From: Mytilus galloprovincialis
Taxonomy: Eukaryota > Mollusca > Bivalvia > Mytilida > Mytilidae
Reading direction: 5' to 3'
Assembly (NCBI RefSeq): GCF_965363235.1
Contig: NC_134847.1
Coordinates: 47,743,305 to 47,807,304, forward strand
Length of the DNA stretch: 64,000 bases
How positions within the stretch are numbered: the stretch's first letter is position 1; every line of letters starts with the position of its first letter. This document shows, piece after piece, positions 1 to 64,000 of the stretch. The position numbers were made by a program, and so were the translations under genes. The notes beneath the pieces are model-generated. The model was given only the letters and a program-made list of their open reading frames with translations. It searched no databases and was not told the origin of the DNA.

Positions 1-3000
1 TAATGTTAGTGTCAAACCCTGGCAGGGTGATATTTGCGGAGGGAATACTAATAATGTTCAGTCGTTAAAATAACTTCTTCATTTATGTAATCTATGTTCA
101 ACTTGAAGATGGTGGAGATTAAGATGAGTCGTTTGTTGAAGCTTAATGGCCTATGTTGAAAAATTAGCTCAAATCTTTTTATGTTTTGTTTTTATTGGAT
201 TGTTTTTTGAAAATTTTTTGGCAATTTATTCTCTAGAATTGGCTATACCAAAAAAAAATGGCATTAAGTTTGCTAATTTATTGATTAGATAAATCCATCT
301 TACACACACAAATAAATATTTTCCACATAAAAATTGACGCAAGCCGTATGAATGAATAACTTGCAAATATAAAAATATAAAAAAAAATCATGTATATCCT
401 GTAATGTTGGACAATGTACTTGTGCAATGCAATTATTGAAATGATATAGTATTTATGCAATAAAATTCAGATAATATGTGATATATATATATGTCTTAAA
501 TGATGAGAACTTAGCCCTGTTACAACAAATTCATAACATCATTTCATTCATTTACATAAGATATATATTGAAGCATATGATAAAATGGTTGCATGTTTAA
601 CAAGAAGATAAAACTAATCAAAATACAAGTTATGATGGTGATCTTCCATGATATATATTTGATGCAAAAGGATTGTATATATTCTGTTAATTTGTATTAC
701 CAACGGTTTGTTTAAAACCTTGTAATTATGCAATCTAAAAATTAAATCTGATGTATTGGTCATTGGTTTTTACGCATTCACAAATATTTTGGCTTCTTGT
801 TTCCTTTTTACCAAAATTTATGGTTCTAAAAAAGGGGTCATCTGAATATTTGATGCAATGAATTGGAAATCACTACAGTACTCTGAAATAGTTAAATGTC
901 ATCCTAAATGTTGTCCGTAATTTATTTTATGAATTTAATTGCAGATGTATTAAGATTACTCCGCAAACCATATTCTGCACTTATGTAATTTGTATGAATA
1001 AAGTGAGGTTACATGAAAGGGTATAGGTCATTTAGACAATAAATCCTGGACAACATTTAATCAAAACAAACATCAATTAATAATTCTTAAAGGAAGTACA
1101 TGCAGCATTAACAAGAAAGTTAAAAAATCAAAGTCTTCACTGGCGCATTTAATAAAAAACTTAAATTGGCAATTGCAAGCAAGCTTTGTTTCAGAACAAA
1201 ATCTGCTTTAAATTGAGCATAAGTATATGGAATTGTTCATTATTACAATCAATTTTAGTTAAAGTATTTTTAAGAACCGAGAACCAACACTATTTTGGAG
1301 TAAAAGTAATTGTCTGAATGTCATGGGATCTCAAGCACTGGTTGTAAAGTTCAATCAGATGGCAAATGTTGACAAAGCCTGTACACACCTTACAAGATTT
1401 TTTGGTCAATTAGACCAACTGTCACACAATGCTTGTAATCAAACATACCTGCAAATTTAAATAAAAACCAATCCTTACAGGAAGAAAATAAATACAGGTA
1501 CAGAAAATATTTGATATATGTATATGTATATATCTGGTTATCGGGTGTGTTTTTTTCGCTGATATGAAATTAAAAATGTATAAAATATTTGAATTGAATA
1601 TAATTCAAAAGTTTAAAGATGTAATATAAAACTAAAACATTATAAATAAACTTGTGGAAGTACAAGAGCACTTATAACAGAGGCTGATGGTATTGGAGTG
1701 AAAATTTAATTGAACCAATATATGTATATTTAATTTACAAAATGTATTTCCAGCCTCTGTGATGCAAGGGACATTTTAAATTGAATACTGTATTAGTGTT
1801 GTGGTTATGTTATTGATTATACTTGTGTAACCTTTTCTGATACAAGCTATTTTTCAGATCATTTCTAATTATAGAGAAGCAGATTTAAAGAAATTGATGA
1901 ATGGGTATTCTGTTGTGCTTTAGTGTGTTCAGTTTGAACGTTTTAAAGATGATCATTGAACACGATATACATGTACTTGATAGAAAACAAATACTTCAAA
2001 ATGCTCACACTTATTTGAAAATATCTATATGCCATAATACTTGCTGAAGAAATAGCCCAGGACTAAACCATTAATTTTATGAAATAGACATGTTGTCGGG
2101 AATCTTTCTATGTACACATATGATCTGTTGAATAGAAAAAGATGTTTGAAACATTTTTAGTAGTTCATTTTTACCTAAAAAATGGTATACAAATACTTCA
2201 ATAATTATTTGGATCTGGAATGGTCCATTTCTGCTAATTGTCGAATAAGATGAACAATTCCTTTTGCAATCTTCCGTTGAGTATGGGTTTTCTTTAAAAA
2301 AAAAAAAAAAGGTTATGACTTTGCTGAAATTCTTACTTGCTTATTTCTGTGCTGTGAATTTTCTGCACACATACTGGTATACTTATAATCAATTTTCAGC
2401 AGTGTAATATGAAGCAAAATTCATATAAAACAATAAAACTGTAACAAATTTTAAAAAGATATAAAAAGATGGAGAGTTTTCTGACGGATGTTTTTACAAT
2501 GTCTTCTCAATGGTTTATATTCTCTTACTTCTTACTAAGAAGTAATAAATGTATCATATAATTTCCAGATGTCTTCTCTTGACAGTTCAGGTTGAATTGA
2601 AAAGATCAAAGGTTCTATGTACATATATTTGATATTGAATATTGGTCAAATGCGGTCTTTATCATATGGTCTTTGGTTTTATATGTCTTTTGAATGGTGT
2701 TCAAAAAGTTTAGTTGTTTTTATCTAACTTGTATATTTGATGTATGGATAAATATGGTTGGCATTATTTTTTTTGCAATACATAATTCTTTCGAAAGGGA
2801 TAGTCAAATGAACCTTTTGACTTCAAATAAGGACTAAATCAAAATGAAGTTGAATGATAAAACTTTTACAGTTGAATCCAATTTTGCTATATGAAATTTA
2901 AATTGCTAATATTTAAAAAAAAATCTATTCATTCTTGTGAGTTTTGAAAAAGTAAATTGAAAAAGTCATCTGAAATCTGAATAAGATAGCTACTATCTTC

Positions 3001-4827
3001 TTTAAAGAGGCACTAGCTGTCAATTTCGTGGTCACCGATTTGACTCAAATTCTCGTATTTGATTTATAATAGTGTAAAACATTTATCCAAACTACCAAAC
3101 GTCTAAAATAAACAGTTTACAGAGCATGGGGTAGATAATATGTAGGTTCGTTTCGTGTGTATTTGAGTCCAGGCGCCATCTAATTAACTATCGATTTGAC
3201 CTCAGATGACCATATAAGCGATGTAAACATGAATGAAGATATGAATAGATTAAACCAACACGTGCAATTGGATATTTTTTTAGGTCTGTTTGAGTTTATT
3301 TTATAGATTAAAAATATATGTTTCTCATTGTTTTAACCGTATAAGAATGATTTTATATGGAACGAATCAGTATTCAAATGATTTACCGTAGTTTCACTTT
3401 CATTGTTGACATTCTTTTTCTTTAAATAACCAGTACACGTACAATGTATTAGTTGTCAATCTCTAGCAAGGGGTTAAATTGAAGTTCACATGATACGGAT
3501 TTAATGAGGTCTACTAATTCACTTGCAAGTGAATGAGTAATTATCAATGTTTCTTCGCTTAATTTGACAAAATTAAACCATTTCGGCTGCTAAAAGCGAA
3601 TTATTATTTCACTATTTCACTTTCATTATTTATTGAACAAAACAAAATCTTACTTTAGTTTTTTTATATATCTCGTAGCTAGTGCCCCTTTAAAAGATAA
3701 AAACTGTCAAAGCTTGAAGAAAATGAATGCATAATTATGGTAATTGGCTGAGATTGGTACAAGTGGTGAATTGTGGTGAAAATAACTGGAATTTTCACCT
3801 GCTTTATAATTTCACTCTGAATAGGAAGAAAAAACTTTGTTGAAATGTTTAAATTTATTTGATTAAAAATGGAAAAACAATATCAACATCATTTACCCCT
3901 GACACTGATTATGACACTACTTTCCTATAAAAACCAGTTCATACATCCATCAACCCATTAAAAAATGGATGCAGTGATTTCTTTTTTGAAAGTTGGTCCA
4001 TTTGGAGTATTACGTAAACAGAATTTTACTTAGTTTAAAATATATTGAAAAATTGACAAATATGTCATGTCAGATGGTATATATTTTCATTGCATATTTT
4101 GAAAGAAAAGATGAAAAGTTTATAAAATATGGTTGATGTACAATGGAAACTGTTCAAACCTTTAGTAAACTAGAAAGCTGACTAAACTGTATAAAGACTT
4201 GCAATAAACTGAAGCTATTTGAACTGAAAACTGAAAACAAATTATTTAATGTAGAGCAGTTTGGACGACTCTTGAATTGTTTATTATGATAAAGCTTGTG
4301 ACGTATTAATTGTATAACATATGTTTTAAAAAAAAAGCAGCTTAATGGCACAGTTTCCACAAAGCAGCTCACTGTTTAATGTATTTATTGAAATAATACA
4401 GAAACTTATTTTGTTATATAAAATAATAATATTGATATGGAATAGAATATCTAAGGTTTGACAATTCTTGAGCAAGTATATGGTGTATTATAGAATGATG
4501 TGAGCAGGTAGGGATAACAAGGAACACTTAGCACAACAGGTACCCAATTTGTGTTTACTTTTGATTGGTAAGCATCTGTAGAAACATAGCTAACATATAT
4601 TTTCCTTTCTCTTTTTTCCCCTATGGCTTTGCTGGATGTACCAAATGATGTCTTGTGATGAAATATACAACTCTAACCCAATGGACTATATTTGAAATGT
4701 GATCTATATATGAACTCTTAAAATGGAATATAAACACTTATATCTTGATACTTTGAACCCTTAAATTTTAAATATTTCGTAATCGTAACTGAAATATTTA
4801 TGTATGAATTGGTGTTCTCGTAATCAG
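1..4827. other. AT-rich non-coding DNA, probable intron
   Basis: No supported exon is visible before the glycine-rich exon that begins near 4828. The stretch is AT-rich with short homopolymer runs and no ORF above background. Because a terminal exon follows with an acceptor-like CAG, I infer that most of this is the last intron of that gene. A terminal-inverted-repeat element lies inside at 3001-3694. Confidence 0.45.
3001..3694. mobile_element. MITE with GGCACTAGCT terminal inverted repeats
   Basis: The left end reads tttaaagaggcactagct and the right end is the reverse complement of tttaaaggggcactagct, about 690 bp apart. There is no coding capacity, so this is a non-autonomous DNA element. 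A related truncated left end occurs at 21928. Target duplication was not resolved. Confidence 0.6.
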
Positions 4828-5049
4828 CAGTCAAGATTTCAAGGAGGCAGAGGAGGTTTTGGTGGAAATGGAGGTGGTTTTGACCGAGGCATGGGAATGG
4901 GAGGTGGAATGCAGGGTCAAGGGGGTATGGGAGGTGGTTATGGGGGTCGACCTGGTATGGGAAGGGGTGGGATGGGTGGTATGGACAGAAGGAGAGAAGG
5001 CGCCACACAAGAAGACTTTGGAGAGATGAAAAGAATGCGTAGATACTGA
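4828..5049 (+). CDS. Terminal exon of a NONO/PSPC1-like (DBHS) RNA-binding protein
   Basis: The open frame encodes a Gly/Met/Arg-rich tail (repeats of GGMG, GRGG, GGYGGRPG) followed by an acidic/basic end, DFGEMKRMRRY, and a stop. Arg-rich RRY ends after Gly-rich linkers are typical of Drosophila-behaviour/human-splicing proteins (NONO, PSPC1), nuclear RNA and DNA binders of paraspeckles. A splice acceptor (tcgtaatcag, with a second CAG just after) lies at the 5' edge, so the ATG at 4804 is probably intronic and the true exon starts at 4828 or 4831. The RRM exons are not in the window and must lie upstream. Alternatives are an hnRNP-type or other RGG protein. The low-complexity composition limits certainty, but the clean in-frame stop and Gly-rich coding bias in AT-rich surroundings make a real exon likely. 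Confidence 0.55.
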   Translation, partial: QSRFQGGRGGFGGNGGGFDRGMGMGGGMQGQGGMGGGYGGRPGMGRGGMGGMDRRREGATQEDFGEMKRMRRY

Positions 5050-5526
5050 TTTTTTAGTGCTCTTTAAAAAACAATTATATTAGGAAATTCATATCCGATC
5101 ATTTTGATGATAATGCTACACAAAACCAAGACTTATTTTTGTATTTTTTAATTAATCACGAGAGACTTGCCTTGCCATAGGTAATTCTCATAAAACATGT
5201 AATGAACATTTTCATCCAAATGAGATGACATCATAACCAATTCATTAGAGGCATTCAAGATGAAATTTCTTTTATCATTTGTACATATACATCATTTTAT
5301 TTGATAACTGTCTGGGTAACAATATTTGACGCTGGAATCTTTTTTAATATGTGAGTGTTGTCTTCTACATCGTAACTTTGGAACATGGTAAATCATTTCA
5401 AGCATTTGGCATTATGCTGTTTGTAATTTTTATGTATGTGAATGTGTTTAAATCAAGTATCAATACCAAATAGTAGTGGGTTAAACAAAGTTTCAAGAAG
5501 AAAGAAAAATGTTTTAATCACAGGTT

Positions 5527-5532
5527 AATAAA
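5527..5532 (+). terminator. AATAAA polyadenylation signal candidate
   Basis: This is a canonical AATAAA about 480 bp after the stop of the glycine-rich exon, in a stretch compatible with a 3' UTR. Other AT-rich candidates lie further on near 5800, so the used site is uncertain. Confidence 0.3.
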
Positions 5533-5832
5533 CGTGTTATAACAGTGAGGTTGACATTGATTGAAGCGCAATAGTACCAATTTGAAATATATTTGCTTGG
5601 TGTAAGTCACTTCCATAGTCTTTAGTGAGGAGGACTGTCTTCATTTATTCATTATGATAATCAAATCCTTGAAAAACAAACAGTCCTTGAGAAAGAGAGA
5701 GAATGAGTGAGAAAGAGAGAGATTAAGAAAAGTTTTTTTATGTGTATTGTATTTTATTTTTTGTTGACCATACCTGTAAATTTTATTCATGTCATGTAAA
5801 AAATGTCATTAAACCAACAAAAAAATAATTTA

Positions 5833-7668
5833 AGTCGATTCTTGTCATTTCTCTATGGTGAATTAAAACCAACTTTTGACAGACACTTGTGATTCTGTGT
5901 TAAAATATTTGCTTGATTATATGTTTGGTGGTAAACTTTCAGTAATTTCAAGTTTATGCGATAGACATGTACAAAAATGTATATATTTCATATATATATT
6001 CAAGTATGAAACAAGTTGAGAGAAGTCAAACATCAATGTTACATAGAATGCTTTATATGGGTAACTGCATAGATTTGGAATATCAAATTGGATAGACATT
6101 CATCTCTCATAGAATTAAAGCTTGTGATACTGATATATAGAAGTTGTGGAAATCTTATTCATTATAATAAAATTTTCAGTTGTGTCATTATCACAATCGC
6201 AATCATATTTCTGAATATTTTAAAACAGTTTATAAAGTGGAGAACTTGATGATTTACGATGGTTGGTATTGAGGGATGAATCTTTTTTGCATTGAAGGGG
6301 ACAATGTTCAGAGTTGAAAATTGCTGCGTATGCTTTGTTCTAGATTAAAATCAGAATATGCCTCGACTAAATGTGAAATCTATCATACATATAAACCAGA
6401 ATTTAATTAATGTCTTATTTTTCTGTAGTTTTGTCATAATGGATTGTCTAAAGTAGTTGGGAAGTTTTGTTATTCGTATGAAAATTATCGCTGGAAGTTA
6501 AGTGTAGGGATATGAAAAAAGTTGGATGTTTTGGTCATGTTGTAGTTGTTTTAAATATAAAACAGGAAAAAAAATTCTTAATTCTTTGAGTTGTAGGGAT
6601 ACAGAATTTGGCAAACTGTTAACTTACGGTAATTAACAAGTTTATTCTTCTTTATATATGTTTTTGTCTTTTTTAAGAAATGGTTGTTTGAATTAGATTT
6701 TCACTTCTAATTTGTGAAGATGATATATTTTCATTGTTGCTAGTAGAGTTTACATACATGTATTTTGGTACATTTTGTTGTTATTTCGAATATATTCTCT
6801 GGTGAAAAGATTGACGCTCTGGAAATACACAATTACTGAGCAGACCCTAGTTGCATGATAACAGATAAATAAATACATGTGTTGATTCTAACATTTTATG
6901 AATACATTTTAAATGGGTAGTTTAATAGTGCATTAAATTTGAGATTTCTCTTTCGCTGAAACATTTATTTAGATATTGAAAATATAGATATATATATAAA
7001 GGATAAATGGGGTGTAGGTCAAAGAGACAGCAACCTTATGACAGTAAAATTGCTAAAAAGACTTGTCAATTTTATGTTTAACCTGAACCATGCATGATTA
7101 CTATAGCTTTTTCAAAGAAATAACAAAATTTGTCATTCTTGTTTAAACAGTTTTACAGTCATTCTTTTGTAACCGGTTTCATGATCAATTGCTATCATTT
7201 ACATTTATTAATCTTTCTATGCATAAAAAACATAAATCGTATGGATTTTATTGTCACGGAAAAAATGTGTGCAGACTTAATATTTCAGTTCTTTGCACCT
7301 ACTATACATGCTGTAATAGAAAAAATAGACCTATGGAGTTTCTGTTTTGAGAGTACAATCTGAGTTGGGTATTAACGTTTGATCAAAATATTACATGCAT
7401 ATTCAGGAGGAAAACATTTGATAACCTTTGGTTCAGCTTTCTTGCAAGCTTTGACTCTTAGTTGAATTTCGCAAAACCTATCAGATTTGCGAATTTAGTT
7501 CTCTTTTGACTAATTTAACAAAATGCAAAAATAACTTCAATGAAATTTACCCAATCGTTAACTTTTGAGTTCCCTATGAATGAAGTCTATGAAATGGTTA
7601 TATTGTTTTGTTATGGATGCTGAGGCAGACTTTCTGTCTAATTGCAACCAAACTTAATATATATATAG
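5833..7668. other. No gene seen
   Basis: AT-rich sequence with simple GA and TA runs (for example gagaaagagaga near 5690-5720). No convincing ORF, RNA gene or full repeat element was recognised. Confidence 0.5.
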
Positions 7669-8160
7669 GAGAGGAAGATTCTAATTTGTTTTGTTGTCAC
7701 AATCTTTATGGTCAAGATTATATAAAAAAATAAACTGAAATGTGTGCAGGAAAGGAGTTTCAAGATGCTTATTCAGATATTGTATGCAGGTTACAATCTT
7801 ACTTTGATATATGGTCACATAATGAGAGGAAGTAATGTTTTGAATTGGAGGTCACTCATATGATCAATGTCAAAGTAACAATAAACATGGATATGTGCAA
7901 GAAAGGAGCTTCCAGATGCTAGGCGTTTAAGTGAAATGTTTTTTGTTCAATAGCAAACTTGTTGAAAAATGGTAACATTTTATGAGAGGAAGATCACTAC
8001 AAGTTTGTTGTAATCACTTCTTAAGTCAAAATCATTGTCACCAAAAACAGACTGAAATCTGCACAGGATAGGAATTTCTGATGAATGAATCTATAACCTT
8101 ACATTGGAATGAATGAAAAGTGCATATTTGGTCATATGAAATGAGAGGAAGATCCCAATA
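7669..8160. repeat. Diverged tandem repeat, period about 157 bp
   Basis: The phrase gagaggaag recurs at about 7669, 7824, 7984 and 8141. The second half of each unit contains a variant of 'gtgcaggaaaggagtttcaga'. This gives just over three diverged units ending directly before the inverted-repeat element at 8187. Confidence 0.5.
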
Positions 8161-8186
8161 GATTTTAAGATCCATACTTCAAGGTA

Positions 8187-11100
8187 ATACACTAGTTCTC
8201 CGTTAAAGCGCCCAACGTCGGAGTAAAAAATGATAAAATATAAATTGCAGCAAAACTTGTTTATAAAGAACATAGAACATCTTCATAGTGTATTCTATCC
8301 ACCCTATAAATTTTAGCATGTAATGTGCTACCGTTAATTTGTAATGATCGAGACAGTTTAGATGAAAAAACAATAAAAAAAAAACATTTAACGTCATTTT
8401 ATTTCCTTTGACGTCGTGATTTTCAATGCCAAAATGCTAAAAAAAAAAATATTGATTCACGTAAACTTTTATTTCTTTTTTCTTGTTAGCTGAAATTTAA
8501 GTATGATATTCAGTCATGTCTGCATTATTATTATATATATAAGGGTTTTTTTTTATCTCCTTAACACAAATTAAGGTGATAAATCTTCAAAAAGTTTTTT
8601 CTGTGCGAACTTGTACGATAAACAATCGACTCAGCATATCAGTCTTGTACAAAGCAAGATAAATAATAAAATCGTATAAACATGCTTTCAACACGAATAC
8701 GCATATAATTTGCCACTGAATCCTCCTCCTTTTCGTCATCATCCTATTTACCATTCTGTGTTACCATGAATTATAATTGATGTGGTCATATTGATATCGA
8801 AAACATATATATAAATCAACTGTTTTAATTTCAAAATGCACAAGTATGGCGTATAACGCATGAATTTCTTGCTTTGAACTGTTTTTAAAAATGTCTTCGA
8901 AGCCGAAGCACAACCCTTGTATGATCTTGTATCTTTGATATAGGTTACTTCCTTTGATATTCCTTAATACCTTTTTGTTCTATGTATTGTAAATTTGAAA
9001 AAATAGGAGAGACAAGAAGTGTCTATTAATTCTACTAATAAAGATAGTCGGCAAGATAAATTCGTGACACAGTGTTTAGTGACCTAATACGATATATACA
9101 GGGTCAGTAAATTCCATATGAGGTTCTATTTTCGCTCAAATCCCTTATGGAATTTACTGACCCCGTATTTATTGTATTAGGTCACTAACACACTGTGTAA
9201 CTGATAATATCTGACTAGAATTTAAACGAATCACTTATTTGAAAAGGTTTATACTTTGTATATTAATACAATTTTAGAGGAGATATGCTTTTTTGATTGA
9301 TGTTTTCTGAACGTACAGTGACAAATATTTCATGCAGATTTATGACCGGGAGAAGAATATTCAAAAAATAAATAAGATGTTACATGCGTTGTCGTTGATA
9401 AAGAATTTAAAAAGGTTCAATAAAAATATATAAAAAAAACAGTGATGAGAGAGACACGACAAAAAAATTATCCAGCAAAATATAAAATATTAAATCATTA
9501 TTCATATATATTTTATTCATCCTCTTTGGTGGTTAGTTGTAGCCTATTAATCTCGCAACTTTGATTTGTAGACAACCAGTAACGACCACAGTTTCTTTTT
9601 GTAGATCCTCTTATACTAATAGAACTGTGCATTGTATTCCGTTTGTATATCATATACTTTTTTTTTAGTTATTTGAAATAATTCAAGATATAGGAGGTGG
9701 TTTATAGATTAAAAAATAATTTTGAAACTTAAGAATATGGTGAATTGAAAATAACAGAAATAAATGATTTAAAGATTAATGAAACTTTACGTTTTCTGCA
9801 TATTAAATTCATTATTGACAATATTCTAGTAGATCATTTCGAAAGAAACGTTGATCTTTCAAATTGGTTGTAAACGCTACTGGTCAAATGAAATAAGCGA
9901 TGCAAATTTTATACATTCATATAAGCATCATTGTTTTTCGCCAAAATCACGATCTTGCATGAGTTAACTTTCATTTCGTTTCCTATTGTAGACAAATTTA
10001 ACCTTACATCCTTCACGTGCATTGCGTCAGCAATTATTTAATTTTATTCACCTGGAAAAAAAATAGTTCGTGACAGATGTCAGACCACGATAATCCGATA
10101 AGCAACAAAAAGATCTGCAATAGTGGCCGAAAAAAAAAAGTTATAAATTCCATGCGTCCGAAGCGAGCACTATTTTTGATTTATCTTCATCATTTACGCC
10201 CAGCGACAAGTATTTGAAATCCAAAGATATGAAAGAATAGAAAGAGTTGATGAGCTATATGACGAAAATGACACACAAAAAATATTCAAATCAGTCGAAT
10301 GTAACATTGATTGATAGAGTATAAAACCATAGGTATCTTTCTAATTCCAAAATATATAAATTGACCATTGATTGGAATTGTAAGGATTTACAGAACCAAA
10401 ACATTGTCATAATTCGTACGTCTTAAATTTTCATACTGATGCTCGAGGACGGAAGACATTGTCTTCAATATTTTAGGGTATAACATTTTTTTAATACCAA
10501 CACATATTAAATATATTTCATAATATTCACCAAATTGATTGATAAGCAATGTTTCTTTCTATATTTTGTTGGACAGATGAGTAATCAATGATAAAATCGT
10601 TTTGGTGATCAAATTTTTATTTTATCCGATTTCAGATTTCTCTTAATGTCGGTTAGCTACCGGTACTGTTACTGTGTTCAGCTCCTCATTACCAGTACCT
10701 CGAATCACAAGGAAAATATGATAAAATATACCTCATATCATCTTTACTTTTGTTTATGATCCCAGCTATCCAACTTATTTCGAAGAATTTGAAATACTTT
10801 TTTTTTCTCCAAGTTTTATACTTATTTCAAACGTGGTATCATTTATGCAGTACAGTGGCAGAATAAAAAAGAGGGGCTATACGGAGAAGTGTCGTCATAC
10901 TTATGTTGTTGATACAGACAAGACAATATATCTTGTCAAAATTTTATATACGGAATTTTTGAAATGCAGGAACTGAACCCAAGAATTTTACAGAGAAGGG
11001 CATATATTTCTAACTGAATAGAGAAAAATGGCCAAAAGAAATACAGAATGCAGAAATGTAGATCTCCTCCCCTAATACAGACCGTAATATATATATAGCA

Positions 11101-12271
11101 TTGTGACGGATAGTTTTGTTTAATCTATATCTTACTCCTTTTAATTCCGAAAAGAATGTTGTACAAGGTGTTGTTAATTAATGTAACGGAATTTATATCG
11201 GACCCTTTCTATCGACGTCATAATTTTGATGAAAGCTAAAAGCTTCTCTGCTTGTGCAACACGAAAAAAGAAAGAGCAATTTTTATGGCTTCTTGCAATT
11301 GCATACTTGTTAAATCGTATTGAATTCGGTATCAAATTTATATTAATCATAAAGCTTCATATCTTGAATATTGAAAACAGGTATAACTTATTTACATGCA
11401 TTACGATTGATATAAAAACATCCGGTTCGTTTTGTTTTTTTCTTCATCTAGATTTGAGAAAGAAGCAACTTTGTTACACTCAAACAATTATGGACCAAAC
11501 AATTGATTTATAAAAATGTTACATGTTGTCTTCTTATGTCGTCTGAATTACAATATATTATTGATCTGTAAGTGATTATCCGCCATCCATTATAACTATC
11601 TAATATGTTTATTTGGCACGCCATACTCGATAAAAGTACGGACGTGATAGAAAGCACTCTTTACCAAAATGTCAACGGAGATTACATTCCACGGAGGTTA
11701 CATTTCGACGATTTCGTCATTTATGAACCATAATATGTATATCTAAAGATCGGAGTTAAACTAAAATTTAATGTTGACATCCATATCGATCTGTTGAATG
11801 TGAAATTTGTTTTCATAATTGATGTTTTTTTAAGAATTGGCCATTCCACGGAGATTACACGCTTAACAAATCTCTGCAGTTTTCAACTTTGCTTCGTTTT
11901 TCAGACTGATGTAACTTGGAATAAATGACCATTGTTATAAACAACATTATTTATGGTAACCTTATGATCAAATTTAACTCATATTACACTCTATACTGTA
12001 CTAAATATTTTGTCCTGCTTGGTCTTTTATCCATCAATGGAAATTTCAGCTTTTCGAAGAAAACATTATGGACGGCCGGTACGATCACGATCGTTGTGCA
12101 TATGTACTAAACTTTATAAAAATTAAAAATATAGATAATAAAGAATTCTAAAATTCTCAGATATAAGTATAACAAGCTACGGGTATATAACTGGAAGTCG
12201 TTGGGTTTGCTTTCTTACGGAGGGACAAAATAACGTCATAAAATGGGCGCTTTAACGGAGAACCAGTGTAA
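8187..12271. mobile_element. 4.1-kb element bounded by GTTCTCCGTTAAAGCGCCCA inverted repeats
   Basis: The left arm at 8187-8214 (acactRgttctccgttaaagcgccca) recurs inverted at 12244-12271 with one mismatch. The arms are preceded by TAAT and followed by AATA, compatible with a TA-type target. The interior is AT-rich with no transposase. ORFs inside, such as 11226-11513, resemble nothing known. It may be a long non-autonomous DNA transposon or a foldback element with unrelated filler. Confidence 0.45.
9068..9197. repeat. 130-bp near-perfect palindrome (hairpin MITE)
   Basis: The left arm, cacagtgtttagtgacctaatac and on through ggtcagtaaattccatatg, is mirrored by a right arm ending gtattaggtcactaacacactgtg. 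Arms are about 55 bp with a short loop. This is typical of a small foldback element and would form a strong cruciform or RNA hairpin. Confidence 0.65.
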
Positions 12272-14628
12272 TAGGGTTTTCATATGGAATATTGGAACCC
12301 AAATTTAATTTATAGTAAAAACTAAGGGGAAGGAAATTGGTGCCTTGATTTAAGCTCTAGATAATCAATATTAAGATTATCTTATTCTAGTGATAATATG
12401 TTTATTCTCCTCACTGAGATCAGCTTTACTTAATTTTTGCAGACAATACTGGGGATTCATCAATGTTTGTTGGTACCAATTTTGGGGATTGATGAAAATT
12501 TCTATATTTGTGGTTTTATGGAAATTCTGTAATTTGTTGATCATTTAAATTTTGGGTTTAACTTGAACCACAATTCCAGGTGGGATCCTATGTCAATAAT
12601 GAAAATTGATGAATTCCCAGAATCACTTTCTAAAATCATACTTATTACTAGAAAATATTCACCAAGCTCTGATAATTCTTCTGTAATCAGCACTCACAAT
12701 TTTTGGCTTATTTTTGTGACAAAACTGCTGTTGGGCAACATGCTAACCATCTACTTTTAATTGATCAGTACAAGAAGTAGTATAAGTATTTTAATGTTGT
12801 TGGTTGTTGCCATTGGACTGACATTGTCAAAAAATTTATGGATTTTATTGGAACATATGATTTACTCGTTTGGTACTGGTAGCATGAATTAAAAATAGAT
12901 CCACAAAAGATGATAACATATTTATTTTCCGAGTTCACTGTTCAGATTTTGAAACTTCGATTTCATTGTATTTATGAATTACTAAAGGAAGTTATACAAA
13001 ATGAGCAAACGGATTTTTACTCAAATTATTTTTTTTTTTAAATTTTGCACAAGAGACCTTGATATTAATGAAGGATATATATCATCTTGACATGCAAACT
13101 TGTCTGCTGTTATTGATGATGAGAATTGTTTCATGAGCTGATATTAAATTCTGTGTCAAAATAATCAGTAATTGTAATACAAAAAAATTTGGAAAATCAA
13201 AACAAAAACGTTTTTGCACTAATGACAAGGTATTTAGTGTAGTGTTGTATTCATTATCAGATAATAATTTGAAAATGAAGGCATGCATTAGTATGACCTT
13301 CTTGACGATATTTATGCTTTTAATTTTGTAGATAGCCCACATCTTCTTTTATAGATTTCAGTGGTAAAAGACCTAGGTGCTGGTAAAAGCCATTTTTTTT
13401 TTTTAACATTTCAGTGAGAAATGGAAGTGTATATAGAAAAATTCTTGTATTAAGCCAGTTTTTGATGTTTTATTGGAGATTAGGCATTGTTAAATTCACT
13501 ACATCTATATATTACTGAAGTCCATCATTCTTATGCCCTAGGTTTTTTTTGGGATGGGGATTTACTATATATTGAGTAGAAGCTGAAGGAAGGGTTGTGC
13601 TGCTAGATCTTAGCCTTTTCAAGCTTTGTAATATGGTGAAATAAATATTAAGGATGTTGATTATATCATAAGGATCAGAAACTAATGAGATATTAATATT
13701 TTAACCTTCGTTAAGCAAAAACATGTCTAGTAATTGCTTGACTTGTTTCGGACATTTCATCAGTGATTCCAGAAAATTTTAATGGAAGTTTACATACGGT
13801 AGCTTTGAAGGAATAATTCAATATTTTGTCTCTATGCTGTGCCATATTTTGTTGTCCTTATAGGGATAAACAACTGTTATTAAAATCATAACAGCTCTTC
13901 TGGCCACTTAATTTTGTTGTCACCGAAATTCCCCAATTTCACCAGAACTTCCCAGCTGAAGGGTGTGATTTTTGTCCCAGCCTGATATTAAGCCATCCTT
14001 GGCTGCTTTTTATTTCAGCAAGCTATAAAGGAAAAAAAAAAGCTGTATTTACCATTATGAAGATATTCATTTTTTCATATTTTATACATTGAAATAATAC
14101 CGATTACTGAATTTTTGTTGAATCAAATTTACTCATTTGAAATTATTATGGAGATACCTGATATTTATGTAGAGTACTCTCTTTGGATGTGCATGAAGCT
14201 AAAATGAGTAAAATAATCTGTCCTAAATTTGAAAGGGGAGTTAATTTAACTCTTTTTATTGCAATACCTAGTAATATTTTTGCAAAAGGGAGGTATATCT
14301 AAAAGACTTTAAGAGAATTGCTTCAGTCTAAAAACAAACAGGAGTTTTCCAGGCCTACCAAGTAGGTGGACTGAAGTAAAAATGATTCTTTGGATTAACA
14401 TTGAACAACAGTTAATTTTGAGAAAGGACATATGTCGTAAGTATTTATGTAGTGACATTTATTTAGTGTATTAATGTGAATCTTGTTCATCCTTTGACTA
14501 CCAAAATTTTGTAGAAAAAACAAGTTCTCATGTAAAAGCTTCTATTAAGTATAGAATCATATTAGCAAGCTGTATTTACCATTGATGTTGGATAAAGAAT
14601 GGGAGAATTTATATCAGTCCAAAGTCAT
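12272..14628. other. No gene seen
   Basis: AT-rich non-coding DNA with poly-T and poly-A runs. ORFs here are under 90 codons and lack recognisable motifs. Confidence 0.5.
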
Positions 14629-16023
14629 AAGGCCACACCAATTTAATTTCTTGTTCTACGGATTTTTGGACTCCAAAATTTGGGGCGAGCGAGCGATTTG
14701 AAAATTTTAATAAAAAAATATTTAATTTGCAAATTTTTGAGGCGAAGCTTGAAAAGTAAAGGCGAGCGATTATAATTTTTTTTTGTAAACATAAAATAAT
14801 AGGTTTTGACAATATTAAAACTTGATTTATCACTTGTACTTTGACATTTCTTTAATTTCTGAAGTATTTTTTCCCTGTTCACCAAGAAATAATTATATCT
14901 GGTCTATGTATGTGTGACTGACAATGAGACAATTCTCCATCCAAATTATAATCAGTTTGGGGGCAACCCCTTAATGTTATAAATATCCCTTTTACATGTT
15001 TTATGAGGGATCAATATAAGTTTTAATATATTTGTTTGTACAAAAGGGCTCATATTTTCTCATAGAACTATATATCTATCTGGTATTAAATGGTCAAAAC
15101 ATGTCCAAGAATTTAGTAATATTCCTGGACTTTAACCATGTTAACACATTTACTTTAAAAGTTTAATATTATTCAAAATAAGTGGACCCCTCTTTTAGAA
15201 AAATTTGTTTAAAATATGATGTAACTCTCCTCTTTTTGAGTACAAAATTTTAAGTGTTCAAAGGTTTTGTATAGAAGAACTATACAAATCCTTGACCCCT
15301 TGTCTGAGAGAGGGTTGTTCTCAACCTGATAATAACAAACACAGGTCAAAGTACGGCCTTTTACACAGGGCTTTGATACAGACCAAACAGCAAGCTATAA
15401 AGTACCCCAAAATTATTAGCGTACACAATTCGAACAGGAAAACCAACGATCTAATTTATATATCCAAATGGGAAAATAGCAATGAACAACATCAACAAAC
15501 GATAACTGCTGAACGACATGCTCCTGAATCAATCAGGACAGGTGCATAAACATGCAGCGGCTATGGATAGTTTTGTTTCGCCAGCAAACAATATAATCGC
15601 AGTTGAAGGCAAATCCTTCAGAAGTTCTTTGTACTTTATTCTAACAACGAACATTTTTTAATAGGGAATATAAGTAAGGGGGAAAGAAACCAATTTTTTG
15701 TTCTTCACGGAAATACCCGCTGTTGTAACTTTTTATCGGAGCACTCCAGGTTTCATGCTGAAACAAATATTCTCACAGATATTTACACAGTGTGGTGGGG
15801 TGCTTTTATGTTTAAAATCGTTATATACAGGTTAGACTGTGATTTAACAAATGTTGATATCTTTTTATAATATTTACAAAAAAAAAAAACGGTGCAGGAA
15901 ATGGACATGATTACAATTCTGGATGCGGGAAGCGGGAATATAAAAAAAAATAAAAAAAATCTGTTTTGAAAAAAATAGGTGCGGGCGGGTCCGTCGAACA
16001 AGGGATCAAATTGGTGTGGCCTA
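14629..16023. mobile_element. Element with AGGCCACACCAATTT inverted ends, carrying a nested repeat
   Basis: The left end aaggccacaccaatttaatttcttgttc at 14629 matches the reverse complement of the right end at about 15975-16023 (gaacaagggatcaaattggtgtggcct). The GC-rich phrase gcgggcgggtccgtcgaac sits just inside the right arm. A dispersed repeat (15290-15560) is nested within it. No coding sequence is supported. Confidence 0.55.
15290..15560 (+). repeat. Dispersed mussel-type repeat (caagctataaagtaccccaaaa)
   Basis: Contains 'aagtacggccttttacacagggc' and 'acagcaagctataaagtacccc', shared in diverged form with 39530-39600 (tacggccttcaacacggagcc, caagctataaagggcccc). The short ORF across it is therefore repeat-derived and not a gene. 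Confidence 0.5.
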
Positions 16024-17166
16024 AGCATAATATAAAAGGCGGATGGTATAATGGTTTTGTGACCTTAATATAAGATAATGAATAGCAATAAAGAGAAACT
16101 TTGATTTGAAAATAATGAGGTTGATATAAGGCTAAATATATGTGACCGCCATGACACTTTTCCAGGCTTATGGAAGTAGATGTTCTAATAGGAAAACTCC
16201 AATGTTAAGTCGACTAACTTAATCTGGGATCCTGTTATTGAATGTCAAATTATTAATTTTAGAAATTGGATTTAGTACCTATTAATTATTTAGGTTAAAT
16301 GAAAAAAGTAAAACTTCTCTTTTGTATAGTAGAAAATGCCACAGGGACTTATATCTGTATGTTTAGTTATGGAAAAAAAGGGGGGGGTATTTAACAGATC
16401 TAAAGAGGGAAAGAAAAAGTAATTTCATTATTGATCTGATATGACATCGATGTGTGGTATTAAAATCAGGATTTCTAATAATAACCAATTGAAAATTATC
16501 TCAAATTAGAAAATATTTTAAATGAGAAGTAAAGATCTGCAATGCTTATATATAAATATTGTTAATTAATGAAACATGCATCTAAACCTATCCTGAAATT
16601 GCCTTTGATTCCCCATGCTGTTGACTGTGGTAGTAACCTAACAAAAATACTGAAGAAACTATATATAAGTATGTGTGTGTGCAATCACCTGCTTGCAAAA
16701 TTTTACTTCTAAATGCATATGTACAATTAATAATTTCTTTCAAGACTTGTTTATTGCAGAGAACAGTGACACCTTTGTAACAGCTTAGCAGAATGAGCAA
16801 ATGCTCAATAAGTAAGAGCGACAACAATAACTGTATATATGTGCAGCAGTCTGCACACCTTTCTGTTCTGTATACATGTAATTTGTAATACCTGATATTG
16901 ATGAAATAATTTTGGGATGACCTTGAAATATATTCTTTATATATTGTTTATTGTACTATTCAGAGACGATTAAAGACAAATTTGAATGCCTGTTTTATGA
17001 AGAGTCTGCAAGTTGACTTGTCATTCATAATTCAGATTGTTAAAACAATGAATTTAAAAAAAACAAATCCAATTGAAATCGTTCGATAATGAATCTTGCT
17101 TATTGTTTAAAAAGTAGTGAAATTTTTATAGGATAGAAGATTTGTCTTCATTTATTGTGGCATTTT
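16024..17166. other. No gene seen
   Basis: AT-rich non-coding sequence with a poly-G run at about 16380. Nothing else was recognised. Confidence 0.5.
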
Positions 17167-18153
17167 TAGCTCACCTGGCCTAAAAGGCCATGTGAGCTTT
17201 TCTCATCACTTGGCGTCCGTCGTCGTCGTCGTCGTCTGTCGTCGTTAACAATTTTTCAAACATCTTCTCCTCTGAAACTACTGAATGGATTTGAATGAAA
17301 CTTAAAATGATTGTTCCTTAGATTATCCTGCACAAAGTGTGTGCTTCGATTTTTGATCCGTCAAAAAACATGGCCGCCGTTACTTAAAATAGAACATGGG
17401 GGTCAAATGCAGTTTTTGGCTTATATCTCAAAAACGGAAGCATTTAGAGCAAATCTGACGTGGGGTAAAAATGTTCATTAGGTCAAGATCTATCAGCCCT
17501 GAAATTTTCAGATGAATCAAACAAACCATTGTTGGGTTGCTGCCACTTAATTGGTAATTTTAAGGAAATTTTGCAGTTTTTGGTCATTATCTTGAATATT
17601 ATTATAGATGAAGATAAACTGTAAACAGCAAAAATGATCAGCAAAGTAAGATCTACAAATAGGTTAATATGACCAAAATTGTCAATTGACCCCTTAAGGG
17701 GTTATTGTCCTTTAATGACAATTTTTTCACAATTTGTTCATATTTGCTAACTTTAAAAAATCTTCTCCTCTAAAACTACTCAACCAAATTCAACCAAACT
17801 TCAACTGAATGATCAGTAGGGTGTATAAAATAAAGTTTGTGTTTTATTTTCTATTTTGGTCTATTTTTTTAATACTTTATGCATTAGGTCAACTATATTT
17901 GGTGTATGAAAATATTTTATGATCTATATGTCGGTTACGCAGGTTTTATTTGAACTTGACCTCATTTTCACAGTCCATTGCTAAGTTTTAAGTGTTTGTG
18001 TTTTGGTCTCATTTTCTTTATTTATAAACAGTAAGTCATATATATTTGTAATATTGAAGAATTGTTAGCTGTACATGTTTGCCTGGCATTGTTCAATATG
18101 TTCAATAAGGCATTGTTTACCAGGTGAGCGATTCAGGCTCTTGAGAGCCTCTT
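17167..18153 (+). mobile_element. CTCACCTGG-family element, copy 1
   Basis: Starts tagctcacctggcc and ends with the inverted form accaggtgagcg plus a short tail attcaggctcttgagagcctctt. A (GTC)n run near 17218 follows 'catcacttggcgtccgtc'. A second copy lies at 30319-31183 and an internal fragment at about 48310-48870. No transposase is encoded, so it is non-autonomous and high-copy, as in other bivalves I know of. Confidence 0.6.
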
Positions 18154-18500
18154 GTTATTATGAGGTTCATATAATAGACAAAATAACTTCTGATCGAATA
18201 ATTTGCAGAAATGTATGCTGCTTGCAAAAGCAACATTGTAAACACCGACATTTTTGGAGCTCTTAGACGTACATTAATGGCCAACAGTTGAAAATTCTTT
18301 CGATCGGACCGTGCAAGGGCTGTATAGCCAGTCAAGGTCGTTAAAAACTTCCATTTGTTGTTGAAAATACTTCATATGAGTTAAAATGTATTATTCCTTA
18401 GGAAGTGTTGGAGCGAAATATCTTAACACTCAAATGGCAGTTGACTTTGGCTACTCTTTAAGCAAACATGTTTGATAATTATTGCGTTAAACCGTTTTTT

Positions 18501-19480
18501 GTCGAGCCTGCAACTTTTGTTGCAGAAAGCTCGACATAGGGATAGTGATCCGGCGGCGGCGGCGGTGTTAGCTAACTTCTTAAAAGCTTTATATTTTAGA
18601 AGGTGGAAGACTTGGATGCTTCATACTTTGTATATAGATGCCTCATGTTACGAAGTTTCTGTCAGTCACATGTCCAATGTCCTTGACCTCATTTTCATGG
18701 TTCAGTGACCACTTGAAAAAAAAGTTCAAATTGTTTATAATGTTGAATTCTCTCTTATTATAAGTAACAGGATAACTATATTTCATATGTGCATACCTTG
18801 CAAGGTCCTCATGTCTGTCAGACAGTTTTCACTTGACCTCGACCTCATTTCATGGATCAGTGAACAAGGTTAAGTTTTGGTGGTCAAGTCCATATCTCAG
18901 ATACTATAAGCAATAGGGCTAGTATATTCGGTGTATGGAAGGACTGTAAGGTGTACATGTCCAACTGGCAGGTGTCATCTGACCTTGACCTCATTTTCAT
19001 GGTTCAGTGGTTATAGTTAAATTTTTGTGTTTTGGTCTGTTTTTCTCGTACTATATGCAATAGGTCTACTATATTTGTTGTATGGAATGATTGTAAGGTG
19101 TACATGTCTAGCGGGCAGATGTCATGTGACCTTGACCTCATTTTCATGGTTCAGTGGTCAATGTTAAGTTTTTGAGTTTTGGTCTTTTTATCTAATACTC
19201 TATGCTATAGGTCAACTATATTTGGTGTATGGAAATATTTTATGATCTTTATGTCAGTCGCGCAGGTTTTATTTGACCGTGACCTCATTTCACGGTTCAT
19301 TGCACAGTGTTAAGTTTTTGTGTTTTGGTCTATTTTTCTTAAACTATAAGTAATAGGTCAACTATATATGTTGTATAGAAGCATTGTTAGCTGTACATGT
19401 CTGCCTGTCATGGTTCATCTGACCTTGACCTCATTTTCAAGGTTCATTGGTCTTTGTTTAGTTATCTTGGTTAATGTTAA
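18501..19480 (+). repeat. GTCGAGCCTGC hairpin repeat with internal direct repeats
   Basis: Begins with a strong hairpin (gagcctgcaacttttgttgcagaaagctcgac) followed by a GGC run. Several diverged copies of a unit containing 'gaccttgacctcattttcatggttcagtg' follow, at about 18680, 18830, 18990, 19130, 19280 and 19420. It is non-coding, and I recognise it as a common bivalve repeat. Confidence 0.55.
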
Positions 19481-19499
19481 GTTTATGTGACAGTTGTTA

Positions 19500-21927
19500 T
19501 AAAGCTTAACTTTATACTTAGGACTATCAACATAATATCAATGGTTAGTATAGAAGGCGAGACATTTCATCGTGTGCACTCTTGTCTCCCAATATACAGG
19601 AATTTTACTGATTTGATCATGTTAATTAAATTATTACCGGCAGTCATGGTTTACAGTTACAAATATATATTGTAATATTCAACATTGGGAACAAGGTTTG
19701 TTCAATATATTAAAAAGCTTCCATAGTGTTGCTGTTTGCATGATTAAGGAGACCAATTACCATTTAACTTACTGAGCATACATTTTTCGTATCGACTACA
19801 TACAAAATGACTACTAACGAACATTGATGTGTAGTGTAGAAATCTGAAATGCAGAAAACAAGTCTTTTCCTTTCTGTATCTTCCTCCTGAGGTAAGGGGT
19901 ACATTGTAGTATGATAGTCACTTTAAATCTTTATTGAATGTAATTTGGTCATAATTAAAAAAACACTGAAATTTAAAATGGAAATCATTTCTTAATTCCT
20001 TGGTTTCAAAATTCCAACAGGGAACATACTTTATATTATTATCACCGAAACGTCTCAAAAATTGGTTTATTGTTACAATAACATTTCTTAATTGTTATAT
20101 GAATTGAAATACAATGTTTCATGATTAACATATTCATCCTGTACAGGGGAACACTTCAACATTTATTTATAGTTTTGGAAAGAGGAAGTCATGGGGATGT
20201 CATGATTAGAATTTTTTTGAGTTAATTGACCGAACAGGAAAGTGATGCAATTTCATTATGGTCTCCAATATATTTCCCTATGCTAGAAGATATGTTATCC
20301 TCAATAAAGGTTTACAAATAAGATTTTAACCAGATTCCCAGAGGAAAAAGCAGTTATTGATTTAGGGATGAATGATGGGCGGGTGTTATTGATGACAAAA
20401 TGGAGGTCAAGTTCAATATAGACAATTTTCACTGTCACCCATATGCTGTCACAGTTCCCGGGTTGTCTTTTCTTCGAAGAATGAAAAATTGTCTTTACAA
20501 TTGTGTCTGGGCTTTAACTCACAACTGTTCCACCAAAGCTTTTCAAATTTTGATATCTTGTCACTGATGACAAATTAGGTCAAGCTCAAAATTGAATATT
20601 TTCACTTTTACAATGGACCTTTTGATATTGAAAAATGCCAGGACACAAATAAATGTTAAAAAAATATTGGATGCACTACATGTCAGAGACCCAGATGGGA
20701 TCTCATTGTCCACAAGTCATCAATCAACTGAATCAGTTACACTCTTAGGGTTTACAGTAATATAAACTTGGAAATGGGGCATTCATCAAAAATATGGCTC
20801 ATATCGTAATGGAAGACTTGATGGTGAATTTTGTTCAAGGGGATTTGCGTGAGAGATTGCTTACTGTTTGGAGGTATATTCTTACTGCAGTTGGGATTAA
20901 TACAGTCTGTATTCATGATAATTACTTAAAATTTTCTTTTAGAACAGGTACTCATTAATGAAATTTTTTGAATATAGAGCTTTTGACTTTAAAAGTTCAA
21001 TTTTAGTAAATGTTGAAGAAAGGCTGCTGTCTGTTCTTACTCAATACTTTTAGGTAAGTTTATATCTGTTGTAAATAAAAATTGCATGATATAATGATAT
21101 GTGATGTTGGTATATACTATTTAAAACTTGTCACATTTCTGATGTTGAAAGGGTGGCAGGGAGTTACGTCCTTGCTTTGTATCTATTGCTTTCTCTTTTG
21201 ACTTTTAGCAAATATCGAGAACATAATTATGAAAATATATAAAACTGATGGAAGCTCTGATAAAATGCCAAACTATGGATTGTAGAAAATCGTTATGCTA
21301 TTCACATAAAACAAATATTGACCGTACATGAAGGGTTTTCTTTGGTTTGGTGATGGTAGTCCTTATTTGCTTATTAAATGATATCATTATAAAAATTGCC
21401 ATGTGAATTAATCACAAACGGGATTGCATCAAGGCTGTGCCTTAAGATTAAAATCCATTACTGAAAGTTGGATTTCGTTTGACGCTCGTAGGAGGATGGC
21501 ATATTGAAACTGATATTGAGGTGTCCACCTTTTCTGCATCTATTCCAAAGAAATTGACTGAATTATAAACAAGTTCTTTGGGTCATATTCACAGATATTT
21601 TTAACATATCACAGATGTCAATTGCTGACTTTAGTTATAATTATAAGAGTTACTACTTGCATGACATTGGATTTAAAATTAACATACCATAAAAAACATT
21701 AACTCTTACATAATATGAAGAAAATATTATGCTGTACTGTGTATGGGTAAGAAAAAGCTAGCTACTAAACAAAGAAAAGGAAATGCATTTTCCATTGCAA
21801 CAATCTAAACAAATTTTGTTATTTGCAAAGTATTGCCTATTTGTTATAAAAGCATATCCTTTTTTAATAGGAATTAGAAAGAGCAATACCCAAATCCATT
21901 GAAATGGTTAATATGGTATATATCCAG
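19500..21927. other. No gene seen
   Basis: AT-rich non-coding sequence. No repeat family, exon or RNA gene could be supported. Confidence 0.5.
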
Positions 21928-22260
21928 TAAAAGGGCCATTAGCTGTCCTATTTATATTCATCTCTCATTTGACTCTAATTCTCCAATTTAATTTATTACA
22001 TACCATAAACATATGCAAATTACAAATAATCCAAATGAAACAATAGCTACCTTTCGAGTTCGATGCATTTCCGTTAAAAACTCTGTTTTTTTTGTGAACA
22101 TCATTCCTGCGTTTAGGGGCATCGTCATTTCCGTTCCAATGTTGAGCAATCGGTTGGAAAACTATGATGATATATTGCACGAATTATTTGGCAAATTGAA
22201 TTCTCATAATTGACAATATTGCACGAATTATTTGGCAAATTGAATTCTCATAATTGACAA
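21928..22260. repeat. Truncated GGCACTAGCT-like MITE and a 44-bp duplication
   Basis: The stretch from 21928 (aaagggccattagctgtcc, then a 'catttgactctaattct' segment) resembles the left end of the element at 3001. At 22173-22260 the 44-bp unit tattgcacgaattatttggc... is present twice in tandem almost without change, so the duplication is recent. Confidence 0.5.
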
Positions 22261-23270
22261 TCAGCACTGCTGTATTTGAGGAATTTGGATTAAGTACCTA
22301 CAGAACAAACATTATTTCTAATGAATCCTACACAACAACACTAAGACGCATGATGAACGTGAATAGTGCAGGGATACATGCAATCCCCTCTATCTTGTAA
22401 ATGACATCATAAAGGCGCGCATAATTGACAAGTTTTGTCCTGTGACAGATGAACTAGAAAGTGGTCTATAAACAATGCATGGACTTAATATGATAATGTA
22501 TCAGCATTTTGTGTAGATTTTAAACTAGATACCATCCAAATAACCATAAAGGTGGTATATGAAGAATGCCGATAGATTTTTCTTGGTGTGTTTGACTATG
22601 TCATGGATTCAAAAAAGGTTCATAAACTATCTTTTTACCTGTACAAGAATTATTTTTTGGGGGTAGAATTGATCATACAAATTTTTCTTCTTATTGACTC
22701 CTTTGTTTCACTTTCAATAGTGTCCTTTATTTTTAACTTTAAACATACTTAGCACACGAGTAACCCCATTTCAATCTAAGGGTCAAATTGAAGGTCACAA
22801 ATATACATGCATGTTGTCTCAAATGAGGTTGAAAATTGGGCTTATTTGACAAAACTGAATCTAAGTCAACACTAATGCCTCTTTGAAGAAAAGGAATTAT
22901 ACATAGATTGATATAAGCAAACTTGTTTGTAGAAAAATCTGCAATGTTTTGAAAATTACACCATAAAACTACATTAAACAGATAAGAGGGTGTAGCAAGG
23001 AAAGTATTCGCTACACATGAAAGCGATGTACATGTCAAATTAAGTGACAAAGTTTGTACAACCAAAAGTGGCAGTAATTTAAAATTCATAGATAAAAAAT
23101 AATTTTCAATGGAAGATGAAATAAAATCTGGAAGAGAGAAATAAAACCAGAAAAATTCTTGATCAAGCCTGCTGATGGCAACACATTTATTAGTTGTTTA
23201 TTTTTCAATCATAAGTTCAGTGTGTGCCTTAGATTTTTTAACAAACAATCATGGAATTTTAACCTTTTTT
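22261..23270. other. No gene seen
   Basis: Non-coding AT-rich DNA. A 116-codon minus-strand ORF at 22739-23089 has no recognisable motif and biased hydrophobic composition, and I do not consider it a gene. Confidence 0.45.
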
Positions 23271-25367
23271 TATACGACCGCAAATTTTGAAAAAATTTTC
23301 GTCGTATATTGCTATCACGTTGGCGTCGGCGTCGTCGTCGTCGTCCGGCGTCCGAATACTTTTAGTTTTCGCACTCTAACTTTAGTAAAAGTGAATAGAA
23401 ATCTATGAAATTTTAACACAAGGTTTATGACCATAAAAGGAAGGTTGGTATTGATTTTGGGAGTTTTGGTCCCAACATTTTAGGAATAAGGGGCCAAAAA
23501 GGGCCCAAATAAGCATTTTCTTGGTTTTCGCACCATAACTTTAGTTTAAGTTAATAGAAATCTATGAAATTTTGACACAAGGTTTATGACCACAAAAGAA
23601 AGATTGGGATTGATTTTGGGAGTTTTGGTTTCAATAGTTTAGGAATAAGGGGCCAATAAAGGGCCCAAATAAGCATTTTTCTTGGTTTTTGCACAATAAC
23701 CTTAGGTTAAGTAAATGGAAATCTATGAAATTTAAACACAATGTTTATGACCACAAAAGGAAGGTTGGTATTGATTTTGGGAGTTTAGGACCCAACAGAT
23801 TAGGAATTAGGGGCCAAAAAGGGACCCAAATAAGCATTTTTCTTGGTTTTCGCACTATAATGTTAGTATAAGTAAATACAAATCTATGAAATTTAAACAC
23901 AAGGCTTATGACCATAAAAGGAAGGTTGGTATTGATTTTGGGAGTTTTGGTCCCAACAGTTTAGGAAAAAGGGGCCCAAAGGGTCCAAAATTAAACTTTG
24001 TTTGATTTCATCAAAATTGAATAATTGGGGTTCTTTGATATGCCGAATCTAACTGTATATGTAGATTCTCAACTTTTGGTCCCGTTTTCAAATTGGTCTA
24101 CATTAAGGTCCAAAGGGTCCAAAATTAAACTTAGTTTGATTTTGACAAAAAATGAATCGGTTGGGTTCTTTGATATGTTGAATCTAAAAATGTACTTAGA
24201 TTCTTGATTATTGAAGTTTTTTTGGTCCAGTTTTCAAATTGGTCTACATTAAGGTCCAAAGGGTCCAAAATTAAACTTTGTTTGATTTCATCAAAAATTG
24301 AATCCTTGGGGTTCTTTGATATGCCAAATCTAACTGTGTATGTAGATTCTTCATTTTTGGTCCTGTTTTCAAATTTCAAATTCTACATTAAAGTCCAAAG
24401 GGTCCAAAATTAAACTAAGTTTGATTTTAACAAAAATTGAATTCTTGGGCCTCTTTGATATGCTGAATCTAAACATGTACTTAGATTTTTGATTATGGGC
24501 CCAGTTTTCAAGTTGGTCCAAATCAGGATCTAAAATTATTATATTAAGTATTGTGCAATAGCAAGTCTTTTCAATTGCACAGTATTGTGCAATGGCAAGA
24601 AATATCTAATTGCACAATATTGTGAAATAGCAAATTTTTTTTTAATTAGAGTTATCTTTCTTTGTCCAGAATAGTAAGCAAGAAATATCCTATTTGTGCA
24701 ATAGCAAGAATTTTTTTTAATTGGAGTTATCTTTCTTTGTCCAGAATCAACTTAAATCTTTGTTATATACAATATACAATGTATATACACTTTTTACTAC
24801 CAACTGATAAATTTAAATAATCTTTACCATTCAGTGATAACAAGCAGTTTTTTTACATCTTAATATTTTATGATGTATTTAAATGAGTAGTTATTGTTGC
24901 AAACTCCATTAGAAATTTGAATTGATATCAGTTTTGAAAAAGGGAAACGGGATGTGAAAAAAAAGGGGGGGGGGGGGTTAAATTTTTCTCATTTCAGATT
25001 TCATAAATAAAAAGAAAATTTCTTCAAACATTTTTTTGAGAGGATTAATATTCAACAGCATAGTGATTAGCTCAAAGGCAAAAAAACCTTTTAAGTTCAT
25101 TAGACCACATTCATTCTGTGTCAGAAACCTATGCTGTGTCAACTATTTAATTTTAGATTTAAAAAGTTTGAAGAAGAAATCTTTAATTGATTTGTAAAAT
25201 CTTGGCATTTGTTTTGTGTAAAAAAAAACCATGTAATGTCAAAAATTTGATCACAATCCAAATTCAGAGCTGTATCATGCTTGAATGTTTTGTCCATACT
25301 TGCCCCAACTGTTCAGGGTTCGACCTCTGCGGTCGTATAAAGCTGCGCCCTGCGGAGCACCTGGTTT
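23271..25367 (+). mobile_element. ATACGACCGC element, copy A
   Basis: Begins tatacgaccgcaaattttga, then a (CGTCGT)n run. It ends with the inverted form tgcggtcgtataaagctgcgcc followed by ctgcggagcacctgg. The interior has two sets of direct repeats: about 165-bp units with 'ggaaggttggtattgattttgggag', and units with 'ggtccaaagggtccaaaattaaact'. A stretch of ttgcacaatattgtg repeats follows. No protein is encoded. Nearly the same element occurs at 25448 and 33298, and a decayed one at about 41400. Confidence 0.7.
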
Positions 25368-25447
25368 TATCATGAGCACCATATCCACATCCAATTTTTT
25401 CATATATTACTGATAAATGTACTTTTTTTTTTTGGATTGGCCTTTTT

Positions 25448-27720
25448 TATACGACCGCAAAATTTGAAAAATTTTTCGTCGTATATTGCTATCACGTTGG
25501 CGTCGTCGGCGTCGTCGGCGTCGTCGTCGTCGTCGTCGTCGTCCGAATACTTTTAGTTTTCGCACTCTAACTTTAGTAAAAGTGAATAGAAATCTATGAA
25601 ATTTTAACATAAGGTTTATGACCACAAAAGGAAGGTTGGGATTGATTTTGGGAGTTTTGGTCCCAACAGTTTAGGAATTAGGGGCCAAAAAGGGCCCAAA
25701 TAAGCATTTTCTTGGTTTTCGCACTATAACTTTAGTTTAAGTAAATAGAAATCTATGAAATTTTGACACAAGGTTTATGACCACAAAAGAAAGGTTGGGA
25801 TTGATTTTGGGAGTTTTGGTTCCAACAGTTTAAGAATTAGGGGCCAAAAAAGGGCCAAAATAAGCATTATTCTTGGTTTTCGCACAATAACTTTAGTATA
25901 AGTAAATAGAAATCAATGAAATTTAAACACAAGGTCTATGACCACAAAAGGAAGATTGGGATTGATTTTGGGAGTTGAGGTCCAAACAGTTTAGGAATAA
26001 GGGGCCAAAAAGGGGCCCAAATAAGCATTTTTCTTGGTTTTTGCACCATAACATTAGTATAAGTAAATAGAAATCTATGAAATTTAAACACAAGGTTTAT
26101 GACCATAAAAGGAAGGTTGGGTTTGATTTTGGGAGTTTTGGTCCTAACAGTTTAGGAATAAGGGCCCAAAGGGTCCAAAATTGAACTTTGTGTGATTTCA
26201 TCAAAAATTGAATAATTGGGGTTCTTTGATATGCCGAATCTAACTATGTATGTAGATTCTTAAGTTTTGGTCCCATTTTCAAATTGGTCTACATTATGGT
26301 CCAAAGGGTCCAAAATTAAACTTAGTTTGATTTTAACAAAAATTGAATCCTTGGGGTTCTTTGATATGCTGAATTTAAAAATGTACTTAGATTTTTAATT
26401 ATTGGCCTAGTTTTCAAGTTAGTCCAAATGGGGGTCCAAAATTAAACTTTGTTTGTTTTCATCAAAAATTGAATAATTGGGGTTCTTTGATATGCCAAAT
26501 CTAACTGTGTATGTAGATTCTTAATTTTTGGTCCAGTTTTCAAATTGGTCTACATTAAGGTCCAAAGGGTCCAAAATTAAACTAAGTTTGATTTTAACAA
26601 AAATTAAATTCTTGGGCTTTTTTGATATGCTTTATCTAAATATGTACTTTGATTTTTGATTATGGGCCCAGTTTTCAAGTTGCTCCAAATCAGGATTCCA
26701 TATCAAGTATTGTGCAATAGCAAGAAATTTTCAATTGCACAGTATTGCACAATAGCTAGAAATATCTAATTGCACAATATTATGCAATAGCAATTAATTT
26801 TCAATTGGAGTTATCTTTCTTTGTATAGAATATAGTAGTTGATAATATATGTTGGAAATTTGCCAGACATGACTATGATGTCATTTTCTATTTTTATTTG
26901 CCAATAACTTTATGTAAATAACTTCATTGGAAATTTGCCAATATAAAATGTTGCTGATGAAGCTTTTTTTCCTTATCTTATCTAAAATGTTTTTAGATAA
27001 TGTATGTTGGACATTTGCCAGACATGACTATGATGTCATTTTCTATTTTTATTTGCCAATAACTTTATGTAAATAACTTCATTGGAAATTTTCCAATATA
27101 AAATGTTGCTGATGAAGTTTTTTTTATTGTTTTATACAATAAACAATGTATAATTACTTTTACTACCAACCAATCTTTACCATTCAGTGATAACAAGCAC
27201 TTTATTTTACATTTTAATATTTTATGATGTATTTAAAAGAGTGGTTATTGTTGCAAACTCCAATAGAAATTTGAATTGATATCAGTTTTGGAAAAAGGGA
27301 AGCGGGGATGTGAAAAAAAAGAGGGGGGGGTTTAAATTTTTCTCATTTCAGATTTCATAAATAAAAAGAAAATTTCTTCAAACATTTTTTTGAGAGGATT
27401 AATATTCAACAGCATAGTAAATTGCTCAAAGGCAAAAAAAACCTTTTAAGTTCATTAGACCACATTCATTCTGTGTCAGAAACCTATGCTGTGTCAACTA
27501 TTTAATTTTAGATTTAAAAAGTTTGAAGAAGAAATCTTTAATTGATTTGTAAAATCTTGACATTTGTTTTGTGTAAAAAAAAACCATGTAATGTCAAAAT
27601 TTGATCACAATCCAAATTCAGAGCTGTATCACGCTTGAATGTTTTGTCCATACTTGCCCCAACTGTTCAGGGTTCGACCTCTGCGGTCGTATAAAGCTGC
27701 GCCCTGCGGAGCACCTGGTT
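25448..27720 (+). mobile_element. ATACGACCGC element, copy B
   Basis: Same ends and interior as copy A and in the same orientation, only 80 bp away. It carries a private tandem duplication of about 160 bp (gccagacatgactatgatgtc at about 26860 and 27005). Minus-strand Arg-rich ORFs over the CGTCGT run are artefacts of the repeat. Confidence 0.7.
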
Positions 27721-28464
27721 TTTATTAGAAAGCTTGGGACTTTAATGTTTTTCTTGACTTGTGACGATGATGTTTCTGATGTTTCCTTATGGAGTCAATA
27801 GCTATAAAAGCAATTCAGATTCCATAGAACCTCTAGTATTTGGTACACCGTATGCACCTTAGTTTCTATGAATATATGACAACCCTCTCTAGGTCAACAT
27901 CTTTAATAGGACTTTGGAATTTATACTCCAACCTATATACTTCGACATATTATTTCTTTATTAACAGTTTTATTAAAATATTTATTTACAAAGAAGTCCA
28001 ATATGAGTGAATCAAGGTTTCATTGAAATTACACCTTGGTGGATTGTTGTTGACTTTGCAATAAAAAAAATGAAATTAAACCTGAGATGGTGAGGAGTAA
28101 TATATTTTCCATTATAAGATGGAAATTTCTCTTTTGTAGATCTATTGATTTGGGTCAGCTAGTCTTGAGGTTGATTAGTAAAGACAAGACATGACTTTTT
28201 TATATGCAGTGAATAAACATGATTTTGTTTAAAACATTTGACATTGTTATATTTTGGGCATTCATTGATATTTTAGACATTTATTTTATAGGTCAGAAGC
28301 ACTGGATGATATAAATTGATGTCACCTTGACTAGATTATGCTCCAATTGATGGAATTTGTTTAAGTATCTGACCCTGAAGTTGATCTGGACAGATCGAAG
28401 GTAATTTCATATTGATAATAAAAAAATGTTTTGTTTAATTTGGAAATAATATTATTTGAAATAA
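27721..28464. other. No gene seen
   Basis: AT-rich non-coding DNA with no supported feature. Confidence 0.5.
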
Positions 28465-28700
28465 GAACATGTGGTATGATTGCAAATGAGAAAGTTATTG
28501 ATCAGAGACCAAATGACTTGGATGTATTAAAACAACTATAGATCACAGTATGGCATTGGACAATGAGCAAAACCCATACCTGATAGTAAGCTATAAAAAG
28601 ACATGACATGACCAGATATATGTTAATGTATAAAGAAAACCAGCAGCCTGGTATATGACACAAACCAAAAAACTAAAAACAAATATGATGCACCCTAAAT
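28465..28700 (+). repeat. Dispersed mussel repeat (atgtggtatgattgc family)
   Basis: The order 'catgtggtatgattgcaaatgaga', 'agaccaaatgac', 'aacaactatagatcac', 'caatgagcaaaacccatacc', 'agctataaaaag' is repeated in diverged form at 39431 and 48925 and inverted at 38400-38600. It is non-coding. Confidence 0.6.
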
Positions 28701-28861
28701 AGTAACAACTGAAAATGTAAGTTCTGGGGTAGAGTTATATTTTTTCCAATCACTAGAACATTTTTCTAAAATGGAAATCAAGGTAAAGATTGTTGATACC
28801 AGGTGTCTTTTTGATAATTTTATAAATCAGATTTTTGTAGTTAAATTGATTAATGATTTGG

Positions 28862-29160
28862 GGATGTATGGCAGACTGGTGAGTGGGCAGTCAGCTGCCA
28901 AACAGTCTCCCCAATAACATGAGAACCACCAGTTACCATGGTTACTGTATCTATATAAATAGGGTGCAAACATTAATCCACCATTCTCCCTATGATGAAG
29001 GTCCCTTTGGACTGAAATCGGTCAGGCTAGGAAACATCACCAGGCACTGTTTATTGTGTGTATTGGCATATATACTCATATGTTGTCTGCTCTATGGTCA
29101 AGTTGTTGTCGCTTTGACACATTCCCCATTTTCTCTCTCAATTTTACTATGTTTTTTACC
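28862..29160 (+). mobile_element. Penelope-like terminal fragment with a degenerate hammerhead-like core
   Basis: A TATA-like promoter (ctatataaatag at about 28951) is followed at 28992-29017 by atgatgaaggtccctttggactgaaa. This matches the hammerhead ribozyme layout (GAUGA, a GGTCC/GGACT stem II, GAAA) except that the conserved first core C is A. Hammerheads are known in the LTR-like ends of Penelope-like elements. The tail 'tttgacacattccccattttc' recurs at about 29385 and 42105, the last just before a Penelope-type reverse transcriptase fragment. Assignment is tentative. Confidence 0.35.
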
Positions 29161-29694
29161 AAAAGAATATTACTAATCAACTTTTTGTACAGCAAAGTTT
29201 TTAAAGGAATTCATTTGATAATTATCATTATGTACTTATTTCAGGTTCTGAATTTGTGTTCAGCTTAATAAGCGGGTGGATAAAAAAAAAGATAAAAGAT
29301 GCTTTTTAACTGCATTGTTCAAGAAAAGTAAACCATTGTTTGAAGAGGTAAGTTATCTGCTCTGTGGTAAGGTTGTCTCTTTGACACATTTGCCATTTTC
29401 ATTCTCAATTTTTTTAGATTCATTCAATGTTCCATTAAAATTAAAAAATAATCTACAAAGAAGACTTTATGTCATTTTATTAGATCAATTTCACTGTGTT
29501 GGAAATCATTTACCATTTAACCAGTTTTGTAGTAGGTTGTTAAGTTATAAATATTGTAAACTTATCAAGAAGAAATTCAAATTTTGTGGTGTTTAAGCAA
29601 AATTATGCAAGGCTGTGCCAGAACATATCTAACTTGACCAAGAAAACATTTGCATATAGATTTCTGAGAATGGTTTGGCTTAGTACATATTTTG

Positions 29695-29960
29695 TAAGAA
29701 AGAGCAGTGGATCTAAAATTGCCTATGAAATGAGGAGAATTGCCAATTAAACAAGTGTCCACTTGTAACCAAATGACATGGATGTAAGCAACTCTAGGTC
29801 ATTATACAGTCTTCTACAATGAGATCCTCAGAAAAAAACGTACTGAATAGTAAGCTTTAAAAGGCCCCTTCATGATAAAATAAAAAAACCAATGCAAACT
29901 AATAAATCAACAGCCTGATTAATAACAACTACCACTGAAAACTTAAGTTTCCAGAGGAAA
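29695..29960 (+). repeat. Dispersed mussel repeat, diverged copy
   Basis: Contains 'accaaatgacatggatgtaagcaactctaggtcattatacagtcttc' and 'aagctttaaaaggcccc' in the same order as the copies at 28465 and 48925, so it is a decayed member of that family. Confidence 0.4.
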
Positions 29961-30318
29961 AAGATCATGTAATTATTTATGTCACTACACTATTCAGATA
30001 ACAAAAATTCTGGATTTTAGTCCTACCAGAATAAAGTAACCAAAACATAGGGCTTTATATAGTTTTTTATATGAAAAACATACTAATATTTTACACTTTT
30101 TTTAAATAACATTCATCGCATCATCCTTTTTTCTTGCAGAAAACACACTGGATGGAGATGGGTGTTTTATAAATCATGGAGAATGGAAGATGCTTGACAT
30201 GTTATAATGACAGTTGTGACTATTTTGAGAAAGAAACAAATTAAATGATCAGAAAATAAATTATAAACTAGAATTCTAGAAGTTTTTACAAGCAATCAGA
30301 ACAGAGAACATCAATTTT

Positions 30319-31183
30319 GGCTCACCTGGCGAGCTTTCTCATCACTTGGCATCCGTCATCTTCCCTCGTCGTCGTTAACTTTTATAAAAAATCTTCTGCT
30401 CTGAAACTACTTGTATAATTTAACCAAACTTGCCCACAATCATCATTGGGCATCTAGTTTAAAAGATTTTGATGACTCCAGCTGCAAACAAAGATGGTCG
30501 ACATTGCTAAAAATAGAACACAGGGATAAAATAAAAGTTTAGTTTATTATTTTCAAAACTGTCTAAGAGAAAATCAAAAATGAGGCAAAAATGTTCAGAA
30601 TAATTGTCTATATTAGTCATAACTATCAGACAACTTCTTATTTGAGTTATTTCCCTTAAATGACAAATTTACCATTTCTGTTAAGTTTTGATTATTATCT
30701 TGAAAACTGTTATAGATAATATTCTTATAATTGATATAGAGAAACTTTAAATTGAAATAATGATTAGCATGACAAGTTTTACAAATAAGTCCTATTTTTC
30801 TAAATCGTCAGTTCATTTCAAATTAGAGTTATTGCCCTTTGATGACAATTTTACCATTTTTTTTGCGTTTTTGCCTTGCATCATAAAAATTATGATAAAT
30901 AGAAACTTAAATCACAAACATTATCAACAAGACAAGTTTGTAGACTGTCACTCTTTGTATGAGTGATTTCACATAAATTAGGATTTTTTTGCCCTCTTGT
31001 TTTTTGAGCAAAAACCAAAGAAGAAAAGGAACACTTAATAGATTTAATTATAGGCAATACCATATCAACAAAAGATATTTTTTTCATGAGTTCTGTTCTG
31101 TCTTCTATGTTGTAGATAGTCCTTTGTTGAATATACACATAGACCGAGGTGAGCCACACATTCTCTTTAGAGCCTCTAGTTAT
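30319..31183 (+). mobile_element. CTCACCTGG-family element, copy 2
   Basis: Starts ggctcacctggcgagctttctcatcacttgg and ends with inverted ggtgagcc plus agagcctctagtt. Its internal phrases match copy 1 at 17167. The ORFs inside are not conserved as proteins. Confidence 0.6.
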
Positions 31184-31889
31184 CCTTGGGATCTTTGTTG
31201 ACAGAACTGGTTCATTATGTTTATTATACAACAGGCCAGTGATGAAGGGTCCTTCTTTATCTTCATTTGGTTAACTTCTATTAAATATAGACTTTCCGAA
31301 AAAACACAAATTGCCACTTGCACAGTTTTCAAAGATAATACTTGCATTATGCAATTAAAATTTTCAAAATTCTTAGACTGATCATGGACACTGCTAAGAG
31401 AGTATAAAAATGTTCTCCAAAATAGTATAACTTAGTAATGAGCATAAATCCTTTGATATAGTGAACTGTAGATGAGCATTTGTTCTTTTCACCATGTAGT
31501 GACCTTAAAGACCAGGCAACCTTTGATTTCGATTTTGGATGATGTAATTACTATGATGGAGCTTAAGGTCAAAGTTCTACAAAAGTATTTAGACACTTAA
31601 CTTATCACACCTGACCAAAGTGAGCTCTTCTCGTTACTGGGTATTCAGCTTTAGTGCATTGAAAACTGCTATAAAGAGAACATTTGACATGTTTCGCAAT
31701 GTTGAGATCTTTTTAAGGCAAAGATAATTCTCGTATGTGTCATTGCACTTAAATGAAGATTTCTACCAATTATTTTTCAGTTTCGCTTTTTATGCCTCTC
31801 AATTTGAAAAATTATACAATAAATATAGATAGATTCTTTGAATAGCAATTGATGTTTGTTTCTTTTAATGGTACATGTTGGTTATAGTC

Positions 31890-32195
31890 CAGTTTTTATG
31901 CCCAATTTAAGGGCATTATGTTTTCTGGTCTGTGGGTCAGTCAGTCTGTTTGTCCGTCTGTCCCGCTTCAGGTTTAAGTTTTTGGGCGAGTTGAGGTTAA
32001 AGTTTTTTAGTCAAGTTAAGGTTTAAGTTTTTTGGTCGAGGTAGTTTTTGATGAAGTTGAAGTCCAATCAACTTGAAACTTAGTATACATGTTCCCTATG
32101 ACATGATCTTTCTAATTTTAATGCCAAATTAGAGGCTTTACCCCATGCACTGAATATAGAAAATAATAGTGTGGATGGGGTATCTGTGTACTGGG
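31890..32195 (+). repeat. Dispersed bivalve repeat (gggcattatgttttctggtc)
   Basis: Shows gggcattatgttttctggtctgtg, a GTCCGTCTGTCC run, then 'gtagtttttgatgaagttgaagtcc' and 'acatgttccctatgacatgatctttc', which I recognise as a common bivalve interspersed repeat. An internal 35-bp unit (aggttaaagttttt.ggtc) is repeated three times. Confidence 0.45.
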
Positions 32196-32639
32196 GACAC
32201 ATTCTTGTATAATAAGTGTACATAATCATTCAACTGTACTGACAATACACAAAAATCTCTGCAATAATCACCTCTTATTCACACCATTTTACACAAAACC
32301 GTATTGTATAAAAAATACTGTCTCAAATTATGAAATACAATATTTGGTGTAGGTATTTAATCAAGAAAAATATTTTCTTGTATTTTCTAAATGAAAAGAA
32401 ATAAAAGTATATTTTCAGATTATCCAGTAAAAGTATAACACTTGCTTGATAGTTTCAACCTTGGAAAAAAAACCCACTAGATTCACATTTTTAACATTAA
32501 AGATTGGATTGATTGGTTCAATCATTCGAAACATGTCTAAGTTTCAAAACCTATATTGTTACATGTATTATGCCTGAGAAGGCTACATAATAATTTATAT
32601 AATTTCAGAATATTTTAATAGTCCTTGAAGATAGTTCTG

Positions 32640-33290
32640 TAAAAATTATGGCACATGTCTCAAAAGCACAACATAAAATTAGGGTACATACATCATGAAA
32701 CAATAAAATATTAGAATATATGTATAAAAAAGCATAATATAAATATTTGGGTTCATTTATCTTAAAACACAAGATGAATATTAAGGTACATGTACACGTA
32801 TCAAATAGCTCTACATACAAGGGTACATGTATCAAAGAGCACAGAATAATTTTAGGGTACATGTATCAAAAAGCAGAATATAAATATTAGGATACATGCT
32901 TTGAAAGTACAACATAAATATAAGGATACATGTATCAAATGGCACACCATAAAAGGGTACATGTATCACCAAACAACAATATAAGGTTACAAGTATTGAA
33001 AGCACAACATAAATATCAAGGTACATGATTAAATAGCACAACATACAAGGGTACATGTATCAAAAAGCACAATATAAATATTGGGGAACATGTATCATTA
33101 ATCACAATATAATATTAGTGTACATGTATCAAAAAAGTACAATATTATGAATATTAGGGTATATGCATCAAAAAGCACATTATAAATATTAATGTACATG
33201 TATCAAAAAGCACAACATAAATATTATGGAACCTGTCTCAAAAAGAACATAGATATTATGGTACATGACTTCTCAAAAAGAACAACATCC
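32640..33290. repeat. Minisatellite, about 36-bp unit (tacatgtatcaaaaagcacaacataaatattag)
   Basis: Roughly 17 diverged units of ggtacatgtatcaaaaagcacaatataaatatta lie head to tail, ending directly at the ATACGACCGC element. Minus-strand Cys/Leu-rich ORFs here are translations of the repeat. A short remnant of the same unit sits at about 41285-41400 in the second duplication copy. Confidence 0.75.
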
Positions 33291-33297
33291 TCCTTTT

Positions 33298-34878
33298 TAT
33301 ACGACCGCACAAATTGAAAATTTTTTGGTCGTATATTGGTATCACGTTTGCGTCGTCGTCGCCGCATACTTTTAGTTTTCGCACTCTAACTTTAGTAAAA
33401 GTGAATAGAAATCTATGAAATTTTAACACAAGGTTAAGTATGACCACAAAAGGAAGGTTGGGATTGATTTTGGGAGTTTTAGTTCAAACAGTTTAGGAAT
33501 TGGGCCAAAAAAGGGCCCAAATAAGCATTATTCTTGGTTTTCGCACAATAACTTTAGTATGAGTAAATAGAAATCAATGAAATTTAAACACAAGGTTTAT
33601 GACCACAAAAGGAAGGTCGGGATTGATTTTGGGAGTTAATGTCTGAACAGTTTAGGAATTAGGGGCCAAAAAGGGGCCCAGGTAAGCATTATTCTTGATT
33701 TTCGCACCATAACTTTAGTATAAGTAAATAGAAATCTATGAAATTTAAACACAAGGTTTATGACCAATTAGGGAAGGTTGGGTTTGATTTTGGGAGTTTT
33801 GGTCCCTACAGTTTAGAAATAAGGGGCCCAAAGGGTCCAAAATTGAACTTTGTTTGATTTCATCAAAAATTGAATAATTGGGGTTCTTTGATATGCCGAG
33901 AATCTAACTGTGTATGTAGATTCTTAATTTTTGGTCCCGTTTTCAAATTGGTCTACATTAAGGTCCAAAGGGTCCAAAATTAAACTAAGTTTGATTTTAA
34001 CAAAAATTGAGTTCTTGGGCTTTTTTGATATGCTGAATCTAAACATGTACTTCGATTTTTAATTATGGGCCCAGTTTTCAAGTTGGTTCAAATCAGGATC
34101 CAAAATTATTATATTAAGTATTGTGCAATAGCAAGAAATTTTCAATTGCATAGTATTCAGCAATAGCAAGAAATCTTCAATTGCACAGTATTGTGCAATA
34201 GCAAGAAATTTTCAATTGCACAGTATTGTGCAATAGCAAGAAATTTTCAATTGCACAGTATTGTGCTATAGCAAGAAATATTCAATTGCACAATATTGTG
34301 CAATAGCAAGAAATTTTCAATTGATTGGAGTTATCTTTCTTTGTCCAAAATAGTAGTTGAATCAACTTAAATCATTGTTTTATACAATATACAATGTATA
34401 TTCACTTTTACTACCAACTGATAAATTAAAACAATCTTTATCATTCAAGCACCTTTTGTTACAATTTAATATTTTATGATGTATTTAAATGAGTAGTTAT
34501 TGTTGCAAACTCCTTTAGAAATTTGAATTGAGATCAGTTTTGGAAAAAGGGAAAGGGGGATGTGAAAAAAAAAATGGGGGGAGGGGGGTTAAATTTTTCT
34601 CATTTCAGATTTCATAAATAAAAAGAAAATTTCTTCAAACATTTTTTTGAGAGGATTAATATTCAACAGCATATTGAATTGCTCAGAAGCAAACAAAATA
34701 TTTTAAGTTCATTAGACCACATTCATTCTGTGTCCGAAACCTATGCTGTGTCAACTATTTAATCACAATTCAAATTTAGAGCTGAATCCAGCTTAAATGT
34801 TGTGTCCATACTTGCCCCAACCGATCAGGGTTCAACCTTTGCGGTCGTATAAAGCTGCGCCCTGCGGAGCATCTGGTT
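33298..34878 (+). mobile_element. ATACGACCGC element, copy C
   Basis: Same terminal sequences as copies A and B (tatacgaccgcac at the left, gcggtcgtataaagctgcgccctgcgg at the right), but shorter inside. At 34118-34330 about six 32-bp units of attgtgcaatagcaagaaattttcaattgcac are in tandem, more than in copies A and B. Confidence 0.7.
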
Positions 34879-35951
34879 AATACAAATTATCGTTTATTTG
34901 ACCTTCATTATATTGGCCTATTCAGACTGTTTCTCAGAATTTTTGGCAATATATCAGCTGTATGGTATGATTGTGATCGAGCGGATCGAAAGACTCGGAC
35001 AGGTTAAGTGAAAATAGAATAAATCAAGATTAAAGAAAACAAAAAGTAATGAATTTCAAGGAAAATTTAAATTGGAAAGTAACTTACCAAATGACAAGGT
35101 ACTCTCAATTATCGCCAGTTCAACATTTGCAATCGGTGTATGTTATCTATATATGGTGATAAATTGTACTAGATAAAAGCCTTTAATAGATGAAATACAG
35201 AAGTTTATTAAAAGATGTAATATCAATTGATTACACAAAATGAAGTAAAATACTGCAAACAAATTAAAGTTTTTTTTAAATCTGTGATGGCCTCTATAGG
35301 ACAGATTTCAGTTTCCTGCAGCCTTTGTGATGAGGATATCGAATAGAATGGACGTGCTTCAACTGTGACATGCTCATGTGTGACAAGTGTCAAGAAATAA
35401 TTCATATGAAATTCAAATTTGCCAAGAATCATATAGTTGTTTCTATTGATGAGGTTGGACTTCATGCAGAAGAAATAGATTTTCCTAAACTTAGTTGCAA
35501 AAACCACACAAAGCAATCATGTGTGATGTTTTGCAAATTGTGTGACTGCCTAGTATGTCCACTTTGTATCTCTGAATCCCATAATGGCCATGGTTTGGTA
35601 GCCATTGGAGAGGGGTATATAAAATCAAGATTGATAAATTGAAGACGGATCAAATGAATGTTACTATGTTAATATTACTGAGCTGAATAAAAGGAAAGCA
35701 GAAATGATGGATGTTGATAGTAATGAACTTTCCAAGTTTTAAAACACTATGAAGAGAATAAAACTTCAGAATGTCCTGATTAAGGAGGAAGTCGATTAAT
35801 ATACTAAAAAAATGAAGACTGAGCTAACTAAAAAGTGGGAAGATTTACATATGTATACTGCAAATGGACAAACAGAAGCGAACTTGCTGATTGGAAGTCT
35901 GGAATCCCAAAACCTAAAAGTAGACGACATTATGCGATCAAAGGATAAAGT

Positions 35952-37307
35952 AAAGTAAAGTAATCTTTATTTAAAGTCGGGTTGCATATATACACAATAA
36001 CAATCTCTTAAGAGCTCTTTAAATCGACTGATGTAATAAACAAAACATATATGTAATAACATCAGATACACATACAACACAAACATATAGACAGACAGAC
36101 AGACAGCACATATATGTATTAATACATAGATAGCACATGCGAATAAAAGCTAAGCAAGATATATATATATTAAAACAAATGTCAAATATCAGCACATAGT
36201 ATTTATATCGGAGTAGCACATGCAAAATTAAACATTATAAGCACAAACAAAATACTGCATGCAGCTATAGCAAAGGTAATTATGCATAAGCAAAAGAAAT
36301 AAATAGCTAAATAAAAAAATTAAAAAAACTGCATAAAGATAAAACATAAAAAAACAAACAGCAGGCTTCGAGATCAAGTTATGGGGCAGCAAGTAAGTAC
36401 ATTATTTACTAGAACTGCATGTACATTTTTCTGAAAAACACCAGGTGGAGATAAAATTTTTGAACTGGCCAAAAGTTGATAAGCTCCTTGCCTCATTTGT
36501 AAAGGAGTTCCAGAGTTTTGCTGCCTCATAACTAAAGCTTTTCTTACCATACCTTGTTGTTTTTTGGCCGTGGTATATCTGATATGCCTTTGTACCTGAA
36601 GTTATATGAATTTCTTTAATATTTACTAAATTAGGTAGGAATTCAGGACTTGATTTATTAATTATTTTATATGTCTCTAATGCCATGGTTCTCAATCTTC
36701 TGATTTTTAGTGCTGGTAGCTTAGACTGTTGAAGAAGTGTATCGTAGGAATTTGTGTAGTCGTCATAAATAAATCTGAGTGCTCTTTCTTGTATTTTTTC
36801 TATTTTCTTTGTGTTTTGTTCACTGCAGCAGTGCCATGTAAGAGGACAGTAGCTGAGGTTTGACATGATAAATGAGTGGTATATTGTAAGTTTAAAAAGT
36901 CTGGTGAGATGAGTGCCAATTTTTTTTAGAACATTTAGTTGTTGTGCAGCTTTTTTGCAAATATTTGAAATGTGAGTGTTAAAATCCAGTTTAAAGTCTA
37001 TTGTTACACCGAGAAGTTTCACTGCGTCGTCACATTTTATATTGAATCCATTTAGGTTGAGAACAATATTTTGAGTGTGTGTTTTTTTACATATGGCAAT
37101 TGCCTGGAATTTTTCTGGATTTGCCTGCATTTTGTTGAAAGAGAACCATGAGATTCGGGAATTACTGTCTTCCTCTAAGGGTTTTATTACTGATTCCAAA
37201 GTAGTACCTGATTTTGAGAGGGTGTTATCATCAGCATAGTTATATAAATCACAGTAGTTGACAAAAAGATAAATTACCATTTATGAATACATTAAATAAT
37301 ACAAAAA
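35952..37307 (-). mobile_element. 5'-truncated non-LTR retrotransposon (LINE) inserted in the TRIM-like pseudogene
   Basis: The TRIM-like homology stops at about 35951 and resumes at 37308, which defines the insertion against the intact copy. The inserted DNA encodes, on the minus strand, the C-terminal half of a LINE reverse transcriptase. On that strand its 3' end finishes in a (TTTAC)n-like tail (aaagtaaagtaaagtaa on the plus strand), as in CR1/L2/Jockey-type LINEs. The 5' end is truncated within the RT. Confidence 0.8.
36402..37280 (-). CDS. LINE reverse transcriptase, C-terminal fragment
   Basis: A 292-codon open frame. Near its start is NYADDNTLS, the RT catalytic YADD box (motif C). 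It continues with the usual LINE thumb and C-terminal region: KTKxLGVxID-like 'VKLLGVTIDFKL', 'YHSFIMSNLSYCPLTWH' and 'IQERALRFIYDDY'. The N-terminal endonuclease and most of the RT palm are missing, so this is a dead insertion remnant whose remaining frame is intact. CR1/Jockey-like by motif order; the exact clade cannot be set by eye. The M reported at the frame start is not a biological start. Confidence 0.8.
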   Translation of the reverse strand: MVIYLFVNYCDLYNYADDNTLSKSGTTLESVIKPLEEDSNSRISWFSFNKMQANPEKFQAIAICKKTHTQNIVLNLNGFNIKCDDAVKLLGVTIDFKLDFNTHISNICKKAAQQLNVLKKIGTHLTRLFKLTIYHSFIMSNLSYCPLTWHCCSEQNTKKIEKIQERALRFIYDDYTNSYDTLLQQSKLPALKIRRLRTMALETYKIINKSSPEFLPNLVNIKEIHITSGTKAYQIYHGQKTTRYGKKSFSYEAAKLWNSFTNEARSLSTFGQFKNFISTWCFSEKCTCSSSK

Positions 37308-38399
37308 AGATGCCAAACAAGTCTTTGTCGAGGGTGTGGGGTTATACAAATCAATGGAGGAAGCAGTCCCATCACCTTACACGAGGTTCGATTCTGTTCC
37401 AACATTTCTTCCCGGACAAATAACTGCATATAATATAGGTTCATTCGAAAAAATGTCTACAAGGAATTAAATCAAAATCATTAATCAATTTGATACTAAA
37501 ATCTCAAACGTAGTTTATATAGAAATGATAGCTGGTTCTGAAGATGTATTGTGGATAACTGACCAGCAGGTATTAAAAAAGGTAAAATTAGAAGAGAAGA
37601 ATTTGAAAATAATTACACAAAAAGCCTTTAGAATTTATGGTATGGCTATAACTCCATCCAAAGATTTGCTGTGGTTTATAGGGGACCGAAGCAGATTAAT
37701 GACCAAACTGGTGAAGTCACCGAATCTAAATATGAAGTAAAGGGTTAAAGGTCACAGCTGTCCATGTAAATCCTAACGGAAAAGTCGCTATTGGTGCTTA
37801 CCGTGGGAAAGTAGTTTACCCGGCTATGGGAAGACGGATTGTGCATGTAATGGATAGAAATGGGAAACATGAAAACACTTATGAACATGACAGACAAGGC
37901 AATCCTATATTTACGTTTGTTAAGAAAATAACCAGAACAAAAAATGATAATATCTGTATAGTGGACAAGTTATCTGAAGATTGGAGAGGCAGAGTGGTAA
38001 TACTAAGTGAAGATGGAGGTGTTCAAAGGCCATCCAGAAGTAAACACAGACGAAATTCCTTATAGCCCAATTCGTGCAATCACTACTCCATCTGACAACA
38101 TTGTTGCATCGAACCTGAACGATGATATTTTATATTTTACAAACAGTGACATGAACAGAATTGAAATATTTGCAATCTTGTCTCTTTGTATTTCCGAGTC
38201 TGGACGTATTTTCACAGGATGTGGAACACCTAAAGGCAGTAGTGATACTGCCAAAATATATGAAGTTAATACTTTATGAGTAAGAAACCTTTCAGTTCAT
38301 GCGAGGGAAGACAGATCCCTTGATATTAGTTCACTGATTAAGGACAGTGTTAGACTTTGTCGTAATTGCCTTTACATAAACATGCTTTACATTATTTTT

Positions 38400-38600
38400 T
38401 TTACATAAATAAGGCCGTTAGTTTTCTCGTTTGAATTGTTTTACATTGTCTTATCGGGGCCTTTTATAGCTGACTATGCGGTATGGGCTTTTCTCATTGT
38501 TGAAGGCCGTACGGTTACCTATAGTTGTTAATGTTTGTGTCATTTTGGTCTTTTGTGGATAGTTGTCTCATTGGCAATAATACCACATCTTCTTTATTAT
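38400..38600 (-). repeat. Dispersed mussel repeat, inverted copy
   Basis: Reads aaggccgttagttttctcgtttg, cggggccttttatagctgactatgcggtatgggc, ttgaaggccgtacgg, gatagttgtctcattggcaataataccacatcttctt. This is the reverse complement of the family seen at 28465 and 48925. Confidence 0.65.
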
Positions 38601-39145
38601 ATTTACATATTGGTTACAATTTTAATTTAGTTAGAGATGTTAGGTGTTTGTAAATACATTTTTTTATGGGAAACAAATAGTAGGATTTAAAGGATATTTA
38701 TATTAAGTACATTGAAAAAAACAGGATATATATTTGTATATTCATGTATAAGATTTAAAAGAATAAGATGAAAAAAAAGGTGTCGCCTTACAATAAAATA
38801 CTTAGGATATCAAATTGAAAATTTACATATCATTCTATTGATTGTTATAGTCATTTCGTTTGAAAAGAGAAGGGTATTAAAGGATTAAAAAGGAGGCAAC
38901 CACAACCCATCAGTGGAATAAAAAGAGAACACAATGCTCCTACACCGTTAAGCACCCATTTAAACAATGATTGTTTAACTCCTGGTAAATTATCCTCATC
39001 ATCTTCTACTTTATTGATGTGAACATTTAAAAAATATGCCATATAAGGATTTAGTCACAGATTTCATTGAACACTGAACACTCATATATGAAAGTGTGAG
39101 AATGATGTTCTATAGTCACATATTCTGGTTCTCAAAGGTTTTAGA

Positions 39146-40859
39146 ATCTAATGCCGTTACTTGGTCTTTTTATTCTGTAAAGTCAGAACTTATTGCGAGG
39201 TTTTAATGAATGTGAATAACGTGAGTGAATGAACTTCGCAAAAATAAGAACTTTAAATCTGATACTTATGTTCCTGAAATCACAATAATTAATCTGGCAT
39301 TTCTGTCCATTTTTGAAAATTCGCAATAATAAATGCATGCAATAATTTCTAAATTACATCAGTGTGAAATCTTTGTAATAACATTAAAGGTACCATTTTT
39401 TCTGCACCAGATTCGCATTTCGACAAAACATAGATATAGGAAGATGTGGTGTGAGTGCCAATGAGACAACTCTCCATCTGGATCCAAATAACAATTTAAA
39501 AAAAAGTAAAACATTATAGGTTAATGTACGGCCTTCAACACGGAGCCTTGGCTCACACCGAACAACAAGCTATAAAGGGCCCCAAAATTACTAGTGTCTC
39601 TACAGTAATGCTCGTGGCCAAAATATTTGAAATCCAAAACTTATATAAAAGACGAAGAGATATAATCCAAAAGGTCCAAAAAGTGTATAATAATTTCTAA
39701 CATTTTGTAACAACAAATTTCATAACACAAAAAAATCCGTATTTTCATGCCAATACTGAAGTACTGGCTACTGGGCTGGTGATACCCTGGGGGACTAACA
39801 GTCCACCAGTAGAGGCATCGACCCAGTGGTAGTAATAACATTTGTAACTTGTTGTCATTCAGTCATCATCATTCCATAAAAAAGATATATATGTTTTGCA
39901 TTCTTGGTACTTCAAAGTTTTTAATGTTTTTTTATTAACCAAAAAGAGGGGCGAAGATACCAGAGGGACAGTCAAATTCATAGATTGAAAATAAACTGAC
40001 AGCGCCATGGCTAAAAAATAAAAATACAAACAGACAAATAATAGTACGCAACACACAACATAGACAACTAAAGACTAAGCAACACGAACCCCAGTTATTT
40101 ATTCTGCCCTTTTTTAATTAGTTTTTAGGGAAACTGTATACAGAAATAAATGGTCAGCAAAAAGAGATAGAAAAATATTTGTCATGAATTCTTATTTAGC
40201 CTTCAATATTGGAGATCGTCCAATAAAGGAGATGCACATAGACCTAATTGAGAGATAAAGGATTTTTAGAGACTTAAGTTTAACTGATCATGCATGGTGT
40301 GTGCTATTCAAGGGAAATTTAATATCCATTTGGTATATTTTTACTACTTTGTGAATTCGATCAGAACATTTTTTCACATTTTCATAGCATATAAATATAG
40401 ACATGATGCAATATATAAATGATCCTTTTTATGTACAGAAGGGAATGTGCCAATGAGACAATATAATAAACAAAAAACCAAACAAAAAAACCAAACAAAC
40501 AAAAACAAAAAAAATCTTAAAAGACAAAATCAATATAAAAACATTTATGTCAAATTATTCAAAGCTTTCATTTATGATGTACTTAGGTGAGGCTTTTGAA
40601 TTTGTGTCAGATGTTCAGACTCCTTGTTTTTCCCCCTACGATACAGGGTACACATTTTGCCCATAACACCAATTTTTCTTTTTATGTAAGGCTTTAATAG
40701 CTTATGAAATGTCACTTACAAATCGAAGTCAAATATCTCGAAAAGGAGCTCCATAAGCTATCAATATTTTAAGCTAATTTTTTCCTTAGCTAATGCTCTT
40801 TCGGCTTGTAGTTTCAATTAAAAATTTCTTGATTTGTACACCCTTTATTTAATACACTT
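39146..40859. other. Spacer between duplication copies, with a dispersed repeat
   Basis: No gene. A dispersed repeat copy at 39431-39640 (gatgtggtgtgagtgccaatgagacaactctccatc, tacggccttcaacacggagcc) is the only clear content. The rest is AT-rich. Confidence 0.5.
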
Positions 40860-41998
40860 AGTCATTATGTTAAGTATGATTAGTGTACATACTCATTCGC
40901 CTGATTTGACAATACACAAAAAAGCTCTGCAATTCCTTTCATTCCATTTTACACAAAACCTTTTTGATAAAAAAAAAAAGAAACTGTTACAATACATGAA
41001 ATGCCATGTCAATAATAGGTATTTGATGAACTGAAGATAAACATTTTCTTGCATTTTTGACATTTAGACGATAGCAAGTATATTTTCAGATTATCCAGTA
41101 AAAGTATGTGACTTAATAATTCCAACCTTAAAAACTCACTAGCTCCAATTCTTCAAACATAAAAGTATTAATTAATTTGATAGTTTGAAACATGTCTGAA
41201 AGGTATATTAATTGTATTAATACCTGTATTATACCCACATGCACTTGAATATATATATCCTTTGAAGATAGATCTTGAAAAAATATGGTGCATGTATCAA
41301 AATGCACTGCATAAATATTGAGGTACATGTCACAAAAGGCACAACATCGATATGGTACACATTTTAAAAAGCACAACAAAGATATGGTACAAAGACATGG
41401 TATATATCCAAAGAGAAGGCTGAGATTGAGTTTGAGGGTTGCTCCAATCATGCAAGAGTTAGGGGCAAACAAATGCCAAAAACAAGCATTTTTCAAGTTT
41501 CCAGACAATAACTTGTGTTTAAGTGTATGGATCTCTCTAAAATTGTACTACAAGGTTCCATACTACAAAGGAAAGGCTTGGATTGAGTTTGGGGGTAATT
41601 GCACCAAGGGGGATTCAAAAGGTTGAAGGGCAGGGGGTGATTTTCTTTTCTATTTTGTTTTAAGGAAGTCATATTCTTTTCACAATTTTTCCAAATTTCA
41701 AATTTTTTAAAAGTTCAAAGAAGAAATCTTTAATAGCACAGTATTGCGCAATAGATTTGTAAGATCCTTTACCACATTTATTTTGTGTCAGAAACCTATT
41801 TCATGTCGTGTGGATCACAATTCAAATTCGGACAATATCAAGCTTGAATATTTGTCCAAATTTGCCCCAACTGTTCAGGGTTCGACATCTGCAGTCGTAC
41901 CAGGCTGCGCTCAGCGAATCACTTTTATTAATTTTAGTTTCATTTATATATTGCGTTGTTTAGTATGACGTCAATTATCACTAAAATAGAACAAATTT

Positions 41999-42682
41999 TT
42001 GTTTAGGGGCCAGCTGAAGCACGCCTCTGAGTGCGGAATTTTCCCAATGTATCGAAGACCCATTTGTGGCTTTCTGCTGTTCAGCTCTCTTGTTATCTCT
42101 TTGACACATTCCCCATTTTCATTCTCAATTTTATCAAATTTAAAAGACAAAAAGAAAAAGCACCTTGCGAAATTCTTTAATTTTACTTTCCGATATATTG
42201 ATGATGTTCTATCATTGAATACTAGTAACCCATATTTCAGCCAATACTTATATCTCATATATCCCGGTGAACTTGAAGTTAAAGATACTACTGATACTAG
42301 AAGGACCGCTTCGTACCTTGATCTTTTCCTCAATATTGACGCAGATGGACGACTTCACACGAAAATTTATGATAAACGGGACGATTTCAACTTCCCAATT
42401 ATCAATTTCCTATTTCTCAGCAGTAACATACCCTCTGCCCCTTCGTATGGTGTTTACATATCACAATTGATACGTTATTCTCGTGCTTGTTCACACTATA
42501 CGGACTTCATATACAGGACATACAGAAGTGTGCGCTTTACGCAGAAACTGCTCCAACAAAGTTATGAGGAGGACAGATTAAAATTGAAACTCCGTAAATT
42601 TTATGGACACCATCACGAATTAGTGGATCCATACGATGTGTCTATGACCAAACTAGCTAAGGACATTTTTACCACATGGTAG
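41999..42682 (+). CDS. Penelope-like reverse transcriptase, C-terminal fragment
   Basis: From about residue 55 of the open frame the protein reads FRYIDDVLSLN, an RT motif C in the YIDD form. It is followed by 'ELEVKDTTDTRRTASYLDL', 'KIYDKRDDFNFPIINF', 'YGVYISQLIRYSRAC' and 'LRKFYGHHHELV', a block I associate with Penelope-like retroelements of invertebrates and fish. The frame upstream of about 42160 is repeat sequence (tttgacacattccccattttc) fused in by chance, so the true coding part is about 42160-42682. The N-terminal RT is missing and the usual GIY-YIG endonuclease of canonical Penelope elements is not seen. Remnant, not functional. Confidence 0.65.
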   Translation: MFRGQLKHASECGIFPMYRRPICGFLLFSSLVISLTHSPFSFSILSNLKDKKKKHLAKFFNFTFRYIDDVLSLNTSNPYFSQYLYLIYPGELEVKDTTDTRRTASYLDLFLNIDADGRLHTKIYDKRDDFNFPIINFLFLSSNIPSAPSYGVYISQLIRYSRACSHYTDFIYRTYRSVRFTQKLLQQSYEEDRLKLKLRKFYGHHHELVDPYDVSMTKLAKDIFTTW

Positions 42683-43930
42683 ATTGTGGTTTGTCATTAC
42701 GTCGTCTAATCTTTTAATTACCAAACGTGACTTATTACCGATTGCGACTGTTTTTCAACGAAATATGTACGATGGTTTACGTTTGAAGTTAGATTCAAAA
42801 CAAACCGGACATATAATATAGTCTAATTGCTACCTTAGTTTTCTATTAAATTAAATAAGTATTAAAATGTGCATTGTTATTAAATGTAATATCAGTATTT
42901 AGTTCAAATATAACCTTCAATCAATCCTTATTCAATCTTATTCATTCAAATGTGACAAATTCGAATGTGACGTAATTTTTTTTGTCATTTTTAACAATTT
43001 CAAATATGACGTCACTTGGCGTTGAGGTTTAAACTTATTCGAATGTGCTGCATTTCGTCGGGTTATGTAGTGTATTTCGGTTGTTTCCTGTAATTAGTTA
43101 ATACTTCAGTTTTATCATATATCTTTTGTATAGTCATTTTATAAAATTTACTGTTTGCAAAAGTATAAATTATTCTAAACAACAGGGATGTTCTGGTACC
43201 TAACAGAAAACCCTGACCGTTTTTGGCACAACTTTTTTGAACGTTTGGTCCTCGATGCTGTTCAACTTGTTTCGGCTTTCAAACTTTTGTATCTGGGCGT
43301 CACTAGTAAGTCTTGTGTGGACAAAATGCACTTCTGGCGTATTAAAATTTTAAATTTGTTGCCTTTTGTTAGCTATTATTCGTGTGTTTCTTTGTCAATT
43401 ATGTTCTCCTATTTATTTATATTGTAGTCCTGTAATGTTGTGTTGTCATTTTAATGTTATATTTCACATGGCCATAAAAGAGAGAGGTTTGGCATGCCAC
43501 AAAACCAGGTTCAACCCACCATTGTTTTTCCTTTAAAATATCCTGTACCAAGTCAGGAATATGGCCATTGTTATATTATAGTTCGTTTCTCTGTGTGTTA
43601 CATTTTAACGTTGTGTTTCCGTTGTGTCGTTTGTTGTCTCTTATTTTTGAGTGAGAAATCAATTCACATTACTATAAGACGTGTCACGGTACTTATCTAT
43701 CCCAAATTCATGTATTTGTTTTGATGTTATATTTGTTATTATCATAGGATTTTGTCTAATGCTTAGTCCGTTTCTGTGTATGTTACATTTTAATGTTGTG
43801 TCGTTGTTCTCCTCTTAAATTAAATGCGTTTCCCTCAGTTTTAGTTTGTTAACCCGATTTTGTTTTTTGTCCATGGATTTATGAGTTTTGAACAGCGGTA
43901 TATTACTGTTGCCTTTATTTTACCATAATA
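42683..43930 (+). mobile_element. 3' flank of the Penelope-like element
   Basis: Non-coding sequence after the RT fragment. It contains phrases such as cgtttctgtgtatgttacattttaatgttgtgtcgttgttctcc (about 43770) and gagttttgaacagcggtatattactgttgcc (about 43882), which I associate with the tails of the same element family. No intact ORF. Confidence 0.45.
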
Positions 43931-45328
43931 ATAATGTGCGCTTGTCTCTGTAAGAGGCGTCTCCCATTAGACATGTAAGAGAGTTTGTGATATGATACCA
44001 TTCCTGTGGATTTAATCAAAGTTGTTGCAACTGAACTAACAGAAAAACAAAAAAAAACTTCACAAAAAAGCGCGACTTCAACAATTTATCAATAAGGAAA
44101 TGAAATCAAGAGTAAGTATTGAATCACTATAGAATTAAATAAGTAGAGCAACAGTATTGAAATACAAATGTAGAACTCAAAAATCAATGCTGGGGTATTG
44201 CTAAAGAAATCATTCAAAAAACAGTATATTCCTGGTAGTTATATACCATCTATAAATTGAAGTCGTAAAATGTAATTGAGTTATACATTGTGAAGCATTT
44301 TGGCGAGTGAGTGTAGGGATATAAAAAAATAGAAACCCTGATAGTTTGTTAAATATGGTTTTTCACATTTGATAAAAAGAATCTTGATATAACGCTTACA
44401 ATCATTGTGACAAATATGATAATTTGTTTAAGTTATGGTCATCTCTCCAAGGCAAGAAACGAGAATTACGGACCGACTGAACCGGGTGATAAAGACAAAG
44501 GGAAATACGATAAGAAAAAAAGAGCATTGAACATGTGGCATTTGATTGCTCCTTTGATATCCTTCTTTAACATTGTTTAATTTACCCAATACATATGTCC
44601 TACCTGATTGATCTTCAGACACAAGATCCCATTTTGTTTTGCCTCAAAGGAGTCCCAAAGCTGAAATTCTGGTATTCTTTTTCTGGATGGCAGCCCCGTC
44701 ATTAACGTATTATACTTGAGAGCAGAAAACAACCCATGGCCACCAATGGGTCTTCAACTAATCGAGAAAATTCCGCACTTAGAATAGTTAACAATTTAAT
44801 TTGTGAGTAAGTCATTTTACATGTTTAAGTACTAGTATTGCATTTCTAATTTCAACATTTGCATTATAAACTATCAAAATATTATAACATATCAGCTGAG
44901 CGAGACATATCTCGGTGTTAACACTTTAGTTTGGTGTATATTTTATATCTATTAATTTATATGTGTTGATCGTTCTAATGATTTTTTTATGATTCTATTT
45001 TATGTAAATTTCCCATTTTTATATATTAATTTTTATCTATTTCATTAATATCTGTAAAGTGCATATTATCTATCGTCTTATTGCAACTCCCCCCTTTTTC
45101 TATTTTGTGTATTATAATTTATTTGACCTGCATTATATCAGATATATAGACAGCTTTAGTGGAAAAAGATATCAATTAACGCTCCTGTACGGCTATTCAA
45201 CACTTACAATCGGTGTATTTTATCTATGGTGAAAGTTGTAGTTGAACGTTTAAAGGTGTATTTATTAACTGATTACACACACAAGGAAGTTAAATACAGC
45301 AGACATATTAGAATTTTCAAAATTCGTT
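43931..45328. other. Non-coding, upstream of the TRIM-like gene
   Basis: AT-rich. From about 45105 the sequence (tattataatttatttgacctgcattatatc) matches the region before the broken copy (34885), so the duplicated promoter region probably starts there. Confidence 0.4.
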
Positions 45329-47011
45329 ATGGCCTCTGTAGGACAGGTTCCAGTTTCCTGTGGTCTTTGTGAGGAGGATACAAGCATAAAATGGAAGTGC
45401 TTAAACTGTGACATGCTCATGTGTGACAAGTGTAAAGAGAAAATTCATGTAAAATTCAAATTTGCCAAGGATCACAAAGTAGTTTCTATTGATGATGTCG
45501 GACTTCATGCAGAGGAAATAGATTTTTCCTATCTGAGTTGCAAAAACCACGAAAGGCAATCATGTGTGATGTTTTGCAAATCATGTGACGGTTTAGTATG
45601 TCCACTTTGTATATCTCAAACCCACAATGGCCATGATTTGGTACCCATCGGAGAAGGGTATGAAATCAAGATCGAAAAATTGAAGATGGGTCAAATGAAG
45701 GTTAGAACTAATATTGACGAGCTGCAGAAAAGGAAAGCAGAAATGAAGGATGTTGATAGTAACGAACTTTCCAAGTTTGAAAACACTATGAAGAGAATAA
45801 AAATTCAGAATGTCCTGCTAAAGAAGGAAGTCGATCAGCATACTGAAAAATTGGAGACTGAGCTAACTAAAAAGTGGGAAGAAATACATATGTATACTGA
45901 AAAGGGACAAACGGAAGCGAACTTGCTGATTGGAAGTCTAGAATCCAAAAACTTAAAAGTAGATGATATTATCCAATCAATGGATGCCAAAAAATTCTTT
46001 GTAGATGGTGTTGGTTTAGTAAAAGCAATGGATGAGGCAGACACACCACCTTGTACGAAATTTGATTCTATTCCAATATTTTTTCCCGGACAAATAACTG
46101 CATATAATGTTGGTTCATTAGAAAAAGCTTCTACAAAGGATGAAATAAAAATTATTAAAAAATTGCACACTCAAATCGCAGACGTATTTTATATGGCAAT
46201 GGCAGACGGTTCAGGGGAAGAATTGTGGATTACTGACCAGAAGGTGTTACAGAAAGTAAAAATAGAAGGGAATAGTTTGAGGATAGTTGCCCAAAAAGAC
46301 ATTAAAATTTTTGGTATGGCTGTTTGTCCATCCAAAGATCTCCTTTTGGTTAAAAGACAGAGCCTGAAGCAGATCAGTGACCAAACAAGTGAAGTGACTC
46401 AATCGAAGTATGAGGTAAAAGGTTTAAGGTTATCAGCTGTTCATGTAAACTCGGATGGAAGCGTCACTGTTGGTGCTTACAGTGGGAAAGTTGTTTACCC
46501 AGCTGCTGGAAGACGGGTTGTCATCGTAATGGATATAAATGGGAAACATGAAACTACTTTTGAATATGACAGACAAGGTAATCATATATTTACATATGTT
46601 AAAAACATAACCAGAACAAAAAATGGTAATACCTGTGTAGTGGACAAGTTATCAGAAGACAATAGAGCCAGAGTGGTTATACTGAGTGAGGATGGAGATG
46701 TTCTGAATATCTTCAATGGTCATCCAGAAGTAAACACAGACAAAATCCCTTTCAAACCAATTCGTATAATCACTACTCCAATAGACACTATAGTTGTATC
46801 AAGCCACAACATAAATTTTTTATTTTTTATAAACAATTGTGGAAATTTAATCAGATGGTGTAACATGAGTGAGATTGGAATATTTTATGTCAACACGTTT
46901 TGTATATCTAAATCTGGTCGTATTTACATAGGATGTGGAACACCTGAAGGCAGCAGTGACAATGCCAAAATATATGAAGTTAATATTTTAGACACATTTG
47001 AGTTAATATGA
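45329..47011 (+). CDS. RING-less TRIM-like protein: two B-boxes, coiled coil, beta-propeller
   Basis: 560 residues in a single exon. Residues 11-49 form a first B-box (C11, C14, C24, C27, C32, C35, H40, H49). Residues 71-102 form a second (C71, H74, C79/C83, C86, C91, C94, H99, H102). Residues about 111-215 are charged and heptad-like, a coiled coil. Residues about 280-560 carry repeated short beta blades (ELWITDQKVLQKV, NHIFTYVKNITRT, GRIYIGCG), like the NHL/propeller tail of TRIM2/3/56/71-type proteins. There is no RING finger before the B-boxes, so it may act as an adaptor or sensor and not as a ubiquitin ligase. Expanded, intronless TRIM-like genes of this layout are common in bivalves and often linked to innate immunity; that role is inferred. 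The broken paralogue lies about 10 kb upstream. Confidence 0.85.
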   Translation: MASVGQVPVSCGLCEEDTSIKWKCLNCDMLMCDKCKEKIHVKFKFAKDHKVVSIDDVGLHAEEIDFSYLSCKNHERQSCVMFCKSCDGLVCPLCISQTHNGHDLVPIGEGYEIKIEKLKMGQMKVRTNIDELQKRKAEMKDVDSNELSKFENTMKRIKIQNVLLKKEVDQHTEKLETELTKKWEEIHMYTEKGQTEANLLIGSLESKNLKVDDIIQSMDAKKFFVDGVGLVKAMDEADTPPCTKFDSIPIFFPGQITAYNVGSLEKASTKDEIKIIKKLHTQIADVFYMAMADGSGEELWITDQKVLQKVKIEGNSLRIVAQKDIKIFGMAVCPSKDLLLVKRQSLKQISDQTSEVTQSKYEVKGLRLSAVHVNSDGSVTVGAYSGKVVYPAAGRRVVIVMDINGKHETTFEYDRQGNHIFTYVKNITRTKNGNTCVVDKLSEDNRARVVILSEDGDVLNIFNGHPEVNTDKIPFKPIRIITTPIDTIVVSSHNINFLFFINNCGNLIRWCNMSEIGIFYVNTFCISKSGRIYIGCGTPEGSSDNAKIYEVNILDTFELI

Positions 47012-47084
47012 TGAAAGTCAATTCTTCAATACCAGATTAGAAACAGTGTAACAATGTGTAAGACCTTGTCGTAAAAGTCTTGTA

Positions 47085-47090
47085 AATAAA
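47085..47090 (+). terminator. AATAAA polyadenylation signal of the TRIM-like gene
   Basis: AATAAA 74 bp after the stop codon, with further AATAAA copies just downstream near 47100. Suits a short 3' UTR. Confidence 0.5.
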
Positions 47091-47261
47091 TAAGCTTAAT
47101 AAATAAGTTACAATATAAATATAATTAGGGATGTGGAGTAAATATTAAACATGTTAAAGGGATATAAACTTAGTTCATTCAAACGTGGACATTTGAAGTT
47201 AATATCATAGAGGGCATGCGAATAAACAATTAAACATTAAAAGTATTTCACTTCCGTTCAT

Positions 47262-47865
47262 GTACGAATGTCAAGTTGGTTCAATATTCACCATTCAATA
47301 TTCAATTTTCTTTTTAAGTTTAAAAAAAATTAGCACTCGTTTTCGACATTCAACATTCGATTTTTTTTATTATTCAACATCAGTTTTCAACATTCGATTT
47401 TCAACATTCAACATTCGTTTTCAACACTCGATTTTAAACATTCAACATTCGTTTTCAACATTAAACATTCGTTTTCAACATTCAGATTTCGTTTTCAATT
47501 CAACATTCGATTTTTAATATTCAACATTCGTTTTCACCACTTCAGCATTTATTTTTTAACCACTTCAGCATTCGTTTTCAATATTTGATTTTTTTTAAAC
47601 ATTCAACATTCGTTTTCAACATTCAACAAACGTTTTCAACTTTCAACATTCGTTTTCATTATTCAGCATTCGATTTTTAACATTCAACATTGGTATGTAT
47701 ATATGTTTATATAATGTTTAAAAAAACAAATTGAAAAAAAAATAATAAAAGAAAGTGATGAATGTTGAAAATGAAGGCTAAAATAAAGAACAAAAAAAAA
47801 AACCCAATTTGAATGTTGAATGTTGAATATTGAATATTGGTCCAACTTGACATCCGTCATTTACG
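47262..47865. repeat. Inverted-repeat element with a TTCAACATTCG minisatellite inside
   Basis: The left arm gaatgtcaagttggttcaatattc (about 47266) pairs with the right arm gaatattggtccaacttgacatcc (about 47832). Between them lie about 20 units of cattcaacattcgttttcaa on one side and the complementary gaatgttgaa units on the other, which would fold into a long hairpin. The 85-codon ORF across it is repeat translation. Confidence 0.6.
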
Positions 47866-48309
47866 TACAGACATGTTGTTACTTGATAAAAGCTCATAAA
47901 GTTATACCTTATTGGTACGAACCTTTCAAACAAATGCCGAATGAGGATTTAATCTCAGATTTCATGGTTTACTGAACATTTATATGTGAAAGTGTTGGCA
48001 TAATGTACTATATGTATAGACACACATTCTTGTTCTTAAAGGAAGACACGAAGGTCACGCCATAAAACCTCAACTATAAAAAAAGAATTTTACTTCAATT
48101 CTAGTCCAGACAAATGTTTATTGAAATACACATCCAAAGAGGCTAAGAATATAACAGACATATGATACATATTGATATTTACCTGAATACTTTGAACTTA
48201 ATTGTTTTGAATAGGTTTTAATGACAAAGATACAATTTATGAGGATGCTGAGATTCCACTGTCTATGGACAAAGATCAACTGTCCATTGATATAAAAACT
48301 GTAAAACGC

Positions 48310-48870
48310 CTTCTTAAAGGAGTCATTTTCCATAAATGATTTTTTCAACTTTTTTTCATTTCTAGCTATTATCTTGAAAAATGTAAAGGATTGATAGAAA
48401 CTTAAAATGGCAAAAACTGACAGACAAGACATGTACAAAATCTACAAATAAGTCAATAGGCCGAAATTGTCAAACGAATCCTTGTTGAAGTTATCGCTTT
48501 TTAATCACGATTTTTTTATCATTTCGTTGTGTTTTGTCTGTCTGTTATCTTGAAACGATAATAGAAAAATAGAATATTTAAAGACAAAAATGATCAGCAA
48601 GACAAGATCTACAAATAATTCATCATATATGAATTTGTCAGTTGTCATCTGATAGGATTTATACCATATACCATCATTTAAATTACGACGTTTTAACTTT
48701 TTTTGTGTTTTGGGAAAAAATATAGAATTTAGAAACTGTAATCAGGAATTCAAGGCAAACAAACCTAGATTTTGGTCCTGAACTATATTCTAGTCGATAA
48801 TGTAAGAGAGTGATCATTGTTATATGTGCACATAGGCCTAGTGATAAATGTCCTTTAGAGTTTTTAGTTT
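48310..48870 (+). repeat. Internal fragment of the CTCACCTGG element family
   Basis: Phrases such as aaaaatgatcagcaagacaagatctacaaat and ttgtcagttgtcatctgat follow the order in the interior of the element at 17167. The terminal CTCACCTGG ends are missing. Confidence 0.45.
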
Positions 48871-48924
48871 AAGCTGAAAGGGGGAAACAATACAAAGAAG
48901 GCAATAAATTATCATAATTTGAAT

Positions 48925-49060
48925 AAATATAAAAAAGATGTGGTATGATTACCAATGAGACAACTCTCGCCAAAAGACCAAATGACACAGAATTTAACAA
49001 CTATAGGTCACCATACGGACTTCAACACCATTTCAAAAAAGAAAGAAGAAAAAACTCAGT
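48925..49060 (+). repeat. Dispersed mussel repeat, short copy
   Basis: Reads aaaagatgtggtatgattaccaatgagacaactctcgcc, aaaagaccaaatgacacag, aacaactataggtcaccatacggacttcaac. Family member of 28465 and 38400. Confidence 0.65.
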
Positions 49061-49395
49061 ACAACATCAGTTCACAAAAATCGAAAAGCAGCATGAATCC
49101 ACACCTGAGAAAACACTTGCCATGAACTTGGTTGCAATGGAATAGTATACAGTTCCTGTTCCGATATTGATACATGTCATGCAACTCATTGGCCACTAAA
49201 CATTCTGTGATGTCACACTATAGATTAACAGACAGGATTGTGGTTATGATAAATCAAACTTATCCATGGTTATCTGTGACACAGATATTCAATACCAATT
49301 AACCCCTAGCATGAAATCCATAAAACTTTATCACAGATGATTTCAAATTTACAATTTGAAAACTCTGGTTTAGGGAGCTACCATTTGATTTTTAT

Positions 49396-49590
49396 GGGGG
49401 GGGGGGGGGGGGGGGGCTAGGATGAAAAATGTTGTCCTGCATTTTTTTTTTAGTTGCAATCTCTGTCCTGCCTTTTTATTTTTCACTCTATTCGGTCCTG
49501 CCTTTTTTTTATTAGTTTATCCTGACTTTTTTTACCTAAACTGTCATCCTGCCTTTTTTTTTTGAAAAGTGTCTCATCCTGAGTAGTAGG
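49396..49590. repeat. Poly-G run and cctgccttttttt low-complexity repeats
   Basis: A run of more than 20 G at about 49397 is followed by four to five diverged units of 'tcctgccttttttt'. The array breaks off at catcctgagtagtaggg (about 49580), where the sequence turns GC-rich. This may mark the host/Polinton junction. Confidence 0.5.
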
Positions 49591-49600
49591 GACGGATCAG

Positions 49601-49617
49601 TTTGAGGCACCCTCAAA
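49601..49617. repeat. Short hairpin at the left edge of the Polinton
   Basis: tttgagg-cac-cctcaaa is a perfect 7-bp stem with a 3-nt loop, just inside the presumed left boundary. Its role is unknown. Confidence 0.35.
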
Positions 49618-49629
49618 ACACAGGGCGCT

Positions 49630-49940
49630 AGGGCGCTGACGTCATATGCGCATGCCCCGCCCCCAATATGATATATGGGCATATACTAGCCCTAATGACG
49701 TCAGCGGAAGTAAGGAAGATGAGTCACGACGGATGGACGCCGGTCATATTTGGTCATGACGCAACCATGAATCATCAGGACGCAAGATCAGGGCATGACT
49801 CACTACATGATAATACCATGAGTCATACCGAATACACGCCGCCCATATTTGGTCTTGTTGTATAGCTCTGACGAGTCAGACTTCAATACATGGCCACGTG
49901 CTGAACCAACCAATGAGGACGAAGCATAGGTATATAAAAC
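49630..49940 (+). promoter_or_regulatory. Early promoter/enhancer with clustered CRE, AP-1, GC, E-box, CCAAT and TATA sites
   Basis: Visible sites: TGACGTCA (CRE) at 49637-49644 and 49696-49703; CCCCGCCCCC GC box at about 49655; TGAGTCA/TGACTCA (AP-1) at 49720-49726, 49796-49802 and 49819-49825, and a variant CGAGTCA at 49872; TGACGCAA at 49757; CACGTG at 49895-49900; CCAAT at 49910-49914; TATATAAA at 49931-49938, 52 bp before the PC4-gene ATG. The density of bZIP sites in about 200 bp looks like a viral immediate-early enhancer that responds to host stress or immune kinases. Factor identity and function are inferred from motif matches. Confidence 0.7.
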
Positions 49941-49982
49941 GATCTGTTCACTTATTCTAGTTTCATTCACAAGTAGATCGAG

Positions 49983-50492
49983 ATGGACAAAACACGTTGC
50001 AAAATTGAACTGGGGAACAATAGATTTGTACAAGCCACTGAATGGAATGACGAAATTCGTATAGACGTTAGAGAGTGGGAGCTCAAAGACGAAAAGTTAA
50101 TCCCAACGAAAAAGGGGATCAGCCTTCCACTGCACAGATGGAAGCTACTGGTGGACAATTTCGAGTTTTTGGACCAGGCCCTAACGGAGAAGAGGGTGTA
50201 CCAATCTCATCTTGGGGGAAATGTCTACGCATCCGTGCAGATCAAAAGCGTTTGCTTGGACCTTCGTCAACATTGGCTACCCCCCAACAACACGGAAATC
50301 GTCCCCACCAAGAAGGGAATTTGTCTACGGCCCGCAGAATACGTAAAGCTAAAAGACGTGGCGAGCGTGATTGGTGACTTCGTCCCGGAATTATGTTCCA
50401 TCGTCCCTTGTCCATACAGTTCGGATCATCAAAACCAGCTGGGATTCTTGAGATGTTCTGAGTGTAATCCAGACCACTTTACGGAATGGTGA
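49983..50492 (+). CDS. Tandem PC4 (p15)-domain ssDNA-binding / transcription coactivator-like protein
   Basis: 169 residues with two copies of the PC4 fold. Repeat 1 (about 12-66) has EIRIDVREWE, then IPTKKGISLPLHRW and a helix ending LDQAL. Repeat 2 (about 79-137) has CLDLRQHW and VPTKKGICLRPAEY with a similar helix. The strand-strand-[PxKKGI.L]-helix pattern is the hallmark of the eukaryotic coactivator p15/PC4, which binds melted promoter or single-stranded DNA as a dimer. Two domains in one chain could form an intramolecular pair. The C-terminus adds a Cys cluster (C143, C158, C161). It is the first gene of the element, behind the AP-1/CRE-rich promoter and a TATATAAA box, so probably early. 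Roles could be ssDNA binding in replication, or working with the element's TBP in transcription; the latter is my inference. Confidence 0.82.
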   Translation: MDKTRCKIELGNNRFVQATEWNDEIRIDVREWELKDEKLIPTKKGISLPLHRWKLLVDNFEFLDQALTEKRVYQSHLGGNVYASVQIKSVCLDLRQHWLPPNNTEIVPTKKGICLRPAEYVKLKDVASVIGDFVPELCSIVPCPYSSDHQNQLGFLRCSECNPDHFTEW

Positions 50493-50660
50493 AATATAGA
50501 CAATGGATATGAACTTTTCGTGAAAGTTTGAAAGACTTGAAAATATTCATGTTTGCTGGGATTCTTGAGATGTCCAGACCACTTTACGAAAGGGTGAAAT
50601 ATAGACAATGCATACGAACTTTACGTGAAATTTCGAAGGACTGGCTGATATTCATTCACA
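50438..50660 (+). repeat. 117-bp tandem duplication of the PC4-gene 3' end
   Basis: The segment from gctgggattcttgagatgt at 50438 is repeated from 50555. Both copies continue with ccagaccactttacg.a..ggtgaaatatagacaatg.ata.gaactttRcgtgaaa. The first copy contains the stop codon; the second is non-coding 3' UTR. There are internal small deletions in copy 2. Confidence 0.75.
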
Positions 50661-50692
50661 TTTGTTGTAATTATTCCAATGTATAGTGATTT

Positions 50693-50698
50693 AATAAA
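50693..50698 (+). terminator. AATAAA polyadenylation signal of the PC4-like gene
   Basis: AATAAA in tgatttaataaaatgtag, 200 bp after the stop codon. It suggests that the PC4-like gene is a separate transcription unit from the CARD/TBP genes. Confidence 0.55.
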
Positions 50699-51206
50699 AT
50701 GTAGAACCTTTAATTCGATCTCGGCTTTTCTATTCACGATTCTTCAAGGAGTATTTTTCTGTGTTTTGAAAGGAGGGAAGAAAACAAATACATGGAAAAG
50801 TATTTTTCGAGGTTTCGGGAGATTAATATAATGAAAATTCAAGAAGTATTTTTCCGATCGCTATGTTTATCATTATTGTTTTTAATGAATAGATGTTTTA
50901 AAATTCTAAATAGCGACGAAAAGTTCTTTTCGAAATTTCATGAATAAATTGAAAGTCCCCTCCCTTACAGGTAAACAACGAATCGGTTCATGAAATATCA
51001 CTTCAACCCGAGATAGCCTTTATCAAATTCTGTCTGGTCGTTGTATTATGACTACCAGCGGAGGAATGTAACATTATAGCAATACACTTGAGATAGCGCT
51101 AATTGCATGTACATCTCCATTAACAATACAATCATACACCATGCAAATTTCCGATATCACGTGATCCCGTCTAATCTAATTCCCCAATCAAAAAACTATG
51201 AATCGT
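50699..51206. other. Intergenic spacer with three AGTATTTTTC motifs
   Basis: No gene. The motif AGTATTTTTC occurs at 50750, 50799 and 50845, always in a setting such as caagRAGTATTTTTC. A fourth form (AGGTATTTTTC) lies at 57687 after the last plus-strand gene. The small ORF 51107-51298 overlaps the CARD gene in another frame and is not supported. Confidence 0.5.
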
Positions 51207-51214
51207 ATATAGAA
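51207..51214 (+). promoter_or_regulatory. TATATAGA box of the CARD/TBP unit
   Basis: TATATAGA in gaatcgtatatagaagcttg, 52 bp before the ATG at 51259. This is exactly the spacing of TATATAAA to the ATG of the PC4-like gene, suggesting that both belong to the same (early, host-TBP driven) class. Confidence 0.5.
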
Positions 51215-51258
51215 GCTTGTAGAAACAAACCAACCTCATTTCATTGCGATCCGTTCAC

Positions 51259-51531
51259 ATGGACAGACGTGATCAAAAGAATCTCATCAGAAATTTAGGC
51301 CGACTGGTTGCGGAAACACCCACGGATCCCGTAGTGCAATATTTGGTCGATAAAAACATTTTGACTTCCGAGCTGGCCGAAGATATCCTCTATCAAAACA
51401 CGAGTAGAAATAAAATTGGACAACTGGTCTTCACTCTCGCGAGAAGAGGACCCAAAGCCTTTGGAGGATTCGTCGAAGCTCTCCGATTCAACGACTGTGA
51501 GGAATTAGCAGAGGCACTGAAATGCAACTGA
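51259..51531 (+). CDS. CARD (caspase recruitment domain) protein
   Basis: 90 residues that are essentially one death-fold domain. Helical segments match a CARD: an N-terminal NLIRNLGRLV helix, 'VVQYLVDKNILTSELAEDIL', then 'NKIGQLVFTLARRGPKAFGG' and 'FVEALR'. The RRGPKAF.xF.EAL signature is that of caspase-2/9-type and related CARDs. I chose the ATG at 51259 (cacATGg, good context); an upstream in-frame TTG is not credible. The last 10 nt overlap the TBP-gene start. A stand-alone CARD usually works by binding CARDs of caspases or adaptors, so the product probably interferes with (or triggers) host apoptotic or inflammatory signalling; that is inference. Adintoviruses are known to carry Bcl2-like apoptosis regulators, which makes such cargo plausible. 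Confidence 0.82.
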   Translation: MDRRDQKNLIRNLGRLVAETPTDPVVQYLVDKNILTSELAEDILYQNTSRNKIGQLVFTLARRGPKAFGGFVEALRFNDCEELAEALKCN

Positions 51532-52028
51532 CCAACGTTGTCGTACAAGCGAATTTGGGATGCTCGTTCGATCTACGAGAGCTGGCCTACAGATTACCCA
51601 ACGTTCGTTACGACCCCCGTACATTTTCGGACCTCATTTGGCAACACCGAAAGATTGGAGGAAACTGTTTGCTATTTTCTAATGGAATCATCAACTGTAA
51701 CGGGAAATGTCTGTCCATACAAGACGGTCGACGTCGTCTCCGACGTTACGCCAGACTACTACAACAGATGGGTAACGACGTACGACTCACACAGGTTCAA
51801 ATACTAACGGCTTCAGCCTCTCATCAATTAAGCGGACGTGTCGATCCCTATCGACTACCGAGCGAATTCAGTTTCGAACCGGAAATTTTTCCCGCTGTCA
51901 TGTTTCGTCGTCACGGCATGCATTTCACCTGCCATCTCTCCGGTAAGATAATGATCACGGGTCTGAAATCTCAGCGCGATGTTCAGGAGGTATATCCCGT
52001 CCTCTTGGAGATGGAACTATACCTATAA
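51522..52028 (+). CDS. TATA-box-binding protein (TBP) homologue
   Basis: 168 residues spanning the whole bipartite TBP core. Repeat 1: NVVVQANLGCSFDLRELAYR, then 'YDPRTFSDLIW', 'CLLFSNGIINCNGK' and the helix 'RRLRRYARLLQQMG'. Repeat 2: 'VQILTASASHQLSGRVD', 'FEPEIFPAVMFR', 'SGKIMITGLKS', then a helix ending 'VYPVLLEME'. Of the four Phe that kink TATA DNA in cellular TBP, three are present (F35, F52, F123); the fourth position appears to be His (H138). The first conserved DNA-contacting Asn is kept (N5), while its partner in repeat 2 is not (Ile). These changes fit altered box preference. It starts inside the CARD gene (10-nt overlap), and its stop codon TAA is part of a TATAAGAG box at 52024. 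A transcription role for the element's own genes is inferred. Confidence 0.85.
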   Translation: MQLTNVVVQANLGCSFDLRELAYRLPNVRYDPRTFSDLIWQHRKIGGNCLLFSNGIINCNGKCLSIQDGRRRLRRYARLLQQMGNDVRLTQVQILTASASHQLSGRVDPYRLPSEFSFEPEIFPAVMFRRHGMHFTCHLSGKIMITGLKSQRDVQEVYPVLLEMELYL

Positions 52029-52031
52029 GAG
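52024..52031 (+). promoter_or_regulatory. TATAAGAG late-type box (68-aa gene)
   Basis: TATAAGAG begins 32 bp before the ATG at 52056 and contains the TBP stop codon. First of the series described in the findings. Confidence 0.7.
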
Positions 52032-52055
52032 TCCTCGACGATCGCCAAAAGAAAG

Positions 52056-52262
52056 ATGGACAAGACGTACATATTCGTACTCTTTGCAGAGAAACCCAGC
52101 GACATTTACGTGGCATTGGCCAAGACATGTCAGACACCGGAACACATCGAGTCTTACCTCTCCGATCCTTACCTGACACACCAACCGTGGAAGTACGAGA
52201 TGATTCGGGCTTATTTGGATTGTTATAAGAACAAAACCGACACCAATATGATGCGATCATGA
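52056..52262 (+). CDS. Small conserved-type Polinton protein, function unknown
   Basis: 68 residues, starting MDKTYIFVLFAEKPSDIYVA with a helical, acidic and aromatic C-terminal half (YEMIRAYLDCYKNK). I do not recognise a domain. Its stop codon overlaps the integrase start in an ATGA arrangement (52259-52262), and a TATAAGAG box lies 32 bp upstream of its start. Tight packing and the box support a real gene. Small proteins of similar size often precede or follow the integrase in Polintons, but no role can be given. Confidence 0.65.
   Translation: MDKTYIFVLFAEKPSDIYVALAKTCQTPEHIESYLSDPYLTHQPWKYEMIRAYLDCYKNKTDTNMMRS
52224..52231 (+). promoter_or_regulatory. TATAAGAA box (integrase gene)
   Basis: One-base variant (TATAAGAA) of the series, 35 bp before the integrase ATG at 52259, inside the 68-aa gene. 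Confidence 0.5.
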
Positions 52263-53356
52263 CGTATGAAGACTACTTGAAAAAAGCCTATTACGACCCT
52301 AGTCATCCGGGATCGTATGGTGGAGTGGAGAAACTATACAAAGCGGTACGCAAGGAAGGAAAATACGTATTGGGAAGAGCAAAAATCAAGAAATGGTTAG
52401 AGGGACAAGAGACCTTCGGTTTGCATCGTCAAATCAATCGTTCCTTTCGTCGACGCAAAGTGATCGCTCCTTTTATCGACTACCAATGGGACGCCGATAC
52501 TGCCGTAATGAAATCGTTCAGCAAAGAAAACGACGGATACGCTTATTTTGTCGTGACCATCGACGTCTTTTCTCGCTTTGCCAACACGCATCCCTTACGC
52601 TCGACACAAGGCAAGGAAATGGTGACCGCCCTACAGACCATATTTCGTCGTGGAAGGAAACCTACCAAGCTAAGAACCGATAAAGGTGTCGAGTTCCGAA
52701 ACAGAGACGTTCAACGATTGTTAACAGCCGAGAAGGTTGACTTTTTTTACACCCAGAACGAACAGAAAAGTTCTTACGCCGAAAGATGCATCAAGACGCT
52801 AAAGTCCAGACTCTACCGGTACCTATCCCGTCATCAAACGCATCGCTGGATCGACGTTCTCGACAAGATCACCCAGAGCTATAATGCCGCCTACCACCGT
52901 TCCATCAAAATGGCTCCCCGTGCGGTGACTAAAAAGGACGAAACCCGACTGTGGAAACTCCAGTACTCGACGCAACACTACGTGAAACCAACGACACGAG
53001 GTTACAAGTTCCGAAAAGGAGACACCGTCCGCATCTCGCACGTTAGGCAGCCGTTCGATCGAGAGTACGACGAACGTTGGACGATGGAGTATTTCGTGGT
53101 GGACGACCGAGGCACGAAAGATGGCATATCGTATTTCACGTTGAAGGACACGCTCGGTGACGGCGTGCAGGGCACGTTTTACCAATCGGAACTGAACAGA
53201 GTGAGAGTCACCGAGCAAACAATGTACCGAATCGAAAAAGTCATTCGCCGAAGACGCCACGACGCGCTCATCAAATGGATGGGATGGCCAGTGAAATTCA
53301 ACAGTTGGATCCCCTTGTCGTCCTTGAAAGACTATAAGAGTGGTGAACACGAATAG
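52259..53356 (+). CDS. Polinton integrase (RVE, DDE family) with C-terminal chromodomain
   Basis: 365 residues. The catalytic triad is visible as D80 (in YQWDADTAVM), D141 (in KLRTDKGVEF) and E175 (in SSYAERCIKTLK), with 33 residues between the last two, as in retroviral-type integrases. Residues about 1-60 form the helical N-terminal part. About 245-315 is the SH3-like DNA-binding region (FRKGDTVRIS, then FYQSELNRV). 322-356 is a chromodomain (YRIEKVIRRRRHDALIKWMG, then NSWIPLSSL) that may direct insertion to modified histones. It inserts the element into host DNA with short target duplications in known Polintons. The ATG overlaps the stop of the preceding small gene. No lesion is seen. Confidence 0.95.
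   Translation: MTYEDYLKKAYYDPSHPGSYGGVEKLYKAVRKEGKYVLGRAKIKKWLEGQETFGLHRQINRSFRRRKVIAPFIDYQWDADTAVMKSFSKENDGYAYFVVTIDVFSRFANTHPLRSTQGKEMVTALQTIFRRGRKPTKLRTDKGVEFRNRDVQRLLTAEKVDFFYTQNEQKSSYAERCIKTLKSRLYRYLSRHQTHRWIDVLDKITQSYNAAYHRSIKMAPRAVTKKDETRLWKLQYSTQHYVKPTTRGYKFRKGDTVRISHVRQPFDREYDERWTMEYFVVDDRGTKDGISYFTLKDTLGDGVQGTFYQSELNRVRVTEQTMYRIEKVIRRRRHDALIKWMGWPVKFNSWIPLSSLKDYKSGEHE
53333..53340 (+). promoter_or_regulatory. TATAAGAG late-type box (114-aa gene)
   Basis: TATAAGAG at the 3' end of the integrase gene, 33 bp before the ATG at 53366. Confidence 0.7.
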
Positions 53357-53365
53357 TGTGCAACC

Positions 53366-53710
53366 ATGGACCAGTCCATCGTATACGGACGCATTCATTT
53401 TTTGAGGGAATTGGGAGAGGCCAATAAATCGACGAGAAAACTGTTGGTACGATACATGACGAGAGAACAGATGGAGGCCGTGTCCGAAGTCGTCCAATTC
53501 ATCGTCCTAGGATCCATCCGCATCCTCCCGCAAGACGTTCGTCGCTTGAGAGAGCGTTCGCTGATCATGCGTCAACTGGTCGATTCTAGAATGTCTTTAC
53601 AGAGGAAAAAGAACGCTCTGATGACCTATCACGAGATGATTCCTCGTCTGTTGCGACCCCAGTATCTCAATCGAGCCATCGTTCTGTCTATCCGATCGGG
53701 AGAACAATGA
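53366..53710 (+). CDS. Small basic helical protein, paralogue of the 57100 gene
   Basis: 114 residues, rich in Arg/Leu and helical. Pattern: FLRELGEANKSTRKLLVRYM, then 'QMEAVSEVVQFIVLGSIRI', then an RR-rich helix 'DVRRLRERSLIMRQLV', and a final 'SLQRKKNALM'. The same order of segments (leucine-rich helix, Q-ALxEIxxNI-GxI, a K/R-rich helix, then SxxKxxxL) is found in the protein at 57100-57411, so the two are diverged paralogues bracketing the morphogenesis genes. Similar short basic proteins are frequent in animal Polintons next to capsid genes and could be virion core or assembly factors; no direct evidence here. A TATAAGAG box precedes it. Confidence 0.7.
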   Translation: MDQSIVYGRIHFLRELGEANKSTRKLLVRYMTREQMEAVSEVVQFIVLGSIRILPQDVRRLRERSLIMRQLVDSRMSLQRKKNALMTYHEMIPRLLRPQYLNRAIVLSIRSGEQ

Positions 53711-53714
53711 TATT

Positions 53715-53722
53715 CATAAGAG
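53715..53722 (+). promoter_or_regulatory. CATAAGAG late-type box (penton gene)
   Basis: CATAAGAG, 34 bp before the ATG at 53749. It lies downstream of the first in-frame ATG (53707), which argues that 53749 (or 53752) is the true start. Confidence 0.65.
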
Positions 53723-53748
53723 TCAACTCACGGAGAGGTGGTGATGAC

Positions 53749-54174
53749 ATGATGGAAGATTTCTACTTGCACCTGTTCAGCGGCGATTCGCTCTCGACCC
53801 ACGCCGACAACCACGCGGGAAACTTCGTGGTAGATCTTCCCAAGAGATTCCTGCTGGAAGGTACGTGGGAATGCGCTCTGACGGAACTCGCCCTACCGTC
53901 TCAACCGGAACGCCAAACCCATCGACTCTACGTCTGTGCCGACGTGGTAGAGGAATCCTACGCACGGAACAGTTTCTTGCCGCTCTTGCGATCCACCGAA
54001 CCGCTCGAGGAAGGAACTTTGGAGTATACCAAACCTTATTACGTCAGATTACGTCAAACAGACTTGAATCGGGTGCGAATCTTTATAAGAGACGACCAGT
54101 TACGGGCATGTCGATTTAAAACCGACCTTTTGTACTGCACGCTTCACCTCCGCAGACGGAGATGGGATCGATAG
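53749..54174 (+). CDS. Putative penton / minor capsid protein (single jelly roll)
   Basis: 141 residues from the ATG at 53749 (155 from 53707). The N-terminus MMEDFYLHLFSGDSLSTHAD, followed by 'NFVVDLPKRFLLEGTWECAL' and 'TELALPS', fits the well-known start of Polinton minor capsid proteins. In these, an FYxxLxS motif is followed by DNxxxxFxxxLPxxxxLxGxWExxLxE. The rest is strand-rich (YYVRLRQTDLNRVRIFIRDD). The family is predicted to form a single jelly roll filling the penton vertices. Upstream lies the 114-aa gene and downstream (13-nt overlap) the 98-aa gene. The upstream start at 53707 would place the promoter box within the coding sequence. Confidence 0.75.
   Translation: MMEDFYLHLFSGDSLSTHADNHAGNFVVDLPKRFLLEGTWECALTELALPSQPERQTHRLYVCADVVEESYARNSFLPLLRSTEPLEEGTLEYTKPYYVRLRQTDLNRVRIFIRDDQLRACRFKTDLLYCTLHLRRRRWDR
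54084..54091 (+). promoter_or_regulatory. TATAAGAG box (98-aa gene, long spacing)
   Basis: TATAAGAG inside the penton gene, 78 bp before the ATG at 54162. An ATG at 54108 opens only a three-codon uORF. Spacing is unlike the others, so function is less sure. Confidence 0.45.
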
Positions 54175-54458
54175 AAGTGTACGACCACAAGTCACAACGC
54201 TGGATACCGTACGTTCCCGATCACAAAAAGTGGGAGCAGCATTTCTCAGACCTATCGGCAGGAAGGGTCCGACCCGACCACAAGGGACGATACCTCGTGG
54301 GCAGCGGCGCCCGTTGGCGCCCAGAGTCGACGCCCAAGGTACAACTGGTGACGCCGTTGGCGCAGACCCTCGAGATGGCCAAATCGGAACTGGCCCCTCC
54401 GAAAGTTATAAGAGGACGAAAGCGCAGGCGAACGTTCAATCAACTGGATGAATCATGA
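54162..54458 (+). CDS. Small Polinton-type protein between penton and capsid genes
   Basis: 98 residues. N-terminal half with aromatic/proline motif (WIPYVPDHKKWEQHF, then 'GRVRPDHKGRYLVGSG'), then 'VQLVTPLAQTLEMAKSEL' and a very basic stretch RGRKRRRTF. I associate this order, a W-PYVP segment, PDHxGRYxVG, and a VTPxAQxxEMAKSE helix, with short proteins encoded between the two capsid genes in invertebrate Polintons. The basic tail could bind DNA in the virion; function unproven. It overlaps the penton gene by 13 nt and the capsid gene by 4 nt (ATGA). Confidence 0.6.
   Translation: MGSIEVYDHKSQRWIPYVPDHKKWEQHFSDLSAGRVRPDHKGRYLVGSGARWRPESTPKVQLVTPLAQTLEMAKSELAPPKVIRGRKRRRTFNQLDES
54407..54414 (+). 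promoter_or_regulatory. TATAAGAG late-type box (major capsid gene)
   Basis: TATAAGAG, 48 bp before the capsid ATG at 54455. An out-of-frame ATG sits at 54448. Confidence 0.6.
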
Positions 54459-55717
54459 ACCACTTGGAAGAAAATCACGAAGACGAACTGTCCCTGTTTT
54501 CCCCTCCACCCGCCAACACGGGGATACAGAGAAGAGAATGGATAGAATTTAGACCGACGAATCAAATCAGTGCGGACGCTCCCTTGGACTTCTCGATTCC
54601 GTCGCAATCGGCCGCCTACATGGATCTGAAGCGAAGTTCACTGAAAGTCAAACTGCGTCTCCTGAAGGCCGACGGTACCTCGGTCGCCAAAGACACCAAC
54701 GTGGCATTAGTCAACCTGTCGCTTCAAGCCCTCTTTTCTGAGGTGGAATGCAGTCTTCAACAGACGCCCGTCGCGCAAATGGGATCCAATTATCCGTTCA
54801 AGGCCTACATCGACACCTTACTGGAGACCGGAGCCAGCGATAAAGTACTATTAGATTCGCAGCTCTTTAAGAGAGACACGGCCGGACATCTCGACGACGC
54901 CAACGCCCAAGGCGGAGAGAACCAGGGATTGTACCGTCGCTCTTTATACACCCGAGAAGGCAGGATCCTGGAGATGGAAGGACCTTTACATTTGGACGTG
55001 TTTCGTCAACATCGCCTGTTGTTGAACGGCATCCCGTTGACCCTGAAGTTGTGGCCCAGTAAGAACGCCTTTCGCCTGATGTCCAGCGACGACGACGCGG
55101 CTTACCGAGTGCAGATCCTGGATGCCGCCTTCAAAGTGTGTCTACAGACACCAAACGCCGGAGTGTTGATGGCCCACAGCAAATTGTTGGGAGACGACAC
55201 GGCCATGTATCCGTTCGTAACCAGTCACTTCAAGACGGCTTCCGTATCCAAGGGAGAGTACGGATTCATCGAGAACAATTTGTTCCAGGGAGACGTTCCC
55301 AGCCAATTGATCGTGGCCCTCGTCAGCAGCGAAGCCTTCAGCAGAAGTTATAAGAGATCGCCGTTTAATTTCCAGGGGTTCGACTGCAACTTTGTGGGAT
55401 TGTACGTCGACGGACAATCGTACCCCAGTCAACCGCTACAACCCAATTTCGCCGGTAGAAACTACGTGGACGCCTACAGGACACTCGCCACCTTCAGGGA
55501 CGACGTAGACGTCTCCCTCTTGGATTACGCCGGTGGGTTTGCCCTCTTCGTCCTCAACGTCGACGATCGAGTCGATTTCAACGCCAAGCGGAGAGGAGAC
55601 TGTCGACTGGTAATCAAATTCGGGACGCCCCTGCCGGAGAGCGTGACCGTCCTGATGTACGGCAAGTTTCCCAAAGTGATGCACGTGGATCAATCTCGAC
55701 GCGTCTTGCTACAATGA
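54455..55717 (+). CDS. Putative major capsid protein (double jelly roll, F54H12.2-like)
   Basis: 420 residues. Starts with an acidic segment and DELSLFSPPPANTGIQRREW, then 'DFSIPSQSAAYMDL' and strand-rich sequence 'LKVKLRLLKADG'. Further segments include 'MGSNYPFKAYIDTLLETG', 'LPHLDVFRQHRLL-like' (HLDVFRQHRLLLNGIPL) and, near the end, 'GDCRLVIKFGTPLPESVTVL'. The layout (SP.PPxxTxI start, dissection into repeated beta regions, NGxPLxLxL middle) is that of the uncharacterised F54H12.2-like proteins. I associate these with Polinton/adintovirus double-jelly-roll capsids. It sits between the penton-like and protease genes as in other Polintons. Fold assignment rests on family resemblance and position. 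Its stop overlaps the protease start (ATGA). Confidence 0.7.
   Translation: MNHLEENHEDELSLFSPPPANTGIQRREWIEFRPTNQISADAPLDFSIPSQSAAYMDLKRSSLKVKLRLLKADGTSVAKDTNVALVNLSLQALFSEVECSLQQTPVAQMGSNYPFKAYIDTLLETGASDKVLLDSQLFKRDTAGHLDDANAQGGENQGLYRRSLYTREGRILEMEGPLHLDVFRQHRLLLNGIPLTLKLWPSKNAFRLMSSDDDAAYRVQILDAAFKVCLQTPNAGVLMAHSKLLGDDTAMYPFVTSHFKTASVSKGEYGFIENNLFQGDVPSQLIVALVSSEAFSRSYKRSPFNFQGFDCNFVGLYVDGQSYPSQPLQPNFAGRNYVDAYRTLATFRDDVDVSLLDYAGGFALFVLNVDDRVDFNAKRRGDCRLVIKFGTPLPESVTVLMYGKFPKVMHVDQSRRVLLQ
55349..55356 (+). promoter_or_regulatory. TATAAGAG octamer inside the capsid gene
   Basis: TATAAGAG in agttataagagatcg, part of Ser-Tyr-Lys-Arg codons, 365 bp before the protease ATG. It may be coincidence or an internal promoter for the protease, which otherwise has no box of its own. 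Confidence 0.25.
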
Positions 55718-56199
55718 ACAACCGAGAGGTGGAAAGAGAGCTGAGAGACCAACACGTCCGAGCCATCTGTGCCGACGAATTAGTGCGACCACAGAGACCA
55801 CAGACGTACGTCGTCAACACCGATCCGTGTTCCAGACCTGGGACTCACTGGACCGTGTTTCGTTTTCCTCTTCAAGGACCCCCCGAATTTTTCGACTCGC
55901 TGGGAAACCGTCCGGGTGACTACCATCGTCGCTTCGAAGAAGTACTGGGACCTACCTATCTGTATACGCCGGATGCCGTCCAACCGGAAGACAGCAATAC
56001 CTGTGGAGCCTACTGCATTCATTTCGTCCGGGAGAGACACGGCTCGCGATCTTTTCAAGAGATCCTCAACGACTTTAGCACCGTAGATCTGCGAGACAAC
56101 GATCGCAAAGTGAAAAAGTTCATAAGAGGAAGAATTGGTACAACCCGTCGAGGATGGAGCGCGAAAGCAGTACGAACGATAGCGAACGATGGCAAGTGA
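55714..56199 (+). CDS. Adenain-like cysteine (maturation) protease
   Basis: 161 residues. Catalytic pattern H45-W46 (PGTHWTVF), D61 (EFFDSLG), Q90 and C97 (VQPEDSNTCGAYCIHF). The seven-residue step from Q to C and the CG..C context match adenovirus-type and Ulp1-fold proteases, including those of Polintons, which cleave capsid precursors during assembly. Length is somewhat shorter than adenain. The C-terminus is basic. The ATG overlaps the capsid stop by 4 nt, and its 3' end overlaps the membrane-protein gene by 46 nt. No box lies at the standard distance, so it is probably co-transcribed with the capsid gene. Confidence 0.92.
   Translation: MNNREVERELRDQHVRAICADELVRPQRPQTYVVNTDPCSRPGTHWTVFRFPLQGPPEFFDSLGNRPGDYHRRFEEVLGPTYLYTPDAVQPEDSNTCGAYCIHFVRERHGSRSFQEILNDFSTVDLRDNDRKVKKFIRGRIGTTRRGWSAKAVRTIANDGK
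56121..56128 (+). promoter_or_regulatory. CATAAGAG late-type box (membrane protein gene)
   Basis: CATAAGAG within the protease gene, 33 bp before the ATG at 56154; supports that ATG over the later in-frame one at 56199. Confidence 0.65.
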
Positions 56200-56387
56200 T
56201 GGGCAGTCATTTACCCAAATCGGAAATCGTCTACTTTTGCCAGATGATCGTCGTCTACGTCATCATCATCACCTCGATCGCCAACCTGTCGATGCAAAAC
56301 GGCAAGAGCGAACTGTGGATCACGCTGTTGAGTAGTGCCATCGGATACGCCTTACCCAGTCCCACGCTCAAATCGTCAAAGTCATAA
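56154..56387 (+). CDS. Small two-helix membrane protein (holin-like topology)
   Basis: 77 residues. A polar N-terminus is followed by one long hydrophobic helix (IVYFCQMIVVYVIIITSIAN, about 26-45) and a second shorter one (LWITLLSSAIGYALPSP, about 54-70), then a short polar tail. This is a hairpin membrane protein similar in layout to small membrane proteins between protease and ATPase genes in other Polintons. It could act in membrane remodelling or virion release; no enzymatic motif. Overlaps the protease gene by 46 nt. Confidence 0.65.
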   Translation: MERESSTNDSERWQVMGSHLPKSEIVYFCQMIVVYVIIITSIANLSMQNGKSELWITLLSSAIGYALPSPTLKSSKS

Positions 56388-56390
56388 GAG
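56383..56390 (+). promoter_or_regulatory. CATAAGAG late-type box (ATPase gene)
   Basis: CATAAGAG, 34 bp before the ATG at 56417 and 22 bp before the ATG at 56405. The standard spacing favours 56417. Confidence 0.65.
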
Positions 56391-56416
56391 AAGACCGATA
56401 GAGAATGACAATAACC

Positions 56417-57070
56417 ATGGTGTTTCCGTTTTTACCTTGTACCAGCATGTGCGTCACGGGGATGACCAACAGCGGGAAGACGCGATTCGTGTACAGACTA
56501 TTGACACATGTAAAAGAGATGTACGCCGACGAACCACCGGAGGCCATCTTGTATTGCTTCGGCATCCACCAGCCGCTATTCGAAGAGATGGAAAAGACGA
56601 TTCCCAACATCGTCTTTCACGAGGGCTTACCTACGATGGACACGGTCCGGGAATTCTCCGCCGATAGACGTCATCGGTTAGTCGTTCTAGATGATCTGAT
56701 GCATCAAGTAGTGCGCGACGTTGACATGGAACTTCTTTTCACACAGGGATGCCATCACAGACGATTGAGCGTCTTGTTTCTGACCCAAAACCTATACGTA
56801 CAAGGATCCAGGTCGAGAACCATCGCCCTCAACACGACGTACTTGGTTCTGATGAAAAACGTGAGAGACGTCTCCCAGATCATGACCTTGGGGCGACAGC
56901 TCTATCCAGGACGTTGGAAGATACTGATGCAGAGCTTCGAGGACGCCACATCGACCCCCTACGCCTACTTAATCGTCGACTTGGCGCCAAATTCCGACGA
57001 TACCTATCGTTTGAGGACCCATGTGTTCCCCGGAGAAGATACGACGGTCTACGTTCCACAGAAATTATAA
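56417..57070 (+). CDS. Genome-packaging ATPase (A32/FtsK-HerA type)
   Basis: 217 residues from 56417 (221 from 56405). Walker A is GMTNSGKT (residues 15-22 from 56417), Walker B is RLVVLDDL with the acidic pair at about 92-93, and the polar sensor motif is FLTQN (about 121-125). This order and short length match the packaging ATPases of Polintons, poxviruses and other double-jelly-roll viruses. The start at 56417 has the best context (accATGg) and the standard distance to the CATAAGAG box. The fold is complete and intact. Confidence 0.93.
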   Translation: MVFPFLPCTSMCVTGMTNSGKTRFVYRLLTHVKEMYADEPPEAILYCFGIHQPLFEEMEKTIPNIVFHEGLPTMDTVREFSADRRHRLVVLDDLMHQVVRDVDMELLFTQGCHHRRLSVLFLTQNLYVQGSRSRTIALNTTYLVLMKNVRDVSQIMTLGRQLYPGRWKILMQSFEDATSTPYAYLIVDLAPNSDDTYRLRTHVFPGEDTTVYVPQKL

Positions 57071-57073
57071 GAG
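57066..57073 (+). promoter_or_regulatory. TATAAGAG late-type box (103-aa gene)
   Basis: TATAAGAG 34 bp before the ATG at 57100; it contains the stop codon of the ATPase (taa), just as the box at 52024 contains the TBP stop. Confidence 0.7.
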
Positions 57074-57099
57074 GAACGAACACACCACACTCATCAGGC

Positions 57100-57411
57100 A
57101 TGAGTCGACTGCTGGACACCCATCACCATTTTCTACACCTGTTGCGGATCGCCAAGAAAGACCAGCGAAAGGCGTTGTTAAAGACCATCGACAAATCTCA
57201 ACTGAAAGCCTTGTGCGAGATCGCCCACAACATCATCAAAGGCACGATCGTGCTAACACCTTCGGAGAAACTCCGACTGAAGCGATTCAAAAAGATCATC
57301 AACATCTTGGGCAGAAAGTCGTCGACGAGAAAAGAAAGAATTCAAGCTCTGCATAGGGGAACAGCAACCGTCGTTCGTCTTCTCGACGTCGTAGAGAGAT
57401 GGAGAAAATGA
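57100..57411 (+). CDS. Small basic helical protein, paralogue of the 53366 gene
   Basis: 103 residues, very rich in Lys/Arg/Leu. 'FLHLLRIAKKDQRKALLKTI', 'QLKALCEIAHNIIKGTIVL', 'EKLRLKRFKKIINILG', 'SSTRKERIQAL' in the same order as the protein at 53366. The family is typical of the capsid neighbourhood in animal Polintons. Possible roles are DNA condensation in the virion or a minor internal virion protein; neither is shown. An upstream in-frame extension (to 56749) runs through the ATPase gene in another frame and is rejected. Confidence 0.7.
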   Translation: MSRLLDTHHHFLHLLRIAKKDQRKALLKTIDKSQLKALCEIAHNIIKGTIVLTPSEKLRLKRFKKIINILGRKSSTRKERIQALHRGTATVVRLLDVVERWRK

Positions 57412-57572
57412 TCCTGGTACCTTACGACCGATACCAAACACTCTTAGCCGACCAGAAAAAGTCGCAGACGGGGGAAGGAACAAAGAAGAAGAAACCGAAA
57501 CTAGGACCTCCCGGAATACCAACCAATCACCACGTGGATTCCAAGAACAATAAAACATGGATTGAACTTTGA
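57399..57572 (+). CDS. Short protein with MILVPYDRY start, unknown function
   Basis: 57 residues from the ATG at 57399. A second ATG at 57408 overlaps the previous stop as ATGA and may be the used start. It begins MEKMILVPYDRYQTLL, then a Lys-rich stretch (GTKKKKPKLGPPGIPTN) and ends NNKTWIEL. I associate an N-terminal KMILVPxxxY and a PPGIP segment with a short protein that follows the helical protein in several animal Polintons. It is too short for the usual gene-length cut-offs. Function unknown; restart translation from the preceding mRNA is likely. Confidence 0.6.
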   Translation: MEKMILVPYDRYQTLLADQKKSQTGEGTKKKKPKLGPPGIPTNHHVDSKNNKTWIEL

Positions 57573-57634
57573 ACACGTTTTCTTTTGTATCTATGTCTGT
57601 ATCAAGTTGATGTCTGTGTAAAGTGTTCAATAAA
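57549..57634 (+). terminator. Polyadenylation signals at the end of the plus-strand gene set
   Basis: AATAAA at 57549-57554, inside the last codons of the 57-aa gene, and AATAAA at 57629-57634 followed by a poly-A run. One or both probably end the rightward transcripts. Confidence 0.5.
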
Positions 57635-58716
57635 AAAAAAATGTAGATTAGACGATCGAGTACGTTGTTTATCATGGAACATCAAGAGGTATTTTTCTAC
57701 TCGCCGAAGTGTAGGCACTTTGTGGCGTTGAAAAACACCTTTCGAAGTTTCATACACCCAAGTCCTTGCTTTAATAAGACGACACATGTTACAGCATGAC
57801 ATATATTTATTCAAATGTACACATTATTTACAGACACAAAAACATTACACAATTACCATTCGATATCATTCCAAGCAAACATTCATAAAAACAATACTTT
57901 ATGTTTACACTTAAAATGTCATATCTTTTCAATTTCGACACGTTAAAATTCATACATTTTGGAAAAATGGATGTAGAAAAATAAAAACTTCATAAAAAAA
58001 TATTCACCGTCCTGTGTTATTTCCATATCGTTTTCGAACGTTTTCATTTCATTAACTCATCAGTTTTTGATCGCTTAAATTTCCAAAGAATCTAGTTTTA
58101 CCCGTTTAAAATCGAACTATGGACCCATGTCGAGTCTCCACGTTTTACTACAGGAAATGTATGGAAACCAACACAAAACGTAAAACAATACATATGTTTA
58201 CACTTCAAATGTCATATCTTTTCAATTTTGATACGTTAAAATTCATACATTTTGGAAAAATGGATGTAGAAAAATAAACCTACATGGAAAAATGTTCACC
58301 GTCCTGTGTTATTTCCATATCGTTTTCGAACGTTTTCATTTCATGAACTCATCAGTTTTCGATCGCTTAAATTTCCAAAGAATCTAGTTTTACCCGCTAA
58401 AAAATGAAATATGGACCCATGTCGAGTCTCCACGTTTTACTATAGGAAATGTATGGGAACCAACACAAAACGTAAAACAATACATATGTTCACAGTTCAA
58501 ATGTCATATCTTTTCAATTTTGACACGTTAAAATTCATCCATTTTGGAAAAAACGGATGTAGAAAAATAAAACTACAGGAAACATATTCACCGTCCCATG
58601 TTATTTCCAACGCTTTCATTTATTAACTGTCCACTTTTGTTGGATGTAAATTTCAACACCATACCAATTGTCCCGCTTAAATTATTATCAAAAATGGATC
58701 ATACGAAAAACAAATA
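57635..58716. repeat. Convergent spacer with 2.5 copies of a 292-bp tandem repeat
   Basis: The unit beginning atgttYacactt.aaatgtcatatcttttcaat occurs at 57901, 58194 and 58486 (periods 293 and 292 bp). Its core includes cgttaaaattcatacattttggaaaaatggatgtagaaaaataaa, accgtcctgtgttatttcc and cccatgtcgagtctccacgttttacta. The third copy is partial and ends near 58640. No protein is conserved in it. It separates the rightward genes from the leftward polymerase gene. A role in 3'-end formation, dsRNA generation or replication is possible but unproven. A GGTATTTTTC motif lies at 57688. Confidence 0.75.
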
Positions 58717-61700
58717 TCATTCAGAGTCACTTTCAAAGTTGGTTTCCAAAAGATGAATCAGATAACGATCGTTATCGTCTAGGTCTACCTCCGTGATAGT
58801 TTCGTCGACTTCCATCGGTTTTTCGGACTCGTCGATTTCCATCGGTACTGAACATAGTTCTAAATCGAGGGGAACGGTAGACACTCCGTCTTCTAACACT
58901 CTCCTCTTGCAATAGAAATATGAAAACCCATTTCTAGTTTGTTGATAGGTGGAGATGCCGTTGTTCCTGGCTCGGAATCCTTTGAGCGTCCCATTTCCCA
59001 CCCGTTGGGTGTTGAGCACGTGTCGGAATGTGGTCATGGGAGCTTTGACCCGTCTCTTGGTAATACCTTTCGAGCTAAATTTCACTTCTCTGAGGAGACG
59101 CGGACGATGAATCAGACGCTTCACCGGGAGCTTCTTGGCACGTCTGAGGAGTCGGAAGGCTGCCATCTTTGTGTTAGAAGTGTGGACGAGCTTAGTCTTT
59201 TGTACGATGTACGTTTTCGAGCAGAGACCGATCATGACGTCACCCTCGTACTCCACTTTGAAGAGACCCGGGGTTCTCTTGTCGTACTTGGCGTGCTTGG
59301 TGCAACACGTGCGCGGGATCCAATCGGGTTCAAAATCGTCCCGACAACAACCGGTGAGAGCTCGTTGGTAAGCGTCTTTCATTTCCGGTCTGATGACGGA
59401 TGCTAGGTCAGGTCCGGACAGAGCCATGTAGGCGGAATCGGTGTCCATTTCGCAATACTCGAAATCGGATCGGTCGACGTATACATCCAGAAATTCTTAA
59501 CTTCCCGTACTGTAAGATAAAGTAGCCAATTTGAATGGGAAGGTTGATGTCGAGTCGCTCTTTCGATTTTTCGACCTCGAAATATTCGTCTTGTTCCAAT
59601 AGGGTGGTCAGTTTTTTGAACTGCGGTTTATTGGCTTCTAGCATGACTCGGCCTTCCCCTAAGACGTACGTCACGGACTGAAACTTTTCCTGGTCCATGA
59701 TGGTGCCGCCGTAACCACTATTGCCTTCAAGTTTGGAGGTTTCGGCGATAATGGCTTTGTCCGGATTGGCGTCTCCCAGTCGTCGATTGTCGCTGACGAC
59801 TTTAACGAAATCCCTGAAACATCGCTGCGGTTTAAATTCCAGCACCTGATATATTTTGGTGACGAGCATGCCGTGTTCCAGGTACCATTTCAGGAGCGGG
59901 GTGGCGATTAACATCTGACGCGCACGCATCCCTCCCACCAGCAGGCGACGAGGTTTCTCCGACAATTCGAAACGACGGACGTGATCTTGCATGTGATCGC
60001 CGATAAGGTCGAAAGGAACGTCGGTGGTGCAGAACAAAGGTGACATCTCTGCGAAATATTCGTACGGCGTCATGGTCGGATGTCGAAAGTACGACGGCCA
60101 TTCGTCGGGTACCCGGATGTCGCATTCCACCATACCGAAGAGCCGACCGCTGGCTACGCCCTCTAGAATTTCGGTTTCGGTGACGGATCGTTGCGGGGTC
60201 GGCGGTTTGCGGGAGTCGCAAAAGGATTTCAGCTGTCCGTGTCTTCTTATATCGTTACGGAAATGACATTCCCATTTCTCGACGATGTTATATCCTTGTG
60301 CTTGTATTAACGTGGTGGTCTTGACGGTTTTGTCGTACTTGGCTTGACGGGTCTCGCACCATTTCTGATCTTTGACATTTTTGGTCATCCAACAGTCGTG
60401 ACCGTGCCAGTAGCAGCCGTGGAATTGGTAGACGGTGTTGGTATTGGCGTCGTAACCGTCGACGGGATACGGACCGATCTTTTTTTCTTTGCCGGTGTTT
60501 AATTTGTGTTTTATGTCTAGACTCCGTGTGTGGTTGAGATAGTCCATCCAGTCGTACATGAGGGTGTACTTGTCTCGTTTCTGCGGTTTAAAGCCGTCTT
60601 CTACTCGTCGCCGGACGAACGATCCCGTCGGCATCTCTTGGTCGATGCAATACAGATATAAAGCATTAGCGTCGAACCCGAGTATCTTTAGACACGGTCT
60701 AGTGAAATCGCTCCGGATGAACGTTTGTCCGACTTCGTGGTGGCGATTAAAGATGATGGACGGACCGCCGATCAAGTTGTTCTTGAGAGTGAAATAGAGG
60801 TCACTGTTGGCCTCGTCGAATAAGGCAAACGAGGCACCGGCTTGTCGACCGGTGTCGAAGAGCATCCGGCGTGCTAATCCGGGTACGGAGATGCTGGTCT
60901 TGAAGAGGTCGATGTCCCGCTCAAAGTAAATTTTCTGTAGATTTTCCACGGCTTGGACGAAAGGTCCGACGTCGAGATTGTTATACCAGACGAGGAAATC
61001 TCGAAAGGTCGACATACCGTTCACGGACCACTCGCGTTGGCAGTAAGCGTAGTCTTCTGTTGAGATGTTACATTCCTTTAATGAGCTGTAGAACTGTTCG
61101 TGAGATGGTAGTGTCGGATGATGTAACTTGTCGACGTTGTCGAACCATTCGTATGGGAAGAACCCTTTATTTTCTGTGACGTCGTATGCTTTCAGAAATT
61201 TGGCATAGCTACATCCGGGAGCCAAATACGACGTAATGTCTAAAAATTTGAAAGTCTCATTGGCCAAACAGGCGTAACTGTTGTTGCGTTTGACCGTGAA
61301 TTTTTGTCCCGATTCGTGCATGTTTAATGTTTTGGCCAAGTGTGTCTTGATTAAATTCATGTCGTATTTCGCAGAGTTGAATCCGAGAACGACGATCTGC
61401 CGACAATATGCGTCTAGCTCTTCTTTTAGTTTTAGGTAAACCGTCTTCTGGTTTTCGATTTCCTCTAGAAGTTCTGTGTCGTCTAAAAAGGCGTCCAGTT
61501 TGTACTCATCCTCGTCGTCGTCTTCTAGGAGGGCACGGTACGGGTTCTGAATGTCGGCGTCTAGTTGGTGGAAAGCGTCGGCAAATTTCTGTCGTGTTAA
61601 TTCATACGCTTTATTGCTTATTTCACTCATGTAATCGACCATGTGTTGTACGAGTGACTGGACGTCGGGATCGACGAAACACTGGGGTTCGAAAAATCCC

Positions 61701-63001
61701 TCCACATTAGAACAGACGGAGACGGAGATGGGTTCGTGTCGCTGTGTCCAGGTGAGTTTGTCGGAATTGGATTCTTGTATGGACACCAGCATGGCCTCGA
61801 AATCGTAGACGACAAACCACGGGTATAACCGATCTTGGACGCGGATGCCGTGTTCTTCCAGTTTATCGAAGATGGTTTTGGGGTTGGAATAAAATCCGCC
61901 TTTGAAGCGGTAGACGGTCTGGCCGGTACATTTCAGTTGGTGTCGTTTCATGTTGTTGACGTGTTTAAAATGGCGATCGCACGTACCGCACTGGTATTTT
62001 TGAGTGTAGGCCGGCAAGTTGGCGATGTACGATAAATGATGGTCGAATTGGTTGACGTGCATGGTATCGTCGTAATGGCAACGGGATTTGTAAACGGTGA
62101 GTGCCACGCCGTCGTCACGTAGATGGTACACGTTGACGTTGATGCTAAAACAATGTTCGAAATATGCCATCTGGTGGAGCGGAAGTCCTTGAAAGTTCGT
62201 CGAATCGAGTTGCTTGTCGGCTGCAAATTGGATCCATCGATCGAACAACGCTCTAGTGTGGGTTTCCAATCAGTCTGTCCGATGTCCGTGGTGCACGGCC
62301 AGGCAACGAAAGGCGCACAGGTGGTCTTTGTATACGTGTTTTCCATTTCGAGTTTTATCTAAAGCCACGATGGATCTAGAATTCAGAATGTAGTCCGGTA
62401 GCTTCACGGCGTTGCCCAGGGGATAGTTTAGGTAATAGAAGACGAATCGGACGTTGGTGACTAAATACGGTTTCCATTTCGTGTCGGGTCTCTGACGTAA
62501 GATGTAGTCGGTGACGTTAAAACGTTTAAGACGTAATTTCAACCGGTTTAGATCTTGGCGTCTGGAGACGTAAATGGGTCTTTGAAAAAGACTTTCGTTC
62601 TGAAATGGCCGGAAGTAACGGTATTCTCCGGTTTCCGTATGTCGTAATATCAAACCGAATTCCAAATTGAGACGAAAGGCGTGACCCTGGCGATCATAGA
62701 GACGTTCAGCTTGCTCCATCAATTGGGGGACGGTGAAATCGTTGGTGAGTGGAACGTTATAAGTTGATGTCACGGAACTCTCGCTGTGATTCTCTAAGAT
62801 GAGGGGTGCATTGGCCTCGTAAACGGTCTTCAAAGCTCCGTCTTCCTCCACTTCCCAGGGGGCTTCATCGTGGGTCCAAGGTCGAGATTGTAAACCTCCG
62901 GCACCTGTCTGATAGTGGTGTTGCATACCGTGTAGGTACAACTGGCGTCGATTGTCAAATCGTGCAGTGCATCTCCGACATCGGAAGGTCCTCTCGTCCA
63001 T
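58717..63001 (-). pseudogene. Protein-primed family B DNA polymerase, interrupted by a stop and a frameshift
   Basis: Reading leftward, the N-terminal part (63001-62273) has a C2H2 finger (FRCRRCTARF, then H..H). An in-frame TGA follows at 62272-62270, after which the same frame runs on to 59408. That part shows a second Cys/His finger (CGTCDRHF), exonuclease motifs VVYDFEAM (Exo I) and VLGFNSAKYDMNL (Exo II), polymerase motif A GFDANALYLY, a FHGCYWHGH motif, and motif B SKLEGNSGYGG. Near 59500 the frame shifts, and the last part (open from about 59500 to 58717) carries motif C EMDTDSAYM, KFSSKGITK, and an acidic tail. All catalytic motifs are kept, so inactivation is recent, or one or both lesions are sequence errors. 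The start is the ATG at 63001. The frame continues to an acceptor-like ttattgtttcag at 63054, so a spliced upstream exon is possible. Confidence 0.9.
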
Positions 63002-63061
63002 ATCTGGTCTAGAACTAGGCCCAGGTTGAGGCGATCGAATGACCGAAGAAGTCTGAAACAA

Positions 63062-64000
63062 TAAATAAAAACCTAATAAAATGAGTTCACGTGTTGGTTT
63101 TCTTTATTACTCGGGTGACGCGTTGCCTAATCAAATGTGTTAGCTACACTTATTTCTATCAATCTTAACATATAGGAATAAAATATCATAACGAAATAAT
63201 TGATTGTTTATAGAAATAACGAATCTATAGATGTACGATCTTTATCTAATATAAATCGCTGCAGACGGTTTTATATCAACTTTCTTTTTAGAAAAACGTG
63301 AACTAATTATTTTGCCTTGTGAAACACGGTACATATTTTTAGATATTTTATTACAGTTTATTAAGGTGTTAACAGTTCTTTTAATTACAGAAATTAATCA
63401 TCACAAATCCATTAAGATACATTACACTTTATTGTAAAATAATATTGATGATGAAAGTGATTCCTTTGAGGATTTGATATAATTATCTCGCTGTGCACTT
63501 ATGTCCATCTGGTATGAATTTTAAAAGTGTGTGTGTAAGACTAACAATAAATAATTATTATTTACAGGAATATAATAAATGTCATTTATCATAACATTGC
63601 GATTTTAATAAATGAGAAACACACGCATCTCAAATAAAAGTAGGCTTCATTGAACAATAATTGTATTTAGCAGGAAAGTTCTATATATCTAATTAGTTAC
63701 TCGAGTTATCTTTGTTATAAATCAACAAAGATGTGAAATCCATCTCCAGACATATACACACTGATCAATGTATCACAAGATATGACTAATGCGATAAGTA
63801 TCGGTCAGTCTTCTAACATATGTGTGATTTTTCAATTATAAAACATGTAAAAGGAAGCCAGTTTTATGATACAGCAAGACGTACACGCGTGCATTTCTTG
63901 TTGATTGGAATATAATGAATACAAGCGACGTTCGGATAAAGTAAGTAAGTAAGTTTGTTTTCATTTATCATGTTTATGTATAATCTAATAATTTATTTGA
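63062..64000. other. AT-rich right flank, no gene seen
   Basis: Base composition returns to AT-rich. A CACGTG lies at 63088-63093, upstream of the polymerase gene. No inverted copy of the left Polinton end (49590-49940) was found, so either the terminal repeats are lost, or the right end is beyond the window. A short gtaagtaagtaag run lies at 63940. Confidence 0.5.

Follow-up and report, generated by a model that had tools for sequence, protein, structure and literature searches.

The window analysed here, a stretch of 64,000 nucleotides from the genome of the mussel Mytilus galloprovincialis, contains a Polinton that encodes a TATA-binding protein (TBP) and carries YATAAGAG octamers in front of most of its capsid-module genes. 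With this pairing of TBP and box, the element likely has a late-gene switch of its own. The underlying observation at 49983..57572, a TBP gene together with an octamer array in a mussel Polinton, is confirmed.

Identity and gene content of the element

The element is an integrated virus-like Polinton; a preliminary description of this DNA had already named it a Polinton. This is borne out by its terminal inverted repeats, RVE integrase, A32-like packaging ATPase, double-jelly-roll capsid protein and PolB homology (Table 1), all of which it shares with Polintons/Mavericks and adintoviruses (Preplasmiviricota), along with a size of about 16 kb; an adenovirus-type protease is probable. Compared to the members of these groups described in the literature searched, it also has a TBP, a CARD gene and an array of TATA-like boxes. 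Terminal inverted repeats are a hallmark of Polintons/Mavericks; those of the mussel element, compared by blastn of the left against the right flank, agree at 97.7% across 216 nt, with a further match in an outer piece of 59 nt, and the alignment also shows outer sequence common to both copies. Target-site duplications of Polintons/Mavericks are about 6 bp long, and inspection by eye revealed no matching flanks at the outer repeat ends, whose positions are approximate. These ends lie about 16.2 kb apart, and the accessible part of PMC4028283 gives a size of 15–20 kb for Polintons/Mavericks.

PF03175 is present in the PolB homologues, whose name in UniRef is DNA-directed DNA polymerase; the window pieces themselves gave no Pfam polymerase match. 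A C2H2-like ORF, recognised by eye, is also encoded by the element. Literature searches found no published account of a Polinton, Maverick or adintovirus with a TBP, PC4 or CARD, nor of Polintons timing their genes through a TBP; the preliminary description knew of no described Polinton combining TBP, PC4 and box. Term searches gave no match in the accessible parts of PMC11071308 and PMC11071296, and the accessible part of PMC9952930 had no match for TATA, promoter or PC4.

Table 1. Features of the mussel Polinton (window coordinates unless indicated)
Feature	Position	Strand	Remarks
Left terminal inverted repeat	49373..49797	.	outer end approximate
Tandem PC4-domain protein, 169 aa	49983..50492	+	Pfam PC4 1.4e-23, two stretches; canonical TATATAAAA box upstream
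CARD-domain protein	51244..51531	+	Pfam CARD 5.6e-12; opens at TTG, first in-frame ATG 51259; overlaps TBP start
TBP, element-encoded, 168 aa	51522..52028	+	
TATAAGAG box	52024..52031	+	32 nt upstream of ORF 52056; contains TBP stop codon
68-aa ORF behind first box	52056..52262	+	stop overlaps integrase start; related ORF in C7, C2
RVE integrase	52259..53356	+	Pfam rve 9e-11, 42.4 bits (cut-off 32.6); weak chromodomain match (Chromo 0.0012, below cut-off)
TATAAGAG box	53333..53340	+	33 nt upstream of ORF 53366
114-aa protein	53366..53710	+	looks like paralogue of ORF 57100 (by eye)
CATAAGAG box	53715..53722	+	34 nt upstream of ATG 53749
141-aa capsid-module protein	53749..54174	+	
TATAAGAG box	54084..54091	+	78 nt upstream of ORF 54162
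98-aa capsid-module protein	54162..54458	+	
TATAAGAG box	54407..54414	+	48 nt upstream of major capsid protein
Major capsid protein, double-jelly-roll, 420 aa	54455..55717	+	
TATAAGAG inside capsid gene	55349..55356	+	no gene start behind
Probable adenovirus-type cysteine protease	55714..56199	+	Pfam Peptidase_C5 0.0019, below cut-off; start overlaps capsid stop
CATAAGAG box	56121..56128	+	33 nt upstream of ORF 56154
77-aa protein	56154..56387	+	hydrophobic stretches (by eye); homologues in C7, C2
CATAAGAG box	56383..56390	+	34 nt upstream of likely ATPase start 56417; 22 nt from first ATG 56405
A32-like packaging ATPase	56405..57070	+	Pfam Pox_A32 8.8e-5, 22.5 bits (cut-off 22.8); first ATG 56405, likely start 56417
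TATAAGAG box	57066..57073	+	34 nt upstream of ORF 57100; contains ATPase stop codon
103-aa protein, last capsid-module gene	57100..57411	+	
292-bp tandem repeat, 2.5 copies	57888..58609	.	between two gene blocks
PolB, broken in window copy	58717..63061	-	three separate frames (58717-59448, 59408-62269, 62270-63061); no octamer
Right terminal inverted repeat	about G000:C10:47808551-47808869		beyond window

Octamer boxes of the capsid module

The octamer reported before as recurring upstream of the downstream genes was recovered at nine sites on the sense strand, eight of them with a gene start behind, compared to 0.10 expected by chance. None occurs on the antisense strand, and the octamer is absent from the element's other parts within the window. 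Sequences with one mismatch are found three times in sense and once in antisense orientation, against nine and zero for the exact octamer. Because the sites were chosen by exact match, their 100% conservation is given by construction and was not used as evidence; the first base of the box is T, C or, once, G.

Boxes precede eight of the ten capsid-module genes at distances of 32–78 nt, and their spacing is near-fixed, with six of the nine located 32–34 nt from a start. Within 100 nt, neither the integrase nor the protease gene has its own box. When nine sites were placed at random, the observed number of five within 30–36 nt of a listed start was reached in 0 of 100,000 draws, a test which is conservative because the list of starts omitted ORF 56154. 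We did not count the octamer at 55349 as a promoter box; it encodes a conserved capsid motif and is probably a codon passenger. No TATAAA is present in the window's capsid module, and no canonical TATA box was seen by eye in the upstream stretches read for the window's TBP and PolB genes.

Properties of the TBP

The encoded protein shows the two-repeat TBP saddle and a Pfam match above cut-off; its identity to cellular TBPs is 25–30%, and it is recognised by plain sequence. For its DNA contacts, we used a list of ten minor-groove positions with their contact roles. These positions were scored in 43 aligned viral TBPs, with the numbering mapped to 1cdw by alignment. Six are largely kept, namely N163 (40/43, the other three being gaps), V165 (39/43), F193 (41/43), F210 (43/43), F284 (37/43) and T309 (42/43). 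Compared to cellular TBP, three positions are changed in nearly all relatives, T218 to N in 39/43, N253 to V, L or I in 38/43 (with N in none) and V255 to T in 43/43, while F301 is replaced by H in 25/43, including the window TBP, and retained as F in 14. The window TBP keeps six of the ten contact residues and has four changed, to N60, I94, T96 and H138 (F284 aligns to its residue 123 and F301 to 138); the earlier claim of a TBP with changed DNA-contact positions is supported. The TFIIB-contact residues E119 and E121 are kept in 34/43 and 40/43 of the viral TBPs. Another locus, L008 (C3:53073603), was rejected as a Polinton TBP because it is a canonical TBP exon belonging to the genome itself.

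Related elements with and without a TBP

The C7 element encodes a TBP of 59% identity and contains seven exact boxes, six of which stand upstream of starts at 34, 37, 75, 88, 36 and 33 nt, and the variant GATAAGAG precedes its 76-aa homologue of ORF 56154. The box behind the TBP gene recurs in C6, C7 and C2 (L004); the C2 ATPase has no exact box, and one of the two C2 TBP copies (L005) is followed by 1.5 kb without an octamer. Counting first ATGs per frame, which hides some boxes, and leaving out one partial C6 row, a box was present within 12–100 nt of 15 of the 26 capsid-module starts of TBP-containing loci; when the TBP-lost relic L049 is included, the count is 17 of 28. The same distance range held no box at any of 44 starts in nine TBP-less Polintons. 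Judged by their matches, this set contains two pairs of near-duplicates (L044/L045, L047/L048); a few of the starts come from ATGs inside broken capsid frames (L043, L046), and L052 and L053 contribute only one and three. The co-occurrence of octamer and TBP, named as support in the preliminary description, is borne out in these loci.

The octamer background in the TBP-less loci amounts to three sense and one antisense copies in 70.7 kb. TATAWA stands upstream of 7 of the 44 starts, and no other common motif was pinned down by eye. A homologue of the FtsK-like packaging ATPase was matched in seven of the nine loci and not found in L052 and L053, of which 7 kb each were read. Capsid identities are 57–98% among TBP-containing elements and about 32–39% for the nine TBP-less ones. 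Because the TBP-containing elements are close kin, the co-occurrence of TBP and box may represent one evolutionary event. An element keeping the octamer but lacking the TBP had been named as a refuting case; relic L049 matches it with three octamers and no TBP found, but is decayed with broken frames. A second decayed relative, L050, has no octamer in 5.5 kb.

PC4 had been put forward as converging evidence, which is not supported, because Polintons of this genome that lack a TBP also encode a PC4 homologue extending over almost the same length; in the two that were read (L034, L038), it has two stretches of PC4 and is fused to a CARD. We therefore rejected PC4 as a TBP-specific partner. Scans of viral contigs and genome contigs found no relatives of the TBP or the capsid protein outside this genome, and a tblastn search with the capsid protein against phage records gave no match. 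Homologous proteins are on record from Crassostrea and Pinctada and, in the case of the capsid protein, Ostrea. One TBP match in the viral contigs (L056) was rejected as chance, because it lies antisense inside a 1114-aa ORF among phage-like ORFs (by eye) and has no octamer.

Proposed switch and alternative explanations

We consider it fairly probable that the element's TBP recognises YATAAGAG and switches the capsid module on with host Pol II after the early genes. The early genes, presumably those for PC4, CARD and TBP, would use ordinary TATA boxes first; the viral TBP would then bind the boxes of the late capsid module and recruit host TFIIB and Pol II. Host Pol II would be needed because no RNA polymerase subunit gene was seen in the element of about 16 kb. 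Transcription may begin about 30 nt downstream of the box; of the eight boxed mRNAs in the window, six would then have almost no leader. PC4 may assist at promoters or in replication. Chances are about even that the element has an early/late code of its own, in which the TBP, with four minor-groove positions remodelled, reads a TATA box with a single-letter change (TATAAAAG to TATAAGAG), 32–34 nt upstream of most late starts, to yield almost leaderless late mRNAs by host Pol II. The private transcription programme of the preliminary description is partly supported, as to the Polinton, the changed TBP and the co-occurrence of TBP and octamer, but not as to PC4 as evidence or the "dedicated" box.

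As for the latter, host TBP could serve the boxes as well. By its numbering, TATAAGAG should be the G(-26) TATA variant. According to the accessible parts of the sources, wild-type plant TBP was crystallised on the G(-26) variant (1qn5), and a table of frequent promoter octamers includes TATAAGAG (PMC9504043); moreover, the genome carries its own canonical TBP exon. Nevertheless, we regard it as rather unlikely that host TBP reads the boxes as ordinary TATA boxes, with the viral TBP, for instance, competing with it or hindering host transcription. Promoters read by host TBP would need no single exact octamer, PC4 genes and the TBP genes of the C7 and C2 copies use TATATAAA, TATAAAT or TATAAAG boxes, the octamer is missing at the capsid-module starts of the TBP-less Polintons, and the viral TBP keeps six of the ten listed contact residues. 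Still more doubtful is a mere co-inheritance of TBP and boxes in one clade, with some other factor, from the element or from the host, reading the boxes. The close kinship of the TBP-containing elements, the additional PC4 and C2H2-like (by eye) genes and the boxes of L049 would fit, but the motif has the form of a TBP site, the 8-bp length of such sites and a TATA-like distance to the starts.

It appears very improbable that the box is the late promoter of a helper virus, since the mussel element has its own TBP and we know of no helper virus for animal Polintons. A precedent exists in virophages, which have regulatory elements in common with their giant virus (accessible part of PMC11464507). 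An artefact of codon usage or composition in the capsid module is hardly credible: five of the nine octamers do lie in coding sequence, among them the one encoding the conserved capsid motif, but synonymous shuffling gave 0.39 expected versus five seen (0 of 2000 shuffles), which contradicts it for the whole set, single sites alone being not significant (per-gene P 0.036 to 0.14). The absence of antisense copies and the near-fixed spacing also argue against it.

Comparison with other viral TBP systems

The TBP-like proteins of beta- and gammaherpesviruses act with TATT boxes, as described in the accessible parts of PMC4893493 and PMC7498053. With their late pre-initiation complex (BcRF1, ORF24, UL87), in which five other viral activators take part, the mussel element would share the logic of a viral TBP-like protein paired with a changed TATA box in front of late genes, given the predicted binding and timing. 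Because its box is YATAAGAG and not TATT, it is alike in logic only and not a member of the herpesvirus-type system. Giant viruses, asfarviruses, iridoviruses and mirusviruses encode a TBP fold too (accessible part of PMC10132985), but are large viruses, unlike the mussel element, and at least megavirus also encodes RNA polymerase subunits (accessible part of PMC11464507). Polintons are regarded as ancient relatives of many eukaryotic DNA viruses (accessible part of PMC7805220). If the proposed switch is correct, it would be an invention separate from the TATT system in an element about one tenth the size; temporal control by a virus-encoded TBP would be possible without a large genome, and a compact natural protein/site pair would be available for studying the evolution of TBP specificity. 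Intact Polintons with this TBP should then carry the box, and those without it should not.

Additional observations

In L043, L047 and L048, the match to the 114-aa protein (53366) sits behind the ATPase, which is the position of ORF 57100 in the window. Away from capsid-module starts, we noted one octamer in the C6 right arm (L041:1890), two in L054, and one at L018:6843, about 350 nt upstream of an integrase match at a locus where no TBP was found. The TBP-less L051 carries an octamer 44 nt upstream of an ATG outside the counted genes.

Octamer boxes in the capsid module

Positions 52021–57411 hold nine sense-strand copies of the octamer YATAAGAG; none is present on the antisense strand of this stretch or in the remaining parts of the Polinton inside the window. 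By chance, 0.10 occurrences are expected on average, with a maximum of 2 in 2000 dinucleotide shuffles. Five boxes lie in coding sequences (mean expected, 0.39), a number reached in none of 2000 synonymous-codon shuffles, which excludes a coding effect for the box set as a whole, while gene-by-gene P values of 0.036 to 0.14 still allow one. Eight boxes precede gene starts by 32, 33, 34, 78, 48, 33, 34 and 34 nt, and the ninth, at 55349, codes for a conserved capsid motif. Transcription usually starts about 30 nt behind a TATA-like box; if it does so here, the six boxes at 32–34 nt would yield almost leaderless mRNAs. The integrase and protease genes have no box within 100 nt upstream, and because the start of each overlaps the stop of the gene before, they may be read from the preceding gene's mRNA.

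Canonical boxes (TATATAAA, TATAAAT or TATAAAG) stand upstream of PC4 in the window and the relatives read, and upstream of TBP in the related copies on contigs C7 and C2. None was found in the upstream stretches read of the window's PolB and of its TBP, which lies behind CARD. Since TATAAA is also absent from the window's capsid module, these elements employ two kinds of box for two gene sets, the capsid set probably being late as judged by gene function.

Co-occurrence of TBP and box

The C7 element encodes a TBP 59% identical to that of the window and has a broken capsid frame. Six of its seven exact boxes precede starts (at 34, 37, 75, 88, 36 and 33 nt), and its homologue of the 77-aa ORF 56154 follows the variant GATAAGAG. 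Two, four and four boxes were counted in C2 loci L004, L015 and L016, and one in the C11 fragment L006. L041, L018, L042 and L054 also contain scattered octamers that do not lie ahead of capsid starts.

For comparison, nine TBP-less Polintons were sampled from 41 PC4 and 92 capsid matches, including the near-duplicate pairs L044/L045 and L047/L048. No TBP at these loci was among the best candidates (12 of 12) of a whole-genome TBP search, and a TBP profile search of the loci retrieved gave no match. L043–L048 contain no octamer, and L051, L052 and L053 contain 1, 2 and 1. The co-occurrence proposed in the preliminary description holds for capsid-module starts, as 15 of 26 carry a box in TBP-containing loci (one artefact row left out; 17 of 28 including relic L049) versus 0 of 44 in the nine TBP-less Polintons. 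Two loci depart from it: the decayed relic L049 has three boxes, but its stretch from PC4 to integrase lacks a TBP, most simply by deletion, and C2 locus L005 has a TBP and no box in the part read. No box was seen in the stretch read of L050, another decayed relative.

PC4, CARD and terminal arms

PC4 had also been proposed as a partner in a private switch with TBP and box. This role was abandoned, because tblastn detected a PC4 homologue of nearly whole length in TBP-less Polintons L034–L040, so that PC4 is a general part of these Polintons without a tie to the box. CARD matches occur in six of these seven loci (all except L039), and PC4 and CARD are fused into one protein in L034 and L038, the two loci read. 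The window and C6 Polintons share 98% identity in their TBP and integrase; because PC4 lies at the opposite element end in the C6 copy, terminal arms seem to be exchanged.

Features of the window element and related loci
Feature	Position	Strand	Remark
PC4, window	49983-50492
PC4, C6 copy (L041)	C6:17719827-17720333
CARD, window	51244-51531		stand-alone, beside TBP
CARD fused to tandem PC4, TBP-less	L034:1213-2028; L038:1207-2025
Protein between CARD-PC4 and integrase, TBP-less	L038:1991-2629; L034:2071-2604		in TBP's place of TBP-containing elements; hydrophobic stretch (by eye); C-terminus weakly PC4-like in L038 (E 0.056), no match in L034
Tandem repeat, 292 bp	57888-58609		between convergent gene blocks; C6 copy also matches
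PolB piece	59411-62269	-	contains Vsr-like endonuclease motif (match to structures of Vsr endonuclease at E 0.00016)
C2H2 zinc-finger-like ORF (by eye)	L042:675-1061	-	element's right arm, past window end

Probable mechanism

Early in the cycle, host TBP would act via the canonical boxes to express PC4, the CARD protein and the viral TBP. In the late phase, the viral TBP, in which the TFIIB-facing residues E119 and E121 are kept, would bind YATAAGAG and recruit host TFIIB and Pol II. The predicted logic, a viral TBP paired with an altered box, resembles that of beta- and gamma-herpesviruses, whose TBP-like protein reads TATT according to PMC4893493 and PMC7498053; the box here differs, and the likeness is one of working, not of membership.

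The main doubt is whether YATAAGAG is read by cellular TBP too. Both the crystallisation of wild-type plant TBP on a G(-26) TATA variant (1qn5) and the promoter statistics of PMC9504043, for one table block read without its species header, indicate that this can happen. A literature search, mostly of freely accessible papers, found no published account of a TBP in a Polinton, and term searches of PMC11071308 and PMC11071296 gave no match.

The CARD of these Polintons could bear on host apoptosis or innate immune signalling. Polinton capsid proteins P0126, P0141 and P0165 are catalogued under bacterial symbiont genomes (Thiodiazotropha, Sedimenticola) and probably represent clam DNA in those assemblies.
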